This document shows, in pieces, positions 1 to 62,152 of a stretch of DNA of 62,152 nt (its first letter is position 1; every line of letters begins with the position of its first letter). Origin of the DNA: Syntrophorhabdaceae bacterium (GTDB lineage Bacteria > Desulfobacterota > Syntrophorhabdia > Syntrophorhabdales > Syntrophorhabdaceae); the NCBI GenBank assembly GCA_026415675.1, contig JAOAGQ010000066.1, positions 1 through 62,152 of the forward strand, in the 5' to 3' direction. The position numbers and the translations under genes are program-made. The notes beneath the pieces were generated by a model. The model ran no database searches. It was not told the origin of the DNA and saw nothing but the letters and a program-made list of their open reading frames with translations.

Positions 1-14
1 ATCTGCTCGGCCAT
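1..14 (-). CDS. Start of a leftward gene cut by the window edge
   Basis: Only the first four codons are inside the window: on the minus strand ATG GCC GAG CAG (Met-Ala-Glu-Gln) and the start of a fifth. A strong ribosome binding site, GGAGG, lies 9 bases upstream (about 24-28, complement). An in-frame ATG three codons earlier touches the GGAGG directly and is the poorer start. The product cannot be named from four residues. The gene is divergent from carB, and the 285-base intergenic region contains a tandem repeat close to its likely promoter. Confidence 0.6.
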
Positions 15-71
15 AGTGAACATCCTCCTTTTTTAGTCATAATGAAGATAATAATAACCATCTTTATGGTC

Positions 72-131
72 ACTATACAAGAGTTCGGTTTTAACTTTTA
101 AATCTATCAAAATCGGTTCGGTTTTAACTTT
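72..131 (-). promoter_or_regulatory. Tandem 16-base direct repeat beside a leftward -10 element
   Basis: The 16-mer GTTCGGTTTTAACTTT occurs exactly at 83-98 and again at 116-131, spaced 33 bases start to start (about three helical turns), so both copies face the same side of the DNA. On the minus strand a -10-like TATAGT lies at 72-77, which puts the first repeat over the -35 region of the leftward edge gene, where no good -35 hexamer is visible. A weaker inverted match (core TTCGGTTT, complement) is at 191-203. I infer an activator or repressor binding site. The regulator is unknown. Confidence 0.5.
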
Positions 132-241
132 AAGATGACATATCTTTGTCTTTTAAGATTCTTTTTTTCTTTTTTATCCTGCTTATGCAATTTAAACCGA
201 AAAGGATATTCAATATCATAATTCTATTCTATTCAAAAACC

Positions 242-271
242 TTGACTAGAGTCTGAACCCTTTGTTAGTAT
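242..271 (+). promoter_or_regulatory. Likely sigma-70 promoter of carB
   Basis: TTGACT (242-247) and TAGTAT (266-271) are separated by 18 bases, and an AGGAG ribosome binding site (291-295) precedes the carB ATG at 300. No attenuator or pyrimidine-sensing hairpin is evident in the short leader. Confidence 0.5.
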
Positions 272-299
272 TAACAAATTTAAATAAGAGAGGAGTGTT

Positions 300-3200
300 A
301 TGAATATAAAAAATATAGAAGGCATTGAAAGGGTTTTGATTATCGGTTCAGGTCCTATAATTATCGGTCAGGCATGCGAGTTCGACTATTCTGGGACACA
401 GGCTTGTAAGGCACTGAGGTCTGCGGGATACAAAATAATACTTGTCAATTCAAACCCCGCCACAATAATGACAGATCCTGGTATGGCAGATGTGACTTAT
501 ATAGAGCCCCTGACAGTAGAAACCCTTGAGAAGATCATTGAGAAGGAAAGACCAGATGGTCTTCTCCCCAATCTGGGTGGTCAAACAGGGCTTAACCTTG
601 CCGCCGAGTTGTCTAAAAGGGGTGTCCTTGAAAAATATAATGTAAAGATAATCGGTGTTCAGGCGGATGCTATCGAACGAGGCGAGGACAGGATTGAATT
701 CAAAAAAACAATGGAAAAACTGGGAATTCCTATGCCAAAAAGCTCTCCCGCATATTCGATTGAAGAGGCATTAATGATTGCCACTGAGCTGGGTTATCCT
801 GTTGTTGTAAGGCCTGCTTATACCCTAGGGGGTACAGGGGGTGGAATAGCATACAATCAGGAAGAGTTGAAAACCATTGCAAGTAGAGGAATTTCAGCAA
901 GCCTCATAGGGCAGATTCTGATAGAAGAGGCAGTGATTGGATGGGAGGAGCTTGAGCTGGAAGTTGTAAGGGATAGAGATAATAATATGATCACGGTCTG
1001 TTTTATAGAAAACATAGACCCAATGGGTGTACACACCGGTGATTCTTTTTGCGCAGCGCCGATGCTCACCATTGCAGAGGAATTGGAGAAAAAACTTGAG
1101 GAATATTCGTATAGGATAGTAGAAGCGATACAGGTAATAGGTGGGACAAACATACAGTTTGCCCATAATCCAGTAGACGGTAGGGTTGTTGTAATAGAGA
1201 TAAATCCAAGGACATCGAGATCTTCCGCCCTTGCATCAAAGGCTACAGGGTTTCCCATAGCGTTCATATCGGCAAAGCTCGCTGGTGGATATACATTAAA
1301 AGACATACCATACTATAGGGGAGGCACTCTCGATAAGTATACACCCTCAGGAGATTACGTAGTCATAAAGTTTGCAAGGTGGGCATTCGAGAAGTTCAGA
1401 GAGGCGGAAGACAAACTCGGTACACAGATGAAGGCGGTGGGTGAGGTAATGAGTATTGGAAAGACCTATAAAGAGGCGCTTCAAAAGGCCATACGTTCTC
1501 TTGAAATAAAAAGGTACGGTCTGGGGTTTGCAAAACATTTTAATAAACTCCCCCTCGATGAGTTGTTATCCATGTTGAGAGAGCCCACATCTGAAAGACA
1601 GTTTGTTATGTATGAGGCATTAAGAAAAGGCGCTACCATAGAGGAGCTTTTTGAAAAAACAAAAATAAAACGCTGGTTTATTGAACAGATGAAGGAACTC
1701 GTTGAGTTGGAAGAAGAGATATTAAAGTACAAAGGAGGCTTACCCCCCGATAATTTATTAATAAAGGCGAAAGAAGACGGATTTTCAGACAGATACATTG
1801 CTGAGATACTCGCGATTTCAGAGGAAGAGGTAAGAAAGAGAAGGATAAGTCTTGGAAAGTTACAGGCATGGTGCAAAGTGCCTGTTAGTGGAGCCGATGC
1901 GGCATATTATTATTCAACATACAACGCCCCCGATGAGGTTGAGGTAAGCGATCGGCCAAAAGTGATGATACTGGGCGGTGGACCTAATAGAATAGGTCAG
2001 GGTATAGAATTTGATTATACCTGTGTCCATGCTGCATTTGCATTGAGAGACGAAGGATACGAATCTATAATGGTTAACTGTAATCCCGAGACGGTGTCGA
2101 CGGACTATGACACCTCTGATAAACTATACTTTGAACCCCTTACGGTTGAAGATGTGTTGAGTATTTACAACAAGGAAAAACCTATCGGTGTAATAGTACA
2201 ATTCGGTGGTCAAACCCCCCTTAATATTGCCAATGAGCTTGCAAATGCTGGGGTTAGGATACTTGGAACCTCACCGGAAAGTATAGATTTGGCTGAGGAT
2301 AGAAAAAGATTTAAAAATGTAATTGAAAGGCTGGGTATCCCCCAACCTGAAAGCGGAACAGCCACCACCCTTGAGGAGGCCTTAGAAGTGGCAAGAGTTA
2401 TTGGCTATCCCCTTATGGTGAGACCTTCTTATGTACTCGGCGGAAGGGGGATGGAGATAGTTTACGATGAAGACATGCTTGTATCTTATGTAAGGGCTGC
2501 GGTTGATATAACACCGGGGAGGCCGATACTTATAGATAAGTTTCTTGAAAACGCTATTGAGGTTGAGGCTGATGCTATAGCAGACGGAGAAGACGCATTT
2601 GTGCCCTCTATCATGGAACATATTGAACTGGCTGGTGTACATTCCGGGGATAGTGCGTGTGCAATACCTCCCAGGTCCATTTCAAAAGAACATATCGATT
2701 TAATAAATGAGTATACGAAGAGGATTGCCATTGAACTAAAGGTAGTTGGGCTTATGAATATCCAATATGCAATAGCCGACGGTAAGGTTTATATTCTCGA
2801 GGCAAATCCAAGGGCAAGTAGGACGGTGCCTTTGGTATCAAAGGTAACAGGTATCCAAATGGCACGGATCGCAACGCAACTTATGCTTGGAAAAAAATTA
2901 AAAGATATGAACCTTATCCATAAAAAGTATCGTCACGTGGGCGTAAAAGAATCTGTATTTCCCTTTAATATGTTTCCAGAGGTAGATCCGACATTAGGGC
3001 CTGAGATGAAATCAACTGGTGAGGTATTGGGTATTGCCAATTCTTTCGGTCTTGCGTTTTTTAAATCCCAAGACGCAGCGGGCCAGAAACTACCCTCTAG
3101 AGGTAATGTTCTGATAACCGTAAACGCAAAGGATAGGGATGATATCCTTGACGTGGCGAGGTATTTAATACAGGCAGGTTTTAAAATCTATGCAACAGAC

Positions 3201-3509
3201 GGAACGCACAGATATCTCGCAGAACATGGTGTTGATTCTACACCCATAAAAAAGGTACACGAAGGGAGACCTAACATAGTTGATGCTATTCACAACAAAG
3301 AGGTTCACCTAATTATAAATACGCCTGCAGGTAAAAGTAGTAAATACGATGATTCATACATCAGAAAGGCCGCCATAAAATACAAGTTACCGTATATAAC
3401 CACAACGGCTGCAGCAAAGGCGGCAGCGGAAGGGATTAAGGCGTATATCGAAAATAAAGGTATAGTCGAGGTTAAATCTCTGCAAGAGTATCACAGGGAG
3501 ATCGAATAG
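300..3509 (+). CDS. carB: Carbamoyl-phosphate synthase large subunit
   Basis: Makes carbamoyl phosphate from bicarbonate, ammonia (delivered from the glutaminase subunit CarA) and two ATP, feeding arginine and pyrimidine synthesis in the cytoplasm. The 1069-residue length is normal. The internal duplication is plain: each half begins with a glycine-rich pre-ATP-grasp segment (IIGSGPIIIGQACEFDYSG near residue 14, ILGGGPNRIGQGIEFDYT near 557) followed by an ATP-grasp synthetase domain (about 128-400 and 675-930). An MGS-like allosteric domain forms the C-terminus (about 935-1069). The ATG has an AGGAG site 4 bases upstream. carA is not in the window, so the two subunits are either unlinked or separated by the left edge. 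No other gene appears to share its transcript. Confidence 0.98.
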   Translation: MNIKNIEGIERVLIIGSGPIIIGQACEFDYSGTQACKALRSAGYKIILVNSNPATIMTDPGMADVTYIEPLTVETLEKIIEKERPDGLLPNLGGQTGLNLAAELSKRGVLEKYNVKIIGVQADAIERGEDRIEFKKTMEKLGIPMPKSSPAYSIEEALMIATELGYPVVVRPAYTLGGTGGGIAYNQEELKTIASRGISASLIGQILIEEAVIGWEELELEVVRDRDNNMITVCFIENIDPMGVHTGDSFCAAPMLTIAEELEKKLEEYSYRIVEAIQVIGGTNIQFAHNPVDGRVVVIEINPRTSRSSALASKATGFPIAFISAKLAGGYTLKDIPYYRGGTLDKYTPSGDYVVIKFARWAFEKFREAEDKLGTQMKAVGEVMSIGKTYKEALQKAIRSLEIKRYGLGFAKHFNKLPLDELLSMLREPTSERQFVMYEALRKGATIEELFEKTKIKRWFIEQMKELVELEEEILKYKGGLPPDNLLIKAKEDGFSDRYIAEILAISEEEVRKRRISLGKLQAWCKVPVSGADAAYYYSTYNAPDEVEVSDRPKVMILGGGPNRIGQGIEFDYTCVHAAFALRDEGYESIMVNCNPETVSTDYDTSDKLYFEPLTVEDVLSIYNKEKPIGVIVQFGGQTPLNIANELANAGVRILGTSPESIDLAEDRKRFKNVIERLGIPQPESGTATTLEEALEVARVIGYPLMVRPSYVLGGRGMEIVYDEDMLVSYVRAAVDITPGRPILIDKFLENAIEVEADAIADGEDAFVPSIMEHIELAGVHSGDSACAIPPRSISKEHIDLINEYTKRIAIELKVVGLMNIQYAIADGKVYILEANPRASRTVPLVSKVTGIQMARIATQLMLGKKLKDMNLIHKKYRHVGVKESVFPFNMFPEVDPTLGPEMKSTGEVLGIANSFGLAFFKSQDAAGQKLPSRGNVLITVNAKDRDDILDVARYLIQAGFKIYATDGTHRYLAEHGVDSTPIKKVHEGRPNIVDAIHNKEVHLIINTPAGKSSKYDDSYIRKAAIKYKLPYITTTAAAKAAAEGIKAYIENKGIVEVKSLQEYHREIE

Positions 3510-3633
3510 TTCTTTTATAAATCAACGAGAATTTAGATTTCGCCTATACCGCTGAGGATTATTGAAATTGTTACCCACTGTATAGTTACTCTTAAAATAT
3601 CTCTAATACACGATTAAGACTTTCGAAAGATAT

Positions 3634-3662
3634 TTGACATTTTTAAAGATTTTTTATACCAT
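3634..3662 (+). promoter_or_regulatory. Sigma-70 promoter of the ilv operon
   Basis: A perfect -35 TTGACA (3634-3639), a 17-base spacer and -10 TACCAT (3657-3662). A 10-base palindrome CTTTCGAAAG (3620-3629) lies just upstream of the -35. Transcription should begin near 3669, only about 10 bases before the ATG at 3679, leaving no room for a Shine-Dalgarno site. The element also rules out an upstream TTG start at 3634 for the first gene. Confidence 0.6.
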
Positions 3663-3678
3663 ATCACACCTTTGCTCT

Positions 3679-3888
3679 ATGAAAGAAGATGAGGAAAAAG
3701 AGCTGATCTATAGACGGGCAAAAAGGGAACATAGAATGCTCGAAAATAGATTACAGGTTTTGTTGAGGAAACCTTACCTCACCCCAGAGGAGGAGATGGA
3801 GGTAAAGGAATTAAAAAAGCGTAAACTATATCTGAAAGATTTGATGGAGATTGCAAAAGAAGAAAAAATAAAAGGGGATGTTCATTGA
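3679..3888 (+). CDS. DUF465 (YdcH-like) small coiled-coil protein
   Basis: A 69-residue, highly charged helical protein. The segment [10 protein letters not shown]...[24 protein letters not shown] is typical of the DUF465/YdcH family, which forms short antiparallel helices and has no established function. The ATG at 3679 is chosen because the longer upstream reading frame runs through the -35 and -10 elements. Its stop overlaps the ilvB TTG start (TTGA), so it is probably translationally coupled to ilvB and is the first gene of the ilvBNC-psd-pssA operon. Confidence 0.8.
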
Positions 3889-5579
3889 AAAAGACAGGGG
3901 CACAAATTTTTGTTGAATCTTTGAGAAAAGAAGGGGTTAACACCATATTCTGTTATCCTGGTGGGGCAACACTAAATATTACCGACGAACTGCACCACGC
4001 AACGGATATAAAACAGATTGTCGTAAGACACGAACAGGCAGCCGTTCATGCATCGGATGGTTATGCGAGGGCATCGGGGAAAGTAGGTGTCTGTCTGGTT
4101 ACTTCCGGTCCCGGGGCTACGAATACCGTAACGGGTATAGCAACTGCCTATATGGATTCAATCCCCATCATTGTGTTTTCGTGCCAGATCAATACCGCTT
4201 TGATAGGTAACGATGCCTTTCAGGAGGCGGATATAGTAGGCATTACAAGACCGTGTACAAAACACAACTATCTCGTGAAAGATGTGAAAGACCTGGCAAG
4301 GATCATCAAAGAGGCCTTCTATATCGCGAGATCCGGTAGACCCGGGCCTGTTCTTGTCGATATACCAAAGGATGTTACCGCGAATATGGCGGATTTCCAT
4401 TACCCTGAAGATGTGCATATAAGGAGTTACAGACCGACCTATGTCGGTCATGTGGGCCAGATCAAAAAGGCGTTGAAGCTCATCGCCTCTTCAGAGAGAC
4501 CGGTCTTATACACCGGTGGGGGTATTATCTCTTCAGGGGCCTCGAAAGAACTGAGAAGATTCTCTGAAATGTTATCGATACCTGTCACGAGTACATTGAT
4601 GGGTCTCGGAGGCTTTCCCGGGGATCACCCCCTTTTCATGGGTATGCTCGGTATGCACGGGACCTATGCGGCAAACATGGCCGTTATTGAGTCGGACCTG
4701 ATAATTGCCGTTGGGGCCCGTTTTGACGACAGGGCAACGGGGAAGGTCGATGAATTTGCCCCGAGGGCAAAGATCATCCATGTGGATATAGACCCAACAT
4801 CGATCAGTAAGAACATAAAGGTCGATGTGCCCATTGTGGGAGACTCGAGAAATGTGCTCAAGAAGATGATAGAACTCCTGGAACAAGAAAAGGAAGATTT
4901 CAAAGATTATCCCTCCAAGATCGCCCCGTGGGTTGAGCAGATAAACAAATGGATGGCAAGCTATCCCCTGACTTATAACAGAACAGGCCTTTTAAAACCA
5001 CAGTACGTTATAGAGAGGATTTACGAACTTACAAAGGGTAATGCGATCATCGCTACCGAAGTGGGACAGAATCAGATGTGGGCAGCCCAGTTTTATAAAT
5101 TTATAAAACCCCGAACGATACTCACCTCCGGTGGTTTAGGGACAATGGGGTACGGTTTCCCGGCAAGTATAGGGGCCCAGGTCGCCTTTCCCGATGCCCT
5201 TGTGATCGATATAGCAGGGGACGGGAGCATCCAGATGAATATCCAGGAGCTTGCCACGGCAGCCCAGTTTAACCTTCCCGTAAAAATCGTTATATTGAAT
5301 AACCGCTACCTCGGTATGGTGAGGCAGTGGCAGGAGCTTTTCTATGAGAGAAGGTATACATGGACGCCTATGGACTATGCCCCGGACTTTTTGAAGCTCG
5401 CCGAGGCATATGGTGTGGCAGGATACAGGATTGAAAAAGAGGAAGAGGTAGATACTGTCCTCAAAGAGGCCTTCATGAATAAAAAGACCACCATCATCGA
5501 TGTGCGGATAGACCCTTACGAATGTGTATATCCGATTGTTCCGCCCGGCGCATCTTTAAAAGAGATGTTGATTGTATAG
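3885..5579 (+). CDS. ilvB: Acetolactate synthase large (catalytic) subunit
   Basis: A TPP-, Mg- and FAD-dependent enzyme that condenses pyruvate with pyruvate or 2-oxobutyrate, the first common step to valine, leucine and isoleucine. At 564 residues it has three domains: N-terminal PYR (catalytic Glu in the segment [16 protein letters not shown], near residue 50), a central FAD-binding domain, and a C-terminal TPP domain with GDGSIQMN...NN (near 445-475). The start is TTG at 3885, overlapping the upstream stop. The usual SGQV segment after the PYR domain reads SCQIN, a mild deviation. The small subunit ilvN follows, with its GTG 10 bases after this stop. Confidence 0.97.
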
Positions 5580-5589
5580 GAGGATTGAA

Positions 5590-6126
5590 GTGAGACATAT
5601 AATATCCGTTCTTGTAGAAAACGAATTTGGTGTACTTTCAAGGATAGCAGGTCTATTTAGCGGGAGAGGTTTTAATATAGAGAGCCTGTGCGTGGCGGAG
5701 ACGATGGATCCCACCATCTCCACCATGACAATAGTCACAACGGGCAATGAAGCAATTCTGGAACAGATTTTGAAACAGCTAAACAAACTTATAAACGTGA
5801 TCAAGGTCATCGATTTCAAGGATATGGATTATGTCTCAAGGGAGATGGTTCTTGTTAAAGTAAATGCCACAGAGAAGAATAGGGAAGAGATCCTGAGAAT
5901 GGTTGAGATATTCAGGGGAAGGATAATAGATGTCTCTGCAAAGACGTATACGGTAATGATCACCGGGGATGAAGACAAGATAAAGGCCTTTCTGACATTG
6001 ATCAAGCCCCTCGGTATAAAAGAGCTCGTCAGGACCGGCCCTGTTGCCATGTTAAGGGGAGAGAAAACTATAAAGATGAAAGAAAAGCATGGAAAGGGAG
6101 AGGAAGATGGCCAGGGTGTACTATGA
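5590..6126 (+). CDS. ilvN: Acetolactate synthase small (regulatory) subunit
   Basis: The regulatory partner of IlvB, conferring valine feedback control and stimulating activity. It is 178 residues long, with an N-terminal ACT domain (about 2-75, beginning [20 protein letters not shown]) and a C-terminal ALS_ss domain (about 80-160). I take the GTG at 5590 as the start because AGGAGG (5578-5583) lies 6 bases upstream; a longer TTG start at 5572 would place that site inside the gene. The C-terminal tail is Lys-rich and overlaps ilvC by 20 bases in another frame. Confidence 0.94.
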
Positions 6127-7105
6127 CAAGGATGGAGACATAGATGTATTAAAGGATTGTAAAATAGCCATCATCGGGTTCGGAAATCAAGGTCGGGCCC
6201 AGGCCCTGAACCTGAGGGACAGCGGTCTCAATGTTATAGTCGCCGAGATAAAGGGAACACCGAACTACAGGAAGGCACAGGAAGAGGGCTTCAAGCCCGT
6301 TACAGCCTCCGAGGCATCAAAAGAAGGGGACATTATCCAGATACTCGCCCCCGAGAACCTCCAGGCGCGGGTATACTGCGAGGAGATAGAGGCAAACCTT
6401 AAGAAGGGAAAGACCCTCCTCTTCTCCCACGGTTTTAATATCCACTACCACCAGATCACACCCCCTCCCTATGTCGATGTGATACTCGTTGCGCCTAAAG
6501 GCCCGGGACATCTCGTAAGAAGGGAATTTGAGAGGGGAGCAGGGGTGCCCTCGATCATTGCCGTCCATCAGGATGCCTCAGGAAAGGCAAGAAAAAAGGC
6601 GCTGGCCTATGCAAAGGCGATAGGTTCCACAAGGGCAGGGGTAATCGAGACGACATTTGGGGAAGAGACCGAAACAGGGCTCTTCGGGGAACAGGCGGTG
6701 ATCTGCGGAGGGGTAACGGAACTGATAAAGGCAGGCTTTGAAACCCTTGTAGAGGCCGGTTATCAGCCCGAGATAGCATATTTTGAATGCCTCCATGAAC
6801 TGAAGCTCGTATCGGACCTCATCTACGAGGGGGGCATATCCTATATGCGTGATTCCATAAGCGACATCGCAGAGTACGGAGATATGACGAGGGGCAAGAG
6901 GATTATAACGGAAAAGACAAGGGAGATGATGAAGGTAATCTTAAATGAGATACAGACAGGGGTCTTTGCGAGGGAATGGATACTGGAGAACATGGCAGGA
7001 AGGCCTGTCTATAATGTAATGAAAAAGGTCGAGTCGGAGCATCTCATTGAGAAGGTAGGGAAACAACTGAGAACCATGATGGGATGGCTGAAAGGTAAGG
7101 CCTGA
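6107..7105 (+). CDS. ilvC: Ketol-acid reductoisomerase, atypical metal site
   Basis: Converts acetolactate or acetohydroxybutyrate to the dihydroxy acids (valine/isoleucine pathway). It is a 332-residue class I enzyme. The Rossmann motif GFGNQG is at 24-29, the catalytic-site segment [12 protein letters not shown] near residue 128, and the second metal-ligand helix is [18 protein letters not shown]. Two oddities are visible. The position normally occupied by a metal-binding Asp in TDLFGEQ reads TGLFGEQ (Gly191, codon GGG at 6677), while the following Glu is kept. The cofactor-specificity loop after beta-2 reads [15 protein letters not shown], with Glu47 where NADPH enzymes usually place basic or Ser residues. 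The start at 6107 follows AGGA closely; an ATG at 6089 would add six residues. Confidence 0.95.
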
Positions 7106-7749
7106 TGGGCAGTATCATCGCAAGGGAAGGTTATAGAATCCTTGCCATCCTCCTGGTTTTAACCATTCTTTTTTATATTCTCGGCCTGCGATTCATTGCT
7201 ACTGCGTTTTTTCTATTCTTCCTATTCACCCTCTATTTTTTTAGAAATCCCAGAAGGATCCATAATTGCGGGGAAGGGGAGATAGCTTCCCCCGCGGACG
7301 GAAAGGTAACAGAGATAATAGAGGTAAATGGGAATGAATATATCGAGGGGAAATATAACAGGGTAAGCATCTTTATGTCCCCCCTTGATGTCCACGTAAA
7401 CAGGGCCCCTGAAAAGGGGAGGGTGGAAAGGATAGATTATAGAAGGGGAAAATTCTCCCTTGCCTTTAAGAGAGACATAGAGCAGGAGAACGAGAGGAAT
7501 TATATATTGATTAAAAGGGATGGGGAAAGGATACTCATAGTCCAGATAGCAGGTTTTCTCGCAAGAAGGATCACCTCCTATGTTAAAGAGGGGGATTTTG
7601 TTGAAAAAGGGCAACCTGTGGGCATGATCTCCTTTGGCTCAAGGGTAGATGTGTATTTGCCGGCGGAGTATGGTATAATGGTTAGAGAAGGTGACAAAAT
7701 CAAGGCAGGTTTGACAACCCTCGCCAAAAAGGAGGTAAAAGGATCATGA
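7105..7749 (+). CDS. psd: Phosphatidylserine decarboxylase proenzyme (short type)
   Basis: Forms phosphatidylethanolamine from phosphatidylserine at the inner membrane. It is 214 residues, the short archaeal/deltaproteobacterial type. Two hydrophobic segments near residues 8-45 anchor it. ASPADGKV and the segment SIFMSPLDVHVNRAPEKG are family hallmarks. The self-cleavage Ser that becomes the pyruvoyl group is in ISFGSRVDVYLP near residue 176. The ATG shares a base with the ilvC stop (TGATG), and the gene overlaps pssA by 4 bases, so it belongs to the same transcript and acts directly after PssA. Confidence 0.95.
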   Translation: MGSIIAREGYRILAILLVLTILFYILGLRFIATAFFLFFLFTLYFFRNPRRIHNCGEGEIASPADGKVTEIIEVNGNEYIEGKYNRVSIFMSPLDVHVNRAPEKGRVERIDYRRGKFSLAFKRDIEQENERNYILIKRDGERILIVQIAGFLARRITSYVKEGDFVEKGQPVGMISFGSRVDVYLPAEYGIMVREGDKIKAGLTTLAKKEVKGS

Positions 7750-8501
7750 AAAAGAAAAAGGGCAAGGGCATATATATTCTGCCAAACCTCCTTACATCGG
7801 TAAGCCTTTTTTCCGGATTCTATTCAATCGTAGCGACAATCGATAAAAAATTTATCTATGCCGCCTATGCCATATTCATCTCAGGCATCTTCGATATGCT
7901 CGACGGAAGGGTCGCCCGATTGACCAATTCGAGCAGTAAATTCGGTGTGGAGTATGATTCTCTCTCAGACCTTGTGGCATTTGGTGTGGCCCCCGGTCTT
8001 CTCGTGTATATGTGGGCCCTAAAAGGATACGGAAGATTCGGGTGGCTTGCCGCCTTCCTCTATGTCTCCTGCGGTGCTTTGAGGCTTGCGAGATTCAATA
8101 TCCAGGCAGATAGTGTCCAGAAAAAACAGTTTTTAGGCCTCCCCATCCCTGCTGCGGCCGTTTCCATTGCAGGGGCCGTTCTATTTAACTCCTGGCTTGA
8201 TTACAGGGGTGTAGACTTAAAGACTATATTTATGCCTGTTCTCGTTTATATACTCGCCTTCCTCATGGTGAGCGATGTCCGTTATGCGAGCTTTAAAGAC
8301 ATAGCCTTTTTCAAGGGTAGGCCCTTTAGGTCAACCGTTACGGCGATTCTTCTTATCGTCTTCATCTTCCTTGAACCGAGGGTTTCCCTTTTTGTCCTGA
8401 GTTTCATATACCTTCTGTCAGGACCATGCTATACGTTACTTAAGAGAAAGAAGATTATCCTGGAAGAGACTTACCATTCGAAAGAAAAGTTAGTAGACTG
8501 A
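7746..8501 (+). CDS. pssA: CDP-diacylglycerol-serine O-phosphatidyltransferase
   Basis: An integral membrane enzyme that makes phosphatidylserine from CDP-diacylglycerol and serine, the substrate of the adjacent Psd. It is 251 residues with about six to eight hydrophobic segments. The CDP-alcohol phosphotransferase signature DGRVAR...GVEYDSLSD (about residues 56-80) gives the DG-x2-AR-x8-G-x3-D-x3-D pattern. It is the last gene of the ilv-psd-pssA operon. The 3' end overlaps the convergent HAD gene by 47 bases. Confidence 0.95.
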   Translation: MKKKKGKGIYILPNLLTSVSLFSGFYSIVATIDKKFIYAAYAIFISGIFDMLDGRVARLTNSSSKFGVEYDSLSDLVAFGVAPGLLVYMWALKGYGRFGWLAAFLYVSCGALRLARFNIQADSVQKKQFLGLPIPAAAVSIAGAVLFNSWLDYRGVDLKTIFMPVLVYILAFLMVSDVRYASFKDIAFFKGRPFRSTVTAILLIVFIFLEPRVSLFVLSFIYLLSGPCYTLLKRKKIILEETYHSKEKLVD

Positions 8502-9174
8502 GGTGGTCATCGATATAGCCGTCCGCTTTAAGAGATGGATTTTTATAGGCTATAAACCTCACCCCCGATGACCCTGCCGTCTCCATATCAACCTCTGAAT
8601 CGCCTATATACAGGACCCTGTCTTTTTCCACATTCAGTTTCTGGATGATTATGCTTACGGATTCGGGGTCAGGTTTAGGTTTAGACGTATCGAGGGCTGT
8701 TACAACCACATCGAAAAATGGCCTCAAACCGAATCGTTCCATTATGGGCCCCATCGTTGTGGTTCTGTTTGTACATATGGCCCTCTTTATGCCCCTCTCT
8801 TTTAGGATCTGTAGAACTTCCATAAGGTTTGGTTCCATCTTCAGATAAGATATGAATTGAACCATATCCACATTCTGTTTTAGAAAATTGAGCGCCTTAT
8901 TCCCAAGCTCCTCATCGCCTCGAAACATGTATCTTATGGATTCGTGTACCGTATGGGTATGGCAATAGTAAACTTCTTCCCCGGTGAGGGGGGCTCTCCC
9001 CATCGAGGTGGCGATATGGTTGTACAGTCTGGAATTTGCCTCCAGGGAATCGAAGAGAACGCCATCACAATCGTATATAACACAATCAACAGGGAAGGGT
9101 ACCCATCTCTCTATGGAGCCCTTTTTTTCGCTTTTTCTTTCTATGTCTTTTGTCATCGCCAAGAGTTTAATCAT
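8455..9174 (-). CDS. HAD-superfamily hydrolase, phosphoglycolate phosphatase-like
   Basis: A likely cytoplasmic small-molecule phosphatase of 239 residues. HAD motif I is YDCDGVLFD (about residues 34-42, nucleophile and acid Asp). Motif II is CTNRTT, the motif III Lys is in SKPKPDPE, and motif IV is YIGDSEVDMETA. A helical cap lies between motifs I and II, as in phosphoglycolate phosphatases, but the substrate cannot be read from the sequence. A second ATG six codons in (position 9156) is an alternative start; neither has a strong ribosome binding site. The gene converges on pssA with a 47-base overlap. Confidence 0.88.
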   Translation of the reverse strand: MIKLLAMTKDIERKSEKKGSIERWVPFPVDCVIYDCDGVLFDSLEANSRLYNHIATSMGRAPLTGEEVYYCHTHTVHESIRYMFRGDEELGNKALNFLKQNVDMVQFISYLKMEPNLMEVLQILKERGIKRAICTNRTTTMGPIMERFGLRPFFDVVVTALDTSKPKPDPESVSIIIQKLNVEKDRVLYIGDSEVDMETAGSSGVRFIAYKNPSLKADGYIDDHLSLLTFLSNGKSLPG

Positions 9175-9261
9175 ATTTTTTAAAAAATCAAGCTGAAAAA
9201 AATATAGTTTTAAATCTATCTGTTATGTTACAATAGTCCCTAATAAAATACGGAGGTGGTT

Positions 9262-9732
9262 ATGATAAGTGTATCTGTCCCTGGTTGGGGCGACCTCGAT
9301 ATGGAATATCTCGTTATTGACTATAATGGAACATGCGCCGTTGATGGAAGACTGAAGGAGGGTGTCAAGGAGATGCTTGAGAAGGTATCCCGTTACATCA
9401 ACGTGTTTATCATAACAGCGGATACCTATGAAACGGTCGACAGCGATACCGATGTGATAGGTTTTAAGGTGTTGAAGGTGAAAAAAGAGAAGAGCGGGGT
9501 CGAGAAGGCCAAGATAGTGAAGGAGTTGGGGCCTGAGAAGGTGGTGGCAATAGGTAATGGGGCAAACGATGTTTTGATGCTCAAAGAGGCATCCCTTGGG
9601 ATAGGTGTGATAGGTGAGGAAGGGTGCACGAACGAGATTATAAAAGAGGCGGATATTGTCGTAAATAGCATAACCGACGCCCTCAATATAATCCTTCATC
9701 CTGAAAGAATCATAGCAACCCTTAGAGATTGA
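9262..9732 (+). CDS. Small HAD protein related to P-type ATPase catalytic domains
   Basis: 156 residues. It carries the motif VIDYNGTCAVDG (DxNGT, as in soluble P-type ATPase-like HAD proteins), a Lys in the middle region and the C-terminal hinge AIGNGANDVLMLKEASLGIGV, which matches the P-ATPase GDGxND region in form (GNGAND here). There are no membrane segments. Family members resemble isolated phosphorylation domains with unknown substrates. The ATG at 9262 follows GGAGG (9252-9256) by 5 bases; the GTG at 9256 overlaps that site and is rejected. It stands 92 bases ahead of secA. Confidence 0.85.
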   Translation: MISVSVPGWGDLDMEYLVIDYNGTCAVDGRLKEGVKEMLEKVSRYINVFIITADTYETVDSDTDVIGFKVLKVKKEKSGVEKAKIVKELGPEKVVAIGNGANDVLMLKEASLGIGVIGEEGCTNEIIKEADIVVNSITDALNIILHPERIIATLRD

Positions 9733-9824
9733 AAATAAAGGAAGGGTTATCTGTGATATGATAAGGCCATAGTCAATAAAACCCTGGCTTTTGCGATAAT
9801 CCATCTCTAAATCGGAATACAACC

Positions 9825-12434
9825 ATGTTTGGAAATTTACTAAAAAAGGTTATTGGAACAAAGAACGAAAGGGAACTCAAAAGAATTCAACCCATAGTCG
9901 ATGAGGTCTCAAAGTTCGAAGAGCGGCTTAAGGGTCTCTCCGATGAAGATTTAAAGGCACAGACCCCCAGGTTTAAGGAAAGGATAGAAAAAGGGGAGAG
10001 TCTCGATTCCATACTCCCCGAGGCGTATGCAACGGTAAGGGAAGTGGCGAGAAGGACGATCAACATGCGCCATTTCGATGTACAGATCATAGGGGGTGTG
10101 GTACTCCACGAGGGGAAGATAGCGGAGATGGCAACAGGGGAAGGGAAAACCCTTGTTGCAACCCTCCCGGTATACCTGAATGCATTGACAGGGGACGGTG
10201 TCCATGTGGTTACGGTGAACGACTATCTCGCTAAAAGGGACGCCGAATGGATGGGGCCTGTCTATAGATTTTTAGGTCTTTCCGTCGGTGTTATACTGAC
10301 CCAACTCGATGACAGGGAAAGGAAGAAGGCATACGCCTGTGATATCACCTATGGAACAAATAACGAGTTCGGTTTTGACCATCTAAGGGATAATATGAAG
10401 TATTCCCTCGACGACTGCGTTCAGAGAGGTTTCAACTATGCCATTGTGGATGAGGTGGATAGCATTCTCATAGATGAGGCAAGGACTCCCCTCATCATAT
10501 CCGGTCCATCGGAGGACTCAACAGATAAATACTACAAGATAAACAGGCTCATATACCTCTTAAAGAGGGACAGGGATTTTATCATCGATGAGAAGACAAA
10601 GGGTACATATCTCACAGAAGAGGGGATAGCAAACATCGAAAGGGCAATCCATATCGATAACCTATACGACCCAAAATACGTGGATCTCCTCCACCATATA
10701 AATCAGGCCTTAAAGGCCCACTATCTCTTTACGAGAGATGTCGACTATATCGTAAAAGACGGTAAAGTCGTTATAGTAGATGAATTTACCGGAAGGCTTA
10801 TGCCGGGCAGGCGTTTTAGCGACGGTCTCCACCAGGCCTTAGAGGCAAAAGAAAACGTAAAGATAGAGGGGGAGAACCAGACCCTTGCCACGATCACATT
10901 CCAGAATTTTTTCAGGATGTATAAAAAACTCGCAGGGATGACAGGAACAGCAGACACCGAGGCGGTGGAGTTCAAGAAGATATATAACCTCGATGTGGTT
11001 GTGATACCCACAAACCGCCCCTTGATCAGGACTAACCATCCAGACGTGGTCTTTAGAACGGAAAGGGAGAAGTTCAAGGCGGTGGTCGGGGAGATAGAAG
11101 ACCTATACAGAAAGGGTAGGCCCGTTCTTGTAGGTACCCTCTCCATAGAAAAATCGGAGAGACTCTCGGAGATGCTTAAAAGGAAAGGGATACCCCACCA
11201 TGTACTGAATGCAAAGATGCATGAGAAGGAGGCGGAGATAGTAGCCCAGGCAGGAAGATTGAAGGCCGTGACCATATCGACAAATATGGCTGGAAGAGGA
11301 ACGGATATCCTCCTCGGGGGAAACCCCGAATTTCTCGCCCTTACCATGAGCAAGGGAAAAAAGGATACGGAAGAATATTTTAAGGCATTAAACGATGCGA
11401 GGAAGATATGCGAGAGAGAAAAGGAAGAGGTCGTAAAGCTCGGAGGCTTACATATAATTGGTACGGAAAGGCATGAATCGAGGCGTATAGATAACCAGTT
11501 GAGAGGACGTTCGGGCAGACAGGGGGATCCTGGTTCTTCAAGGTTTTATGTCTCATTGGAGGACGAGATCATGCGTCTTTTCGGCTCAGAAAAGGTCTCC
11601 CCGATCCTCGCAAAACTCGGGATGAAGGAAGATATGCCCATTGAACACCCTCTCATTGCAAAGGCCATCGAGAACGCCCAGAGCAGGGTGGAGGCCCACA
11701 ACTTCGAGATAAGAAAGTACCTCCTCGAGTATGATAATGTGATGAACAAACAGAGGGAGACCGTCTACGGCATGAGGTCTCAACTGATGGCAGACAACGA
11801 TATAAGTGCCCAGATAGAGGAGATGATAGAGGAGATATGTGATAGGCTCGTTGATGAATATGCCCCTGAAAAGGTATACCCCGAAGAATGGGATATCCCA
11901 TCCCTTAAAGGGAAAATATACGAAACCTTCTTTTTCCATATAGATTTGGAAAATATAGATTTTAAGACCATCACAAGGGAAGGTCTTTTTGATCTGATCT
12001 TCGATAAGGTGATGGGTGTATATAGGAGAAAAAGGGAACAATTCGGGGAGGAGGATTTCAAATCGATAGAAAAATACCTCGCCCTCCACTCCCTTGATAT
12101 GCATTGGAAAGAGCACCTCCTCTCTTTGGACCACCTGAAAGAGGGCATAGGGTTGAGGGGTTATGCCCAGAAAGACCCTTTAAGGGAGTACCAGCGGGAG
12201 AGTTTCGACCTTTTCATGGATATGCTTGAACGGGCCAAACTCGATACCGTAAGAAAGCTCTTTGCCGTACAGCCGGCAAAAGAGGAGCTCACACCCCATG
12301 AACCCGTTATGTTTTTCAACAGGGGTGATGCCCCTTTAAACCAGAGGGATGCGAATAAGGGGAAAAAGGTGGGGAGGAATGACCCGTGTCCCTGCGGGAG
12401 CGGAAAGAAGTACAAGAAATGTTGTGGAAGATAA
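9825..12434 (+). CDS. secA: Preprotein translocase ATPase SecA
   Basis: The motor of the Sec pathway, pushing unfolded preproteins through SecYEG. At 869 residues it has DEAD-like nucleotide-binding domain 1 with Walker A ATGEGKT (near 103-109) and [16 protein letters not shown]. The preprotein cross-linking domain, NBD2 ([23 protein letters not shown]) and the helical scaffold/wing domains follow. A C-terminal zinc-binding SEC-C motif with Cys855, Cys857, Cys866 and Cys867 ([15 protein letters not shown]) binds SecB or ribosomes in other bacteria. The ribosome binding site is weak. argJ starts 15 bases downstream and is probably cotranscribed. Confidence 0.98.
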
Positions 12435-12449
12435 GGGGAGGGTGATTCG

Positions 12450-13598
12450 ATGATAAAAGGTATCCAGTTTGCCGGCATCGCCTCGGGGATAAAGCCGTCA
12501 GGTCTTGACCTCGGCCTTGTGTTCTTTGAAGAGGAGGTAAATGTTCTATCCCTCTATACGAAGAACAGGGTCAAGGCGGCACATATTCTATACAACAGGA
12601 AGATAGAGAGGGGACCTGTGAGGGCATTACTCGTAAATAGCGGTTGTGCCAATGCATGTACGGGAAAAGAGGGTATCGAAGACCTCTATATCATAAGTAG
12701 AGAACTCTCTTCCTTACTGGGCATAGGAGAGGGGAAGATCCTCTTCGCATCCACAGGGGTGATAGGGAAGAGGTTGCCTGTCTCAACCATCGTAAAGGCA
12801 CTCCCTATCCTCGTTAAGGACCTGAAGGGTTCCCACTTCGACCATTTTGCCCAGGCTATAATGACTACCGATACATTTAAAAAAACGGTGGATGATACAT
12901 TTCAGGGTAAAAAGAGATACAGGATTATGGCGGCGGCAAAGGGGGCAGGGATGATAAACCCCCTCTTTGCAACGATGCTCTCTTTTATCTTTACCGACTA
13001 TTCGATTTCCCCTAAAAACATGGAGAGACCCTTTACCCTGTTGGGTAAAGAGACCTTTGAACGGATAAGCGTCGATGGAGAGTGTAGCACGAACGATTCA
13101 GTCATGCTCTTTACAAAGAGGGATGAAGAGGATATTGAGGCCCTTCCTCTATTCAAAGAAAGGCTTTTATCCGCTATGAAGGAACTCTCCCTGATGATAG
13201 TGAGAGACGGAGAGGGGGCAACAAAAACAATCCATATAAAAGTCGAAGGGGCAAAGAAGAAAGGATATGCGGAGAGGATAGCGAGGAGGATTGCCGTCTC
13301 ACCTCTTACGAAGACGGCATTTTTTGGATGCGATCCGAACTGGGGACGTATTATTGCCGCGGCAGGGGACGCGGGGGTTCCTCTTCAACCTGGAAAGGTG
13401 GATATCTCCCTCCAGGGGGAGGTTATTGTAAAGGGCGGTGTTGAGGTCCCCTTTGACGAGCAGGCCATGAAAAGAAAGATGAATAAGAGAGAGGTCGAAG
13501 TGGTCGTAAATCTAAACGACGGAAAGGCCTCTTTTGATATATACACCTCGGATCTTACATTCGATTACGTAAAGATAAACGCCTCTTACAGGAGTTGA
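12450..13598 (+). CDS. argJ: Bifunctional ornithine acetyltransferase / N-acetylglutamate synthase
   Basis: Transfers acetyl from acetylornithine to glutamate, recycling acetyl groups in arginine synthesis, and may also use acetyl-CoA. It is 382 residues. The autocleavage region KGAGMINPLFATML is present, with Thr175 as the expected nucleophile that starts the beta chain. The oxyanion-hole segment STGVIGKRLP and the C-terminal DPNWGRIIAA are also intact. It follows secA by 15 bases with a GGAGGG site. With CarB it shows arginine synthesis represented twice in the window. Confidence 0.96.
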   Translation: MIKGIQFAGIASGIKPSGLDLGLVFFEEEVNVLSLYTKNRVKAAHILYNRKIERGPVRALLVNSGCANACTGKEGIEDLYIISRELSSLLGIGEGKILFASTGVIGKRLPVSTIVKALPILVKDLKGSHFDHFAQAIMTTDTFKKTVDDTFQGKKRYRIMAAAKGAGMINPLFATMLSFIFTDYSISPKNMERPFTLLGKETFERISVDGECSTNDSVMLFTKRDEEDIEALPLFKERLLSAMKELSLMIVRDGEGATKTIHIKVEGAKKKGYAERIARRIAVSPLTKTAFFGCDPNWGRIIAAAGDAGVPLQPGKVDISLQGEVIVKGGVEVPFDEQAMKRKMNKREVEVVVNLNDGKASFDIYTSDLTFDYVKINASYRS

Positions 13599-13628
13599 GA
13601 TAAATAACCTACCCCTTAAAGAGGCGTT
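13578..13628. terminator. Inverted repeat at the argJ 3' end
   Basis: AACGCCTCTT (13578-13587) and AAGAGGCGTT (13619-13628) form a perfect 10-base stem with a 31-base loop that includes the argJ stop codon. No T-run follows on either strand, so a factor-independent terminator is doubtful. It sits between two convergent genes, where a transcript-end structure is expected. Confidence 0.35.
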
Positions 13629-13662
13629 ATGGATGGATAATCAGATTTGATAGAGACGGGTT

Positions 13663-14541
13663 TTATTCAAACCCCACCCATACCTCCACAGGCCCTTTTG
13701 GATCAAGCCCGATATAATTGGCGAGGATGGTCATCCCCGGTCTAGTCGGTATAGGCCTTGTAACAGAACCGAGGGACAGGAGATCCCCCTTTTTCAACCT
13801 CTTCCCCTCTGAAACAAGGGATTCCTTAATCCAGAAGGCGGCGTTCAAAGGATCCCCGAGAAGGGCATCCCCTTTTCCCTCTGCAATCACCTCACCCTTT
13901 TCATCAAAAATTTTTAACGTGAAGTTTTTCAACCTTTCCTGCCAGTCTTTAGAAGGGCTCAAAACCAGAGGGTCACCGATTACACCGTAACGAGCCCCGA
14001 CATTTATGGCTACAACGGTAGCCCCTGTCAGCTTAACACCCTTACCGAAGACCATATCCGGTAGTTCTATAAAAGGAAATACCGCATCTAAATATTTCAA
14101 TACCTCTTCAGGGTTTTTTGCCTGATTTATCTCCTCATCGCCGACCCTTACGACAAGGTCGCCCTCCGCTATGGGAACCGCACCGAAATTAGCCGGGAGG
14201 ATCGAACCGCTCTTCAACACCATCCCTTTTAAGAGTGTCCCCCTTACGGGCTCGTTTACCCCGAATACCTTCTGTACATTAGGGTTTGTGAGTCCTGCCT
14301 TATAACCCACTGGCTCACCGAACTCTCTGCTTATCCTTTTGATAAAGGATTCCTGCGCCTTTTTCCCTTCATCGAGGGTGAGTTTTGCATCGAAAGAGGC
14401 GACCGGGGTCTTCTTCAAAAACTGCTCTGCCAGCTCCTCCCCTACGTCTGCGGCATGAACATTAAAAAAAGAGAGTCCAAAGCACAATGCCAAGGCCAAA
14501 AGAAATGAAACCGATTTCCCTTTTGTAAAGCCACCCTTCAT
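13663..14541 (-). CDS. Exported 2-keto-4-pentenoate hydratase-like (MhpD/FAH-fold) protein
   Basis: 292 residues. The first 30 form a Sec signal peptide: Lys-rich start, hydrophobic core LLALALCFGLSFF, and a likely cleavage site after HAA. The mature part follows the MhpD/fumarylacetoacetate hydrolase fold: YKAGLTNPNVQKVFGVNEPVRG, the putative metal-ligand region AEGDLVVRVG, and the C-terminal segment KKGDLLSLGSVTRPIPTRPGM. Cytosolic relatives hydrate 2-hydroxypentadienoates or decarboxylate oxo acids; an exported version is unusual and its substrate is unknown. GGGGGATAAG precedes the ATG. A 99-base gap separates it from iorA, so it may or may not share that transcript. Confidence 0.82.
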   Translation of the reverse strand: MKGGFTKGKSVSFLLALALCFGLSFFNVHAADVGEELAEQFLKKTPVASFDAKLTLDEGKKAQESFIKRISREFGEPVGYKAGLTNPNVQKVFGVNEPVRGTLLKGMVLKSGSILPANFGAVPIAEGDLVVRVGDEEINQAKNPEEVLKYLDAVFPFIELPDMVFGKGVKLTGATVVAINVGARYGVIGDPLVLSPSKDWQERLKNFTLKIFDEKGEVIAEGKGDALLGDPLNAAFWIKESLVSEGKRLKKGDLLSLGSVTRPIPTRPGMTILANYIGLDPKGPVEVWVGFE

Positions 14542-14640
14542 CTTATCCCCCTTGAGTTCGTTTTATTTCTTTATAAATTGTTTCACAAATCTCTTTTTTC
14601 TTCAACCTAAATGTTTGGTCCTTCAGTGAATCTGTTGGCA

Positions 14641-16452
14641 CTACCCACCTTTCTTTAATAGGGCGGATAATTCCTTTCCCTTACTATGGGATGGACATGC
14701 GTATAGACATATCCCGCATCTCACACATAGACCCATATCTATCTTGATTCTTTTCTTTTCTTCATCGAAGAGGATCGCAGGGCATTCGAATTTCCTTATA
14801 CAATGCTTGCACCCTATACACCCCTCTTCAAGTTCCAAAGGATGAAACGCTTTTTTGGAAGGGTCTTCTTTTATAGCGAGTATGCAGGGATGCCTCCCTA
14901 TGATCACGGCAGGACCGATGCTCTCCTTCCCCGGTTTTTTTATGTATTCATAGGCCTCTATCAATGTTTTTACCATCCCGGGCATATCGTATGGATCAAC
15001 GACTCTGATGAAATCAATACCGAAACCGGTTAAAACGCCCTCTATGGGGATTGAGTTGGCAGGGGTTCCGTTTGCAGCCATGCCTGACTGGGGTGTAGGC
15101 TGCATGCCTGTCATGGCCGTTGTGCCGTTATCCATGATCACAAGGATAAACCTTTTTCTCTTTTTTACCGCATCGTACAATGGTTCGAGACAGGCATGGA
15201 AGAAGGTGGAGTCCCCTATCGAGGCAAGGATGGGGGGATAGAGACCATCCTGACTGAAAGCATCGTAAAAACCTGAGGCAAGGGTGATACCTCCGCCCAT
15301 ATCGAGACACGTATCCACTGCCCCCATTGTGGTTCCCAGGGTATAACAACCTATATCCCCGGGGAATAGGGCATCCCTATAGGTAAAATTCATCGCATAG
15401 AAACTCGCCCTGTGGGGGCAGCCCGCACAGAGTTTGGGGGGTCTATGGGGAAAACTTATCCCTTTTAACGCCCTTTCAATGTTTTCATCGGGGGAGAAAG
15501 TTTTCTTTAGAAGGCCATATCTTTTGGCAAGCCCTTCAATTGCATACCTTGCGACATCATAGGTGATCTCCCCCTCTCTCGGGATTACCCCATCCCTTCT
15601 GCCCGAGATTTTACCACCATCCTTTAATATTGCCTCTATCACGCTGTCCGTCTCCTCAAGGACGAGGACCCTTTTGTATCCGTTTACAAAATCCGTTAAA
15701 TTTGGGTCAGTAGATTTGACCCCGGGTATTTTTGTGACTTTGTATATCGGGATTCTCTTTTCAAGGCCCAAGCCCTTTATCACATCCCTGGCGATGGAAT
15801 AGCTCATCCCGGAGGCGACAATCGCCAGGGGAGAATCCTCTCCTGGTTTGATCTCTGCAGGGTGTTCTGGGCCCTCAGAAAACTTTACCCTTCTTTTACC
15901 GATGGGGTATATAGGCACATCCTCCCTTGCATGGCTTACCCTGTGGGTGGACCTCAGTATCACGGGGGTTTTATGTTCATAGGAATAATTGACAGAATAA
16001 TACGCAAGATCCGCCGCTTCCTTCGGGGATGCCGGGTCAAAGACAGGGATATTAAAAAGGGTCGCTATCAACCTCGTGTCCTGTTCTGTCTGGGATGATT
16101 GGGGTCCGGGGTCATCGCATGAGATGATCACAAGACCCCCCCTGATGGGCTTCTCAAGGCTATGGATGAGGGAAGGGAAGGCCACATTCAGACCCACCTG
16201 TTTCATCATACATGCCGCTTTTTTCCCTATATAAGATGCGCCATAGGCAACTTCAAAGGCACACCTTTCGTTGGTAGACCACTCTGCATGGATATCCCTG
16301 TTCTCCCTCCTACTGAATGTAATCACCCCCGGTATTATCTCAGAACTGGGTGTACCGGGATATGCCGCTGCCAGTTCAATGCCGGCCTCAACAAGACCTC
16401 GGGCGATTGCAAAATTTCCTATCATAACCTCTCTCTGCCTTTTCACGGCCAA
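14641..16452 (-). CDS. iorA: Indolepyruvate:ferredoxin oxidoreductase, alpha subunit
   Basis: Catalyses reversible oxidative decarboxylation of arylpyruvates (indolepyruvate and related) to arylacetyl-CoA with ferredoxin, together with IorB. It is 603 residues. The N-terminal pyrimidine-binding domain (about 1-300) carries YPGTPSSEI and the Glu-containing ERCAFEVAYGASYIGKKAACM. The C-terminal TPP domain (about 330-530) has LCAGCPHR, IGDSTFFH and VIMDNGTTAMTG, the Mg-TPP site. Two ferredoxin-type [4Fe-4S] motifs end the protein (CIGCKHCIRKFECP and CVRCGICLYACP). It starts 6 bases after iorB and is the last clear gene of the Trp-attenuated operon. Confidence 0.95.
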   Translation of the reverse strand: MAVKRQREVMIGNFAIARGLVEAGIELAAAYPGTPSSEIIPGVITFSRRENRDIHAEWSTNERCAFEVAYGASYIGKKAACMMKQVGLNVAFPSLIHSLEKPIRGGLVIISCDDPGPQSSQTEQDTRLIATLFNIPVFDPASPKEAADLAYYSVNYSYEHKTPVILRSTHRVSHAREDVPIYPIGKRRVKFSEGPEHPAEIKPGEDSPLAIVASGMSYSIARDVIKGLGLEKRIPIYKVTKIPGVKSTDPNLTDFVNGYKRVLVLEETDSVIEAILKDGGKISGRRDGVIPREGEITYDVARYAIEGLAKRYGLLKKTFSPDENIERALKGISFPHRPPKLCAGCPHRASFYAMNFTYRDALFPGDIGCYTLGTTMGAVDTCLDMGGGITLASGFYDAFSQDGLYPPILASIGDSTFFHACLEPLYDAVKKRKRFILVIMDNGTTAMTGMQPTPQSGMAANGTPANSIPIEGVLTGFGIDFIRVVDPYDMPGMVKTLIEAYEYIKKPGKESIGPAVIIGRHPCILAIKEDPSKKAFHPLELEEGCIGCKHCIRKFECPAILFDEEKKRIKIDMGLCVRCGICLYACPSHSKGKELSALLKKGG

Positions 16453-16458
16453 CCTCCA

Positions 16459-17052
16459 TTAAGGTGAAGGGGTATTAAGTAAAAGACCATGTTCCTTATA
16501 ACCTGCGTCAAGGGCCTTTATGTTTACTTCATTTGACCTTCCTTTTGAGTCTGCGGTTACCGTCTCCCTCATCTTCTCGTATGTAAAAGGCCCTACCGAT
16601 TGCCGGGAGAAAAAACCGAGTAGTACCATGTTGGAAGCCTTAATCGTTCCACAGGCAAAAGCGAGTCTATCGCAATCTACGAGGAATATCTTTAGTTGCC
16701 TCGTCGAAAGGATCCCCTCTATCTCTTTCTGTAGGGAGGTTTTTTCCGTATTTACAATGGCAAGCCCCCCTCTTTTCAAAAAATGTATGTTTCGGTAAAA
16801 CTCACTCTCCTCAAAGGAGAGAAGCACATCTGCCTCCTCTCTGCCTATAAGAGGACTATTGAAATCCCCTACCTTCACCATTGATATAACGGAACCGCCC
16901 CTCTGGCTCATACCATACTCATCAGAAGTAAGGCAATGAAAACCCCGAGAAATCGCGGTCTCTATCAAAATAGTTGAGGCGAGGAGGACGCCTCTGCCTC
17001 CAATGCCGGCACATACGATTTGAAGATCCTGATGGCCTTTCTTTCTTCTCAT
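16459..17052 (-). CDS. iorB: Indolepyruvate:ferredoxin oxidoreductase, beta subunit
   Basis: The gamma-type (POR/KOR gamma) subunit partnering IorA. It is 197 residues, with the N-terminal glycine-rich segment GIGGRGVLLASTIL, then DEYGMSQRGGSVISMVKVG, typical of this family. No Fe-S motif is present. The ATG overlaps the stop of the IorA-like gene upstream (ATGA), implying translational coupling. The order IorA-like, IorB, IorA suggests one complex could contain both alpha-type chains; this is inference. Confidence 0.93.
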   Translation of the reverse strand: MRRKKGHQDLQIVCAGIGGRGVLLASTILIETAISRGFHCLTSDEYGMSQRGGSVISMVKVGDFNSPLIGREEADVLLSFEESEFYRNIHFLKRGGLAIVNTEKTSLQKEIEGILSTRQLKIFLVDCDRLAFACGTIKASNMVLLGFFSRQSVGPFTYEKMRETVTADSKGRSNEVNIKALDAGYKEHGLLLNTPSP

Positions 17053-18299
17053 ATGATCCCCTTACAGAAAAGTACAGTCATCTTATCGTGGTTTAAGAAT
17101 CTTTCTACCTCGGCTACATTATCGATTGTGAAGAAATTTGTGAAGCCCCATCCGGTGATTATCGCTTTAATCTCATCCTCTTTCTCGCTTGTCATAACCA
17201 TGAGCACATAATTTGAACCGTTATAGAGGGTATTTATGAAGGCAGGCAAACCTGAATGGAGAAAATGGTTCTCATAGGTAATGGCCAGCACCTTCCTACC
17301 TGGTTCCCTCTTTTTTATACCGTGGGCGATATTGATCGAGGAGGCAGGACCTAGAATATCCCGGGCGACAAAAAAGCCGTACATAACCTCATAGGGCTTC
17401 TCCCTTTTCTGGGTCTCCCTATGGTAAGAGGGTCTTATCTTCGTCTTATTACCCAACTGCATCTCTATGACAGGGTATTCTCCCTCGAGGATATACACCT
17501 CATCCATCCTATCCATAAAGGCGTTGACGAGCTTCAAAGGGATGGGATGGATGGTGGTAAGATAGAGGAGGCTTGTATCCTCTCCGTAAAACTCTAAATA
17601 CTCTCTTTTGCAGGTTATAACCCCGCTTCTATCCTTTATCATCAAAGTATTTCCCGGATAGGTTTCAAACTCCTCTCTTATTGCCTCTATCTTTTCGTTC
17701 AGAAGCCTGTGTAGTTCTAAACGGTATTTTGGTGTTGCCGCCCATCGTCCAGGATTTTTTATAAATTCCGCTTTTCTTGGGTCTTTTTCAGGTTTTTTAT
17801 TGGAAGACCCTTCGCTGCGAAGACCGTTCTTTTCTTCAAAAAACCAATCATTCTCACCCATCTCCGCCTGGATTAATACAGGGGTTGCGTATTTATCGGA
17901 TATAAAATATCCGTACTCTATGATCTTTGAAAGGTTTGCCATATCTTCTGTAATAAGGAGGGGTAGTTTGGAAAAATATCCAATCGGGGTTATCTCCTCT
18001 TCGGTCTCTTTCAGGCACAGAACCACATATCCCCCTGTGATACCTGTATAGGCAGAACTCATCACAGGGTCTAAGGTTTTGTAAAGACCTTCTGTTGACA
18101 GGATACACATGGTTTTCTTGCCGGTAATTGCCCCTGCGTAGGCAGTTTCAAAGGCCACCTTTTCATTAATGGATATTTCGTGGTAAAAGCTCGGGTATCC
18201 TTCCTTCAACTGCGTAAGGGTATGACCCATTGATGAATTCGTCGTGTAGATGAGCTGGGGGGCATTGTTCAAGATTAATCGGCATATCCTTTGATACAT
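17049..18299 (-). CDS. IorA-like protein with degenerate TPP domain and no ferredoxin domain
   Basis: 416 residues, resembling the N-terminal pyrimidine-binding domain of IorA: SSMGHTLTQLKEG, then ISINEKVAFETAYAGAITGKKTMCIL, aligning with the ERCAFEVAYGAS...KKAACM segment of the neighbouring IorA. The C-terminal part keeps the outline of the TPP domain, but the metal-binding GDS reads YEN (LAITYENHFLHSGL), the later Asn-bearing MDNGT reads MTSEK, and the CPHR segment and both ferredoxin motifs are absent. It therefore probably cannot bind Mg-TPP by itself. The ATG at 18299 has AAGGGG 7 bases upstream; a longer start would run into the aminotransferase gene. It lies between the aminotransferase and iorB in the operon. 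Confidence 0.8.
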   Translation of the reverse strand: MYQRICRLILNNAPQLIYTTNSSMGHTLTQLKEGYPSFYHEISINEKVAFETAYAGAITGKKTMCILSTEGLYKTLDPVMSSAYTGITGGYVVLCLKETEEEITPIGYFSKLPLLITEDMANLSKIIEYGYFISDKYATPVLIQAEMGENDWFFEEKNGLRSEGSSNKKPEKDPRKAEFIKNPGRWAATPKYRLELHRLLNEKIEAIREEFETYPGNTLMIKDRSGVITCKREYLEFYGEDTSLLYLTTIHPIPLKLVNAFMDRMDEVYILEGEYPVIEMQLGNKTKIRPSYHRETQKREKPYEVMYGFFVARDILGPASSINIAHGIKKREPGRKVLAITYENHFLHSGLPAFINTLYNGSNYVLMVMTSEKEDEIKAIITGWGFTNFFTIDNVAEVERFLNHDKMTVLFCKGII

Positions 18300-18324
18300 A
18301 ACACACCCCTTATAAAAAATATGT

Positions 18325-19443
18325 TCATGCCATCTTCCGGAGGGTCTCAATTCCCTTCAAAAGCATCTCTTCCCGGACGGCAAAGGAGACCCTCATATGG
18401 CTTTTTCTCTGGGAGAAGATGCTCCCCGGTATTATGAAGAGATTATTTTTAAGGGCCCTCTCTACAAACCTATCTCCATCGCCGTCGGGGGATTCGGGAA
18501 AGATGAAATACGCCCCTTCGGGTTTTACCACATTATATTTATCCTTAAGCCCCTCGTATATCAGATCCCTCTTCCTTTTATACTGATCGATATAGCTCCC
18601 CATATCGTAATCGAGGGCCAGAAGGGCTGCCTTCTGGGCAAAGGAGTTGACACTGCTAAAAACATACTGCTGCATTGTAATCATGGCCTGTATAATCTCC
18701 TTCGGGCCTGCCACATATCCGAGCCTCCACCCTGTCATACCCCAGGTCTTGGAGAAACCCCCGAATGTCAATGTTTTATCATAGATCATCCCGGGGAAAA
18801 AGGGTTTATTATCGTCATAGAGGAAGCGATCGTAGATCTGGTCGGAGAATATTATTAAATCAAATTCCAAAGCCACATCCACAACGGTCTCCACCTCATT
18901 TTTTGTCAAAACCGTTCCTGTTGGATTGTTGGGGCTGTTTATGAGTATCACCCTTGTCTTTTTATTTATCTTTTCCCTTAAAAGGTCAGCCTTTAGCTTA
19001 AAGTCTGGATATGTATCTATGAAGACCGGCCTTCCTCCAAGGAGGTAAACCTGATACTCATATAAGACAAAGTAGGGATCGGGGATTATCACCTCCTCTG
19101 AGGGGTTGAGGATAACCATGAGGGCAAGGAGTAGACCCCCGGTAACCCCGGGGGTAACGATAACATCGTCACAGATGATACCCTGAGACTTGAGATAAAC
19201 AAGGATTTTTTCTCTCAACTCAGGTATGCCCCCGGAAGGGGTATATTTGTTGAACCCCTCCCTGATCCATCTTATCCCTTCTTCCTTAATCGGTGATGGT
19301 ATGTCAAAATCGGGCTCGCCGATACTCAGATTGATGGGATTTTTCACCCTGTTTGCGAGATCAAAAATCTTTCTTACCCCGGAGGGTTTTATCTTTAAAA
19401 TTTTATCTGACAGTAACATCCCTTCGTTGTTCTTCTCTCCCAT
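18325..19443 (-). CDS. Class I/II PLP aminotransferase (aspartate/aromatic type)
   Basis: 372 residues, fold type I. LSIGEPDFDIPSP, the substrate-site segment INSPNNPTG and the PLP-binding Lys232 in GFSKTWGMTGWRLGY are clear, followed by the C-terminal Arg region (MRVSFAV). This subgroup transaminates aspartate, aromatic or branched-chain substrates and the exact preference is not readable. Its place beside IorAB and TrpB2 suggests it links arylpyruvates (indolepyruvate, phenylpyruvate) with aromatic amino acids. A second ATG eight codons in is possible. It follows the 78-residue gene by 20 bases. Confidence 0.9.
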   Translation of the reverse strand: MGEKNNEGMLLSDKILKIKPSGVRKIFDLANRVKNPINLSIGEPDFDIPSPIKEEGIRWIREGFNKYTPSGGIPELREKILVYLKSQGIICDDVIVTPGVTGGLLLALMVILNPSEEVIIPDPYFVLYEYQVYLLGGRPVFIDTYPDFKLKADLLREKINKKTRVILINSPNNPTGTVLTKNEVETVVDVALEFDLIIFSDQIYDRFLYDDNKPFFPGMIYDKTLTFGGFSKTWGMTGWRLGYVAGPKEIIQAMITMQQYVFSSVNSFAQKAALLALDYDMGSYIDQYKRKRDLIYEGLKDKYNVVKPEGAYFIFPESPDGDGDRFVERALKNNLFIIPGSIFSQRKSHMRVSFAVREEMLLKGIETLRKMA

Positions 19444-19463
19444 AATTATTTTAACCCTCTATT

Positions 19464-19700
19464 TTAACCATGTTTTTTCGTCATATTCAAGGTATCGATG
19501 ATCCTCTCCATCCTCGATTTTGGGCGACTGCAAAAGGCCTTCTTGAGTTCTTCCTGGGAGAACCTCTCTTCAAGGAAAGCAACTACATCCATTCTTTTAC
19601 CCCAGCACCGTATAAAATCCTGACAGGGAAGACCTTCGTTCATGGCTACACAATAATCGATTTCCATCAACATACCGATCTTTACGCAGTAGACCTCCAT
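19464..19700 (-). CDS. Small four-cysteine protein of unknown function
   Basis: 78 residues, not recognised as a named family. The N-terminal half has Cys5, Cys17, Cys26 and Cys32 (YCVAMNEGLPCQDFIRCWG), with a fifth Cys57. The C-terminal half is a charged helix (VVAFLEERFSQEELKKAF...RMERIIDTL). The Cys spacing could hold a metal ion or a small Fe-S cluster, but no standard motif fits. It is 26 bases after trpB2 and 20 bases before the aminotransferase, on the same strand, so it is almost certainly part of the operon. The spacing and sensible composition argue for a real gene. Confidence 0.65.
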   Translation of the reverse strand: MEVYCVKIGMLMEIDYCVAMNEGLPCQDFIRCWGKRMDVVAFLEERFSQEELKKAFCSRPKSRMERIIDTLNMTKKHG

Positions 19701-19726
19701 GATGCATCCTTTGTGTTTTATATTTT

Positions 19727-21085
19727 CTACCGGGGCCTCGGAAACTTTTCCAGATTTTTTATAAGCCTTTCCAGTTCCTCCTTTGGAAGGGTTGAATCCT
19801 CGAGCCTTCCCGATAGATAGGCATCGTATGCGGCAAGGTCGATGATCCCGTGGCCACTCCAGTTAACGAGTATTACCCTCTCCTTGCCCTCTTCCTTTGC
19901 CCTCTTTGCCTCCTCGATTACACAGGCAATGGCATGGTCTGTCTCCGGGGCAGGGATAAAACCTTCAGTTCTCGCAAATATTAAGCCTGCCTCAAAAGTC
20001 TCAAGCTGGTTATATGCCCTTGCCTCTATGAGACCATCTACAAGGACCCTGCTTACAAGGGGTGCCATTCCGTGGTACCTCAAACCCCCTGCGTGGATAG
20101 GGGCAGGGACAAAGGCATGGCCGATTGAGTGCATGGGGAGTAGAGGGGTTGTCTCAGCAGTGTCCCCGAAGTCGTATACATAAGGACCCTTTGTCATGGT
20201 GGGGCATGAGGCCGGTTCACAGGCCACAATCCTTACCTCTCTGCCATGGATCTTATCCCTTACAAAAGGAAAGGAGATACCTGCAAAATTGCTCCCCCCT
20301 CCGGCACATCCTATGACTATGTCGGGGTATTCCCCTATCGTCTCGAGCTGTTTCTGGGCCTCAAGGCCTATTATGGTCTGGTGCATGAGGACATGATTTA
20401 GAACACTCCCTAAAGAGTATTTCGTGTCTTTTGAAGTCACCGCATCTTCTATCGCCTCGCTGATGGCGATTCCGAGGCTTCCTGGATGTTCAGGGTTTTG
20501 TTCATAGTATTTCCTGCCGGCATTCGTATCTCCGCTCGGACTCGGGACACACTTACCACCCCATACTTCCATCATGATCTTCCTGTATGGTTTCTGGTTG
20601 TAACTGACCCTGACCATATATATTTTCAACTCAAGGCCAAACTGGTTGCAGGCAAAGGAGAGGGCGCTTCCCCATTGTCCAGCCCCTGTCTCTGTTGTAA
20701 GCCTTTTGGTGCCAAATTCCCTGTTGTAGTATGCCTGGGGTATGGCGGTGTTGGGCTTGTGGCTTCCAGGGGGGCTTGTCCCCTCGTTTTTAAAGTATAT
20801 CCTTGCCGGAGTGTTGAGAAACCTCTCGAGGTTGTAAGCCCTGTATAGGGGTGTTGGTCGCCACATCAAAAGTTTTTCCATCACCTCTTCGGGGATTTCT
20901 ACCCATCTCTCCGGGCTCACCTCCTGTTCGATGAGATTCATGGGGAAGATAGAGGCGAGCATATCCGGGGTAATAGGCTCTCCTGTGGCAGGATTCAAAG
21001 GGGGAGGAAGGGGATTTGGAAGATCCGCCTGGATATTGTACCAGGCCCTGGGCATGTCCTTCTCACTTAAAAGTATCTTTTTCAT
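19727..21085 (-). CDS. trpB: TrpB2-type tryptophan synthase beta chain
   Basis: A PLP enzyme that joins indole and serine to give tryptophan. It is 452 residues, longer than TrpB1, with the N-terminal extension typical of the TrpB2 subfamily. PLP Lys110 lies in [10 protein letters not shown], the [12 protein letters not shown] motif and the phosphate-binding [11 protein letters not shown] are intact, and [11 protein letters not shown] is near the end. TrpB2 proteins often act without TrpA, using free indole. No trpA or other trp gene is nearby. The ATG at 21085 follows AAGGAGG (21091-21097) by 5 bases. Expression is controlled by the Trp attenuator immediately upstream. Confidence 0.95.
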
Positions 21086-21100
21086 AGACACCTCCTTAAT

Positions 21101-21137
21101 AAAATAAAAAAGGCCATGAGCCTTACCCATGGCCTTT
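21101..21137 (-). terminator. Attenuator terminator hairpin of the trpB2 operon
   Basis: On the minus strand AAGGCCATG, a 9-10 base loop, and CATGGCCTT form a 9-base-pair GC-rich stem followed directly by TTTTTTATTTT (complement of 21101-21111), a textbook intrinsic terminator. It ends 15 bases before the trpB2 start codon, so it must be bypassed for expression. Confidence 0.9.
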
Positions 21138-21200
21138 AAAACAAAGACCACGGAGGGTGTGAGCCCGTCCGTGGTCCGGTAATACGGTCTCACACCATTC
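21138..21200 (-). promoter_or_regulatory. Tryptophan attenuator: alternative-pairing region
   Basis: Going 5' to 3' on the minus strand: segment A GGTGTGAG (21189-21196), segment 1 GACCACGGA (21168-21176), segment A' CTCACACC (21156-21163), segment 2 TCCGTGGTC (21146-21154), then the terminator arms 3 and 4. A pairs perfectly with A'; 1 pairs perfectly with 2; the extended segment 2 (CCGTGGTCTTT, 21143-21153) pairs over 11 bases with AAAGGCCATGG of arm 3 (two G-U pairs), making an antiterminator. A ribosome stalled at the Trp codons leaves A free to pair with A', which excludes 1:2, so 2:3 forms and blocks the terminator. A ribosome at the stop codon covers A, so 1:2 and 3:4 form. The mechanism is inferred; the pairings are seen. 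Confidence 0.85.
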
Positions 21201-21248
21201 CTATTGCCACCACCAAACCATGCTGTAAACTTTTTTTCCTCTCATCAT
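21201..21248 (-). CDS. Trp leader peptide [15 protein letters not shown]
   Basis: A 15-codon open frame on the minus strand, ending GTT TGG TGG TGG CAA TAG: three consecutive Trp codons before the stop, far too unlikely by chance directly upstream of a Trp-synthase gene and an intrinsic terminator. The start may be ATG 21248 (or the next codon), only a few bases after the predicted transcription start, or the in-frame ATG at 21221 giving a 6-residue peptide MVWWWQ. An AGAGGA lies 15 bases before the inner ATG, which is rather far. Confidence 0.85.
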
Positions 21249-21258
21249 AGTGTTCGTT

Positions 21259-21287
21259 AATTAACACAAAACCGTTTTTACTGTCAA
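21259..21287 (-). promoter_or_regulatory. Promoter of the trpB2-ior operon
   Basis: On the minus strand TTGACA (complement of 21282-21287), a 17-base spacer and TTAATT (21259-21264). The -10 lies inside the palindrome GTTAATTAAC, which could be an operator, though it does not match the TrpR box I know. Transcription would start near 21252, just before the leader peptide. Confidence 0.6.
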
Positions 21288-21369
21288 CAGAATTATTAAG
21301 AAAAATCTATTAGTTATGAAAAATGTGGTAAAAACCGTATCTTATATAAAGATCCCTTTGATAAACCAC

Positions 21370-21398
21370 TTGAAAAGCGCCATTAGAACTGGCATAAT
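21370..21398 (+). promoter_or_regulatory. Promoter of tRNA-Leu
   Basis: TTGAAA (21370-21375), 17-base spacer, CATAAT (21393-21398); each hexamer has five of six consensus bases. The tRNA begins 15 bases after the -10. Confidence 0.6.
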
Positions 21399-21412
21399 TT
21401 AACATCCATACT

Positions 21413-21497
21413 GCCTGGGTGGCGGAATAGGTAGACGCAAGGGACTTAAAATCCCTCGGTGGTTTCCACTGTACGAGTTCGATTCTCGTCCCAGGCA
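21413..21497 (+). tRNA. tRNA-Leu (anticodon UAA)
   Basis: 85 bases. The acceptor stem GCCTGGG/CCCAGGC pairs fully with discriminator A at 21497. The anticodon stem-loop AGGGA-CTTAAAA-TCCCT gives anticodon TAA. A long variable arm (CGGTGGTTTCCACTG region) marks a class II tRNA, and the T-arm loop reads GTTCGATTC. The 3' CCA is not encoded (ATT follows), so it must be added enzymatically. Confidence 0.95.
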
Positions 21498-21752
21498 ATT
21501 TCAATCTCACCATTATGAATCTCCTGCCATCAGGTGTTATAACTCAACAGATGATTTGTGAAATTTCAACCCCTAAGTGTTTAATTCCCCGCCTTCTGGG
21601 ACGTAATATGTTTATGTAAGTTATAATCTCATACCGATACCCCGATGACGGCAACGGGGTAGTTTATTCTATTTACATGAAAAACAGATAATGTTATCCT
21701 TAAGTTACTAAGGATTAAAATTTTTTGGTGGAGATAGAAATAAGTTAAAAAA
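21498..21752 (+). other. Intergenic leader before the diguanylate cyclase gene
   Basis: Two small hairpins are visible: TACCCCG / CGGGGTA with a 10-base loop (21638-21661), and ATCCTTA / TAAGGAT with a 6-base loop (about 21693-21712) followed by TAAAATTTTTT, which could be a weak terminator or leader structure. I see no complete riboswitch consensus. Confidence 0.35.
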
Positions 21753-24386
21753 ATGGAAGAGCAGTTGATAGAAAAAAATGATTCTTTAAAACTGCATTTA
21801 TCAAAAGATTTACATAAAAAAGACCAGCATATAGATAAACTTTCTCATTCCAGTGACCAGAACAATTATGAAGAGCTTTTAAAACTCATACTAGCCCTAT
21901 CAACAAACTTCATCGTATTATCCCCTGAAGATATCGATGACGGTGTATACGATGTATTAAAGATAATAGGACTGTATGCAAAGGCTGACAGGAGCTATGT
22001 ATTTATATTTTCTGAGGATGGCAAAACCCTATCAAACACGCACGAATGGTGTACAGATGGCATAGAGTCTCGTAAAAAGGCGTTGCAGAATATAAAGCCA
22101 GAAAACATACCCTGGTTTATAAATAAGATTAAAAATTTAGACATAGTTCATATTCCTGATATAGATGTTTTGTCTACCAGTTTAGTACAAGAGGTAAAAA
22201 CCTTTTTAATGTCAGACATAAAGTCATTAATCGTGGTGCCAATAATTTCAAGCCATACATTAATTGGTTTTCTCGGGTTTGAAAAGATAAATGAGAAAAA
22301 AACCTGGCCTGAGAGTATCATCTCACTTTTAAGAATTGTGGGAGAGTTATTTGCAAACGCAATCGTAAGAAAGGAAATGGCTAAAGCGTTAACAGAGAGT
22401 GAACAAAAATATAAAAGTATTTTTAACAATACAATCGAAGGTATTTTTCAGATTAACCAGGAGGGAAAGATTTTAAGCATTAACCCATCGTTTGCTTTAA
22501 TGCATGGTTACAAATCGCCTGACGAAATGTTGATAAGCATCAATGATTTAAAAACGCAAATCTTTGCAGCATCCGATGAATTTCTAAAGATTAAAGATTT
22601 TCTCCTAGAAAAAGGTTTTATAAAAGGATACGAATTAAAGAGCAAAAGAAAGGATGGGACTATATTCTGGACTTCCATGAACGCCCATGTTGTCAGAAAT
22701 GACAGAAATGAAATATTGTATTTTGAAGGTACACTTGAAAATATAGATGAAAAGAAAAAGATCGAAGAAATGCTCGATAAAGAAAGGAAAATATATTCCT
22801 CGATACTTCAGAATGCACCCTATGGTGTAATATTAATCGATAAAACTGGTAAATTTCTATATGTTAACCCTGAATTTGTTAACATCACAGGATATACCCT
22901 TGAAGAAGTGCCCACGGGAATGGACTGGTTCAAAAAGGCATTTCCCGATAAAGAGTTAAGGGATGACGCTATCAATACCTGGAAAGAAAATATTAATATC
23001 AAAAAAAAGGCTATTGAAAAGGTATATGAGATACAATGCAAAAATAATGAGGTAAAGGAAATTGAGTTCAGGGCAACGGCAACTGAAAGTGGAGAGACAA
23101 TCACAATGCTGATAGATGTTACAGAGAGGCGTAGAGCAGAGGAACTGTTTAGAACCCTTGCAAACAACTCTCCAGTAGGTGTCTATATAATGCAAAAGGA
23201 AAAGATAAAATTTGTTAATAATTATTTTAAAAATATCACCGGATTTAATGATGAAGAGGTTATCGATAGAGAACCTATAAACATGGTCTATTTTGAGGAT
23301 ATAGAAAAAGCGGTTAGAGAGACTTGCAGTATGATTAAGGGCGAAAGAAAGCATCCGTATGAATTCAGAATAATAACAAAATCCGGTGAAATAAAATGGA
23401 TTATTCAAAACATCACACCCATACAGTACATGGGGAAAAATGCAGCCCTGGCAAGTTTCCTTGATATTTCCGACACCAAACAGATTGAATTGATGCTTAA
23501 GGAGTCGGAGCAGAGATTTAGAATAATTACAGAAAAATCTCCAGTAGGTGTTTATCTTGTCCAGAAAGGTATTTTCAAATATGTCAATCAGGTATTTGCA
23601 GATATACATGGTTGTAAACAGGAAGAGATAATAGATAAGCTCACCCCTCGAGATCTCACCATGGATATAGACGGAAAACCGATAGAACAGGTGATAAAGG
23701 ATGCGTTAGAGAACAAAACAGGCATGCGCCTTGAAATAATGATACGCAGAAAAGATGGATCCATTAGATACGGAGAATTATTCAGTTCAAAAATTATTTA
23801 TAATGGGAGACCTGCGATACTGGGTACACTTCTCGATATCACTGAAAAAAAAGAGATGGAAGAAAAACTCAGGTCTTTATCCATAACAGATGAATTAACA
23901 GGTGTTTACAATAGAAGAGGTTTTTTTATGGTTTCTGAACAGCAGTTCAAGATGGCAAAACGTCTTGAAAAGAACATACTGCTCTTTTATGCAGATCTGG
24001 ATGATTTGAAATGGATAAATGATAATATGGGACACAAAGAGGGTGATAATTTAATAGTAGCCTTCGTAAAGACACTGAAAGAGGCATTCAGGGAATCGGA
24101 TATTATAGGGAGACTCGGTGGTGATGAATTTGCAATACTCATGTTATCCACAGGTCTTACAAAATCACAGCCAATAGTAAATCGTTTGAACCATCTTGTG
24201 GACCAGTATAATGAAAGGGAAAAAAAACCGTATAAACTCTCTTTCAGCATAGGTATTGCCGAATACGATCCCCAGAGTTGTCATTCCCTTGAAGAGCTCA
24301 TATCAAAAGCGGATGATTTAATGTATATTGAGAAGAAAAAGAAAAAGGCCGGACTTAAATCACACCTCACTGCAGGTATCGAATAG
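21753..24386 (+). CDS. GAF - 4x PAS - GGDEF diguanylate cyclase
   Basis: A likely soluble sensor that makes cyclic di-GMP. It has 877 residues and no membrane segment. A short coiled N-terminus leads to a GAF domain (about 45-205). Four successive PAS domains follow, beginning near 217, 340, 465 and 590, with the repeated openings SEQKYKSIFNNT, ERKIYSSILQNAPYGV, LFRTLANNSPVGVY and SEQRFRIITEKSPVGVY. The GGDEF domain closes the protein, with active-site Gly789-Gly-Asp-Glu-Phe793 and an inhibitory-site RESD motif at 780-783. No EAL domain is present. The intact catalytic and I-site motifs indicate an active, product-inhibited enzyme. Ligands of the sensory domains are unknown. The ribosome binding site is weak. 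Confidence 0.92.
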   Translation: MEEQLIEKNDSLKLHLSKDLHKKDQHIDKLSHSSDQNNYEELLKLILALSTNFIVLSPEDIDDGVYDVLKIIGLYAKADRSYVFIFSEDGKTLSNTHEWCTDGIESRKKALQNIKPENIPWFINKIKNLDIVHIPDIDVLSTSLVQEVKTFLMSDIKSLIVVPIISSHTLIGFLGFEKINEKKTWPESIISLLRIVGELFANAIVRKEMAKALTESEQKYKSIFNNTIEGIFQINQEGKILSINPSFALMHGYKSPDEMLISINDLKTQIFAASDEFLKIKDFLLEKGFIKGYELKSKRKDGTIFWTSMNAHVVRNDRNEILYFEGTLENIDEKKKIEEMLDKERKIYSSILQNAPYGVILIDKTGKFLYVNPEFVNITGYTLEEVPTGMDWFKKAFPDKELRDDAINTWKENINIKKKAIEKVYEIQCKNNEVKEIEFRATATESGETITMLIDVTERRRAEELFRTLANNSPVGVYIMQKEKIKFVNNYFKNITGFNDEEVIDREPINMVYFEDIEKAVRETCSMIKGERKHPYEFRIITKSGEIKWIIQNITPIQYMGKNAALASFLDISDTKQIELMLKESEQRFRIITEKSPVGVYLVQKGIFKYVNQVFADIHGCKQEEIIDKLTPRDLTMDIDGKPIEQVIKDALENKTGMRLEIMIRRKDGSIRYGELFSSKIIYNGRPAILGTLLDITEKKEMEEKLRSLSITDELTGVYNRRGFFMVSEQQFKMAKRLEKNILLFYADLDDLKWINDNMGHKEGDNLIVAFVKTLKEAFRESDIIGRLGGDEFAILMLSTGLTKSQPIVNRLNHLVDQYNEREKKPYKLSFSIGIAEYDPQSCHSLEELISKADDLMYIEKKKKKAGLKSHLTAGIE

Positions 24387-24641
24387 GTTCTTAAAAAAAA
24401 TTATATTTAATCAAATGAATTTTGCAAAACTGTAAACAAGATCCTGTCGCTATTTTTCCAAATGTCAAAAAAATCAGACGATAAAGGAGAAAACGTAAAA
24501 AAGTCTCCTCTCACCCTCAAAAATCTACGAGTTCACCATAAACATATACAGGCTGCCCCATTTTGATAGGCGCTTAATACCATTATGGAGACGACAAAAG
24601 ACTTTGTTCCTCTGTGCTTGTAGATAAAGTGAATTAATGAT

Positions 24642-24914
24642 ATGCCGACTGGGTGTATAGAAAGTACAGGGTCTAATGGGCAAAGGAGGATGCATTTTTT
24701 GTATAAAGGCGATGAGATAAAGAGATATTCCGATTCGGAAGGGATTCCATGCGCATTGTTGTTTTGAATCTGGGGATGGGTATTTAAATTAAAGCCCGCT
24801 TCACTTGAAAGAGTGCTGACATGGGAGAAGAAGGAGGCTGTGGATTTGAATGAATATATACATAGAAATGAAAATAAAAAAGGTGAACTAAATTTGATGA
24901 AAAATTGGTCGTGA
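24642..24914 (+). pseudogene. Interrupted reading frame in a 550-base gap
   Basis: The 24387-24938 interval has no clear gene. Within it one frame runs from ATG 24642 (or ATG 24690) to TGA 24912, broken by a single in-frame TGA at 24765. The part before reads MHFLYKGDEIKRYSDSEG, and the part after reads LERVLTWEKKEAVDLNEYIH, both of protein-like composition. It could be a decayed gene, a chance open stretch, or two tiny frames. I do not recognise a family. Confidence 0.25.
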
Positions 24915-24938
24915 TTTGCCCTTTTACACTCTAAACCA

Positions 24939-25766
24939 CTATCGTGATAACCTTATAATCCGATATGCCCCCATGGCAACGATGGCGAACACTATGGCCC
25001 CAATTATAAGATCCGGTATTCTAGATGATGTAATATAAACAACAAAGCCTGCAACTATCACTCCTGCATTTACTATCACGTCATTGGATGTGAATATCAT
25101 GCTTGCCTGCATATGGGCATCACTGCTTTTTGACCTCTGGAGGAGGTACAGGCATAAGATATTGCCGAGTAATGCAAAGAAAGATATGATGACCATCATC
25201 TTAAAATCAGGATTCTCACCATAACCGACAAATCGTCTTATAACCTCTACAAACCCTGTAATTGCGAGAAGCCCCTGGAAATACCCGGCAATACCTGCTA
25301 CGGTCTTTTTTCTGGATACATGGGCACCTACAGCAAAGAGGGATAGACCATAAACAATGCTGTCAGCAAGCATATCGAGACTGTCTGCTACAAGCCCCAT
25401 CGAACCTGCCATAATGCCTGTTACAACCTCAAGGAAAAAAAAGAATAGATTGATTAGAAGAACCTGTATCAGGACCTTTCTTTGACGCTGGATAACTTCA
25501 GGTACTGTTTTATCGTCTGTTATTTCTGAGGCAAAAAGATAAGCACCGAGATTTAGAGTGTTGAGAAGTCCTGTAATCTCATCATGAACTCCAAGATGGA
25601 ATATAGTGACTTTTCTGGCGGGGATATCGATGGTGATGGATATTACATCCTGTACATCCTGTAATTTCATCCTTATTAATTGCTCCTCTGTCGGGCAATC
25701 CATCTTGGGGACTACATATGTTGTCCTGTGTATAACCTTTTTCATAAACAGAGATAATAATGACAT
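24939..25766 (-). CDS. CDF-type cation transporter with N-terminal HMA-like domain
   Basis: 275 residues. Residues 1-85 form a small alpha/beta domain resembling a heavy-metal-associated fold (VVPKMDCPTEEQLIRMKL...ISITIDIPARKVTIFH), with a single Cys instead of CxxC. The rest has six predicted membrane segments of the cation diffusion facilitator family, with metal-site acids in MGLVADSLDMLADSIVY and a second site in FTSNDVIVNAGVIVAG. The usual C-terminal cytoplasmic CDF domain is absent; the protein ends after the last helix (RIIRLSR). It probably exports a divalent metal, identity unknown. An alternative ATG is at 25745. It follows the dikinase-like gene by 84 bases on the same strand. Confidence 0.82.
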   Translation of the reverse strand: MSLLSLFMKKVIHRTTYVVPKMDCPTEEQLIRMKLQDVQDVISITIDIPARKVTIFHLGVHDEITGLLNTLNLGAYLFASEITDDKTVPEVIQRQRKVLIQVLLINLFFFFLEVVTGIMAGSMGLVADSLDMLADSIVYGLSLFAVGAHVSRKKTVAGIAGYFQGLLAITGFVEVIRRFVGYGENPDFKMMVIISFFALLGNILCLYLLQRSKSSDAHMQASMIFTSNDVIVNAGVIVAGFVVYITSSRIPDLIIGAIVFAIVAMGAYRIIRLSR

Positions 25767-25850
25767 ATCAGAGAGAAAATTTAAAGTTAAGACCGTTTTA
25801 TATAGTGATGGGCCTGTGATAGCGAGAAGAATGTTGACAAAAATAAACCA

Positions 25851-28800
25851 TCAAGAAACAGGGCCTTCCTCTGATTCGTATTCCCATTTCCCCAGATAGA
25901 CCGCCCCTGATGAACCGTCTATGGAGAGAAAATCCCCTGTTTTTATCATCTTCCCATCGACCATCGCGTAACCTTTCGCTTCATAGACTTTAAGTTTACC
26001 GAAGCCGACAACCCCCACTTTGTCGAGCTGAGGGATGGTTACGGCAGCATGGGATGTGCTCCCTCCCTTCGATGTGAGAAGGCCATCCACCTTAAGGAGG
26101 ACCCCAACATCATCGGGGACCGTATCGGGTCTTAGGAGAATAAGGGGTGATTCTCTATCCCTTTCCTTAAACCTCGAGATGTCTTCCTCAGAAAAGACCA
26201 CCCTACCGCTTATGGCCCCTCCTCCTACGCCTATACCCATACCCAAAAAGGAATCATTCAGTGCTTCCGTAACTTTAAATTTTCTCAAAACCCTATTTTC
26301 CCGCTGGATCATATCCCTTACCTGGAGTATGTACAGGCCCTGTCTGGTAGGATTTTCAAAGGTGAACTCTATCTCCTGGTGGTTAAAACCCTTCTCATAT
26401 ATGAGTATCTCCGATAGTCTTAAAAGTTCTTGGTATATCTCAGGGAACGTCTTCTCGAGGGATATGCTCGAGGTCCTCCACTGCTCTTTTCTCTGAACTT
26501 CTGTTATAGGATATGTTTCTACAAGGCCTGAGACGATATCGTCTCCCTGGACGCCGAAGATGAAGTCTCCGTATAGATTCACCGATGGGGTATGACCCTT
26601 TGGATTACGGGTAAAGATCACTCCAGATCCAGAATAATTATTTAAATTGCCGAACACCATTTTCTGGACGATAACTGCGGTGCCCCACTCGTCGGAGATC
26701 TGCATCTGTCTTCTATAGGTCCTTGCCTGTTCCGAAAACCAGGATGCAAAAACCTTAAGTATAGCCTGCTCGAGTTGCTTATAAGGGTTTAACGGTAGTT
26801 CTATCCCCCTCTCTTCGATTACCTTTCTATACGCAACCGTTATCTCCCTCATTACATCAGGCTCAAACTCTATCTTCCGGGATACGTTATATCTCTCTTT
26901 AAATCTTTCCATTATGGTGTCAAAGGTGTTACGATCCACGCCGTGAAACATGGCCCAAGCCTGTAAAAACCTCCTGTAAGAATCCCATGCAGCCCATCCG
27001 AAATGCTTCTTTTTACTTAAACCCTGGGCTATCTCGTCATTTATCCCAACATTCAGAAAAGAACGCATCATACCTGGAAGGGAGATGGTGGCACCGCTTC
27101 TCACAGATAAGAGCAAGGGGTTTCTCGTGTCACCGTATCTGCACCCTGTCAATTTTTCGAGTTCCTGTATCTCTCTCGAGATTCTGCTACTTAAATCCTT
27201 GAATATGTATTTATAGCCCACCACAGCATCCAACCCCCTGAAGACCTCGGTTGTGATAATAAAACCAGGGGGAACGGGAAACGACATGGAGGCGAGTTTT
27301 TTAAGAAAATATCCTTTATTCCCCACAAGAATAGGGTTGTCCGTATCATGGTTCTCCTTGTAAATAGGCGATATGGCAAGCTCTGGTATATACGCCATAA
27401 CAAGATTCAAGATGTGCTTGTTATCTTTGAATTTTTCGAGCTCCGCACTTAGATTTTTGATGATGCTGTTATTAAGATTGTCGAGGATCTGAAGGCCAAA
27501 GGCAGAGGATATGATGGAACGGTAGAACGCTTCCGAGTGCTGGTATATGAGTTCTTCCATCGATTTTTCAGACGCATTTGTGGATACACCTTTTTTGTCA
27601 ACTATCTGTCTTATGATGATGGGAAGGTTAGAGCTGTGGGCATCTATATAATAGTCATGGATGATATCTTGAATACCTTTGGATATGAACTTGAATATGT
27701 CGATGTACTGATCTATAGAGAATTGCCGAACCTGGAGGGCGCTTGTCACATAGTTCATCTTCGTAACGAGGCCTTCCGTTGAGATGCCTTCTAAATCAAG
27801 GGCTTTTACATAAAGCCAGAGATACTCGTGTATCTTGAGAAGGGTGCTTTTTGTTATGAATTTTAGATTCAATGATGCCATCAGTCTTTCAAAGAGGAGA
27901 TTCGCAAGGCTTTCAAGACGCAAAGAGAAGCCCAGCGCCTCGAACTTCTCTTCCCGGTATGTGCCGTACATAGAAGGGATTCCTGTTGCAATATGCCTTT
28001 TATAATATATATTTTCGTACGGCAGGGTTTTCTCCGGGGAGAGTATCTTTTCTTTTAACCTCTCAATAAAGGAGAGAACGAGCACAAGGGCCCTGTAATG
28101 GTCCCCCTTTTTTAAATAGCCCCTTAAAGACTTTATCTTCCGGAGGTTAAAAAGGCCCGAGGCTTCCATATCCAGTAACAGTTCTGTGTGTTTAGGGTTA
28201 TATTTTTTAAAGAGGAGTTGGTAGAGCCTTATAAGAAGATAGGCCCTTTTTCTATCTCTGTCCTTTACCCCTTCAATCGCCGAGATCTCCCTTTCGATCC
28301 TTTTTTTCTCCCAGTCGAGAAGATTCTGGGGGATCAACCCTCCTTTATCGAAGATCTCTTTTATTACAACGTGCATCCCATCGTAATATTCTCCATTTCC
28401 AGTAATCTCATCGTATACCTCTTCGGGAAGATAATCCTTTATGTATTCTTTTGATCCCGAATAGTAATACCGTAAGATATTCTCAAGAAAATAGACGAGG
28501 GTGCTGTTGCTCTCTACATGGGATTGCTTCCTCAAGAAATGGATCAATCTGTCGTTTCTGTTGGAAAGCTCGTCCAATTCTGTCGAGGTCTCCCTTAGCT
28601 CCCCTTCCGCACCTATTTCGGTGAAGTATACGGGGAGTATCCTCAGTAGTTGTTTCATCAAATTATAGGCAGGCCCTATATCTGAGTTTAACAGGGCAGA
28701 GATGTCCCTCTGGAGGAGGTCCGTATCTTTTACAAAGACACCCCCTGTGTAAAGGTTGATGATTAATGCAGATAGGAGCCTCTTCGTCCATCGGGGCTTC

Positions 28801-30062
28801 ATGCTTATTATCTCGAGCCATGCCCTTATGTTTTTTACGTGGTGAGGGTTTGCCTTGATCTGCCATTCCGTGGTTGAGCCTTTAAGTTCAGGTTGCTGGA
28901 AACCAAAGGAGATCAATTCTTCGATAAGGACGTCCACAAGGGGGTGGTTATTCTTTTCAAACACCTCTTTTGCTATCGTTCTGATACAGTCTATGGTGGC
29001 CCCTGCATGGGTCTCTTTAAGACCCCCTTTTTTCAATGACCCGAAGATCTTTCTAATAAAATCATCCATATCTTTTAAATCTTTCTGGGCAAGGGCCTTC
29101 CCAAGGGTTCTGTTTATTTCCCTCAGTATATCCCCATAGACGTCCGATAGACCGGGATGCTGGATCATATGAAAAAGGAAATCGAGTTTTAATATGTGGT
29201 CCTTTCCTTTGAATATCTCCGTCCTTTCCACCATATCGGCTGCAATAAAGTAACCATCCACAATCTGGGAATAGTCAGGAAGGGATATATATAACCCATA
29301 GATTTCTTTTAATCCTAAACTTTTGAGGGTTTCTTGATCTTCGATTTTGTCAAGGAGGGTTTTGATATACCTTTTGCTCAAAGGTTCTATAATTTTATGG
29401 TATGCCTCTGCCTCTTTCTCAGTAAAACCATCCTCATCCAGAGGCCATTTCTCAGGATCGGGATTGTTTAGCCAGAACCGGTATGTCTCTTTAAACACCT
29501 TATTCGCAAAGCCAAATATGGTTGCGATAACATTAACATATTTATAGTCCATAAGGAGCTTTATCAAAGATTTTATGTTTCCCGAGGATTTCTTTAAGAT
29601 GTGCCCTTCTTCTTCGCAGAGCTTATCAAGGGAGCCAATTACAGAGGGTATAAGGGAGAGGTTTCTCTCTCTGAAGATACCCCCTGATGATAGTGTTGTG
29701 TTTAAAAATTCGAAAAGGTAGCGGAGGGCGGTTTCTTTTGTTTCAAGTTTTGGAGCATATCTTACTACATCAACGTATATTTCGGAGAGAAGCCTTATCC
29801 CTTCTAGGCCTGAATTATGTTTGTTTAGAATGTAGAAATCCCCAATAGAGAGGCCCTTTAACATCTTTAAGAGTTCATCCCAGTTTACATATGGATGATG
29901 GAACTCCGTTAGGACATCCTCAATCCTTTTAGATACACCATAGTGGTTTTCCCCTATCCTTCTAAGGGGCATATATTTTTCAGGTATCTCAACCCTTGCA
30001 GCGGTTCTCTCGAGATTTACCTGAAGGGCAGAGGGATAATAATGCTTTTTCTCCCTTTCCAT
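25851..30062 (-). CDS. PPDK-like dikinase lacking the PEP/pyruvate barrel, with a 900-residue novel N-terminus
   Basis: 1403 residues. About 1-900 is a largely helical region I do not recognise. About 905-1290 is the pyruvate phosphate dikinase ATP-grasp domain (NKGYFLKKL...VPPGFIIT, SVRSGATISLPGMM, AAWDSYRRFLQAW, DEWGTAVIVQKMVFGN, GVIFTRNPKG, YILQVRDM). About 1290-1385 is the phosphohistidine swivel domain with catalytic His1338 in GGSTSHAAV. The protein stops there, so the C-terminal PEP/pyruvate-binding TIM barrel of PPDK and PEP synthase is missing. By analogy with glucan water dikinase and rifampin phosphotransferase it could transfer the beta-phosphate of ATP via His to another substrate, perhaps bound by the N-terminus; this is inference. 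Start 30062 has AGAGG 6-7 bases upstream. Confidence 0.85.
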   Translation of the reverse strand: MEREKKHYYPSALQVNLERTAARVEIPEKYMPLRRIGENHYGVSKRIEDVLTEFHHPYVNWDELLKMLKGLSIGDFYILNKHNSGLEGIRLLSEIYVDVVRYAPKLETKETALRYLFEFLNTTLSSGGIFRERNLSLIPSVIGSLDKLCEEEGHILKKSSGNIKSLIKLLMDYKYVNVIATIFGFANKVFKETYRFWLNNPDPEKWPLDEDGFTEKEAEAYHKIIEPLSKRYIKTLLDKIEDQETLKSLGLKEIYGLYISLPDYSQIVDGYFIAADMVERTEIFKGKDHILKLDFLFHMIQHPGLSDVYGDILREINRTLGKALAQKDLKDMDDFIRKIFGSLKKGGLKETHAGATIDCIRTIAKEVFEKNNHPLVDVLIEELISFGFQQPELKGSTTEWQIKANPHHVKNIRAWLEIISMKPRWTKRLLSALIINLYTGGVFVKDTDLLQRDISALLNSDIGPAYNLMKQLLRILPVYFTEIGAEGELRETSTELDELSNRNDRLIHFLRKQSHVESNSTLVYFLENILRYYYSGSKEYIKDYLPEEVYDEITGNGEYYDGMHVVIKEIFDKGGLIPQNLLDWEKKRIEREISAIEGVKDRDRKRAYLLIRLYQLLFKKYNPKHTELLLDMEASGLFNLRKIKSLRGYLKKGDHYRALVLVLSFIERLKEKILSPEKTLPYENIYYKRHIATGIPSMYGTYREEKFEALGFSLRLESLANLLFERLMASLNLKFITKSTLLKIHEYLWLYVKALDLEGISTEGLVTKMNYVTSALQVRQFSIDQYIDIFKFISKGIQDIIHDYYIDAHSSNLPIIIRQIVDKKGVSTNASEKSMEELIYQHSEAFYRSIISSAFGLQILDNLNNSIIKNLSAELEKFKDNKHILNLVMAYIPELAISPIYKENHDTDNPILVGNKGYFLKKLASMSFPVPPGFIITTEVFRGLDAVVGYKYIFKDLSSRISREIQELEKLTGCRYGDTRNPLLLSVRSGATISLPGMMRSFLNVGINDEIAQGLSKKKHFGWAAWDSYRRFLQAWAMFHGVDRNTFDTIMERFKERYNVSRKIEFEPDVMREITVAYRKVIEERGIELPLNPYKQLEQAILKVFASWFSEQARTYRRQMQISDEWGTAVIVQKMVFGNLNNYSGSGVIFTRNPKGHTPSVNLYGDFIFGVQGDDIVSGLVETYPITEVQRKEQWRTSSISLEKTFPEIYQELLRLSEILIYEKGFNHQEIEFTFENPTRQGLYILQVRDMIQRENRVLRKFKVTEALNDSFLGMGIGVGGGAISGRVVFSEEDISRFKERDRESPLILLRPDTVPDDVGVLLKVDGLLTSKGGSTSHAAVTIPQLDKVGVVGFGKLKVYEAKGYAMVDGKMIKTGDFLSIDGSSGAVYLGKWEYESEEGPVS

Positions 30063-30146
30063 AGAAGACCTCTTTTTGTTTTTTTCTATTTTATACCACG
30101 ATAGAAAGGAAAAAAAGGAAATAATGTCCATTAAAACCTTCAGGGG

Positions 30147-30395
30147 TTATTCGAAAAAATCCCTTATCGCCTTGCTGTCAAGGAGTTTAATATTTAGGGA
30201 TGAGCCTTTCTTTGGGCGGTGCCCGACCATCCCCGTGATCTTTACTTTTATATCTTCGGTATTACATTTTATGCTTTTTGCAAGAAAATCCCTTATCTCT
30301 TTTATATCCCCTGGTTCGTAGCCTTCCATAGGGTATCTCGCAAGGACATAACCGTTGGGATGGATAAAAATTATCTCGTTTTCTTCTTTTTTCAT
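30147..30395 (-). CDS. Small protein of unknown function upstream of the dikinase-like gene
   Basis: 82 residues, no recognised family. It reads as a compact alpha/beta protein (IIFIHPNGYVLARYPMEGYEP, then DIKEIRDFLAKSIKCNTEDIKVKITGMVGHRPKKG). There is one Cys, no signal peptide and no membrane segment. It ends 84 bases before the dikinase-like gene on the same strand and probably shares its transcript. The ATG has no clear ribosome binding site. It diverges from the ferritin-like gene. Confidence 0.6.
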   Translation of the reverse strand: MKKEENEIIFIHPNGYVLARYPMEGYEPGDIKEIRDFLAKSIKCNTEDIKVKITGMVGHRPKKGSSLNIKLLDSKAIRDFFE

Positions 30396-30502
30396 TTTAG
30401 TTTGCTGTTCATTCCAATAAAATAAATCCGTATAATTATTTTATCGAGGGAGTTTTTAATTTCTTAAGGTTTTTAAAATCAAAAAACTCAACCCAGGAGG
30501 TA

Positions 30503-30531
30503 TCTACATACTTGATTGAATCGGTTATAAT
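30503..30531 (+). promoter_or_regulatory. Promoter of the ferritin-like gene
   Basis: TCTACA (30503-30508), 17-base spacer and a perfect TATAAT (30526-30531). The gene's GGAGG and ATG (30582) follow about 45 bases downstream. Confidence 0.5.
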
Positions 30532-30581
30532 TCATATATTTAGTAATCGAGTTTGTTACAAAAAATAATCGGAGGTGTATT

Positions 30582-31106
30582 ATGGATGAGAAAAAAAGGA
30601 TCGATGCCCTTGAGACAGCCCTGAATAATGAGATGAGGGAGAGGGAGTTTTACATCAAGCACGGGGAGAAAACGAATAACCCTGTAGGGAAGGCATTGTT
30701 TTTTAGAATAGCAGAGGATGAACTGGAACATTACGAACGACTGAAAAGACTACATGAACAGTGGAAGAAAGAGGGTAAATGGCCCGAGACATTACCCCTT
30801 GAGGTGAAAAAGACAAATGTAAAAGATGTGCTCCTTCAAACGATTAATTCTATCAATGTGGGGGACAAAACAGATGAAGGGGCGCTCGATGCGATAAAAA
30901 TTGCCATAGATTTCGAAGAAAAGGGGATAAGCCTTTACAAAGAATTAAGGGATGCTGTAGACGATGAAAAAGAAAAGAGATTTTTTGAACTCCTCGTATC
31001 GATTGAGACCGAACATTATCTTTCGTTGAAGGATGCAGAGGAGTATCTCGTGGATCCTTCTTCCTGGTTTATTAAGACTGAGCACCATACGTTGGATGGA
31101 GGTTGA
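30582..31106 (+). CDS. Ferritin-like (rubrerythrin-type) di-iron protein
   Basis: 174 residues, a four-helix ferritin-like bundle. Carboxylate/His iron-ligand patterns occur in both halves: NNEMREREFYIKHGEK and AEDELEHYERL in the first, IDFEEKGISLYKEL and SIETEHYLSLKDAEEYL in the second, matching E...ExxH twice. There is no rubredoxin domain. Relatives handle peroxide or oxygen stress in anaerobes. GGAGGT precedes the ATG by 5 bases. copA follows on the same strand after 56 bases, but cotranscription is not certain. Confidence 0.85.
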   Translation: MDEKKRIDALETALNNEMREREFYIKHGEKTNNPVGKALFFRIAEDELEHYERLKRLHEQWKKEGKWPETLPLEVKKTNVKDVLLQTINSINVGDKTDEGALDAIKIAIDFEEKGISLYKELRDAVDDEKEKRFFELLVSIETEHYLSLKDAEEYLVDPSSWFIKTEHHTLDGG

Positions 31107-31162
31107 TCCTTAAATTTTATAGAGACTACTTAATTTTAAATTTTTTTGATTTAGGGAGATAA

Positions 31163-33349
31163 ATGGCTGATAAGATAGAACTTCCCATTATAGGTATGAG
31201 TTGTGCTGCCTGTGCGGCAAGGATAGAGAAAGAACTGAACAAGTTGGGGGACATAAAGGAGGCCCAGGTAAACTTTCCTCTGAAAAAGGCCGTGATAATT
31301 CCGAAAAGGGAAATAGAGTTAAAAGAGGTGATAGGTATCATAAGGGAGCTGGGCTATGATGTTGACCTTGAAAAAGACGTTACCATAAGGGCAAAGAAGG
31401 AAGAGGATGAACTCAGAAAGGATTTTATCTGGTCAGCCCTTTTCAGTTTGCTGATCATGGTATTCTCTATGGGAATTACCCTTCCATATAACAATTTTGT
31501 CCTCCTCCTTCTCTCCTTGCCTGTCCAGGTCTATTTTGGTATGAGATTCCATAGGCCTGCCCTTAAGAATTTGATGCATTTTACCGCAGATATGAATACC
31601 CTCATTTCTGTTGGTACATGGGCAGCCTTTTTATACAGTGCTTTTGTCACATTCTTTCCCCATATAATCATCGGTGCCCGGATGGAGCCCCATACATATT
31701 TTGATTCAAGCGCCATGATAATCACCCTTATAATATTCGGGAGACTCCTCGAATCAAAGGCAAAGACGAAGACATACACCGCAATCAAGATGTTATATGA
31801 ACTCTCCCCGAAAGAATGCGTTTTAATAAAGGACGGAAGGGAGTTTAAGGTCCCGACGGATACGATTGAAGTAGGGGACTATGTGGTGATAAGGCCTGGA
31901 GAAAGGATACCAGTTGACGGTGTGGTGGTGGAGGGCGATACGTATGTGAATGAGTCCATGATCACAGGGGAAAGCATTCCTGTACACAAAAAGAGGGATG
32001 ATGAGGTGATAGGGGGTACGATCAACGGAAAAGGGGCGATAACGGTAAGGGTTACAAGGATAGGCAAGGATACAACCCTTGCTAAGGTAATACGTCTTGT
32101 TGAGGAGGCACAGTTTACAAAGGCCCCTGTCCAGAGACTTGCCGATAAGGTCTCCGGTATCTTTGTGCCGATTGTGATCTTGATTGCCATAGCCGCATTC
32201 TTTGTATGGTTTATCTTCGGTCCTGAACCAAAGATCACAAACGGCATGCTCTCTTTTGTGAGCGTCTTGATAATAGCTTGTCCCTGTGCATTAGGTCTTG
32301 CGACACCTACTGCGATTATGGTTGCATCCGGGGTTGGGGCTAAAAAGGGTGTTCTGATAAAGAGTGCAGAGGCCCTTGAGCTTTCAAGCAAGGTTAGATA
32401 TGTTCTCTTTGATAAAACAGGAACATTGACGGAAGGTAGGATCATCCTCTCTGAGTTGATCCCCGTTTATGGTAAAACGGATGGGGAGGTGCTTAGGATA
32501 GCGTATAACCTTGAAAAACAATCGGAGCACCCATTTTCAGAGGCACTGAGAAAAAAGGCGGAGGAGAAAGGCATTGAAAATTTACAGGTAATCGAATTTA
32601 TGGCTATTCCTGGCAAGGGTATAAAGGGCATAATAGACGGTAAACGGTATTTTATAGGAAACAGGGCCTTCTATGAAGAAACGGGAAAAACGATTCCGGA
32701 ACACCTTTTATCCATATATAAGGAAAAGGAGAGGGAAGGAAAGTCTCCAGTTTTAATCTGGGGGGAAGATGGTATCATCGGTATCCTCGCATTCAGCGAT
32801 GAAATCAGGGAAGAGTCAAGAGATGTTGTCCATGAATTAAAGGGGTCTAATATAGAACCCGTTATGCTCACAGGGGATAGCATGGAAGGGGCAAAAAACA
32901 TAGCGGAGAGGGTAGGTATCGAAACCTTCTACTACCGTGTACTCCCCGAAAAAAAGGCAAGTATAGTGGAGGAGTACAAGAAAAAAGGGGTCACCATAAT
33001 GGTGGGGGATGGTATAAACGATGCTCCCTCTCTTGCAACGGCCCATGTAGGAGTGGCGATGGGAAAGGGTACCGATATTGCGATCGAGTCTGCCGATGTG
33101 GTCCTCATGAAGGGGCAGCTATCCCGCCTTATCACCCTGATTAGGCTTTCGAAAAGAACCATGCTGGTGATAAAAGAGAACCTTTTCTGGGCATTCATCT
33201 ATAATATTCTCGGTATTCCCGTTGCCTTTGGCCTTTTATACCCCTTTTTCGGGATAAGGTTTGAACCCGTATACGGTGCTATAGCGATGATGGTAAGCTC
33301 TATTTCTGTTGTTACCAATTCTTTGAGGTTGAGGATGTTTAAAGATTGA
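31163..33349 (+). CDS. copA: Copper-translocating P1B-type ATPase
   Basis: Exports monovalent copper from the cytoplasm using ATP. It is 728 residues, with one N-terminal heavy-metal domain carrying GMSCAACAARIE (CxxC, near 10-21) and eight predicted membrane helices. The transport-site CPC is at 373-375 (IIACPCALGLATP), the phosphorylation motif is DKTGTLT with Asp417, the SEHPF motif of P1B ATPases is present, and so is the hinge VGDGINDAPSL. All catalytic motifs are intact, and the C-terminal helices with the segment MMVSSISVVTNSLRL fit Cu(I) pumps. A chaperone or regulator is not adjacent. Confidence 0.96.
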   Translation: MADKIELPIIGMSCAACAARIEKELNKLGDIKEAQVNFPLKKAVIIPKREIELKEVIGIIRELGYDVDLEKDVTIRAKKEEDELRKDFIWSALFSLLIMVFSMGITLPYNNFVLLLLSLPVQVYFGMRFHRPALKNLMHFTADMNTLISVGTWAAFLYSAFVTFFPHIIIGARMEPHTYFDSSAMIITLIIFGRLLESKAKTKTYTAIKMLYELSPKECVLIKDGREFKVPTDTIEVGDYVVIRPGERIPVDGVVVEGDTYVNESMITGESIPVHKKRDDEVIGGTINGKGAITVRVTRIGKDTTLAKVIRLVEEAQFTKAPVQRLADKVSGIFVPIVILIAIAAFFVWFIFGPEPKITNGMLSFVSVLIIACPCALGLATPTAIMVASGVGAKKGVLIKSAEALELSSKVRYVLFDKTGTLTEGRIILSELIPVYGKTDGEVLRIAYNLEKQSEHPFSEALRKKAEEKGIENLQVIEFMAIPGKGIKGIIDGKRYFIGNRAFYEETGKTIPEHLLSIYKEKEREGKSPVLIWGEDGIIGILAFSDEIREESRDVVHELKGSNIEPVMLTGDSMEGAKNIAERVGIETFYYRVLPEKKASIVEEYKKKGVTIMVGDGINDAPSLATAHVGVAMGKGTDIAIESADVVLMKGQLSRLITLIRLSKRTMLVIKENLFWAFIYNILGIPVAFGLLYPFFGIRFEPVYGAIAMMVSSISVVTNSLRLRMFKD

Positions 33350-33360
33350 TAAGGATAATG

Positions 33361-33389
33361 TTGACAAAGACGTGTACGATTATTATCAT
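33361..33389 (+). promoter_or_regulatory. Strong promoter of trxA
   Basis: Perfect TTGACA (33361-33366), 17-base spacer and TATCAT (33384-33389). The same hexamers and spacing occur before the acyl-CoA ligase gene at 53111. Confidence 0.7.
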
Positions 33390-33419
33390 TTAAATCCATA
33401 AAATCTAAGGAGGTTCGAG

Positions 33420-33746
33420 ATGGGTAAGGCAATGGCAGTAACGGACGGTCAGTTTTCAAAAGAGGTCCTCGAATCGGAGATACCGGTACTCGTTGATTTC
33501 TGGGCTACCTGGTGCGGACCATGTCAGATGATGGGGCCTGTGATAGATTCTTTAGCCGCCGATTACGAGGGTAAGGTAAAGGTCATGAAGATGAACATAG
33601 ATGAGAACCCCTTAACACCTGTAAAATATGGTATACGGAGTATCCCCACCCTTATTCTTTTCAATAAGGGAGAGGTGGTGGAAAGGGTTGTGGGGGCCCA
33701 ACCGAAACCTGCCGTTGAAAATATGATAAAAAAAGTCGTCCTTTGA
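33420..33746 (+). CDS. trxA: Thioredoxin
   Basis: A small cytoplasmic dithiol reductant of 108 residues. The redox motif WCGPC occupies 31-35 within VDFWATWCGPCQMMGPV, and the cis-Pro loop reads SIPTLILFNKGE. The length is normal and no signal peptide is present. AAGGAGG (33407-33413) lies 6 bases before the ATG, and a strong promoter precedes it. The thioesterase gene begins one base after its stop. Confidence 0.96.
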   Translation: MGKAMAVTDGQFSKEVLESEIPVLVDFWATWCGPCQMMGPVIDSLAADYEGKVKVMKMNIDENPLTPVKYGIRSIPTLILFNKGEVVERVVGAQPKPAVENMIKKVVL

Positions 33747-33747
33747 T

Positions 33748-34164
33748 ATGGATGAAGAGAAGAAGGCGATTTTTTTTAAGAGGGTTGAGGAGGAACCCCT
33801 CGCACGCTTACTCGGTATAAGATTGAAGGATGTCGATGAGGGATACGCCCTCTGCGAGATGGAGTATACAGAGAGGCTGGATAATATATACGGCAGTGCC
33901 CATGGGGGTGCCATATTTTCCCTTATCGATGAGGCCTTTGAGATATCTTCCAATAGCCATGAGAATATAGCCGTTGCCCTGAACATGAATGTGACCTATA
34001 TGAGGCCTCCTAAGAAAGGGTCTTTACTGACGGCGGAATCGAAAGAGGTAAACAGGACAAAAAGAACCGCCTCATATACGATATGGGTAAGGGAAGGGGA
34101 TCAGCCGATAGCACTCTGCCAGGCCCTTGTGTTTATTAAGGAACAGAGAATCCCTTTTTTATAG
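33748..34164 (+). CDS. PaaI-family hotdog-fold thioesterase
   Basis: 138 residues. The hotdog-fold signature NIYGSAHGGAIFSLIDEAFE (about 45-65) contains the HGG and acidic residue used for acyl-CoA thioester hydrolysis in PaaI-type enzymes. The strand NMNVTYMRPPKKGSLLTAE and a C-terminal ALCQALVF complete the fold. The acyl group hydrolysed is not predictable. It starts one base after trxA and is probably cotranscribed. Confidence 0.87.
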   Translation: MDEEKKAIFFKRVEEEPLARLLGIRLKDVDEGYALCEMEYTERLDNIYGSAHGGAIFSLIDEAFEISSNSHENIAVALNMNVTYMRPPKKGSLLTAESKEVNRTKRTASYTIWVREGDQPIALCQALVFIKEQRIPFL

Positions 34165-34213
34165 AATTTTTGCGCTAAGATTGTTAAGGGATTAAAGAAT
34201 TAAACGGTGATGA

Positions 34214-35476
34214 CTACTTTGGCGTAATCGTGATCCTCGCCCTTTTCGGTTTCTCCCCCTCCACAATCACGCGATCCTCTTTTACAAGATATCTCACCAC
34301 CTCTCCGGTGAGTCTATCCCTGTCCGTATAAACAACCACATTTCCTTTAAGGATAATCTCCCCCTTTCCGTTATCGAAGATCGCCTCATTACAGGTGGCC
34401 GTTCTTTCGTTTTTTATGATCTTTACATTCCCCTTTGCGTGGGCCTTCTCTATCTCATTTGTGTTTTCGTTCATCTGAGCCTCTATCGTATCGGAAAATA
34501 TGAAAAGGTCCTCCTGTCTCGCTACGACATTCCCTTTGAATACCACGTATTTTTCCTTGTCAAAACCTTCCATGGTATCTGAGACGATATCGATGGGCTT
34601 GGATTCGTCGAAAAACGTTAATTTATCCTCTTTTTCCCCCTTTTTAGTCGGGGCCGCAACCTGGGGGTTCAAAGGGATGTCCCTTTTTTTAATCGTTTCC
34701 TGAGCGTATAAAGGGGTATCTGCCGTTGCAAGTCGGAGGGTTTTTCTCTCTCTTACCCCTCCTCTTAAGAGGGGACTCTTCGGGTATTCGCTTCTTAATC
34801 TCTCAAAATAGAAATCACTCTTCTGTAAATCCCCCATCTCTTGATACGATAGACTGAGGTAATATAAGGCTTTGTCTTGCCCTTGGGCTTTTGGATATTT
34901 TTTCAAAAAATACTCAAGTCTTATTATCGCTGCGTTATATCGATATGTGTTGAAATAGAATTCCCCGATACTCAACTCCCTGTCCGCGAGTTTCTGTTCG
35001 AGAACCTCTATCCTCTTCTCCCCTTCCTTTGTATAACTGCTTGAAGGAAAACGGTTTTTAAGAAATGTATACCGGTCTAACGCTTTTAATGTATAGGCCT
35101 GATCCCTATCAAAGGGGAGGGAGAGTTTTTCGTAACAATCGCCGAGTCTTTTCAGAACATAGGGTACATTTTCGTCATCGGGATGGGCATTGAGAAAGTC
35201 TTCGTACACCCCCGAGGCAAGGACATACTCTTTCCTTTCAAAATAGACATCCCCTAATTTTACCGTTGCTATGAAAGATATGGGGTCAAAGGGGAAGTTT
35301 TCCCTGATCCTTGAAAAGTTTTCGATGGCCTTGTCGTATTTCTTTGCCTTCATGAAATTTATGCCTTCTACGTATAGATCCCCAGGGTTGTCCGATTTTT
35401 TTACAGCCTTCGGGGAGCATGCAAAAATAGAAGAAATGAGTAGAAAAATGAACAATTTCTTAACCGTTGATATCAT
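34214..35476 (-). CDS. BamD-LptA fusion lipoprotein
   Basis: 420 residues with two outer-membrane biogenesis modules. The N-terminus is a lipoprotein signal with the lipobox Cys at residue 20 (SSIFAC). Residues about 30-230 form TPR-type repeats of the BamD/YfiO family (DLYVEGINFMKAKKYDKAIENFSRI, EYFLKKYPKAQGQDKALYYLSLSYQ). After a Lys- and Pro-rich linker, about 285-420 is an OstA/LptA-type beta-jellyroll (PIDIVSDTMEGFDKEKYVVFKGNV, GNVKIIKNERTATCNEAIFDNGKGEIILKGNVVVY). BamD assembles outer-membrane proteins and LptA carries lipopolysaccharide across the periplasm. ATG 35476 is preferred; a TTG at 35500 is possible. It diverges from rsmG by 30 bases. Confidence 0.87.
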   Translation of the reverse strand: MISTVKKLFIFLLISSIFACSPKAVKKSDNPGDLYVEGINFMKAKKYDKAIENFSRIRENFPFDPISFIATVKLGDVYFERKEYVLASGVYEDFLNAHPDDENVPYVLKRLGDCYEKLSLPFDRDQAYTLKALDRYTFLKNRFPSSSYTKEGEKRIEVLEQKLADRELSIGEFYFNTYRYNAAIIRLEYFLKKYPKAQGQDKALYYLSLSYQEMGDLQKSDFYFERLRSEYPKSPLLRGGVRERKTLRLATADTPLYAQETIKKRDIPLNPQVAAPTKKGEKEDKLTFFDESKPIDIVSDTMEGFDKEKYVVFKGNVVARQEDLFIFSDTIEAQMNENTNEIEKAHAKGNVKIIKNERTATCNEAIFDNGKGEIILKGNVVVYTDRDRLTGEVVRYLVKEDRVIVEGEKPKRARITITPK

Positions 35477-35506
35477 GGTGTTAAGTATAACAGAAGGCAA
35501 AAAATT

Positions 35507-36139
35507 ATGCTATTCTTAATTTCGATGGATATTGAAAACACCATAGGGCAGGGACTTGACTTCTACGGGATGGGGAAAGACAAAGAGGTTTTAAAAAAGC
35601 TGGTCTTTTATGTGAACGAGCTTCATAGATGGAATAAAAAGGTAAACCTAACAGGTATAAAAGATATAGAAGGGATAGTGACCCATCTCATCTACGATGC
35701 CTTTTTTATTGCCCCGATGCTTGGGGATGTTCGTTCAGTTATGGATTTGGGTTCAGGGGCAGGCATACTCGGGATACCGATGGGTATACTCTATCCCCAT
35801 ATTTCCGTATTTTCCGTCGATAAAAGCCAAAAGAAGATCCAGTTCCAGAGGTATATAAAAAGGTCCCTTTTTCTTTTCAATTTTACCACCTTTCATCAAA
35901 GGGCTGAGTCTATTGAATCCCTCCATATAGATGCCCTTCTTGTTAAAGGTTTTGGCGCAATCGATACAATTCTCACTGTGGGTGGGCCCCACATAAAAAA
36001 AGGGGGCAGGGCGTACATTTTAAAAGGGGAGGGCCAGGACCCCATTCAATTTGAAGGGTATATCCTTGAAGAGGATAAAAGATATGAACACCCCGAGGGA
36101 AGAAGGAAAGGGAGGCTCTATATTTACAGAAAACTCTGA
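35507..36139 (+). CDS. rsmG: 16S rRNA (guanine-527-N7)-methyltransferase
   Basis: Methylates the ribosomal 530 loop using S-adenosylmethionine. It is 210 residues. The N-terminal helices read ELHRWNKKVNLTGI, the SAM-binding motif is MDLGSGAGILGIPMGILYP (about 75-95), and acidic motif II is SVDKSQKKIQF. The usual SRAF motif reads VKGFG, and the protein is slightly shorter than average. An ATG six codons in (35525) is an alternative start; 35507 has AAGG upstream. The 3' end overlaps the convergent gene by 16 bases. Confidence 0.88.
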   Translation: MLFLISMDIENTIGQGLDFYGMGKDKEVLKKLVFYVNELHRWNKKVNLTGIKDIEGIVTHLIYDAFFIAPMLGDVRSVMDLGSGAGILGIPMGILYPHISVFSVDKSQKKIQFQRYIKRSLFLFNFTTFHQRAESIESLHIDALLVKGFGAIDTILTVGGPHIKKGGRAYILKGEGQDPIQFEGYILEEDKRYEHPEGRRKGRLYIYRKL

Positions 36140-36495
36140 GTAAAGGACTCCTCGTCCACCTCATGTAATTCTATCGAGTATTTTTTGATTGTTTTATCGC
36201 ATTTCTTAAAATTTACCTCGAATTTTCCCTCTCCCAACCCCTCAACGATAAATATGTCCGTTTCCCTGTCCAAGACGTTCCCATCATCATCGAGGAGGTA
36301 GACCACGACTTTTAACATCACCTCATCGTATCTATTGTTTTTAATCGTACCGATCAACTTGCCCCAGAAGGGTAATGCCGTTTGGGCACAGCAATCCCTG
36401 GGGGATGGGAAAAATTTATAATCAAGAACCACTATATCGGGCTTCTGGTCCTTAATCCATGCTATTTCAAGTGTTTTTAGCGGGCTTTCATCCAT
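36124..36495 (-). CDS. Small FxLYD-like beta-domain protein
   Basis: 123 residues. The C-terminal two thirds read WGKLIGTIKNNRYDEVMLKVVVYLLDDDGNVL, which resembles FxLYD-type beta-sandwich domains, where IKN followed by a strand and a V-x-LYD/YLLDD segment is typical. Two adjacent Cys (RDCCAQ) lie before it. There is no obvious signal peptide, although most relatives are secreted or membrane-attached. Function is unknown. ATG 36495 is chosen with AAGGCGG about 9 bases upstream. It overlaps rsmG tail to tail by 16 bases. Confidence 0.7.
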   Translation of the reverse strand: MDESPLKTLEIAWIKDQKPDIVVLDYKFFPSPRDCCAQTALPFWGKLIGTIKNNRYDEVMLKVVVYLLDDDGNVLDRETDIFIVEGLGEGKFEVNFKKCDKTIKKYSIELHEVDEESFTQSFL

Positions 36496-36666
36496 AAAAA
36501 TATCCGCCTTCTTACGATAAATAAACAATATTTACGGTATACGATTTAATCTATTTAATACCTATGCCTTGATATTGTCAATAAATTCTAACATATGAAA
36601 ATCCAAAATATATTTTGAAAAAGGGTGTTGACAGTAAAAATGTTTTTATATAAAGTTATCACCATT

Positions 36667-37155
36667 ATGGTGAAAGTAGGGATAATCTCCGACACGCATC
36701 TTATTGAAGTGACCGATGGATTTAAAAGGGCGATAGAAACCCTCTTCGGCGATATAAATATTTTAATCCACGCAGGGGACATAACAGGTATAAAGGTTTT
36801 TGAATATCTGTCTCAATGGGATTTGAAGGCTGTGAGAGGGAATATGGATGGCCCTGAGTTTCACCCCATCCTTCCAATAAAACGGGTAGAGGTGATAGAG
36901 GGGAGAAGGATAGGGATAATGCACGGGTCAGGACCCCCTTTTGGCCTCGATGCCCTTATCTATAGAGAGTTTGAGGATGTGGATATTATAATTTTTGGCC
37001 ATTCCCACATGCCTTTTTATAGCAAGAAAGGAAATACATTGATGTTTAATCCCGGTTCTTTTGGAAAGCCCCATACTCCCCCTGGTACCGTAGGCATAAT
37101 GGAGATTGGCTTAGATGTTAGTTTTAAGCACATTGAGATAAGAGAATATTATTGA
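36667..37155 (+). CDS. YfcE-family metallophosphoesterase
   Basis: 162 residues, calcineurin-like fold. All metal-site motifs are present: GIISDTHL (5-12), HAGDI, RGNMD, MHGSG and GHSHMPF, followed by FNPGSFGKPH. YfcE-type enzymes cleave phosphodiesters, but the physiological substrate is generally unknown. ATG 36667 fits the family start (MVKVGIISDTH); a longer frame begins at 36625. It lies 34 bases upstream of the GH57 gene. Confidence 0.9.
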   Translation: MVKVGIISDTHLIEVTDGFKRAIETLFGDINILIHAGDITGIKVFEYLSQWDLKAVRGNMDGPEFHPILPIKRVEVIEGRRIGIMHGSGPPFGLDALIYREFEDVDIIIFGHSHMPFYSKKGNTLMFNPGSFGKPHTPPGTVGIMEIGLDVSFKHIEIREYY

Positions 37156-37189
37156 ACAAATATAGACCCTTTAACTGGAAAGACGCTTA

Positions 37190-39334
37190 ATGGAAACCAT
37201 CTATCTCTCTTTTCTGTGGCATATGCACCAGCCCTTTTATAAAAATCTGTACACAGGAGAGTATATCCTCCCCTGGGTACTTTTACACGGAACAAAGGAT
37301 TACTATGATATGCCTTATCTTCTTAAGGAATTTGAAGGGATAAGACAGACCTTTAATCTCGTTCCATCCCTTCTCATCCAGCTTGTAGACTATGAGGATG
37401 TGGGTGTAAAGGACAGATACCTTGAGCTTTTCCGAAAGCCTTCAAGGGAACTGACAGAAGAGGATAAGATATTCCTTCTTAAGAATTTTTTTAATGCAAA
37501 CTGGGACAACATGATAAGGCCGTACCCGAGATATTTCGAGCTCTTAAAAAGAAGGGGTTTCTACTACTCGAAAGAACAGATCGGTGACAAAATACCCTAC
37601 TTTTCTGATGACGACTTAAGGGATATCCAGGTTTTTTTCTTCTTGTCGTGGATTGACCCAATGTTTTCGGATCGTTATGAAGAGATAAGGAGACTGAAGG
37701 CAAAGGGGAGATACTTTACCGAAGAGGACAAATCGGTTCTCATCCGTATAATAAACGAGATCATAAGAGGGATCATACCTTTATACAGAGAGTTGTCTGA
37801 AAAAGGTATAATAGAGCTATCCACCTCACCCTTTTACCATCCCATCATACCCCTTCTCATTGACAATACCATCGCAAAGGTCTCAAACCCTGACTGTAGG
37901 TTACCCGATAAACCTTTTATGAGTAGAGAAGATGCAAGCAGCCAGATAGGGAGGGCAAAAGAACTTTTCTACCAGATGTTTAATACGTATCCGAAGGGGA
38001 TGTGGCCCCCTGAAGGTTCGGTGAGCGATGAGGCGTTAGAGCTTTATATGGAGCATAACGTGGGGTGGGTCGCATCAGATGAGGAGATCCTTTTTAACAG
38101 CCTTAATATCGAGTTGAGAAGGGATGGAGAGGGGTTCATCTCGAATCCCGATGTGTTATATAGACCCTATTACTTTGAAAGAGAAGGTAGAAGGATCCAT
38201 ATCGTTTTCAGGGATAAAGGCCTTTCAGACCTTATCTCATTCCATTATTCGAGATTTGATCCAAAGGATGCGGCATCGGATCTCATAAGGAGGATCAAAA
38301 AGATAGGGGAGAGGGTAAAAAATTCTTTGAAGAGACCTACGGTTTTTATTATTATGGATGGGGAGAATGCATGGGAATACTATAGGAATGACGGGATAGA
38401 CTTCTTCAGGTATCTATACGATGGGCTATCAAAAGAGAAGTCCATATCGTGCAGGACGATCTCGGAGGCCATATCGGAAGGGGAGGAGGCAAGGCCCCTG
38501 TCCCGTTGCTTTCCCGGGTCTTGGATAAATCATAATTTTTCCATATGGATAGGCCACATCGAGGACAACATGAGCTGGTCTTTACTCACAGAGACAAGGG
38601 AATATCTTGAAAAAAACGACCCTGAAAAGAAAAACGATAAGGCATGGGAATCCTTATATATTGCAGAAGGGAGCGATTGGAACTGGTGGTATGGCGATGA
38701 CCATAGCTCGGAAAACGATGAGATATTCGACTATCTTTTCAGGGAAAATATATCTAACGTGTATAGATTTCTCGGGGTTACCCCCCCTGAAAAATTGAAC
38801 ATCCCTATTCTCCTCGAAGAAAGGGAGGTTAGACCGACAAGGGAGCCTGTAAATTTTATCCATCCCATTATAGACGGTAGAGTTACCAACTATTTTGAGT
38901 GGATGGGCTCGGGTTTCCTTGAGGCAAAAGGTCATGGCGTTGCGATGCACGAAACATTCTCCCTTATTAAGGGGTGTTATTTTGGATTCAACGAGCGTTT
39001 CTTTTATTTGAGGCTCGATTTTGACAAGTTTTTTCTCAATTCAACGGAGGATATTATATTTGAGATAACGATCTCTGCCCGGGATACCCATCTCATTGCA
39101 TATAACATGAAGGACAGAAATGTAGATAGCCCCTTTCCCGTACAGATATCCTTTGCCGATATCCTTGAGATGGAGGTCCCCATAGATGTCCTGGGGGTAA
39201 AAGCAAAAGACAGGATAGACGTATGGGTGATTGTAAAGACAAAAGAGACGACAATTGGTAGAATACCTCAGAGAGGTTTTCTTACAATTACGGTCCCTTC
39301 TGAGAATTTTGAGATGGAGATGTGGTATGTCTGA
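37190..39334 (+). CDS. Glycoside hydrolase family 57 protein
   Basis: 714 residues. The N-terminal catalytic barrel begins with the family motif LSFLWHMHQPFY. The nucleophile motif WPPEGSVSDEAL (Glu275) and the acid/base motif IMDGENAWEYY (Asp390) are intact. The C-terminal beta-rich domain (about 560-714) is of the type attached to GH57 alpha-amylase/mannosidase-like proteins. GH57 members act on alpha-glucans (amylases, branching enzymes, 4-alpha-glucanotransferases), and the exact specificity cannot be assigned. No signal peptide is present, so it probably works on intracellular glycogen-like material. Confidence 0.92.
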   Translation: METIYLSFLWHMHQPFYKNLYTGEYILPWVLLHGTKDYYDMPYLLKEFEGIRQTFNLVPSLLIQLVDYEDVGVKDRYLELFRKPSRELTEEDKIFLLKNFFNANWDNMIRPYPRYFELLKRRGFYYSKEQIGDKIPYFSDDDLRDIQVFFFLSWIDPMFSDRYEEIRRLKAKGRYFTEEDKSVLIRIINEIIRGIIPLYRELSEKGIIELSTSPFYHPIIPLLIDNTIAKVSNPDCRLPDKPFMSREDASSQIGRAKELFYQMFNTYPKGMWPPEGSVSDEALELYMEHNVGWVASDEEILFNSLNIELRRDGEGFISNPDVLYRPYYFEREGRRIHIVFRDKGLSDLISFHYSRFDPKDAASDLIRRIKKIGERVKNSLKRPTVFIIMDGENAWEYYRNDGIDFFRYLYDGLSKEKSISCRTISEAISEGEEARPLSRCFPGSWINHNFSIWIGHIEDNMSWSLLTETREYLEKNDPEKKNDKAWESLYIAEGSDWNWWYGDDHSSENDEIFDYLFRENISNVYRFLGVTPPEKLNIPILLEEREVRPTREPVNFIHPIIDGRVTNYFEWMGSGFLEAKGHGVAMHETFSLIKGCYFGFNERFFYLRLDFDKFFLNSTEDIIFEITISARDTHLIAYNMKDRNVDSPFPVQISFADILEMEVPIDVLGVKAKDRIDVWVIVKTKETTIGRIPQRGFLTITVPSENFEMEMWYV

Positions 39335-39341
39335 GAAAGGA

Positions 39342-39992
39342 CTATCTTCTCGTTCCCCTTAAGGCGATCAGAAGCCTTTCCATTTCCTCCCTTATAACCT
39401 TCTCTGCCGTATCACTCAACATCTGCCGGGCATTTTCCTCTATATATTTACTTATGATAGGCACAATCCTCTCCACCATACCTTGGCGTATAACCTCTAT
39501 GGCGTTTGATATCACATTTTTAAGTTCCTCTTCCATAGAGGAGGGGACCGGTTCCATGACCCCTGTCTCTAACGGAGCTTTTTTGTAGGGGGCTTCTTCT
39601 ACCTTTTCTTCTATTTTTCTTGTTGGTTTTATGTCCAATAGCGTATCCTCCTTGTCTATCATCTGATGGACCTTGAAAAAATTGATAGGTTTTTCAATGA
39701 TGCCTTCCACATACTGGGTGGGAAAATCTATTGTGACCCCTTCATCCCTCATAAAAAAGAAACGGACGCCCTGGAGGCTACCCTTCTCCTTCATCTCTTT
39801 GTACACTTCTGTCCCGTCTTTTTTATCGAGGGTTGCGTTTATGATATATATCTCCGGTTTATGTTCCTCTGATATCCTCTCTATGTCCTTCCCGTTTGAG
39901 GTAAAGATGATCTCATATTCATCGCTTGGAAAGACTACGCGGAAGGCATCTTTTAAACTTTCATCCCTGTCTGCAATCAGTATCTTTTTCAT
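39342..39992 (-). CDS. Pseudo-receiver protein with C-terminal helical domain
   Basis: 216 residues. About 1-115 is a response-regulator receiver fold: KKILIADRDE keeps acidic residues 8 and 10, and GIIEKPINFF keeps the conserved Lys101. The phospho-acceptor position is Asn52 (IINATLDKKDG), so it probably cannot be phosphorylated in the usual way. A Lys/Glu/Pro-rich linker (about 120-155) leads to an amphipathic helical region ending IREEMERLLIALRG, likely for oligomerisation. GGGGGTC precedes the ATG. It follows the ExeA-like ATPase gene by 18 bases, suggesting a functional pair. Confidence 0.82.
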   Translation of the reverse strand: MKKILIADRDESLKDAFRVVFPSDEYEIIFTSNGKDIERISEEHKPEIYIINATLDKKDGTEVYKEMKEKGSLQGVRFFFMRDEGVTIDFPTQYVEGIIEKPINFFKVHQMIDKEDTLLDIKPTRKIEEKVEEAPYKKAPLETGVMEPVPSSMEEELKNVISNAIEVIRQGMVERIVPIISKYIEENARQMLSDTAEKVIREEMERLLIALRGTRR

Positions 39993-40010
39993 CAATGACC
40001 CCCTTTGCCT

Positions 40011-40985
40011 TTAGATTTTTTTGAATGATAGCATAAAGTCCAGAATTTTTTCTATAGAAATGATATCGAAATAGAGAAGAAGGGCGAATATAGAAACGAG
40101 AATGATAGCTATGATATACGGGATTTTGACAGGCATGCCCTTATGAACGGGTTTACCTATGAATGTGGAGAGACTTTCATCTCTCATTACCTCATCCACA
40201 ATGCCCTTGTCCACAACCCGCTCCGATTTTTTGTATAAGAGATGGAGACATCTATCGCAGATCATGTTTACCACCCGGGGGTATCCTTTTGATAGTTCAT
40301 AGATGCTATTTATGGCCGGGCTCTTAAATTTTACGAATCCCTTGGATCCGGCCTTTGTGAGCCTGTGGTTTATATACTGTCCCACCTCTTTCTGGGACAG
40401 GGTTTTTAGCATGTATATCACCGTTACCCTCTGGGAGATATAGCGCATCCTCGGCTCTTTCAGTTTTTCGATCAACTCTTGCTGACCGAAGAGTATCGTA
40501 TGGAGTATCTTTTCTTTTGGCGTCTCGAGGTTGGAGAGGATCCTTATCAGTTCTAACGTCTCGTCAGATAAAAGCTGTGCCTCGTCTATTATTAATACCG
40601 TCTCTTTACCCTTTTTGTAACCGTCGATCAGGAAGTGCTGCAGGATATCGAACATCTCCCTCTTCGTCTTTTTATCGTGGATGACGTTCAGTTCGTTCAA
40701 TACCTCCCGGAGGAATTCCGTCTCATCCATTATGGGGTTTAGAATCAAGGCCGTATGGTATCTCTTTCTATCGATCGAGTCTATGAATATCCTTGAAAGC
40801 ACCGTCTTCCCCGTTCCCACATCGCCGTATATACAGGCAAACCCTTCCTTCTGGGAGAGAAAAAAATTGAGGTGTTTAATGGCCTCCCTGTGGGTAACCG
40901 ATTCATAAAAAAAATGGGTATCAGGGGTAAGACCGAAGGGCCTCTCTTCGAGCGCTAAAAACTCCAAGTACTTGTCGTCTTCCAT
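40011..40985 (-). CDS. ExeA/GspA-like AAA ATPase with C-terminal membrane anchor
   Basis: 324 residues. Walker A GDVGTGKT is at 54-61, Walker B is VLIIDEAQLL, and a sensor region follows. The opening FLALEERPFGLTPDTHFFYES is characteristic of the ExeA/GspA/PilQ-assembly ATPases. A single hydrophobic segment near 290-312 anchors the C-terminus, and no peptidoglycan-binding domain is seen after it. In type II secretion systems ExeA helps assemble the secretin, but no secretion genes are adjacent here. It lies upstream of the pseudo-receiver gene on the same strand. Confidence 0.88.
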   Translation of the reverse strand: MEDDKYLEFLALEERPFGLTPDTHFFYESVTHREAIKHLNFFLSQKEGFACIYGDVGTGKTVLSRIFIDSIDRKRYHTALILNPIMDETEFLREVLNELNVIHDKKTKREMFDILQHFLIDGYKKGKETVLIIDEAQLLSDETLELIRILSNLETPKEKILHTILFGQQELIEKLKEPRMRYISQRVTVIYMLKTLSQKEVGQYINHRLTKAGSKGFVKFKSPAINSIYELSKGYPRVVNMICDRCLHLLYKKSERVVDKGIVDEVMRDESLSTFIGKPVHKGMPVKIPYIIAIILVSIFALLLYFDIISIEKILDFMLSFKKI

Positions 40986-41067
40986 AATCCTGTACTTTTT
41001 TACAGAAAAAATACGCTTTATTCAAGAATTATTTGATAAAATCCGTTGTTTTGTTTAATATGTTTCG

Positions 41068-41787
41068 ATGTTCGTTACAATCCTCATCCCTGCGTATAAT
41101 GAGCTAAGAACCCTTCCCCTTGTTATAGAGAAGGTGGTGGAAACACCGTACGATAAGGAGATCATAATTGTAGATGATGGTTCTACAGATGGGACAAGGG
41201 AATGGCTCAGATCTCTCTCAGTAAATTTCTCTGAGATGTATGGGGGGAAGGGGAGGGGGTATACAGAGGTAACTGTTTTTTTCCACGAGAAAAATATCGG
41301 TAAGGGAGGGGCCATAAGGACAGGGATTGATATGGCGAAAGGGGATATCGTTGTGATACAGGATGCGGATCTTGAGTATGATCCCAGAGACTACCCTTCC
41401 CTATTTGCACCTATCATTGAAGGTAAGGCGGATGTTGTATACGGTTCGAGGTTTTTAGGGGGGCCCCACAGGGTGTTATTCTTCTGGCATTATGTGGGAA
41501 ATATGTTGATAACCCTTTTTTCTAATATGCTTACCGACCTCAATCTAACGGACATGGAGACGGGGTATAAGGTCTTTAAAAGAGAGGTATTAAAAAGGAT
41601 TAAGATAGAATCGAATGGTTTTGGGTTTGAACCTGAGATCACCGCTAAGGTCGCAAAAATGGGCTGCAGAATATATGAGGTCCCCATATCGTATTATGGC
41701 AGGGGCTACGATGAGGGGAAGAAGATTACCTGGAAAGATGGCATCTATGCGATATTTGCCATATTGAAGTATAACCTTTTTAGATGA
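41068..41787 (+). CDS. Family 2 glycosyltransferase (dolichyl-phosphate-mannose-synthase type)
   Basis: 239 residues, GT-A fold. Nucleotide-sugar binding is shown by ILIPAYNEL and IIIVDDGSTDGTREW, the metal-binding DxD by IQDADLEYDP, and the acceptor loop by SRFLGGPHR. There is no C-terminal membrane segment, unlike ArnC downstream. It probably transfers a sugar to a polyprenyl phosphate, supplying a lipid-linked donor for a GT39-type enzyme. It begins the rightward envelope cluster, 71 bases before arnT. Confidence 0.85.
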   Translation: MFVTILIPAYNELRTLPLVIEKVVETPYDKEIIIVDDGSTDGTREWLRSLSVNFSEMYGGKGRGYTEVTVFFHEKNIGKGGAIRTGIDMAKGDIVVIQDADLEYDPRDYPSLFAPIIEGKADVVYGSRFLGGPHRVLFFWHYVGNMLITLFSNMLTDLNLTDMETGYKVFKREVLKRIKIESNGFGFEPEITAKVAKMGCRIYEVPISYYGRGYDEGKKITWKDGIYAIFAILKYNLFR

Positions 41788-41858
41788 AAGGAAGTCCCCT
41801 ATGGAAGAAGGGTATTGAAAAAATTGGTACATTATCATATAAAAAACGGCATTAACCT

Positions 41859-43427
41859 ATGAATCCCAATAGATACCACGTTGTTTTAATTATTATAGCC
41901 TGTTATCTCCTTTTTTTTCACAATCTCGGGGGGATTGCCCTCTGGGACCCCGATGAGCCAAGGCAGGCGATCATGGCAAGGGAGATGATGGAGAGAAACG
42001 ACTACATCCATCCCTATCTGAACGGAGCCCCTTATCTTGAAAAGCCCCCTTTTTATCCCTGGATGATCATAGTCGCCTCCAAGATAAAAGGTGCCCTCGA
42101 TGAGGTTGCCTCGAGGATACCGGCGGCAATATCTGCCACCCTTCTCGTGTTATTAACCTACTATTTTGGTTCTTACCTTGTCGATCGATCAGCAGGTCTT
42201 ATCTCTGCCCTTGTTCTTGCCACCAATTACCAGTTTATCTCGAATGGCAGGGAATCTGTAATGGATATGACGTTTGCCTTTTTTATAGGGCTTACGATCT
42301 TTCTCAATTATCTCGCCCTTAGAAAAAAGAAAGGGTTCTATTTTTTTCTATCTTTTATCCCCTCCGCACTGGCGATTCTAACAAAAGGTCCTGCAGGCCT
42401 TATCCTTCCCGCAATAGTCACTTTTTTATACCTCTTTAACATAAAAGGGGTAAAAAGATTCATGCTGCCTTTTATTTTAGGTTGTATCTTGGCGGCTTCT
42501 ATTGCATCGATCTGGTTTTTCCTTGCCGGGGAGGAGTATTTAAAAGAATTCATCGTAAGACAGAACATCACAAGGTACACAAAGGCCTTTGACCATATAG
42601 AAGGCCCGTTCTATTACTTCCATAAGCTATTCTTCAATTTTCTACCCTGGAGTATCATCCTCCCCTTCGGCATAGTACATGCCTTCAAGAGAAAGGTGTA
42701 TCAACCTTTATTCTGGTTTTTTGCGGTCTTCTTATTCTTTGAGTTCTCGAAGAGTAAAAGGGCGATCTATCTACTCTCATTGTACCCTGCCTGTGCAATG
42801 ATATGCGGGTTGTTTTTGAGGGAAAGATTAAAATCCATTATAGAAAAAGGGATGACAAACCTTCTTTGCCGTTTATTTGTGGTGTTTTTGATCCTGATCC
42901 CCCCGGCAGCGATTATCGTTTTATATCTCGTCCAATCCGATGTGGTCCTTGTATTTAAAAAAAACATCACGCCCCTTTCGATCTATATGGCCTTTTTCTT
43001 TATCCTATCCCTTTTTTTGCTCTATCTTGTATGGAAAGAAAGACCAAAGGCCTTCCTCGTCCTTTTTTTCTTCTACCTCATCTCTCTCGGTTATTTTCAC
43101 AACAACTTTTACCTCCCCCTCATGGACAAAAATTTCAAGTCCCCGAGGCTCATATCCGATGAGTTAAAGGGACTGAAAGAGAAGAGGGAAGTATATCTTT
43201 TCGGTTTTTCATCCCCTGGACTCATATACTATTTAGAAAAACCTGCTATGACCGTCACAAAACTGGATGATATAATAGAGAAAAAACATGATATAATCCT
43301 CGTTGTTGAAGACGATGAGGCACGGGATATAGATACAAAATTGAAGAGGTTTTTTCTTCCTGTGAAAAGGGTGCAATACGAAAAGGAACGCTATACGATT
43401 TATCTGAGGAGAGGCATCGATGGATGA
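41859..43427 (+). CDS. ArnT-like GT39/GT83 membrane glycosyltransferase
   Basis: 522 residues with about ten to twelve membrane helices. The first periplasmic loop has LWDPDEPRQAIMAREMMERNDYIHPYLNG, the acidic DE motif used by ArnT and protein O-mannosyltransferases for catalysis, then YLEKPPFYPWMI. ArnT moves 4-amino-4-deoxy-L-arabinose from undecaprenyl phosphate to lipid A; position beside ArnC and the ArnA-type genes supports that role, but other lipid-linked sugars are possible. It overlaps arnC by 8 bases. Confidence 0.85.
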   Translation: MNPNRYHVVLIIIACYLLFFHNLGGIALWDPDEPRQAIMAREMMERNDYIHPYLNGAPYLEKPPFYPWMIIVASKIKGALDEVASRIPAAISATLLVLLTYYFGSYLVDRSAGLISALVLATNYQFISNGRESVMDMTFAFFIGLTIFLNYLALRKKKGFYFFLSFIPSALAILTKGPAGLILPAIVTFLYLFNIKGVKRFMLPFILGCILAASIASIWFFLAGEEYLKEFIVRQNITRYTKAFDHIEGPFYYFHKLFFNFLPWSIILPFGIVHAFKRKVYQPLFWFFAVFLFFEFSKSKRAIYLLSLYPACAMICGLFLRERLKSIIEKGMTNLLCRLFVVFLILIPPAAIIVLYLVQSDVVLVFKKNITPLSIYMAFFFILSLFLLYLVWKERPKAFLVLFFFYLISLGYFHNNFYLPLMDKNFKSPRLISDELKGLKEKREVYLFGFSSPGLIYYLEKPAMTVTKLDDIIEKKHDIILVVEDDEARDIDTKLKRFFLPVKRVQYEKERYTIYLRRGIDG

Positions 43428-44349
43428 GAGGGTGGAAATATCGGTACTGATACCTGTATTAAACGAAGAAGAATCCCTTCCGGAACTCCAGGAAAGACTG
43501 CAAAAAACACTTGATAATCTGGGAAGGTCTTACGAGATCATATACATCAACGATGGTAGTACGGATAACACCCAGAGGATCCTTGAGGATTTCCATCAGA
43601 GGGACAAGAGGGTAAAGGTCATAGAGTTTAACAGGAATTACGGCCAACACATGGCCCTTTTTGCAGCCTTCACGTATGCATCGGGGGAAATAATCGTAAC
43701 GATAGACGGAGACCTCCAGAATCCTCCCGAGGAGATACCAAGACTTGTAGAAAAGATAGAAGAGGGATATGAAGTCGTGGGGACCTATAGGAAGAAGAGA
43801 AAGGATTCCCTCTTCAGGCGGATCTCCTCCATCATCGTCAATAAGATCACCTCGAGGCTTGTGGGGGTTAAATTGAGGGATTATGGTTGTATGTTAAGGG
43901 CTTACAGACGAAATGTGATAGACCATATAAATATGTGCAGCGAATCATCCAGTTTCATCCCTGCCCTTGCCAACACATTTGCCAAAAGGATCGTGGAAAT
44001 AGAGGTAGGACACGAGGAGAGGAAGAAGGGAAAGACGAAATACAGTATCTTCAAGTTATTGAGGCTCAATTTTGATTTGATGACCAGTTTTTCCCTGCTC
44101 CCCATACAGTTTATAGGTGTCCTCGGCTTTGTAATTGCCATCCTTGGACTTACATTCGCCTTGTTCCTTATAATACGGCGAATGATCGTGGGGCCTGAGC
44201 TTGAAGGTACTTTCACCCTCTTCGGCATACTCTTCTTCTTTATAGGTATACAGATCTTTGCCCTCGGGGTGATCGGTGAATATATAGGGAGGATATACCA
44301 GGAGGTGAGGAGGAGACCGAGGTATATCGTGAAAAAGGAGCTTTTTTGA
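43420..44349 (+). CDS. arnC: Undecaprenyl-phosphate 4-deoxy-4-formamido-L-arabinose transferase
   Basis: 309 residues. The cytoplasmic GT2 domain has SVLIPVLNEEESLPEL, YINDGSTDNT, NRNYGQHMA, DLQNPPEEIPRLV and DYGCMLRAYRR, several of which I recognise from enteric ArnC. Two C-terminal membrane helices (about 235-290) end in GEYIGRIYQEVRRRPRYIV. It transfers formylated aminoarabinose from UDP to undecaprenyl phosphate at the inner membrane. It overlaps the preceding arnT-like gene by 8 bases and the next gene by 4 bases (TTGA). Confidence 0.92.
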   Translation: MDERVEISVLIPVLNEEESLPELQERLQKTLDNLGRSYEIIYINDGSTDNTQRILEDFHQRDKRVKVIEFNRNYGQHMALFAAFTYASGEIIVTIDGDLQNPPEEIPRLVEKIEEGYEVVGTYRKKRKDSLFRRISSIIVNKITSRLVGVKLRDYGCMLRAYRRNVIDHINMCSESSSFIPALANTFAKRIVEIEVGHEERKKGKTKYSIFKLLRLNFDLMTSFSLLPIQFIGVLGFVIAILGLTFALFLIIRRMIVGPELEGTFTLFGILFFFIGIQIFALGVIGEYIGRIYQEVRRRPRYIVKKELF

Positions 44350-45260
44350 AAGCGGTGGTATTCGGATATCATGAGATAGGCTATGTGTGCCTTGAGGAAG
44401 TGATAAACTCAGGGTGCGAGGTGAACGCTCTTTTTACCCATGAGGACGACCCAGGGGAAAAGATATGGTTTCGTAAGCCGGAAGAGGTGGCACGCAGGCA
44501 CGGTATACCCGTTTATACACCGACTGACCTAAAGGATGAGAGGTGGGCCCGTATTATTGCCTCCTATTCCCCCGATTTTATCTTCTCCTTCTATTACCGG
44601 TATATGATACCAAAGGAGATACTCACGATACCGAGGATAGGGGCCTTTAATCTCCACGGCTCTCTCCTGCCCAAATACAGGGGCAGGGCCCCTATAAACT
44701 GGGTGATAATACACGGTGAAAAGAAGACAGGGGTAACCCTCCATTATATGGTGGAGAAACCCGATGCAGGAGACATAGTGGCACAGAGGGAGGTGGAGAT
44801 CACCTTTGAAGATACCGCCTATACCCTTTTCATGAAGATGGCAGAGGCGGCAAGGCTCCTTATGAGGGATACGATGCCCCGTCTTATGGAGGGTACATTC
44901 GAAAGATACCCCCAGGTGGGGCCCTCTTCTTATTTCGGTGGTAGAAGGCCTGAAGACGGGTTAATCCCCTGGGATAAGGACGCCCTCTCCATTTATAACC
45001 TAATAAGGGCGGTAACACACCCTTACCCCGGGGCATTCACATACGTTGAGGGAAAGAAGCTCTTCATATGGAAGGCGTACCCTATAAAAGGTAACACAGA
45101 GCATACACCAGGGAAGGTCATTACAACAAGACCCTTAACCGTGGCAACGGGAAAGGGGATTCTCCGACTTATCTCTGTACAGTACGAAGGGGAGGAAGAG
45201 ATGATGGGGGAAGAGTTCACGATGATTCATGATTTGGAAAATAAAATACTGGGAGGATAG
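44346..45260 (+). CDS. UDP-4-amino-4-deoxy-L-arabinose formyltransferase (ArnA N-terminal half)
   Basis: 304 residues corresponding to the N-terminal formyltransferase domain of bifunctional ArnA. The signature [19 protein letters not shown] carries the catalytic His and Asn, and the [19 protein letters not shown] segment carries the catalytic Asp. The C-terminal FMT_C-like subdomain includes [13 protein letters not shown]. It uses 10-formyltetrahydrofolate. The start is TTG at 44346 overlapping the arnC stop. The second ArnA activity is a separate gene two bases downstream, so the usual fusion is split here. Confidence 0.9.
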
Positions 45261-45262
45261 AT

Positions 45263-46297
45263 TTGAAGATACTGATTCTTGGTGTGAATGGCTTTATCGG
45301 TAACAGTCTCGCATCACGGATATTGACGGATACGGACTGGGAAGTATACGGTATGGATATAAGGGATGATAAACTCGAAGGATGTCAGAGAAACAGTCGT
45401 TTCCATTTTGTGGAAGGGGATATAACGATAAATAAGGAATGGATAGAGTACCATGTAAAAAAATGTGATGTCATCCTACCCCTCGTCGCTATAGCTACCC
45501 CTGCAACATATGTGAGAGAACCCTTGAAGGTCTTTAACCTTGACTTTGAAGAGAACCTGAAGATCGTAAGGTTATGTGTTAAGTATAACAAAAGACTTCT
45601 GTTTCCATCCACTTCCGAGGTATACGGGATGTGTACAGATAAAGAATTTAAAGAGGATGAGAGTAACCTCGTTTTAGGGCCCATCAGGATGCAGCGCTGG
45701 ATTTACAGTGCATCGAAACAGCTCCTCGACAGGGTTATATGGGCCTATGGATTCCAGCACGGCTTGAAATTTACCCTTTTCAGACCTTTTAACTGGATCG
45801 GGCCGAAACTCGATGAACTTACATCGGACCCGGAAAAGGAGGGGAGTTCCAGGGTTGTAACCCAGTTTATAAGTAGCCTCCTCCTCGGAGAACCTATCAA
45901 GCTTGTGGATGGGGGACTTCAACGGAGGTGCTTTACCTACATAGATGATGGCATCGATTGCCTGATGAAGATCATAGAGAACAAAGACGATAATCTAAAC
46001 GGCGAGATATTCAACATAGGTAATCCAAACAACGAGGCAACGGTGAGGGAGCTTGCATATAAACTCAAGGAGCTTTTTATAAATCATCCTGCCACAAAAC
46101 ATTATGAAAAGTACTCTGAGATAGTCGAGGTCTATTCAAAGGATTTTTACGGTGAAGGGTATCAGGATATAAACTTCAGGGTCCCTTCCATCGAAAAGGC
46201 GAAAAGGCTGATCGGATGGGTACCGAAGGTAGACCTGGATACGGCCTTGAAAAAGACCCTTGAGTATTACCTCGATACCAAGCTAAAGGGGTGTTGA
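45263..46297 (+). CDS. UDP-glucuronate oxidative decarboxylase (ArnA C-terminal half)
   Basis: 344 residues, extended SDR family. The NAD-binding motif is [10 protein letters not shown] (7-16), the catalytic Ser and Thr are in PSTSEVYGM, and the Tyr-x3-Lys is in [15 protein letters not shown]. ArnA-type features include [11 protein letters not shown] and the decarboxylase-specific Arg near the C-terminus. It converts UDP-glucuronate to UDP-4-keto-arabinose with NAD. TTG 45263 has GGGAGG 6 bases upstream. The next step needs the aminotransferase ArnB, which is not in this window. Confidence 0.9.
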
Positions 46298-46307
46298 CAT
46301 TTCATCG

Positions 46308-47228
46308 ATGGAAGGGATATTGGAATTGATCAAGCGATGCGAACTCTGTCCAAGACGATGCAGAGTAAACAGGCTATCGGGAGAGACCGGAGCCTGTGGG
46401 GTAGGGGCGGAGCTTAAGATAGCCCATTACGGTCCCCATTTCGGGGAAGAGCCTCCCATATCAGGCACCAATGGTTCGGGGAATATTTTTTTTACGGCAT
46501 GCAATATGCGTTGCCTTTACTGCCAGAATTATCAGATAAGCCAGAAGGGTATGGGGAGGTTTTTCTCCGTCGATGAACTTGTAGATATATGCCTTCACCT
46601 TGAGGAGATGGGTTGTCACAACATAAACCTTGTAAGTCCTACCCCGTATATCCCTTTTGTGGCCATTGCCATAGAAAGGGCAAGGGAAAAGGGTCTCAAA
46701 ATCCCTTTCGTTTATAATACGAATGCCTACGAAAATGTGGAGGCCCTTCGTTTACTGGAAGGTCTCATCGATATCTACCTTCCCGATTTCAAGTACTGGA
46801 GTCCTAAGATTGCGAGGAGACTTTCTCGGGTGCCGGAAAATAACGGCGGTTATCCGGAACATGCAAAACAGGCGATCCTCGAGATGAAAAGACAGGTAGG
46901 GGATCTTTTTATTGAGAACGGCATAGCGAAAAAGGGACTCCTTTTGCGCCATCTTGTCCTGCCTGCAGGACTCTCCGGGACAAGGGATATTATCCTCTGG
47001 ATAAGAGAACATTTAGGGACAAACACATATATAAGCCTTATGTCCCAGTATAATCCTTTACATGAGGCACACAGTTATCCTATGATTAACAGGAGAATAA
47101 GGGCAGAGGAGTACGATGGAATGGTCAACTTAATGGTGGAACACGGTTTCGAAAATGTGTTTATCCAGGAGATGGAGAGCGCAGAGCTTTTTGTCCCTGA
47201 TTTCAACAAGGCCATGCCTTTTAATTAA
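46308..47228 (+). CDS. Radical SAM protein, PflX-like putative activase
   Basis: 306 residues. An N-terminal Cys cluster (CELCPRRCRVNRLSGETGAC) precedes the radical SAM motif ACNMRCLYCQNYQIS (CxxxCxxC, near residues 65-72) and a partial TIM barrel. It resembles the PflX family, annotated as pyruvate formate-lyase activating enzyme-like, whose true targets are unknown. No glycyl-radical enzyme is nearby. It starts 10 bases after the decarboxylase gene, so it sits on the same transcript, though I see no direct functional link to aminoarabinose. Confidence 0.86.
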   Translation: MEGILELIKRCELCPRRCRVNRLSGETGACGVGAELKIAHYGPHFGEEPPISGTNGSGNIFFTACNMRCLYCQNYQISQKGMGRFFSVDELVDICLHLEEMGCHNINLVSPTPYIPFVAIAIERAREKGLKIPFVYNTNAYENVEALRLLEGLIDIYLPDFKYWSPKIARRLSRVPENNGGYPEHAKQAILEMKRQVGDLFIENGIAKKGLLLRHLVLPAGLSGTRDIILWIREHLGTNTYISLMSQYNPLHEAHSYPMINRRIRAEEYDGMVNLMVEHGFENVFIQEMESAELFVPDFNKAMPFN

Positions 47229-47246
47229 GTATTAGGAGGTTGGAAT

Positions 47247-47732
47247 ATGGAGATAAAGACCATAAGGATTAATATCCCGGAAGGGCTGAACATCATCATA
47301 GGGCAATCCCACTTTGTGAAAACCGTAGAGGATATGTATGAGATCCTTGCCGGTTCATCCCCTTCCCTTAAATTCGGCGTCGCCTTTTCAGAGGCGAGTG
47401 GCCCGTGTCTTGTAAGGTATGAAGGTAACGATGAGGAACTCATGAAGGTCGCATATGAAACCTCCTTGCAGCTATCCTGTGGTCACACCTTTGTAATATT
47501 TTTAAAGGATGGTTATCCCATCAATGTGCTCAATGCGATAAAACTGTGTCAGGAGGTATGCCATGTGATCTGTGCAACGGCGAACCCCCTGGAGGTGATT
47601 ATAGCAGAGACAGAACAGGGTCGGGGTATCATGGGTGTTATCGATGGGGCAAGACCAAAAGGTGTTGAGACGGATGAGGCAAAAAAGGAGAGAAAGGCCC
47701 TTCTTAGGAGATTCAGATACAAACTGACGTGA
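47247..47732 (+). CDS. Adenosine-specific kinase family protein
   Basis: 161 residues, matching the adenosine-specific kinase family (PF04008), mostly found in archaea and thermophiles. Conserved stretches include NIIIGQSHFVKTVEDMYE, KFGVAFSEASGPCLVR, the segment CHVICATANPLEVIIAET and GRGIMGVIDG. The family name rests on a structural/biochemical proposal, and its cellular role is uncertain. AGGAGG precedes the ATG. The next gene overlaps it by 4 bases (GTGA). Confidence 0.88.
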   Translation: MEIKTIRINIPEGLNIIIGQSHFVKTVEDMYEILAGSSPSLKFGVAFSEASGPCLVRYEGNDEELMKVAYETSLQLSCGHTFVIFLKDGYPINVLNAIKLCQEVCHVICATANPLEVIIAETEQGRGIMGVIDGARPKGVETDEAKKERKALLRRFRYKLT

Positions 47733-48403
47733 AGTTCATCCATTATTTTTTTAAAAAGAAGACCGTCTGGAAGACAACGTGGATTGGAAAGTTTTCCATT
47801 CTGATACTGATGTTGATACTTTTTTTTGGGATGAAGGGTCTGTGGTTGAACGTGATAACGTCTTTTGTCACCGCAGAGGATACAACGAAGAAAGCGGAGG
47901 CCATCGTTATAGAACACTGGAATCGTCCGTCGAGATCGAGTATAAACACCGCCTTCAGGCTCCTCTCAGAAGGTATTGGCAAGGCTGTATTTGTTACGGA
48001 GTATAGCTTTACGAAAGGCAAACCTGTAAACGGTATCGAGATACCCCGCTATTACCGGGAGATCCTCGCCCTGTATTTCAAGAGTGAGGGTTTTGATATA
48101 GGACAGGTAACGATGATACCTGTTACCGTTAAAGACCCCGTTACCTGGAACACGGCGAACGATGTAACGGATTTTTTAAAACATCAGGGTATAACCTCCA
48201 TGATACTCCTTACCCCCTGGTATCATAGCAGAAGAAGCTGCGATGTATACTTAGAACTCGGCAAGGGGAAGGGAATAACGGTATTTTGTAAACCTGTCGA
48301 GGGTGAGATAAACAGGGAAAACTGGTGGAGGTCCCATAACGGTCTCGATGCGGTCTTCTCCGAAGTCGCAAAGAGACTATTCTACATTGTAGCGGTTAGA
48401 TAG
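47729..48403 (+). CDS. DUF218/YdcF-like membrane-anchored protein
   Basis: 224 residues. One N-terminal membrane helix (about 22-42) is followed by an extracytoplasmic domain. EAIVIEHWNRP aligns with the opening strand of DUF218 proteins, and TANDVTDFLKHQGITSMILLTPWYHSRRSCDVYLE matches their C-terminal half, including the T/S-W/S-YHSRR motif. YdcF/SanA/ElyC relatives are linked to envelope integrity and polyprenyl-carrier homeostasis, which would suit the arn cluster. GTG start 47729 overlaps the upstream stop. It ends the rightward cluster. Confidence 0.75.
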   Translation: MKFIHYFFKKKTVWKTTWIGKFSILILMLILFFGMKGLWLNVITSFVTAEDTTKKAEAIVIEHWNRPSRSSINTAFRLLSEGIGKAVFVTEYSFTKGKPVNGIEIPRYYREILALYFKSEGFDIGQVTMIPVTVKDPVTWNTANDVTDFLKHQGITSMILLTPWYHSRRSCDVYLELGKGKGITVFCKPVEGEINRENWWRSHNGLDAVFSEVAKRLFYIVAVR

Positions 48404-48432
48404 GGTCTATAAGAGTACGTTTTGGACGACCT

Positions 48433-49632
48433 TCAGTACATGAATATACCGTTTTCGTAAATAACCGTTTTCTTTCCTGATGTTAGATATGCGGTAACCC
48501 TCTTTGCCTCTGTATTGACAAGATCCCAGTGTAGGGCGGATTCGTTGAATCCAAGCATTTTTTTGTCTCTATCCGTCAAGGAGGATGGGTCGCCAGCATA
48601 CGTGTCCGTATAAGAGGCCCCAAGGGCTATATGGCAGTTACCGTAGGGACCACCAAAATTCTCATCGAAGAGGGTATCCGCCATAAATCTGTCGATGCGG
48701 GAGAACCTTCTGTCCGTCAGGGAAAATTCCCCAACCCTTGATGCCCCTCTATCGATTTTTATCTGTTCTGCGGCGAAGACCTCCCCTTCTTTTGCCTCTA
48801 TTTTTTTAACCACCCCCTTTTCAAAGTGAAGCCTCACCTCCTCAACGTAGTTGCCGCTTCTAAAGGACGGGAGGTTTGCGTAAAACTTCCCCGAGGTACC
48901 TCTCCAGTCCGGGGACATAAAGACCTCAAAACTCGGTATGTTATGACCTGATATACCCTTCCAGAGCCTTTTTTCCCCGGGCGTTATCTTCAAATCCACA
49001 TTTTCCGACTCTATATGGAATAGTTTCACCTTAAGGCTATTAAGCCATTTTTTTATCTCCGTTGTGTTCCTGTAAATCTCATCCCATCGAGAAGAAGGGT
49101 CTTCTCCATCGAGATGGCAGGCTTTTATAATCTGGGATACATACGTTTCCATGTCTGTCTTTGCCTGGGACGCGAGTTCTTCTGTGGGGTATGTACATAA
49201 TGTCCAGCTATAAAGCCCCGATGCCTCCCTCTTATCGAGTATATCCCTTAGGAACTTCCTTGCCACAAGGACCTTTCCGATCCTTTTAGGGTCAATATCC
49301 TTTAGGTGTGTCAAAGATTCCGGGGCACGTAGAAAAATCCTCCCGTTTAAGTTCTCGTACAACTCCTTCTCCCCTGGAGGGATGAAGAGGAGCTGTCTTT
49401 TGTCCGCCTTACTGTAAAATGTCTTTTCCATCCTTGATGTCCCTGTCATCCTGTGAACGGGGTTTATACCCATGTCCATGAGTTTTGCATAGATGACCTC
49501 CGCGAGTCTCAAGGCAGGGGGGTCGTATTGGATAAAAACTATCTCTCCCTTTTTAAACCTCCCTTTTCTTGCGGTTTTTAGCCCCCATATGAGTATGTCC
49601 CCGTATTTATTTAGGTGATCCTCTGTAAACAT
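48433..49632 (-). CDS. M29 family aminopeptidase
   Basis: A 399-residue metallo-aminopeptidase of the thermophilic AmpS/AmpT type. Metal and catalytic residues are visible: Glu in HNIPSFEVFMSPD, Glu in RVGEFSLTD, His in GNCHIALGASYTDTY, and the late LHWDLV motif with His and Asp. It releases N-terminal amino acids from peptides in the cytoplasm. GGGGAGG precedes the ATG, which lies 26 bases inside the upstream radical SAM gene, so it is translationally coupled. Confidence 0.92.
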   Translation of the reverse strand: MFTEDHLNKYGDILIWGLKTARKGRFKKGEIVFIQYDPPALRLAEVIYAKLMDMGINPVHRMTGTSRMEKTFYSKADKRQLLFIPPGEKELYENLNGRIFLRAPESLTHLKDIDPKRIGKVLVARKFLRDILDKREASGLYSWTLCTYPTEELASQAKTDMETYVSQIIKACHLDGEDPSSRWDEIYRNTTEIKKWLNSLKVKLFHIESENVDLKITPGEKRLWKGISGHNIPSFEVFMSPDWRGTSGKFYANLPSFRSGNYVEEVRLHFEKGVVKKIEAKEGEVFAAEQIKIDRGASRVGEFSLTDRRFSRIDRFMADTLFDENFGGPYGNCHIALGASYTDTYAGDPSSLTDRDKKMLGFNESALHWDLVNTEAKRVTAYLTSGKKTVIYENGIFMY

Positions 49633-50668
49633 CTTTATTTCCTCCCCGTTTCTCTTTTAATAAATCTATCCCATCGAATACGCTTCCTTTTATTCTCCTC
49701 AAACCTTTTTCGATAATGAACTCCCCTTCTTTTATCTCCTCTGCCTTCCATTCGATTTGGATACCCCGTGCGGCCAATTCATAGATATTTGACCTTCTGT
49801 GTCCCAAGAGATGGGGGATGTCTTTTCTGTTTAAAAGGACAAGGATATCTCCTGTGATACGTTCCTTTTTGAGTACCGATGATAAGCCGAGATAAAAGGC
49901 ACAGGATTTTACGAGATACCCAAAGGCAGGATGGTATGGCCCTGCCACTATCCCTTTCTTTACAAACTCTCCTTCTGTAAGCCCCATCTTTACGGTGGGT
50001 ATACCATATTTTAAGGCACCAAGATAAATATAGGTGGCCCTCTCCACCGCGTCCATTAGCTCGATAGGGGTAAAGCTTCCATCCCTGTACATATCGTATA
50101 AAACGGTATCCTTCAGGACGACAAGGGGATATATCCTGATATACGATGGGGTAAGCTGGGCAATAGCCCTTGAAGTATTTTCGATATCCCCCCATGTCTC
50201 ATGAAGAAGTCCGACCATCACCTGAATGGCTACGGTAAAGCCAAAACCTTTTAGAAGGTTATAGATAGAGAAGAGGCTATTTACATCATGCCCTCTGTTT
50301 AATACTTCGAGAATCTTATCGTTGAAGGTAGGGATGCCGAGCTCAACGGTTGTTACCTTGAAATTTTTCAATATGTCAATAAAGTCCATATCTACCGCGG
50401 AAGGTTTTGTGGAGATACGGAAGTTTGATATTCGGTCCATATAAGGCTTAAAGGCCTCGAAGATCAAAAGGACCTTATCTTTCTCTATCCCGAAGAAATT
50501 ACCACCGAAGAGGCCTACCTCGAACTTCCCTTTTCCTTTTACACAGTTCATCGTCTCTTGGATCACATAAGTTAAGGAGGGGTGCTCCGGGCCTGTAATA
50601 TAACCCTGATTACAGTATATGCAACGTCGTGTGCAGCCAAGATGGGGAAGAAAAACGGGGACTATCAA
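49607..50668 (-). CDS. Radical SAM protein of the Elp3-like type (no acetyltransferase domain)
   Basis: 353 residues. The radical SAM motif GCTRRCIYCNQG (CxxxCxxC, near 12-19) lies at the very start, followed by VGLFGGNFFGI and TVELGIPTFNDKILEVLNRGHD, which resemble the Elp3/MiaB-like oxidoreductase subgroup. The C-terminal GNAT domain of true Elp3 is absent. A gene of this type next to rnc is, to my knowledge, a recurrent arrangement. Substrate unknown. The start appears to be TTG (50668) without a good ribosome binding site. rnc ends 61 bases upstream. Confidence 0.85.
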   Translation of the reverse strand: MIVPVFLPHLGCTRRCIYCNQGYITGPEHPSLTYVIQETMNCVKGKGKFEVGLFGGNFFGIEKDKVLLIFEAFKPYMDRISNFRISTKPSAVDMDFIDILKNFKVTTVELGIPTFNDKILEVLNRGHDVNSLFSIYNLLKGFGFTVAIQVMVGLLHETWGDIENTSRAIAQLTPSYIRIYPLVVLKDTVLYDMYRDGSFTPIELMDAVERATYIYLGALKYGIPTVKMGLTEGEFVKKGIVAGPYHPAFGYLVKSCAFYLGLSSVLKKERITGDILVLLNRKDIPHLLGHRRSNIYELAARGIQIEWKAEEIKEGEFIIEKGLRRIKGSVFDGIDLLKEKRGGNKDVYRGSPK

Positions 50669-50729
50669 GATGCAAGATCACAGAAAAGTTTATATGGGGA
50701 AGAAAGGGGTAGAGAATTTAACTTTCCGT

Positions 50730-51407
50730 TCATCCCGATTCTGCCTTTAAGATTTCTTCAAGGAGTCTTTTTGCAGCCTGTTGTTCTGCCTCCTTTTTAC
50801 TCTTCCCCTCACCCTTTGATCTGAAATGGTTTCCCACAAAGACGGTTACGGAAAAACCATTTTTGGTCTTTCTGCTGAATTTATATTTGGGCAAGAGTCC
50901 CCATTTTTTCTGGGAGTATTCCTGAAGGCTGTTCTTTGGGTTTTTCTCCGTAAGCCTCTCCTCTTTAAAATATGGGAGAAAAAGCCTTTTTATAACCCCC
51001 TTTGTCTTCAATATACCGCCATCGAGATAAACGGCACCAATTAAGGCCTCAAACATGTTTGAGAGTACCTTCGATGCCTCAGGGACTAAATCATCACCGT
51101 TGCCGTAATTTATATGCTTATTTAGACCTATATCAAGGGCGATCTCCGTTAACGTCTCTTTTCTCACTAGGACTGAGCGGGCATTACTTAAGAAACCCTC
51201 ATCTTTGCCCTTGAATTTACTGTATAGAAGGATCGATATGAGACAATTCAAAACGGCATCGCCTAAATATTCGAGCTTTTCGTTGTCGGACCTCCTCTTA
51301 TCCTTTTTCTCGTTGAAACAGGAGATGTGGGTGATGGCCTCCTTCAAAAGTCTTTGATCCTTAAACTTGTAACCTATAACCTTTTCTAAATCTGTTTGTT
51401 CCTCCAT
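50730..51407 (-). CDS. rnc: Ribonuclease III
   Basis: Cleaves double-stranded RNA, processing rRNA precursors and mRNAs. It is 225 residues. The catalytic signature NEKLEYLGDAVLNCLIS occupies 42-58, and the second acidic site is in NMFEALIGAVYLDGG. The C-terminal dsRNA-binding domain (about 155-222) has NPKNSLQEYSQKKWG and SKKEAEQQAAKRLLEEI. Length and motifs are complete. It begins 7 bases after the acyl-CoA ligase stop. Confidence 0.96.
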   Translation of the reverse strand: MEEQTDLEKVIGYKFKDQRLLKEAITHISCFNEKKDKRRSDNEKLEYLGDAVLNCLISILLYSKFKGKDEGFLSNARSVLVRKETLTEIALDIGLNKHINYGNGDDLVPEASKVLSNMFEALIGAVYLDGGILKTKGVIKRLFLPYFKEERLTEKNPKNSLQEYSQKKWGLLPKYKFSRKTKNGFSVTVFVGNHFRSKGEGKSKKEAEQQAAKRLLEEILKAESG

Positions 51408-51414
51408 GCATATT

Positions 51415-52995
51415 TTATATCTTAAACGCCTCTTCCATTCCAGTATATTTTTTCCTCAATTTAGGTTTTTCAATCTTTCCCGTTGGGTTTCTCGGGACTT
51501 CCCCGAAGAATACCTTTCTCGGTCTCTTATATTTAGGTAAACCCTCACAGAATTTAATGACCTCCTCTTCTGTCAGCGTTTTTCCAGGTACAACATCCAC
51601 GATGACGGCAACTATCTCTCCAAGCCTTTCATCAGGTAGTCCTATGGCCGCTACATCCTTTACATCGGGATGGTTATGGATAAAATCTTCTACCTCGACG
51701 GGAAATACGTTTTCGCCCCCTGTTATGATGATATCCTTTTTGCGGTCAACAAGCCATATAAAGCCATCCTCATCTTCCCTCGCCATATCCCCTGTAAAGA
51801 GCCAGCCGTTTATCAGTGTTCTTGCCGTTGCCTCGGGGTTTTTGTAATACTCCCTCATCACACCGTTACCCCGGACACAGAGTTCCCCCGGTTCTCCTTT
51901 TTTCACAGGCCTGCCCTGTTCATCGACTATCTTGGTCTCCCAGTTAAAACCAGGGATGCCTATGGCCCCTATCTTGTGCTCATTGCCGATTCCCAGATGG
52001 ACGCAACCAGGCCCTGTGGATTCACTCAGACCGTAGTTTGTATCGTAGTCCATGTTGGGAAAATATTCTTTCCAGTGTTTTATAAGGGAAGGGGGAACGG
52101 GTTGTGCCCCTATATGCATGAGCCTCCATTTGCTTAAGTTATAGTCCGTTGGCTTCAGTTCTCCGCTATCAAATTTTAAGAGTATATCCTGTGCCCAAGG
52201 GACCAATAACCATACGATGGTGCCCCCTTCTTCACTCACCGCCTCGAGGACCCATTCAGGGGATACACCCTTTAAGATAACGGCCCTTCCCCCTACAATA
52301 AAACTCCCAAACCAGTGCATCTTTGCCCCGGTATGGTATAGAGGGGGTATGAGGATGAAGCAATCATCTTTTGTTTGCCTGTGGTGCTGATTTTCTGTGA
52401 TACAGGCACAGAGCATGTTGTTATGGGTAAGAAGTATCGGCTTTGGTTGACCCGTTGTGCCTGATGTAAAATAGAGTCCACAGGGGTCATCATAGGTGAG
52501 TTCTACATTCAGAGGTGTTGCCGGAGATCCCTCAAGGAGTGTTTCAAAGGATGAGGCATAGGAAGGGATGTTTTTTCCCACACAGATATAATCGGTTACG
52601 GTGGGGAGGTTATCCTTTATTGCGTCAATCCGAGGTATAAATTCCTCGTCAAAGACGACAACTTTGGGTTCTGCCACATCGCAGCAGTATTTAACATCCT
52701 CAGCGGTAAATCTAAAGTTCAGAGGAACGACCCATGCCCCTGTTCTTACGATACCAAAATAGGCTACAAGCCAGTTTATAGAGTTCATCATAAAATGGAC
52801 GACCTTGTCTCCCTTTTTCACCCCCTTTTCCACGAGGACGTTGGAGAACTTGTCCGCCCTTTCATCGAATTCTCTCCATGTTATGGACCATCTCTTCTTT
52901 TCTGCGGGGATCCGTTCGATCAAGGCCACATCGTTTGGGTACATTCTTCCGTTTCTTGCCAGTATTTCTCCTATGTGAGTGTATACATCACCCAT
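51415..52995 (-). CDS. AMP-forming acyl-CoA ligase (first of a divergent pair)
   Basis: 526 residues of the ANL superfamily. The AMP-binding motif is YFTSGTTGQPKPILLTH (near 172-188), with YGLSEST (A5), WLFTGDMA (A7), VDRKKDIIITGGENVFP (A8 hinge) and the catalytic Lys in NPTGKIEKPKLR near the C-terminus. It activates a carboxylic acid to its CoA thioester; chain length or aromatic preference is not readable. GGAGG lies 8 bases before the ATG. It heads the rnc/radical SAM/aminopeptidase transcript and diverges from a related ligase. Confidence 0.92.
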   Translation of the reverse strand: MGDVYTHIGEILARNGRMYPNDVALIERIPAEKKRWSITWREFDERADKFSNVLVEKGVKKGDKVVHFMMNSINWLVAYFGIVRTGAWVVPLNFRFTAEDVKYCCDVAEPKVVVFDEEFIPRIDAIKDNLPTVTDYICVGKNIPSYASSFETLLEGSPATPLNVELTYDDPCGLYFTSGTTGQPKPILLTHNNMLCACITENQHHRQTKDDCFILIPPLYHTGAKMHWFGSFIVGGRAVILKGVSPEWVLEAVSEEGGTIVWLLVPWAQDILLKFDSGELKPTDYNLSKWRLMHIGAQPVPPSLIKHWKEYFPNMDYDTNYGLSESTGPGCVHLGIGNEHKIGAIGIPGFNWETKIVDEQGRPVKKGEPGELCVRGNGVMREYYKNPEATARTLINGWLFTGDMAREDEDGFIWLVDRKKDIIITGGENVFPVEVEDFIHNHPDVKDVAAIGLPDERLGEIVAVIVDVVPGKTLTEEEVIKFCEGLPKYKRPRKVFFGEVPRNPTGKIEKPKLRKKYTGMEEAFKI

Positions 52996-53031
52996 GGTAT
53001 AAACCTCCTCATGTATTTGATAATTTTAGTG

Positions 53032-53060
53032 TTGACAAAATACATATCAAAATTTATCAT
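53032..53060 (+). promoter_or_regulatory. Promoter of the second acyl-CoA ligase gene
   Basis: Perfect TTGACA (53032-53037), 17-base spacer and TATCAT (53055-53060), identical in hexamers and spacing to the trxA promoter. It lies in the 115-base divergent region between the two ligase genes. Confidence 0.7.
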
Positions 53061-53110
53061 GCTAATAATCACAAAAGCAACTTAAAAAAAGTATACAAAA
53101 GGAGGGTGTT

Positions 53111-54709
53111 ATGAATTTCGGTGTCTTCTCTGGGTTGAATGCAAGCAAATTTCCAAAACGGGAGTTTATCATCGAGAGCTACCCATCAAAAGGTATTAGA
53201 AGATCCCTGACATGGGAGGAGTTTGATGACCAGGCGAATAAACTCGCCAATTATCTGATTAACGTATGTGGTGTAAAAAAAGGGGATATCGTCCTCCATC
53301 TGATGATGAACAGTATGGAATGGTATGCGAGTTATATCGGTGTTCTAAAGACAGGGGCAACGGTAACACCCCTTAACTTTCGATTTGCCACAAGCGACAT
53401 AAAATACGCTGCCGATGTAACAAAATGTAAGGTTTTTCTCTTTGGAGATGCATTCAACCAGAGGATTGAACCGATTATGAAGGAGATGGAATACTGCAAA
53501 CACTTCATCACCCTCGGGGAAAACCTGTTGCCAGGGGTGGTCTCATACAAGGAGATTATGGAGAAAGGGGATAAGAGTCTCGTATGTGTGGAGACCGACG
53601 ATGATGACATGGCGGAGCTTATGTTTACATCGGGAACGACTGGGGCACCGAAACCGGTGTGCCATACCCATAAGACCCTTTTCTATATAGGCATAGGGAA
53701 CGCATTAACATACAACGAGGGCTATAGCAGCGTATACCTTGCCCCCCACCCATTCTATCACAGTGGAACACTCTTTCTCTCTTTCCCCAGTTATATCGCC
53801 GCAGGGAAGGTATTGATGCCGATGGAGTTGCAGCCCGAATATTACCTCCGATCCATAGCGGATGAGAAATGTACGGGGGGCTGGAATACGGTGCCCACAT
53901 GGTCCGATGTGATAAACGCTATAAAATCGGGGAAAATAGACCTATCCCAATACGACCTCTCCGCTTTAAGACATATCGAAATTGGGGCCCAGCCTGTGCC
54001 TTATGTGTTACTTGAAGACTCAAAAAAGATATTCCCGAATCTGCCCATATCCAACATATACGGGATCACAGAAGGCGGTGGTGGCGGGCTTACCAACTGC
54101 TACGATGAAGATATCATGAGAAAACCAGGGTCTATAGGAAAGGCCACCGTTTTTATGGAGGCAAAGGTGGTAGATAGTGAGGGTAACGAGCTGCCTCCTG
54201 GAAAGGTGGGGGAGCTCCTCTTGAAGGGACCGAGGTTGATGAAAGAATACGCATTCAACCCTGAGATGACGGCAAAGACCATTACCGACGGATGGCTCCA
54301 CACAGGAGACCTTGCATACAAAGATGAGGAGGGTTTTATCTTCTTCGCTGACAGGGCAAAGGATCTTATCATAAGAGGGGGTGAGAACATTTTCCCTGCG
54401 GAGATAGAGGATGTGTTGAGGAAACATCCGAAGATACAGGATGTGGCAGTTTTGGGTTACCCCCATCCGAGACTTGTCGAGATCGTCATGGCGATTGTTC
54501 AGGTAAAAGAAGGGGAGACCATAACGGATGAGGAGATTATAGACTTCTGCAAGGAGAGGGGTCTTGCCAAATACAAATGGCCCGAAAAGATGGTGTATGC
54601 CCCTATCCCAAGGAATCCTGCCGGAAAGATAGAGAAGCCGAAACTAAGGGATATATACGTGAAGCCAGCAAAAGAGGCCATGGAGGCCGAACTTAAAAAG
54701 GGTAGCTGA
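53111..54709 (+). CDS. AMP-forming acyl-CoA ligase (second of a divergent pair)
   Basis: 532 residues, ANL superfamily, clearly related to the divergent neighbour. The AMP motif is LMFTSGTTGAPKPVCHTH, with YGITEGGGGG (A5), WLHTGDLAYK (A7), ADRAKDLIIRGGENIFP (A8) and the catalytic Lys in NPAGKIEKPKLR. The Gly-rich stretch after the A5 motif differs from the neighbour's SESTGPG and may mean a different acyl pocket. The acid substrate is unknown. GGAGGGTGTT precedes the ATG. Confidence 0.92.
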   Translation: MNFGVFSGLNASKFPKREFIIESYPSKGIRRSLTWEEFDDQANKLANYLINVCGVKKGDIVLHLMMNSMEWYASYIGVLKTGATVTPLNFRFATSDIKYAADVTKCKVFLFGDAFNQRIEPIMKEMEYCKHFITLGENLLPGVVSYKEIMEKGDKSLVCVETDDDDMAELMFTSGTTGAPKPVCHTHKTLFYIGIGNALTYNEGYSSVYLAPHPFYHSGTLFLSFPSYIAAGKVLMPMELQPEYYLRSIADEKCTGGWNTVPTWSDVINAIKSGKIDLSQYDLSALRHIEIGAQPVPYVLLEDSKKIFPNLPISNIYGITEGGGGGLTNCYDEDIMRKPGSIGKATVFMEAKVVDSEGNELPPGKVGELLLKGPRLMKEYAFNPEMTAKTITDGWLHTGDLAYKDEEGFIFFADRAKDLIIRGGENIFPAEIEDVLRKHPKIQDVAVLGYPHPRLVEIVMAIVQVKEGETITDEEIIDFCKERGLAKYKWPEKMVYAPIPRNPAGKIEKPKLRDIYVKPAKEAMEAELKKGS

Positions 54710-54740
54710 TAGATAAATGAAAGGGTTATAGGTAAGAAGG

Positions 54741-54980
54741 ATGAGGGGCAGGAAAACAGGGATGATTTTGATCGCAATAGGCATCTTCCTGCCCCTATTT
54801 TTACTCTTTTTCGTTACGGGATATAAGGCAGATGCAGGTATTATAAAAAACCTCTATGGAGTGAAGGTGATGATCCTTTTTCCGCCATCGTATCCCATAT
54901 CCATCCCCTATCGTTATATCCTCGCCATTGGGGTTGTTCTAATATTCCTTGGTGTTAGGAGTATGGACATAAACCGTTAA
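54741..54980 (+). CDS. Small two-helix membrane protein, unknown
   Basis: 79 residues with two membrane helices, about 8-27 (ILIAIGIFLPLFLLFFVTGY) and 58-74 (YILAIGVVLIFLGV), a short extracytoplasmic loop rich in Pro and Tyr, and basic N- and C-termini that suggest both ends are cytoplasmic. No family recognised. It follows the acyl-CoA ligase by 31 bases on the same strand, with only a partial AAGAAGG ribosome binding site. Confidence 0.6.
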   Translation: MRGRKTGMILIAIGIFLPLFLLFFVTGYKADAGIIKNLYGVKVMILFPPSYPISIPYRYILAIGVVLIFLGVRSMDINR

Positions 54981-55008
54981 AGATCCTTTAAGCCCTTATC
55001 CTATCTTT

Positions 55009-55050
55009 AAAAAAAGCCATTTTTAAAAATCTAGCTTTTTATGTTTTTTA
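55009..55050. terminator. Possible bidirectional terminator between convergent units
   Basis: AAAAAGC (55011-55017) and GCTTTTT (55034-55040) can pair around a loop that itself contains ATTTTTAAAAAT; T-rich sequence follows on the plus strand and the A-run upstream serves the minus strand. The stem is weak in GC. It lies between the small membrane protein and the ABC ATPase genes, which converge. Confidence 0.45.
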
Positions 55051-55069
55051 CCTCCCTTCCAGGGGATCT

Positions 55070-55735
55070 CTATATGAGTACACCGTCTGCCACCTTGAGC
55101 ACCCTGTTTCCATAGGTTGCATATTCATGGTTATGTGTTACCATAACCACCGTCATACCATCTCTGTTTAACCTCTTTATGAGTTCCATTATGCTTCTTC
55201 CGGTCTTTGAGTCAAGGTTCCCTGTGGGTTCATCGGCAAGGAGCAAAGGGGGTGTATTGACGATAGCCCTGGCGATAGCAACCCTTTCCTGCTCTCCCCC
55301 TGATATTTCGTTGGGGAGTCTGTTGGCCTTATCTGAAAGGCCCACAAGGGAGAGGGCATCCTTTGCCATAGCCCGTTTTTTTGACTTCTTCTCCTTTATC
55401 GTTGCAAGGGGGAGCATCACGTTCTCTGCAATGGTTAGATACGGGATGAGATAGAAATTCTGAAAGACAAAGCCCATATATTTTCTCCTGAAATCTGCCC
55501 TCTCATCCTGGGTGAGGCTGTATATATCGGTGCCATCTATGATGAGTTTACCTGTAGTCGGCCTATTCAATGCCCCTATGATGGAGAGGAGGGTCGACTT
55601 CCCCGAACCCGATTCCCCCATTATAGAGACAAATTCCCCGGAGCCTATACTGAATGTTACATTGCAAACCGCTATTACCGCCGTATCCCCGTCTCCGTAT
55701 TTTTTAGATATATTTTCCGCAATGATCATTCCCAT
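55070..55735 (-). CDS. ABC transporter ATPase, LolD/MacB type
   Basis: 221 residues, complete ATPase. Walker A GESGSGKST is at 40-48, then the Q-loop in VFQNFYLIPYLT, signature SGGEQERVAIARA, Walker B LLLADEPTGNLD and the H-loop Asn/His in VTHNHE. The closest types are the LolD/MacB/FtsE-like ATPases, which drive mechanotransmission rather than channel transport. GGAGG lies 5 bases before the ATG. It follows the FtsX-like permease gene by 9 bases and serves as its ATPase. Confidence 0.92.
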   Translation of the reverse strand: MGMIIAENISKKYGDGDTAVIAVCNVTFSIGSGEFVSIMGESGSGKSTLLSIIGALNRPTTGKLIIDGTDIYSLTQDERADFRRKYMGFVFQNFYLIPYLTIAENVMLPLATIKEKKSKKRAMAKDALSLVGLSDKANRLPNEISGGEQERVAIARAIVNTPPLLLADEPTGNLDSKTGRSIMELIKRLNRDGMTVVMVTHNHEYATYGNRVLKVADGVLI

Positions 55736-55744
55736 TTTACCCTC

Positions 55745-56902
55745 CTACAATGCCCTTAATGCCTCATTGGGGTCTAAGCGTGATGCCATGATGGCAGGAT
55801 AGGTACTTGCAATAAGGCCTACCGTCAGGGACAACAATAGAGTTCCAATGGCAAAAAAGGGGTTGAATAAAACCTGTGCGCCGTGCCCCCCTGAAAAAAA
55901 ATGGACGATTATCTTTGTCGCTAAAAAACCTGTACCATAACCCATTATCCCTGCCATACCTGATATCATCCCCGATTCGAGGAGTATTGTCTTTATTATG
56001 TGACTTTTTCTAAAACCCATGGCGCTCAAAATACCTATCTCAACCGTCCGTTCCTTTACACTACCCATCATGGTTACAAGCACCATAAGACTGCCTATAA
56101 CGAGTACGAGAACGGAGATGCCGTAAGAGAACCTCTCAAAATGGTTAAGGGTCTCCATTCGGCCTTTGACAACCTGCTCAATGGCCATCACATTTGCCCC
56201 TGGAATAGCCTCTCCAATCTGCCTTACCATCTCAGGGATAGGGCACCCTGTGCATAATGCGGCCACCTCTGCCATGGATATGTGCCCCTTTTTTCCTAAT
56301 ATCTCCTGCGCCAAGGGGAGGGGAACAAAGATGAGCCCATCATCCTGGGACCCCGTTTTCTCAATAACCCCCTTGACCTCAAGCTTCTGCTTGTTGATGA
56401 GGAATCTATCTCCAGGGGTAAGGTTGAGAAATCGGGCAACATCGTGTCCGAGGATAGCACCTTTTTCGGGCGGTATCTCTCCTTTTATGTTCCACCATGG
56501 TCGCAAAATCGATAATAACCGGAAATCAACACCGGCCATATGTAACCTGTGACCGTTCACCACGACAGGACCCAGTAAAATAGGCCCCACCGCTGCCACA
56601 TTGGCGGCATTTTTAATCTGTTTAATTTTGTTTATATCTTCTTCTTTTATCTCTGCTGCATAAAAAGGGACACCCCCGAGGGTGAGGCCCCCGTAAGAGA
56701 AGGAAAGGCTTTCCGTCTTTGGTAAAATCAGTATATTTGCCCCATACAACTCGAGTTTATGATTTATGTCCTCCTTCATGGCATGAACAAGGCTTATTAA
56801 TATCACAATGGTTGTTGCACTTATGAGAAGACCGATGAGTACAAAAAAGGCCCTCCCTTTTCTCCTTCTTAGATTTTCAACGGCAATATTTTTTAGAGTC
56901 AT
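55745..56902 (-). CDS. FtsX-like (MacB-type) ABC permease
   Basis: 385 residues with four membrane helices: one near 17-38, a large extracytoplasmic domain (about 40-255), then three helices in the last 130 residues (FERFSYGISVLVLVIGSLMVLV, and so on). MacB-like LSLTVGLIASTYPAIMASRLDPNEALR closes the protein. The periplasmic domain contains a CTGCP pair. AAGGGGG precedes the ATG, two bases after the DUF2318 stop. Together with the ATPase and DUF2318 protein it resembles the Campylobacter p19-type iron acquisition gene set, which is a contextual inference. Confidence 0.88.
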   Translation of the reverse strand: MTLKNIAVENLRRRKGRAFFVLIGLLISATTIVILISLVHAMKEDINHKLELYGANILILPKTESLSFSYGGLTLGGVPFYAAEIKEEDINKIKQIKNAANVAAVGPILLGPVVVNGHRLHMAGVDFRLLSILRPWWNIKGEIPPEKGAILGHDVARFLNLTPGDRFLINKQKLEVKGVIEKTGSQDDGLIFVPLPLAQEILGKKGHISMAEVAALCTGCPIPEMVRQIGEAIPGANVMAIEQVVKGRMETLNHFERFSYGISVLVLVIGSLMVLVTMMGSVKERTVEIGILSAMGFRKSHIIKTILLESGMISGMAGIMGYGTGFLATKIIVHFFSGGHGAQVLFNPFFAIGTLLLSLTVGLIASTYPAIMASRLDPNEALRAL

Positions 56903-56904
56903 GG

Positions 56905-57393
56905 TTACCCCCTTGTAAAATTGAAATATCTCTTCCCTTCGAGGATGGAGTCTATTTTTATAACAACATTACCCCCCTCTATATTTCTCGTAAGAGGGGC
57001 AGGGTTGCAACCCCCGGAGAGGATATTTATCTTTGTTGAGGGGAAACGCCTTCCGCAGTTGCGGCAGACCATGTAGTCCCCTTTCTGCAGGTACCCCTTT
57101 CCTTCACGCCAGCAAACATCGCAGGCGTCAAAGGCAGCCCTTATTACACCATCTGAGCTTTTCAAGATGAAATACCTGATCTTCACCCCGTCGTCGGTCT
57201 TGTATTGAAAAAAATGTGCCTTTCCATCATCAAAGATATTTACTGGATAGACAACCTCTTTCGGATTTTTTACATTTAAAGGGACTTTTCTGTTGTTTAT
57301 GGGGTCTGCCTTTACGTTATTTGTTGATGCTAAAATCAGCATAATGGCGATCGCCATTAACGGAAATGTTTTTATTAAAAATTTTTTAATCAA
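56905..57393 (-). CDS. Exported DUF2318 protein (Cys-rich, metal-related)
   Basis: 162 residues. An N-terminal signal or anchor (about 9-29) precedes a domain with Cys91 and Cys94 (DACDVCWREGKGY), Cys110 and Cys113 (MVCRNCGRRF), and Cys129 (SGGCNP), the DUF2318 pattern. Such proteins are annotated as Fe-S or membrane iron-transport proteins and accompany FtsX-like permeases and P19/FTR1 systems. The start is TTG with GGGAGG 5 bases upstream. No P19 or FTR1 gene is in the window, so the metal is inferred. Confidence 0.87.
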   Translation of the reverse strand: MIKKFLIKTFPLMAIAIMLILASTNNVKADPINNRKVPLNVKNPKEVVYPVNIFDDGKAHFFQYKTDDGVKIRYFILKSSDGVIRAAFDACDVCWREGKGYLQKGDYMVCRNCGRRFPSTKINILSGGCNPAPLTRNIEGGNVVIKIDSILEGKRYFNFTRG

Positions 57394-57501
57394 AGTAACC
57401 TCCCTCTTTGGCCTAAATCAATGTATAGGTATGGTGATTTTATATAAGCACAATTCTATAAATGCAAAAATTGGTATAGATTTAAAAATGAAAGGCGGTT
57501 T

Positions 57502-57915
57502 TTAACAGATCAGGTTATGGATTTTTATATAGATTTTAACAGAAGGACTTCGGGCTTTTGCATAATCTATATAGAGAGGATAGGTTGTTTTATAATCAAA
57601 ATATGTTATCCCTATCGATGAGGAAAAATCTTTATGGAACAGGCTTCTGCCATCGTTAATGGTTAGGGTAAGACAGGACCATCTGATGGGCTCAAAGGTA
57701 TCTTTTTTAAATTCACATTTACATTTTTCCGTTTTATCTTCCGTATTCTCACAACAGGAATGGGCCGATTTTTCATGATTTATGTTGTTGGACGGTTTAA
57801 TGCAGGGGGCAAATGTTGTATATGTCTCCCTTGCCTGTCCGAAAGAGGACACTATAAAAAACAAAATGATGGCATATGTAAAGAGCACAATGTTCTTTGA
57901 CGTAGGCCCACACAT
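57502..57915 (-). CDS. Exported Cys-rich small protein, unknown
   Basis: 137 residues. A signal peptide (about 7-28, IVLFTYAIILFFIVSSFGQA) precedes a mature segment with Cys38, Cys54-Cys55, Cys65, Cys67 and Cys81 plus His47 and His52 (HSCCENTEDKTEKCKCEFK), a plausible metal-binding or disulphide-rich region. No family recognised. It is 108 bases upstream of the DUF2318 gene on the same strand, so a role in the same metal-handling module is possible but unproven. No ribosome binding site is evident at the ATG. Confidence 0.6.
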   Translation of the reverse strand: MCGPTSKNIVLFTYAIILFFIVSSFGQARETYTTFAPCIKPSNNINHEKSAHSCCENTEDKTEKCKCEFKKDTFEPIRWSCLTLTINDGRSLFHKDFSSSIGITYFDYKTTYPLYIDYAKARSPSVKIYIKIHNLIC

Positions 57916-57983
57916 TGTCTATCAAATTACTATGAAATATATTTCAAAGTCAAGATAAAATCGATTTTAAGTCTATGAAAAAG

Positions 57984-59249
57984 CTATTTTTTATAATCTA
58001 TGTGTGCCTTCTTTTCTTTAGAAAAAATATAGAATATAAGTGTGATTACCATACCGAAGGCGCATGTAAGAAAGGCCATATAGTATGGCCCTCCGGGATT
58101 TCCGGATGTTGATGCCATTGAGGCCTCTATGATCTTTCCAAGCAAGGGCATGAGTATGGCGGCCCCTGCCATGCTGAAGAAATTTACACCGGCAATGGCT
58201 GTGGCAGAGATTTCAACGGGAAAGAGGAGTTTTACATGGGAAAAGGAAAGCATCCCAAAACTGTTGAAAAAGCCTATCGCAAAGAAGACGAGGGTAAACA
58301 CGGTGAAGTCTCTATCTCTGGGGTAAAATATTAAAAATATAAGGGAAAGAGAATAAAAGCTGACGCCTGAGATAAACGTCTTTTTAGGAGATTTGAAAAC
58401 TTTATCGGAGATAAAGCCAGCAACAGTAGAACCGGCTATAAAACCGATAGAGAGCATCATGAGGATATTCCCGGCCTCTATAGGGGAGAAACCCATAACC
58501 TCAATTAGGTATGGTCCGAACCAGAGACCTTGAAGGGAAACGAATGTACCATATCTGAAAAAGGCGGAGAGTCCTATCTGCCAGAAGGAGAGGTCGCCGA
58601 GGATGGTTTTTATCACCTGTTTTAGAGGGATTCCCTTCTGCCTCTCTTTATCTAATAAAGCTGAATCATTATCCACTTTTATGTCTTTTAAAAGAAAGAG
58701 GGTTATAAAAGAGAGTACCCCGGTTATTACCCCTGCATAGGCAAAAGACCATCTCCAGCCAATAGTGGTTGCCAAATAGGCAAGGGGAGAGGAGGCAAGT
58801 ATTGTCCCGAGCATACCAACGGAGATCAAAGTCCCGGACATTGTTGCAAATTTCTCAGGGGGATAGCAGATGACGAAGACTTTCATGGAGCCCATAAGTA
58901 CAGAGGCCATCCCTATACCTATCAATATCCTGCCCAAAGTTGCGGTAAAAAAAGACCCCGCCATAGAAAAAACAAAGGCCCCTATGGCCCCTATCAAAGA
59001 GAATATGGTCAACACCGTACGGGGACCTATTCTATCGAGGAGGAGGCCCATGGGTATCTGCATAAGGGCAAAGGAGTAGAAGAACGCACCGCCAAGGATA
59101 CCGAGGGTCTTTGTATTGAGGCTTAGGTCTCTTATAAGGTAAGGAGTGATCACCGCATTTGAGACCCTATAAAACATGGAAAAGGAGAGGAGTGCCGAAA
59201 GCAAAAAAAATATGGAAATATGTTGATGTTTGATTAAAATCGCCCCCAA
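57984..59249 (-). CDS. Major facilitator superfamily transporter
   Basis: 421 residues with twelve predicted membrane helices. The MFS signature between helices 2 and 3 appears as MGLLLDRIGPRTVLT, and GFISDKVFKSPKKTFI is its second-half equivalent. A Lys/Glu-rich loop (about 195-215) joins the halves. The type resembles organic-anion or hexose-phosphate-like MFS members, but the substrate is not readable. The start is probably TTG at 59249 with no strong ribosome binding site. Confidence 0.88.
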   Translation of the reverse strand: MGAILIKHQHISIFFLLSALLSFSMFYRVSNAVITPYLIRDLSLNTKTLGILGGAFFYSFALMQIPMGLLLDRIGPRTVLTIFSLIGAIGAFVFSMAGSFFTATLGRILIGIGMASVLMGSMKVFVICYPPEKFATMSGTLISVGMLGTILASSPLAYLATTIGWRWSFAYAGVITGVLSFITLFLLKDIKVDNDSALLDKERQKGIPLKQVIKTILGDLSFWQIGLSAFFRYGTFVSLQGLWFGPYLIEVMGFSPIEAGNILMMLSIGFIAGSTVAGFISDKVFKSPKKTFISGVSFYSLSLIFLIFYPRDRDFTVFTLVFFAIGFFNSFGMLSFSHVKLLFPVEISATAIAGVNFFSMAGAAILMPLLGKIIEASMASTSGNPGGPYYMAFLTCAFGMVITLIFYIFSKEKKAHIDYKK

Positions 59250-59326
59250 TTTCCAGAATTTAAAAGGTTTTTAGCAGAACATGCCTTGAATGTCAAGGGC
59301 TAAAAAGGGATACGATGATAGATTTT

Positions 59327-59381
59327 AAAAAAAGAACAGGGGATATGATTTTTTATGTTACATATCTCACCTGTTCTTTTT
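59327..59381 (-). terminator. Intrinsic terminator after the OFA transporter gene
   Basis: AAAGAACAGG (59331-59340) pairs with CCTGTTCTTT (59370-59379), extended inside by GATATG/CATATC. A run of T on the minus strand (complement of 59327-59333) follows the stem in the direction of the OFA gene; T's on the plus strand suggest it could work both ways. Confidence 0.75.
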
Positions 59382-59397
59382 ATATTTATAAACGCTT

Positions 59398-60687
59398 TTA
59401 TGCCTTTTTCATCTGGGTCTTCGCTGCAATGGACTTACTCACAAAGGTAAGTATCGCTGCCACGATTAGGGTACCGATTATCACAAAAAAGGTGATATCG
59501 TTTGAACCGGTTATGTCCTTTATCCTTCCGTTTACCCAGGGCAGAACAAGGCCCGATGCACCCCAAGAGGTAAATATAAAACCGTAGTTAACACCAAAAT
59601 TTTTCAAACCAAAATAATCCTTTGTGATCGAAGGAAAGAGAGAGAGGTTAGAGCCATAGTTTGCGCCGATAAAGAAGATGATCAAAAGCATAATCGGCCA
59701 GCTTGCCCCTCCCTTAACAAGGTAAAGGATAAAGACCACAATGGCCTGAAAAATCATAAAAATAAATATGGTCGTCTGTCTCCCCAGTTTATCCGATATC
59801 ATGCCTGCAATAATACGACCTCCTGCATTACCTACGGCAAGGACTGCAACGGCAAGGAATGCGAGTTCCCCTAAGGATTTTTTTGCAAGGTCCGAACAGA
59901 AACTTATAAATGTAAGGCCTGCCCCGGCACCGGCAAAGTATATAAGCCAGAGGATATAGAACTGGGATGTGGATAGCATCTCCTTCCAGGTATAATCAAC
60001 CGTTTTGGCCGCTGCCGTACCTTTTACGGGGCTTCCCGAGGGGATATATCCTGCAGGGGGGTCTTTTAAAAGCTGGGAAAGGGCCATAACCACAACAAGA
60101 AAGGCAATACCGAAGAACAGCATGGTGTTCGATACACCCATTTCAACAACCTGTTTTATCTCTCCGGTAGATGGATTCTTTATTGTTACCGTTGTGGCGA
60201 AAACCTTCAAAAGATAGTTCGCGAGAGGGGCAATGTATACCGATGCAAGACCGAAACCGGCCACAACAAGGCCCGCAACAAGACCTGTCTTCTGGGGAGG
60301 GAACCATTTAACCGCAGGTGGTGTGGCTGAGGCATAGCCAAAACCAATGCCGATACCCCCGAGAATGCCAAAACCGACGATGAATCCTGCAACGGATGAA
60401 CCTGCCAGGGCGGCGATTATAAACCCTACCCCAACAAAAAGACCCCCAAGGGTTGCAACCCACCGGGGGCCTATCTTATCCTGAAGCCTTCCTGCAGGTA
60501 TCATAGCAAGGGCAAAGACAAGGCATGCGATAGAATACGGTAATGCCTTATCCGCATTAGACCACCCCCACGAATCGGGGATCCCGCCCTTGATTACACT
60601 CCAGGCATAAAGTATACCCAGGGCCAGGTTAATACCTGTCCCGGCAAAAGTAACAATCCAGCCCTTTTTCCCATCTCTGTCACCCAT
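59398..60687 (-). CDS. OFA-family MFS transporter (oxalate/formate antiporter type)
   Basis: 429 residues, twelve membrane helices. The start GWIVTFAGTGINLALGILYAWSVI and IPAGRLQDKIGPRWVATLGG are hallmarks of the OFA family, as is GGAGIGxGYxSATPPAVKWFP-like sequence (here GGIGIGFGYASATPPAVKWF). Substrates in the family include oxalate, formate and other short carboxylates; which one cannot be told. AGGAGG precedes the ATG, a promoter is visible upstream and a terminator downstream, so it is a single-gene unit. Confidence 0.92.
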   Translation of the reverse strand: MGDRDGKKGWIVTFAGTGINLALGILYAWSVIKGGIPDSWGWSNADKALPYSIACLVFALAMIPAGRLQDKIGPRWVATLGGLFVGVGFIIAALAGSSVAGFIVGFGILGGIGIGFGYASATPPAVKWFPPQKTGLVAGLVVAGFGLASVYIAPLANYLLKVFATTVTIKNPSTGEIKQVVEMGVSNTMLFFGIAFLVVVMALSQLLKDPPAGYIPSGSPVKGTAAAKTVDYTWKEMLSTSQFYILWLIYFAGAGAGLTFISFCSDLAKKSLGELAFLAVAVLAVGNAGGRIIAGMISDKLGRQTTIFIFMIFQAIVVFILYLVKGGASWPIMLLIIFFIGANYGSNLSLFPSITKDYFGLKNFGVNYGFIFTSWGASGLVLPWVNGRIKDITGSNDITFFVIIGTLIVAAILTFVSKSIAAKTQMKKA

Positions 60688-60732
60688 TATTTCCTCCTGT
60701 TTTACATGTGCTTATATTCACAAATTCTGCAA

Positions 60733-60762
60733 ATGCTATCATAATTTCAATCCCAGTGTCAA
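60733..60762 (-). promoter_or_regulatory. Promoter of the OFA transporter gene
   Basis: On the minus strand TTGACA (complement of 60757-60762), an 18-base spacer and TAGCAT (60733-60738), about 45 bases before the ATG at 60687. Confidence 0.6.
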
Positions 60763-60928
60763 GAAAGCAATAATTCAATTGTATACCAAATTTCTATGGT
60801 ACCTTTTCAATATACGCTTATTTTTTTTACTTTTTTACAGATTGGCCGGAGATCATTCTCTGTTATTTCGAATTAAACAGGGATTTTAAGTATTGACTTT
60901 AATCGGGTGGTAAAGGATACTAAATAGA

Positions 60929-61459
60929 GTGGAAACATTGATCCTTGTTGATAGCGACGACAACCCTACAGGTTACGAAGAAAAGGAGACATGCCATTTA
61001 ATACCCACAAAACTCCACAGGGCCTTCTCTATTTTTATTGTAAACTCAAAGATGGAGATGCTTATTCACAGGAGAAGCGGTCTTAAAAAGACATGGCCAA
61101 GACTATGGACCAACGCCTGCTGCTCCCATCCAAGAAAAGACGAGATGATGGAGTCTGCTGTAGAGAGAAGGCTGTTTGAAGAATTAGGGATTTTCTGCCA
61201 GCCTAAATATCTTTTCCGTTTTCAATATAAGATAGATTACTCAGATAGCTATGGAGAAAATGAGGTTGATCATGTGTTTTTAGGACTCTACGATGGGCCT
61301 ATAAACCCCGATATCGATGAAATAGAAGAGTGGAGGTTTATAGGTATTAATGAACTCCTTGAAGACATAAAGAAAAATGGTGAGGAATACACACCCTGGT
61401 TTAAAATCGCCCTTCCAAGGGTTATAGAGCATCTTCTTTCAAGCAATTTTAAGACATGA
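60929..61459 (+). CDS. idi: Isopentenyl-diphosphate delta-isomerase, type I
   Basis: Interconverts isopentenyl and dimethylallyl diphosphate in isoprenoid synthesis. It is 176 residues, a Nudix-fold enzyme. The catalytic Cys is in TNACCSHP (near 63-70) and the metal-binding Nudix-like helix in ESAVERRLFEELGI. The catalytic Glu is in YGENEVDHVF, and EWRFIGINEL and YTPWFKIAL are also conserved. Start GTG with AAAGGA about 11 bases upstream; a TTGACT and TACTAA pair spaced 19 bases lies immediately before. The RsbRD_N gene follows by 13 bases. Confidence 0.94.
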   Translation: METLILVDSDDNPTGYEEKETCHLIPTKLHRAFSIFIVNSKMEMLIHRRSGLKKTWPRLWTNACCSHPRKDEMMESAVERRLFEELGIFCQPKYLFRFQYKIDYSDSYGENEVDHVFLGLYDGPINPDIDEIEEWRFIGINELLEDIKKNGEEYTPWFKIALPRVIEHLLSSNFKT

Positions 61460-61472
61460 AAGAAAAGATAAG

Positions 61473-61949
61473 ATGAAGTCGGCTTTACTTGAAATTAGAG
61501 AAGACATAATAAAAGCATGTTTTGGTGAACTGATTTCAATTTACAAAAAAGAATACGCAGACTTTCTGATAAAAGAAAAAGACCGTTTCTTAAACCCTGT
61601 GGGATATACATTGATGGAAGGGCTCTGCAATATTTTTGACCACATATTAATGGATGGTGATTATATAAAGACAAAAGGGTCCCTCGAAAACATAATGAAA
61701 ATCATAGTAGTCAATGGGATTGAGCCTTCAAAAGCTTCTTCCTTTCTCTCTCTAATGAAAACAGAAACGGTGAAGAGGCTAATGGATATTAGATATGATA
61801 TAGACAACATTCACCATGTGGAGAGATTGTTTGATAGAATATCCATTTTTGCCCTTGATATTTACACAGATTGCAAAGATAAGTTAGATAGACTAAAGTC
61901 GAAAGGATTTATAGACCCTTATATACACAGGGAACGCCTAGGTGATTGA
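61473..61949 (+). CDS. RsbRD_N-like domain protein
   Basis: 158 residues. The segment KEKDRFLNPVGYTLMEGLCNIFDHIL followed by SLENIMKIIVVNGIEPSKASSFLSLMKTETVKRL fits the RsbRD N-terminal domain (globin-like helical sensor found in stressosome-type RsbR proteins). The STAS domain normally following in RsbR is absent. In sulfate-reducing Desulfobacterota, stand-alone proteins of this type occur beside sulfur-metabolism genes; none is visible here. Function unknown. It starts 13 bases after idi and is probably cotranscribed. Confidence 0.78.
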   Translation: MKSALLEIREDIIKACFGELISIYKKEYADFLIKEKDRFLNPVGYTLMEGLCNIFDHILMDGDYIKTKGSLENIMKIIVVNGIEPSKASSFLSLMKTETVKRLMDIRYDIDNIHHVERLFDRISIFALDIYTDCKDKLDRLKSKGFIDPYIHRERLGD

Positions 61950-61998
61950 CTTTCTAATATTGTTGTGTTAAACACTCTACTGTAATAAATTCAAAATG

Positions 61999-62074
61999 GT
62001 GGGTGTAGCTCAATGGTTAGAGCACCAGGCTGTGGACCTGGGGGTTGAGGGTTCGAAACCCTTCACCCACCCCA
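61999..62074 (+). tRNA. tRNA-His (anticodon GUG)
   Basis: The acceptor stem GTGGGTG/CACCCAC, the D-arm TAGCTCAATGGTTAGAGCA, the anticodon stem-loop CCAGG-CTGTGGA-CCTGG (anticodon GTG) and the T-arm with GTTCGAAAC are all regular. A G at 61998 pairs with discriminator C at 62071 as the characteristic extra -1 G of tRNA-His. The 3' CCA is encoded (62072-62074). Confidence 0.97.
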
Positions 62075-62152
62075 TCAATATTTTTATGCACCCTAGAATG
62101 GGCGTTCCTGGTTCTGCCACAGTCAATCAAACATATCTGAACCCTCTAGAGA

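What the first reader, a model, noticed from the sequence alone, without database searches (positions are those of the whole stretch)
21101..21248. Classical tryptophan attenuator in front of a trpB2 gene, with a three-Trp leader peptide and an extra regulatory pairing
Seen: a 15-codon frame ending Met-Val-Trp-Trp-Trp-Gln-stop, a strong intrinsic terminator 15 bases before the trpB2 start, and four mutually exclusive pairings (A:A', 1:2, 2:3, 3:4). Known: ribosome-mediated attenuation controls trp operons in enteric bacteria. Inferred: a ribosome stalled at Trp codons lets A pair with A', which excludes 1:2 and frees 2 to form the antiterminator; a ribosome at the stop covers A and leads to termination. 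The A:A' pair adds a step to the usual 1-2-3-4 model because the Trp codons lie about 35 bases before segment 1. Attenuation of a TrpB2/IOR operon rather than trpEDCFBA is not something I know to be described.
Basis: partly seen in the sequence, partly recalled or inferred. Interest (0 to 1): 0.85.

Follow-up and report, generated by a model that had tools for sequence, protein, structure and literature searches.

The report
Tryptophan-sensing switch before trpB2 operon
A short stretch of RNA in front of a tryptophan-salvage operon looks like a switch that stops transcription unless ribosomes stall for lack of tryptophan, and relatives reuse the same two-terminator design, with other codons in the sensor, in front of genes for other amino acids.

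Summary
On the minus strand, 21248-21201 encodes [15 protein letters not shown]; a chain of mutually exclusive pairings follows (A:A', 1:2, 2:3, 3:4) and ends in an intrinsic terminator before trpB2. Homologous trpB2 leaders keep it: 27 of 30 loci in the family (Syntrophorhabdaceae) carry Trp-run leaders, and 31 aligned leaders show compensatory changes in A:A' and 1:2. The eight core 2:3 pairs form in 31/31 leaders, against 11/31 for the equally similar but unneeded 1:4 pairing. Segment A starts 13-14 nt after the last Trp codon in most leaders, about the ribosome's front edge. Additions: (i) in most relatives the 1:2 hairpin is followed by a U-tract, so one switch controls two interlocked terminators; (ii) the leader ATG lies 0-4 nt from the predicted transcription start, so the leader mRNA is probably leaderless; (iii) a model of this RNA, with at most one sensor codon in it, finds paralogues whose leaders match the downstream gene: Phe/Tyr before aminotransferases, Phe/Tyr/Trp before DAHP synthase, Trp before TRAP transporters and trpE. 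It is a new variant of ribosome-mediated attenuation, not a new principle.

The parts
21260..21287 (-). Predicted sigma-70-type promoter: TTGACA (21287-21282), 16 nt, GTTAAT (21265-21260)
   Evidence: Sequence. TTGAC at -35 in 65 of 65 leaders of the order, most often 35-40 nt before the leader start codon. Prediction only.
21201..21248 (-). Leader peptide [18 protein letters not shown]-stop; predicted 5' UTR about 4 nt (leaderless)
   Evidence: Sequence; homologues with WWW/WWWW leaders; UTR estimate.
21207..21215 (-). Three consecutive Trp codons (sensor)
   Evidence: the Trp run is the conserved part of the peptide in 31 leaders.
21184..21196 (-). Segment A (GGTGTGAGACCGT)
   Evidence: Pairs with A'; 13-pair helix 96.8% kept, 7 pairs with two-sided changes in 31 leaders; starts 13 nt after the first base of the last Trp codon.
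21156..21168 (-). Segment A' (ACGGGCTCACACC), inside the loop and inner stem of the 1:2 hairpin
21145..21177 (-). 1:2 hairpin (GGACCACGGA / TCCGTGGTCT); terminator T1 in most relatives, weaker U-tract here (CTTTGTTTT)
   Evidence: 97.5% of cells paired, 6 pairs with two-sided changes; U-tracts listed.
21125..21154 (-). 2:3 antiterminator (TCCGTGGTCTTTG / TAAAGGCCATGGG)
   Evidence: Core 8 pairs formed in 31/31 leaders against 11/31 for control 1:4.
21109..21137 (-). 3:4 intrinsic terminator T2 with U-rich tail
21091..21097 (-). Ribosome-binding site AAGGAGG of trpB2
   Evidence: Sequence.
19727..21085 (-). trpB2 (TrpB-like PLP enzyme, 452 aa)
   Evidence: NF009057 and TIGR01415 above cut-off.
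19464..19700 (-). Small ORF (78 aa, Cys-containing) between trpB2 and the aminotransferase
   Evidence: Read from sequence; no other test.
18325..19443 (-). Class I/II aminotransferase of the operon
   Evidence: PF00155; at L188 and L190 this gene directly follows a Trp leader without trpB2 in front.
17049..18350 (-). Protein related to the first half of IOR alpha (433 aa)
   Evidence: TIGR03336 below cut-off, residues 37-299.
16459..17052 (-). iorB-like subunit
   Evidence: PF01558 above cut-off; IOR beta models below cut-off.
14641..16452 (-). iorA-like subunit with ferredoxin domain
   Evidence: TIGR03336 506 bits, below the 650.9 cut-off.

Best explanation
A ribosome-mediated transcription attenuator that senses charged tRNA-Trp and controls the trpB2-aminotransferase-IOR operon. 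A ribosome loads at the very 5' end of the nascent RNA. If Trp is short it stalls with a Trp codon in its A site and its front edge stops just before segment A. A then pairs with A', which keeps 1 from pairing with 2. Segment 2 pairs with 3 as it emerges, so terminator 3:4 (T2) cannot form and RNA polymerase goes on. If Trp is plentiful the ribosome runs to the stop codon and covers A; 1:2 forms (itself terminator-like, T1, in most relatives), 3 pairs with 4, and transcription ends. One decision therefore closes or opens two interlocked terminators. Shown by comparison: conservation of leader, pairings and spacing. Inferred: stalling, termination, readthrough, and that 1:2 terminates. The operon would be induced by Trp starvation, so its products (indole to Trp by TrpB2; possibly aryl-acetate to aryl-pyruvate to amino acid by IOR plus aminotransferase) most likely act in the making of Trp.
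For: Leaders with Trp runs before trpB2 in 27/30 family loci and in other families of the order. Covariation in A:A' and 1:2. 2:3 kept in 31/31 against 1:4 in 11/31. A starts 14 nt after the first base of the last Trp codon at the median (13 in the window), and -4 to +7 from the stop: free when stalled, covered at the stop. Constrained folds of partial transcripts give A:A'+2:3 with A free and 1:2 with a ribosome at the stop. Independent test: model R1, built from the RNA after the Trp run, finds loci whose leaders carry codons for the amino acid of the downstream gene. The same aminotransferase-IOR type genes stand directly behind a Trp leader without trpB2 at L188 and L190.
Against: No expression data. 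The full-length minimum-energy fold is always the terminated form, so the ON state must be trapped kinetically. No 5' protector segment was found, so without any translation the model predicts readthrough, unlike E. coli trp. In the window T1's U-tract is broken by a G. Three family copies (L016, L020, L144) lack the Trp leader.
Confidence: 0.86

Rival explanations
1. Only T1 (1:2) is regulated, by A:A' as a plain antiterminator; T2 is a duplicated back-up terminator and 2:3 is a by-product of the two stems having similar sequence.
For: T1 has a U-tract in most leaders while T2 has lost its U-tract in L011 and L019; T1 and T2 share a GGCCATGG-type core.
Against: If duplication explained 2:3, 1:4 should be as well kept; 2:3 core pairs form in 31/31 and 1:4 in 11/31. 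In L117 T1 has almost no U-tract, so T2 must do the work there.
Confidence: 0.2
2. The terminated leader RNA acts in trans as a small leaderless mRNA or sRNA (as rnTrpL/peTrpL in Sinorhizobium meliloti), with attenuation as its source or as a second function.
For: Predicted leaderless start; S. meliloti trpL RNA starts at its ATG and acts in trans (PMC7298713).
Against: Outside the Trp run the peptide is poorly conserved, which does not favour a peptide function; no target was searched.
Confidence: 0.12
3. A tRNA- or metabolite-binding riboswitch or an RNA-binding protein works the terminator and the ORF is incidental.
For: Structured 5' region with alternative folds.
Against: No Rfam family at gathering threshold, T-box included; leader codons switch with gene function in paralogues; Trp-to-A spacing is held.
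Confidence: 0.03
4. Terminators that insulate the operon from upstream transcription, with a chance Trp-rich frame.
For: Tandem GGCCATGG terminators occur without a leader at one R1 hit (L211) and L144 keeps a hairpin without leader.
Against: Conservation, covariation and codon/gene match as above.
Confidence: 0.01

Closest known systems
E. coli/Salmonella trp attenuator (Rfam RF00513 Trp_leader)
   Same: Trp-codon leader peptide; ribosome position chooses between antiterminator and intrinsic terminator.
   Different: Not an RF00513 match; no segment found that pairs with A when there is no ribosome, so default without translation is predicted ON; one more helix (A:A'); two terminator-like hairpins; target is trpB2-IOR, not trpEDCBA; probably leaderless leader.
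Salmonella his, leu and ilv-type attenuators with a longer chain of alternative stems (A to F) (from own knowledge); 'chains of RNA helices' credited to Lopatovskaya et al. 2010 in PMC4833913
   Same: Chain of helices in which an early pairing decides a late terminator.
   Different: There only the last hairpin is a terminator (own knowledge); here the middle hairpin is terminator-like too in most relatives. The 2010 paper itself was not available.
Sinorhizobium meliloti trpL (rnTrpL/peTrpL), PMC7298713
   Same: RNA starts at the ATG of a Trp-codon leader peptide; attenuation.
   Different: Controls trpE(G); different phylum; functions in trans shown there only.
Geobacter conserved sequence 5' of 'tryptophan (iorAB-paaK)', GSU1739.1 / Gmet_P1827 (PMC2700814, Table 2)
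   Same: A conserved 5' element before a Trp-assigned IOR operon.
   Different: Listed only among possible promoters and riboswitches; no leader peptide or attenuator proposed; not examined here.
Corynebacterium diphtheriae trpB2A candidate attenuator (PMC1262725)
   Same: Candidate classical Trp attenuator before a second trpB.
   Different: There trpB2 is paired with trpA; Actinobacteria; no IOR genes mentioned.
Salmonella mgtCBR tandem attenuators (PMC3641672, title and abstract only)
   Same: More than one attenuator decision in one leader.
   Different: Two leader ORFs; here one leader ORF controls two interlocked hairpins.

Membership tests
Ribosome-mediated (classical) transcription attenuator | Short leader ORF with a run of codons for the pathway's amino acid | tested here: met
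   [15 protein letters not shown]; conserved Trp run in 31 leaders.
Ribosome-mediated (classical) transcription attenuator | Intrinsic terminator between leader ORF and first gene | tested here: met
   21137-21109.
Ribosome-mediated (classical) transcription attenuator | Antiterminator that overlaps the terminator and excludes it | tested here: met
   2:3 kept in 31/31; A:A' covariation.
Ribosome-mediated (classical) transcription attenuator | Geometry: stalled ribosome and ribosome at stop leave different segments free | tested here: met
   A at +14 (median) from last Trp codon, +2 (median) from stop; constrained folds.
Ribosome-mediated (classical) transcription attenuator | Leader is translated and readthrough depends on charged tRNA-Trp | not testable with these tools
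   Needs experiments.
Rfam RF00513 Trp_leader (enteric type) | Match to the covariance model at gathering score | tested here: not met
   No match.
Rfam RF00513 Trp_leader (enteric type) | Segment overlapping the Trp codons that pairs with the antiterminator strand without a ribosome | tested here: not met
   Without ribosome the window's RNA folds A:A' up to segment 3.
T-box riboswitch | RF00230 match | tested here: not met
   No match at gathering score.
Leaderless leader-peptide attenuator (as S. meliloti trpL) | Transcript starts at or next to the leader start codon | tested here: inconclusive
   Promoter prediction only: 5' UTR 0-4 nt in most of 65 leaders of the order; start sites not mapped.

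The most novel reading that the evidence does not exclude
A phylum-wide class of amino-acid attenuators in Thermodesulfobacteriota with one scaffold (switch helix A:A', terminator T1, 2:3 antiterminator, terminator T2) whose sensor codons have been exchanged (Trp, Phe, Tyr, Phe/Tyr, Phe/Tyr/Trp, and apparently Leu and Ile/Leu/Val). In Syntrophorhabdales it runs on leaderless leader mRNAs, is ON by default without translation, and places TrpB2, IOR, aminotransferases and TRAP uptake (and elsewhere in the phylum PaaK) in amino-acid-starvation regulons, implying that IOR works in the synthetic (reductive carboxylation) direction.
Probability: 0.45. Interest if true: 0.75.

Novelty: new variant of a known kind. 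Interest (0 to 1): 0.64.

Why it matters
It gives a direct, testable regulatory reading for genes whose working direction is not settled by sequence: an operon induced when Trp runs out argues that TrpB2 and IOR make Trp in these anaerobes. The codon/gene match in paralogues also assigns likely amino-acid roles to aminotransferases, TRAP transporters and a paaK-like gene that sequence alone cannot assign. The interlocked two-terminator layout and the leaderless start are design variants of a textbook mechanism, in a group outside the gammaproteobacteria where one survey placed the origin of amino-acid attenuator motifs (PMC3766115).

Tried and rejected
Rfam at gathering scores: only tRNAs. Trp leader directly before trpE in the same genome: none seen, trpE lies inside a longer run of aromatic genes whose likely start carries a Phe/Tyr/Trp leader (C16:15539). 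Trp leaders in the 600 nt before iorA in 30 IOR loci of the phylum: no convincing one, so Trp attenuation of IOR is not general; that scan did not look at the first gene of each operon. Chance or duplicated-terminator origin of 2:3: rejected by the 1:4 control. Internal terminator or promoter between trpB2 and the aminotransferase: none convincing, a small ORF fills the gap. An automatic T1 finder on phylum loci picked the wrong hairpin in several; those pairings were not used as counts.

Full report
WHAT IS THERE. The feature lies on the minus strand. A predicted promoter (TTGACA 21287-21282) is followed by a 15-codon [18 protein letters not shown] (21248-21201), then segments A (21196-21184), 1 (21177-21168), A' (21168-21156), 2 (21154-21142), 3 (21137-21125) and 4 (21121-21109) with a U-rich tail, AAGGAGG, and trpB2 from 21085. 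The 161-nt leader folds at -57.7 kcal/mol against -41.4 (sd 3.8) for dinucleotide shuffles. The operon reads trpB2 (NF009057 and TIGR01415 above cut-off), a 78-aa ORF, a class I/II aminotransferase, a 433-aa protein related to the first half of IOR alpha, and iorB-like and iorA-like genes, the IOR models all below their curated cut-offs.

CONSERVATION. TrpB2 homologues were collected from 79 relatives and from genome contigs. Of 30 family trpB2 loci with enough upstream DNA, 27 carry a leader peptide with a Trp run; L016, L020 and L144 do not. Leaders are also present in two other families of the order and, less alike, in distant records, among them a Spirochaetota MAG (L064) that matches the RNA model at E = 1.9e-5.

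COVARIATION. In an alignment of 31 leaders A:A' is 96.8% paired with two-sided changes at 7 of 13 pairs, and 1:2 is 97.5% paired with two-sided changes at 6 of 13. In covariation score both exceed every shuffle and all slid registers. 3:4 is weaker, 89.9%. 2:3 shows mostly one-sided changes, as expected of strands with two partners. A control shows that it is selected: the eight core 2:3 pairs form in all 31 leaders, whereas 1:4, which similarity of the two hairpins would equally produce, is complete in only 11.

GEOMETRY. Segment A begins 14 nt (median; 13 in the window) after the first base of the last Trp codon and 2 nt (median) after the first base of the stop codon. In the window the stop has moved (7 nt) but the Trp-to-A distance has hardly changed. 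From general knowledge the ribosome covers about 12-13 nt beyond the first base of the A-site codon, so a ribosome on the last Trp codon just leaves A free and one at the stop covers it. Constrained folding agrees: with RNA made up to segment 3, A:A'+2:3 is the minimum-energy fold with no ribosome or with one stalled at any Trp codon, and 1:2 forms with a ribosome at the stop. Full-length RNA always favours the terminated fold, so timing must hold the ON state.

TWO TERMINATORS. In most relatives segment 2 is followed by a U-tract (for example CCGTGGCCTTTTTG), so 1:2 is terminator-like; in L011 and L019 T2 has lost its U-tract while T1 has one, and in L117 the reverse holds. The window's own T1 tail is CTTTGTTTT and may be weak. 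I infer a cascade: A:A' blocks T1 and at the same time frees 2 to block T2.

LEADERLESS START. In 65 leaders of the order (trpB2 and paralogues) TTGAC lies at the -35 position in all, and the leader start codon is 0-4 nt from the predicted start site in most. In other families of the phylum most predicted 5' UTRs are longer, about 15-25 nt, often with an AGGA-type site. Start sites are predicted, not mapped. S. meliloti trpL is a known leaderless case (PMC7298713).

A FAMILY OF SWITCHES. Model R1 covers the RNA from about the last Trp codon on. In the window's genome it finds three places: this one; C29:24644, before a tandem pair of aminotransferases with leader MAMFGTCTFYGFYFYFRGLHPGIVLL; and C16:15539, before a DAHP synthase with leader MNRKYECGMEITFRNYFGFWYFYSMPHPCPF, whose fold has a 13-bp 5' protector stem and looks like the classical 1-2-3-4 type. 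In 35 of 40 genomes searched (own and relatives) it matches. Leaders follow gene function: Trp runs before TRAP transporter subunits (L184-L186) and directly before the aminotransferase of the IOR genes (L188, L190); Phe/Tyr before about 20 aminotransferases; Phe/Tyr/Trp before DAHP synthase and pheA; poly-Tyr before another aminotransferase (L198, L221). Aromatic codons are clustered in these leaders (28 of 40 reach 5 in 8 codons, none on the reverse strand). Across the phylum 65 of 198 genomes match at E <= 1e-4 (weak matches may include plain tandem terminators). Of 24 high-ranking loci examined, 22 have aromatic leaders, before trpE, trpB2, DAHP synthase and other genes, including a Phe-rich leader before a gene that I read as paaK (L240). 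Two others, before genes I read as leuA and ilvB, have Leu-rich and Ile/Leu/Val-rich frames by eye. Gene names in that set, the TrpE of L246/L209 excepted, are by reading and were not scanned.

FUNCTION. Starvation induction implies that the operon serves Trp making. TrpB2 can take free indole; IOR with an aminotransferase could turn indole-acetate-derived acyl-CoA into Trp. This is inference. A scan of 30 IOR loci in the phylum found no convincing Trp leader just before iorA, so the link is lineage-specific.

PRIOR ART. In the open library I found no paper that describes Trp attenuation of a trpB2-IOR operon. Near cases are a candidate attenuator before C. diphtheriae trpB2A (PMC1262725), a conserved sequence before Geobacter iorAB-paaK (PMC2700814), and chains of helices credited to Lopatovskaya et al. 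2010 (PMC4833913), which I could not read and which may include related predictions. [quoted passage not shown]

VERDICT. A real, conserved Trp attenuator; mechanism well supported by comparison, untested by experiment; a new variant of a known kind.

Noticed in passing
G000:C29:24644-24742 (L148 4547-4760): Phe/Tyr-rich leader and tandem terminators of the same layout before a tandem pair of aminotransferase genes in the same genome.
   Followed up: yes
G000:C16:15539-15632 (L183): Phe/Tyr/Trp leader with a classical 5' protector stem before DAHP synthase, upstream of the aromatic/trp gene run.
   Followed up: partly
L184, L185, L186 (L187, L217 degenerate): Trp-run leaders before TRAP transporter subunits; substrate unknown, perhaps an indolic or aryl acid.
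   Followed up: partly
L240: Phe-rich leader before a gene that reads as phenylacetate-CoA ligase, which suggests Phe made from phenylacetate.
   Followed up: no
L222: Leader MIRRKGWFNFYYFYYYSFRDRSAFLCQIT before a 500-aa protein with no NCBIfam match.
   Followed up: no
L020, upstream of trpB2: T1 and T2 kept but leader Trp codons and segment A lost: a possible decayed or differently regulated copy.
   Followed up: no
window 19700-19464, minus: 78-aa Cys-containing ORF between trpB2 and the aminotransferase.
   Followed up: no
window 18350-17049, minus: 433-aa protein related only to the first part of IOR alpha (residues 37-299), next to a complete iorA-like gene.
   Followed up: no
L064 7752-7862: Spirochaetota MAG with the same attenuator layout (WWWW leader, two terminators) before trpB2; old transfer or convergence.
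   Followed up: partly
window 21413-21497, plus: tRNA gene (85 nt) divergent from the leader, about 130 nt beyond the promoter.
   Followed up: no

Follow-up and report, generated by a model that had tools for sequence, protein, structure and literature searches.

What is the phosphate acceptor of a dikinase that retains the PPDK-type catalytic domains but not the PEP/pyruvate barrel? The stretch of DNA analysed here (62,152 nucleotides, the window) encodes such a protein, the parts of which are as follows.

25854..30062, minus strand: dikinase gene, 1403 aa; orthologues of ~1400 aa have a matching frame and start
28998..30062, minus strand: residues 1-355, variable part, predicted helical and solenoid-like; 2 of 355 columns invariant (55 rows)
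27348..28997, minus strand: residues 356-905, helical module, proposed from column invariance as the part that binds the phosphate acceptor; no fold clearly matched
27873..28037, minus strand: residues 676-730, containing the KRHIAxGIPSxYGxYxExKFEA loop, retained even in relatives of ~24% identity
26298..27347, minus strand: residues 906-1255, PPDK-type ATP-grasp domain (Pfam, phmmer, Foldseek, alignment to PPDK 1kbl)
25854..26297, minus strand: residues 1256-1403, swivel (phosphohistidine) domain and C-terminus (Pfam, Foldseek, alignment to 1kbl)
26049..26051, minus strand: codon of H1338, the proposed phosphocarrier histidine, aligned to the His of 1kbl and identical in 54 of 54 rows

Architecture of the dikinase

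The open frame runs from 30131 to 25851, with the orthologue-matching start at 30062 and the stop codon at 25851-25853 (minus strand). Pfam finds PPDK_N (best stretch 956-1200, 111.5 bits) and PEP-utilizers (1306-1386, 46.1 bits) and no third family in the 1403 residues, and PPDK structures match residues 910-1400 by phmmer. H1338 lies within GGSTSHAAV, aligned to GGMTSHAAV of 1kbl; it does not vary across the 54 rows of alignment A4, and neither do K916, R988, E1230, E1232, Q1247 and R1249, which we take to be the PPDK ATP-site residues (K916 and R988 are also aligned to residues of 1kbl). The PEP/pyruvate barrel is absent, as there is no Pfam match to it, the protein stops 65 residues past H1338, and the PPDK match to a model of residues 204-1403 spans only ~546 columns in Foldseek. 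The first-pass annotation had described the same two domains, a missing third module and a huge, mostly helical N-terminus, and had named a PEP/pyruvate fold in the N-terminus, or loss of catalytic residues in orthologues, as findings that would speak against it. No such fold was found in residues 1-905 by Foldseek against the PDB, by VIA-align or by Foldseek of the 204-1403 model, and the catalytic residues are retained throughout A4. At the level of sequence and predicted structure, the protein is thus confirmed as a PPDK-like ATP-grasp and His swivel pair without the barrel and with a helical N-terminus of ~905 residues.

This N-terminus matches no Pfam family and is predicted to be all-alpha save one short beta hairpin at residues 682-703 (pLDDT 85.8). 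Its model gave no Foldseek match in the PDB at E<=1e-3 and only generic helical solenoids in VIA-align (best Z 9.2, where ~13 is advised for helical repeats); because residues past ~710 were barely covered in the VIA-align comparison, the missing match does not prove a new fold. Invariant columns number 28 of 175 in residues 356-530 and 12 of 55 in residues 676-730 (55 rows), a degree of conservation equal to that of the ATP-grasp domain, and invariant polar motifs lie within both stretches, with E486, R490, R511, K512, H515, E517, K688-H690, S697, Y699 and K706 among the invariant residues. We propose that the region from ~356 to 905 is a new acceptor module that replaces the PEP/pyruvate barrel, which would extend the dikinase toolkit by a helical module whose fold matches none recognised so far.

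The dikinase is one of a conserved family whose members share a constant architecture of ~1400 aa. A single collection scan with the N-terminus alone as query confirmed 537 relatives, and chance is therefore excluded as the origin of the architecture. Members also occur in Acidobacteriota, Riflebacteria and Eisenbacteria, and one cultured host of the dikinase is Desulfobulbus rhabdoformis. The 80 loci that we studied are the best 80 of the 537 and so are biased toward close relatives; alignments A3 and A4 drew on 54 and 53 of them, respectively. The core motifs are retained in all four aligned members of a divergent, Nitrospirota-type group (~24% identity). No report of the family, or of its pairing with the long GAPDH described below, turned up in searches confined to open-licence PMC papers.

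Among known dikinases, PPDK (e.g., 1kbl) is ~30% identical to the dikinase in the ATP-grasp and swivel His domains and shares all tested ATP-site residues; judged by sequence, the dikinase thus has both the PPDK_N domain with its ATP site and the swivel domain with a phosphorylatable His. The match is limited to the first ~515 PPDK residues, however, and PPDK ends in the barrel that the dikinase lacks, while the dikinase begins with the 905-residue helical region, giving an order (N-module, ATP-grasp, His) unlike that of PPDK. Its score against TIGR01828 (PPDK) is 369 bits, against a curated cut-off of 843. PEP synthase (pyruvate, water dikinase) has the same two modules and general mechanism and differs from the dikinase as PPDK does, with a weaker match (81 bits, NF005057). 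GWD directs the same pair of catalytic modules at an acceptor other than pyruvate, but no carbohydrate-binding domain is matched in the dikinase by Pfam at E<=1. In RPH, the order is ATP-grasp, acceptor domain, His, whereas the acceptor module would come first in the dikinase; no acceptor-domain similarity to RPH or to the two-component dikinases was found. The NF041857 (RPH) score is 42 bits against a cut-off of 999, and the N-terminal model has no significant match in Foldseek or VIA-align, a result that does not show a RIF-binding fold to be absent from the acceptor module. By the membership criteria of these families, the dikinase is not a PPDK, GWD or RPH. The Foldseek matches of its model include 5hv3 and 9goj (HpeI). 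RPH and the two-component dikinases HpeHI and phenylphosphate synthase use ATP-grasp and a swivel His on a non-pyruvate acceptor (PMC12167813), as we suppose for the dikinase. Transfer to an acceptor other than that of PPDK, as first suggested for this gene, remains the best reading of the architecture.

Genomic association with a long GAPDH

The small gene upstream (82 aa) and the CDF transporter downstream had been put forward as possible partners, together with a neighbourhood analysis. In tblastn of 118 related loci (E<=0.01), no match to either gene appeared, and both are dropped as partners; the analysis itself did uncover a conserved associate, a long form of GAPDH, which had been overlooked because it is not adjacent to the dikinase in the window's genome. 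There it lies on a different contig, and its neighbourhood (L189) is uninformative.

The long GAPDH is ~425 aa, as compared with ~335 aa for type I GAPDH, with which it shares Gp_dh_N, Gp_dh_C and the catalytic Cys and His. It differs in that the NAD-site Asp is replaced and in that two members score 285 and 318 bits with TIGR01534, under the cut-off of 367; the best PDB match is "GAPDH 2". Because the Cys-Thr-Thr and His-Ala-x-Thr motifs are retained, and because the long form is the sole GAPDH found in 4 of the 83 genomes bearing the pair, it probably carries out ordinary GAP/1,3-BPG chemistry.

Among 297 genomes of the window's phylum, the dikinase was found in 84, the long GAPDH in 85 and both in 83; among those at least 90% complete and at most 5% contaminated, each occurs in 73 of 245. 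Among 198 genomes of a second phylum, the two are found in the same 22 when eight divergent, Nitrospirota-type dikinase hits are set apart; these eight are in genomes without the long GAPDH, so that it accompanies the dikinase in 22 of 30 when they are included. Both genes are absent from five of ten genomes sampled from the window's own family. The genome lists were compared by eye, and the co-occurrence is inflated by shared ancestry.

The long GAPDH lies at most 600 nt downstream of the dikinase in 45 of 66 loci (31 convergent, 14 on the same strand), is farther off in two, and is absent from the fetched stretch in 19; this count covers loci with at least 1400 nt downstream, 15 of the 81 (80 plus the window) having been dropped as shorter. 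Four loci (L123, L187, L197 and L198) have the order gap-dik-longGAPDH-pgk-tpi. An apparent GAPDH-PGK fusion in L193 is read as an overlong ORF, since by coordinates the two frames differ. The distance matrices of the dikinase and the long GAPDH correlate with r 0.94 across 56 loci (a value that none of 2000 permutations reached), but we do not take this as co-evolution, as shared phylogeny alone could produce such a correlation. Replacement of PGK by the pair is ruled out as a general rule, PGK being found in 282 of the 297 genomes and in 81 of the 83 with the pair.

Possible reactions at the GAPDH/PGK node

Lower glycolysis is considered to be completely mapped. The near-constant pairing with the long GAPDH points to an undescribed step in central carbon metabolism, and comparative genomics supports a role for the dikinase alongside this protein at the GAPDH/PGK/TIM node. 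We consider the chances about evenly balanced that it acts there on a triose-level small molecule. The best explanation, to which we give slightly less than even credence, is a self-contained AMP-forming dikinase that works with the long GAPDH. As homology supports, ATP would bind the ATP-grasp domain and His1338 would be the phosphocarrier; the phospho-His would then swing to an acceptor site in the helical module, in place of the barrel. The most likely reaction would be 3-phosphoglycerate + ATP (+ Pi or H2O) -> 1,3-bisphosphoglycerate + AMP (+ PPi or Pi), and the long GAPDH, with NADPH as the probable reductant, would convert the acyl phosphate into glyceraldehyde 3-phosphate. PGK would in effect be bypassed, irreversibly and in the gluconeogenic direction, much as pyruvate kinase is by PEP synthase; run in reverse, the dikinase reaction could save PPi.

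We infer the acceptor, and this specific 3-PG/1,3-BPG reaction is a tentative assignment, more likely wrong than right. Slightly more doubtful is the full proposal, in which a phosphoglycerate dikinase that forms AMP and has a helical acceptor module without precedent would, together with a dedicated long GAPDH, provide a second, one-way (or pyrophosphate-saving) GAPDH/PGK route in several anaerobe phyla. With PGK in nearly all genomes bearing the pair, a second enzyme making 1,3-BPG is not strictly needed, and since the core motifs are kept in four aligned relatives without the long GAPDH, the acceptor need not depend on that protein. Also at odds with the favored explanation are the three rumen Riflebacteria genomes G332-G334, which have the dikinase and ordinary GAPDH only, the eight divergent relatives, the 19 loci without the long form, and the separate contigs of the two genes in the window's genome.

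The 1:1 occurrence with a single protein, although PGK is present, and a large solenoid-like N-terminus, of a type that often serves protein binding, would also suit a regulatory phosphotransferase, in which H1338 is charged from ATP and its phosphate passes to a protein, the long GAPDH being the simplest choice, or in which the dikinase binds GAPDH via the solenoid; in either form, energy charge would set glycolysis versus gluconeogenesis. We find this possible but rather unlikely, since the invariant residues cluster in a small number of polar motifs, as would better suit a substrate site, and are not spread solenoid-wide (see residues 1-355 above), and three genomes have the dikinase without the long GAPDH. 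The same genomic context would fit phosphorylation of another C3 compound (glycerate, glyceraldehyde, dihydroxyacetone or a triose phosphate) feeding the node, and dikinases for small molecules are known to have a range of acceptors (PMC12167813); this would leave the pairing with one GAPDH type unexplained, and we think it improbable. That the enzyme acts on pyruvate/PEP at a site rebuilt in the helical module is very improbable: its ATP-grasp and swivel domains are nearest those of PPDK, but the TIGR01828 score is far under the cut-off, there is no barrel, and a 925-aa PPDK relative is already present in the genome. A GWD-like glucan dikinase, the first-pass suggestion, scarcely merits consideration: GWD shares the two catalytic modules and a GH57 gene lies 7 kb away in the window, but Pfam finds no starch-binding domain in the dikinase, and in the neighbour clusters that were read at sequence level no glycogen gene recurs.

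Returning to the AMP-forming dikinase that we favor, its nearly 1:1 occurrence, across two phyla, with a special GAPDH suggests that the GAPDH/PGK step has an energy-coupled variant, the hosts of which are syntrophs, sulfate reducers and relatives of cable bacteria living near the thermodynamic limit.

The dikinase and its family

The window encodes the PPDK-like dikinase in the following gene:

25854-30062, minus strand, dikinase of 1403 aa (frame open to 30131)

Its last ~500 residues contain the Pfam domains PPDK_N and PEP-utilizers, and residues 910-1400 align with pyruvate phosphate dikinase (PPDK) sequences of the PDB; residues 1-905 have no Pfam match. The closest NCBIfam model is PPDK TIGR01828 (369 bits, cut-off 843), followed by PEP synthase, rifampin phosphotransferase (RPH) and the prodigiosin ligases. 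By membership, the protein nevertheless lies outside PPDK, because it lacks the C-terminal PEP/pyruvate-binding barrel, and outside RPH, from which it differs in domain order and score. It is likewise outside glucan water dikinase (GWD), as no glucan-binding domain was found, which tells against the glucan acceptor suggested in the first-pass annotation. Judged by sequence, the dikinase resembles PPDK, GWD and RPH in working up to the acceptor step. We found no report of this family, or of its pairing with the dehydrogenase described below, in the open-licence literature. The same genome encodes a separate 925-aa PPDK relative on a different contig and three further PEP-utilizers proteins (frames of 589-640 aa).

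AlphaFold models of residues 1-905 (pLDDT 85.8, pTM 0.79) and 204-1403 (pLDDT 85.7, pTM 0.71) predict a helical N-terminus followed by two PPDK modules. The first-pass annotation had described this N-terminus as mostly helical and proposed a fold search. Foldseek found no PDB match at E<=1e-3 for the 1-905 model, and VIA-align returned generic solenoids only. With the 204-1403 model, Foldseek retrieved PPDK (1kbl, E 2.2e-30), PEP synthase, RPH and HpeI. Invariant columns number 2 of 355 in residues 1-355, 28 of 175 in residues 356-530 and 12 of 55 in residues 676-730 (55 rows), and 60 of 350 in the ATP-grasp domain (54 rows). The two lowest-confidence internal loops of the 1-905 model, 481-485 and 688-698, coincide with the conserved motifs IGAEGELR and KRHIAxGIPS. 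We infer that residues 356-905 form a putative acceptor module and residues 1-355 a solenoid that is freer to vary.

Full-length orthologues (~1400 aa, 58-62% identity) are common among 60 relatives, and by sequence the dikinase is a member of a real family. A collection scan with the N-terminus only gave at least 586 pattern matches, and 537 of those listed were confirmed. From these 537 the best 80 loci were kept, which span Desulfobacterota-type lineages, Acidobacteriota, Riflebacteria, Eisenbacteria and Nitrospirota. Among the hosts are Smithella, Candidatus Electrothrix and Desulfobulbus rhabdoformis. Divergent relatives occur in 8 of 198 Nitrospirota-type genomes; the four aligned (1451-1510 aa, 23.6-25.3% identity) keep RKQxHVxxS, KRHIAFGIPSxxGxYxExKFDA, the swivel-domain H1338 and most ATP-site residues.

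Several loci depart from the usual form. The N-terminus differs in divergent relatives L183-L186 (genomes G492, G453, G373, G486), and in L185 the gene follows that of a 1435-aa glutamate synthase. In L196, from a one-contig genome (G106:C1:682938-684668 and from 684688), the dikinase is divided near residue ~595 into two consecutive frames (651 aa and 794 aa); the gene may be broken, or the protein may naturally come in two parts. The frame in L107, on a 3.5 kb Smithellaceae contig, has no match to residues ~640-907, which may be an assembly fault.

Association with a long GAPDH

When neighbours were clustered across 81 loci (the 80 kept plus the window), one cluster stood out, an atypical ~425-aa GAPDH-like protein (long GAPDH) directly downstream of the dikinase. 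It lies within 600 nt downstream in 45 of the 66 loci having at least 1400 nt there, 31 times convergent with the dikinase and 14 times on the same strand, a variation that argues against mere inherited gene order. In 7 of 69 loci the gene immediately before the dikinase is canonical gap, and four loci (L123, L187, L197, L198) read gap, dikinase, long GAPDH, pgk, tpi. In three Acidobacteriota loci (L090, L092, L093) that place is taken by a gene for an aldehyde dehydrogenase of 527-557 aa, possibly another triose-level link; for that of L092 the best NCBIfam model is NADP-dependent GAPDH, scoring far under cut-off. The GH57 glycosidase gene at 37190-39331 of the window showed no link to the dikinase among the neighbour clusters read.

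In the genome of the window, the long GAPDH is on another contig:

G000:C59:17056-18318, long GAPDH

Among 297 genomes of the window's phylum, 84 carry the dikinase N-terminus and 85 the long GAPDH (E<=1e-80), with 83 common to both lists (Fisher p 2e-70, phylogeny ignored). The exceptions are G153 (76% complete), with the dikinase only, and G048 and G119 (79% and 62% complete), with the long GAPDH only; among good genomes each protein is found in 73 of 245. Of the genomes from the window's own family in this sample, five have both and five neither. In the phylum of G338 (Nitrospirae, locus L135), the 22 of 198 genomes with a strong dikinase match are the same 22 that have the long GAPDH (p 1e-29); it was not found in the eight with a divergent relative. 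The 12 genomes behind named loci include eight with a full long GAPDH and one with a 159-aa piece; in three rumen Riflebacteria genomes among them, all with a confirmed dikinase, the long GAPDH was not found.

Predicted reactions of the pair

The long GAPDH has both GAPDH domains and the catalytic motifs, and scores under the type I GAPDH cut-off. At the NAD-binding Asp position it has N-I-G-R, whereas 2ep7 has N-D-L; its best PDB match, 'Glyceraldehyde-3-phosphate dehydrogenase 2' (8wwz), has N-A-S. We take this name to denote the NADPH-dependent gluconeogenic GapB of Bacillus, and the long GAPDH would therefore use NADPH. In 4 of the 83 genomes that carry both proteins (G070, G106, G134, G262) it is the only GAPDH found, and all four have phosphoglycerate kinase (PGK). 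The most likely activity of the long GAPDH is therefore the ordinary GAP/1,3-bisphosphoglycerate (1,3-BPG) reaction.

Classically, a kinase that makes an acyl phosphate has as its partner a GAPDH-fold dehydrogenase by which the product is reduced, as in aspartokinase/ASADH and PGK/GAPDH. Tied to a GAPDH, the dikinase would most simply make, or use, 1,3-BPG, with AMP-forming chemistry in place of the reversible ADP chemistry of PGK. The main rival is that the dikinase regulates the GAPDH; after it comes action on another C3 acceptor. A dikinase route to or from 1,3-BPG would be a bypass, since PGK is present in 81 of the 83 pair genomes.
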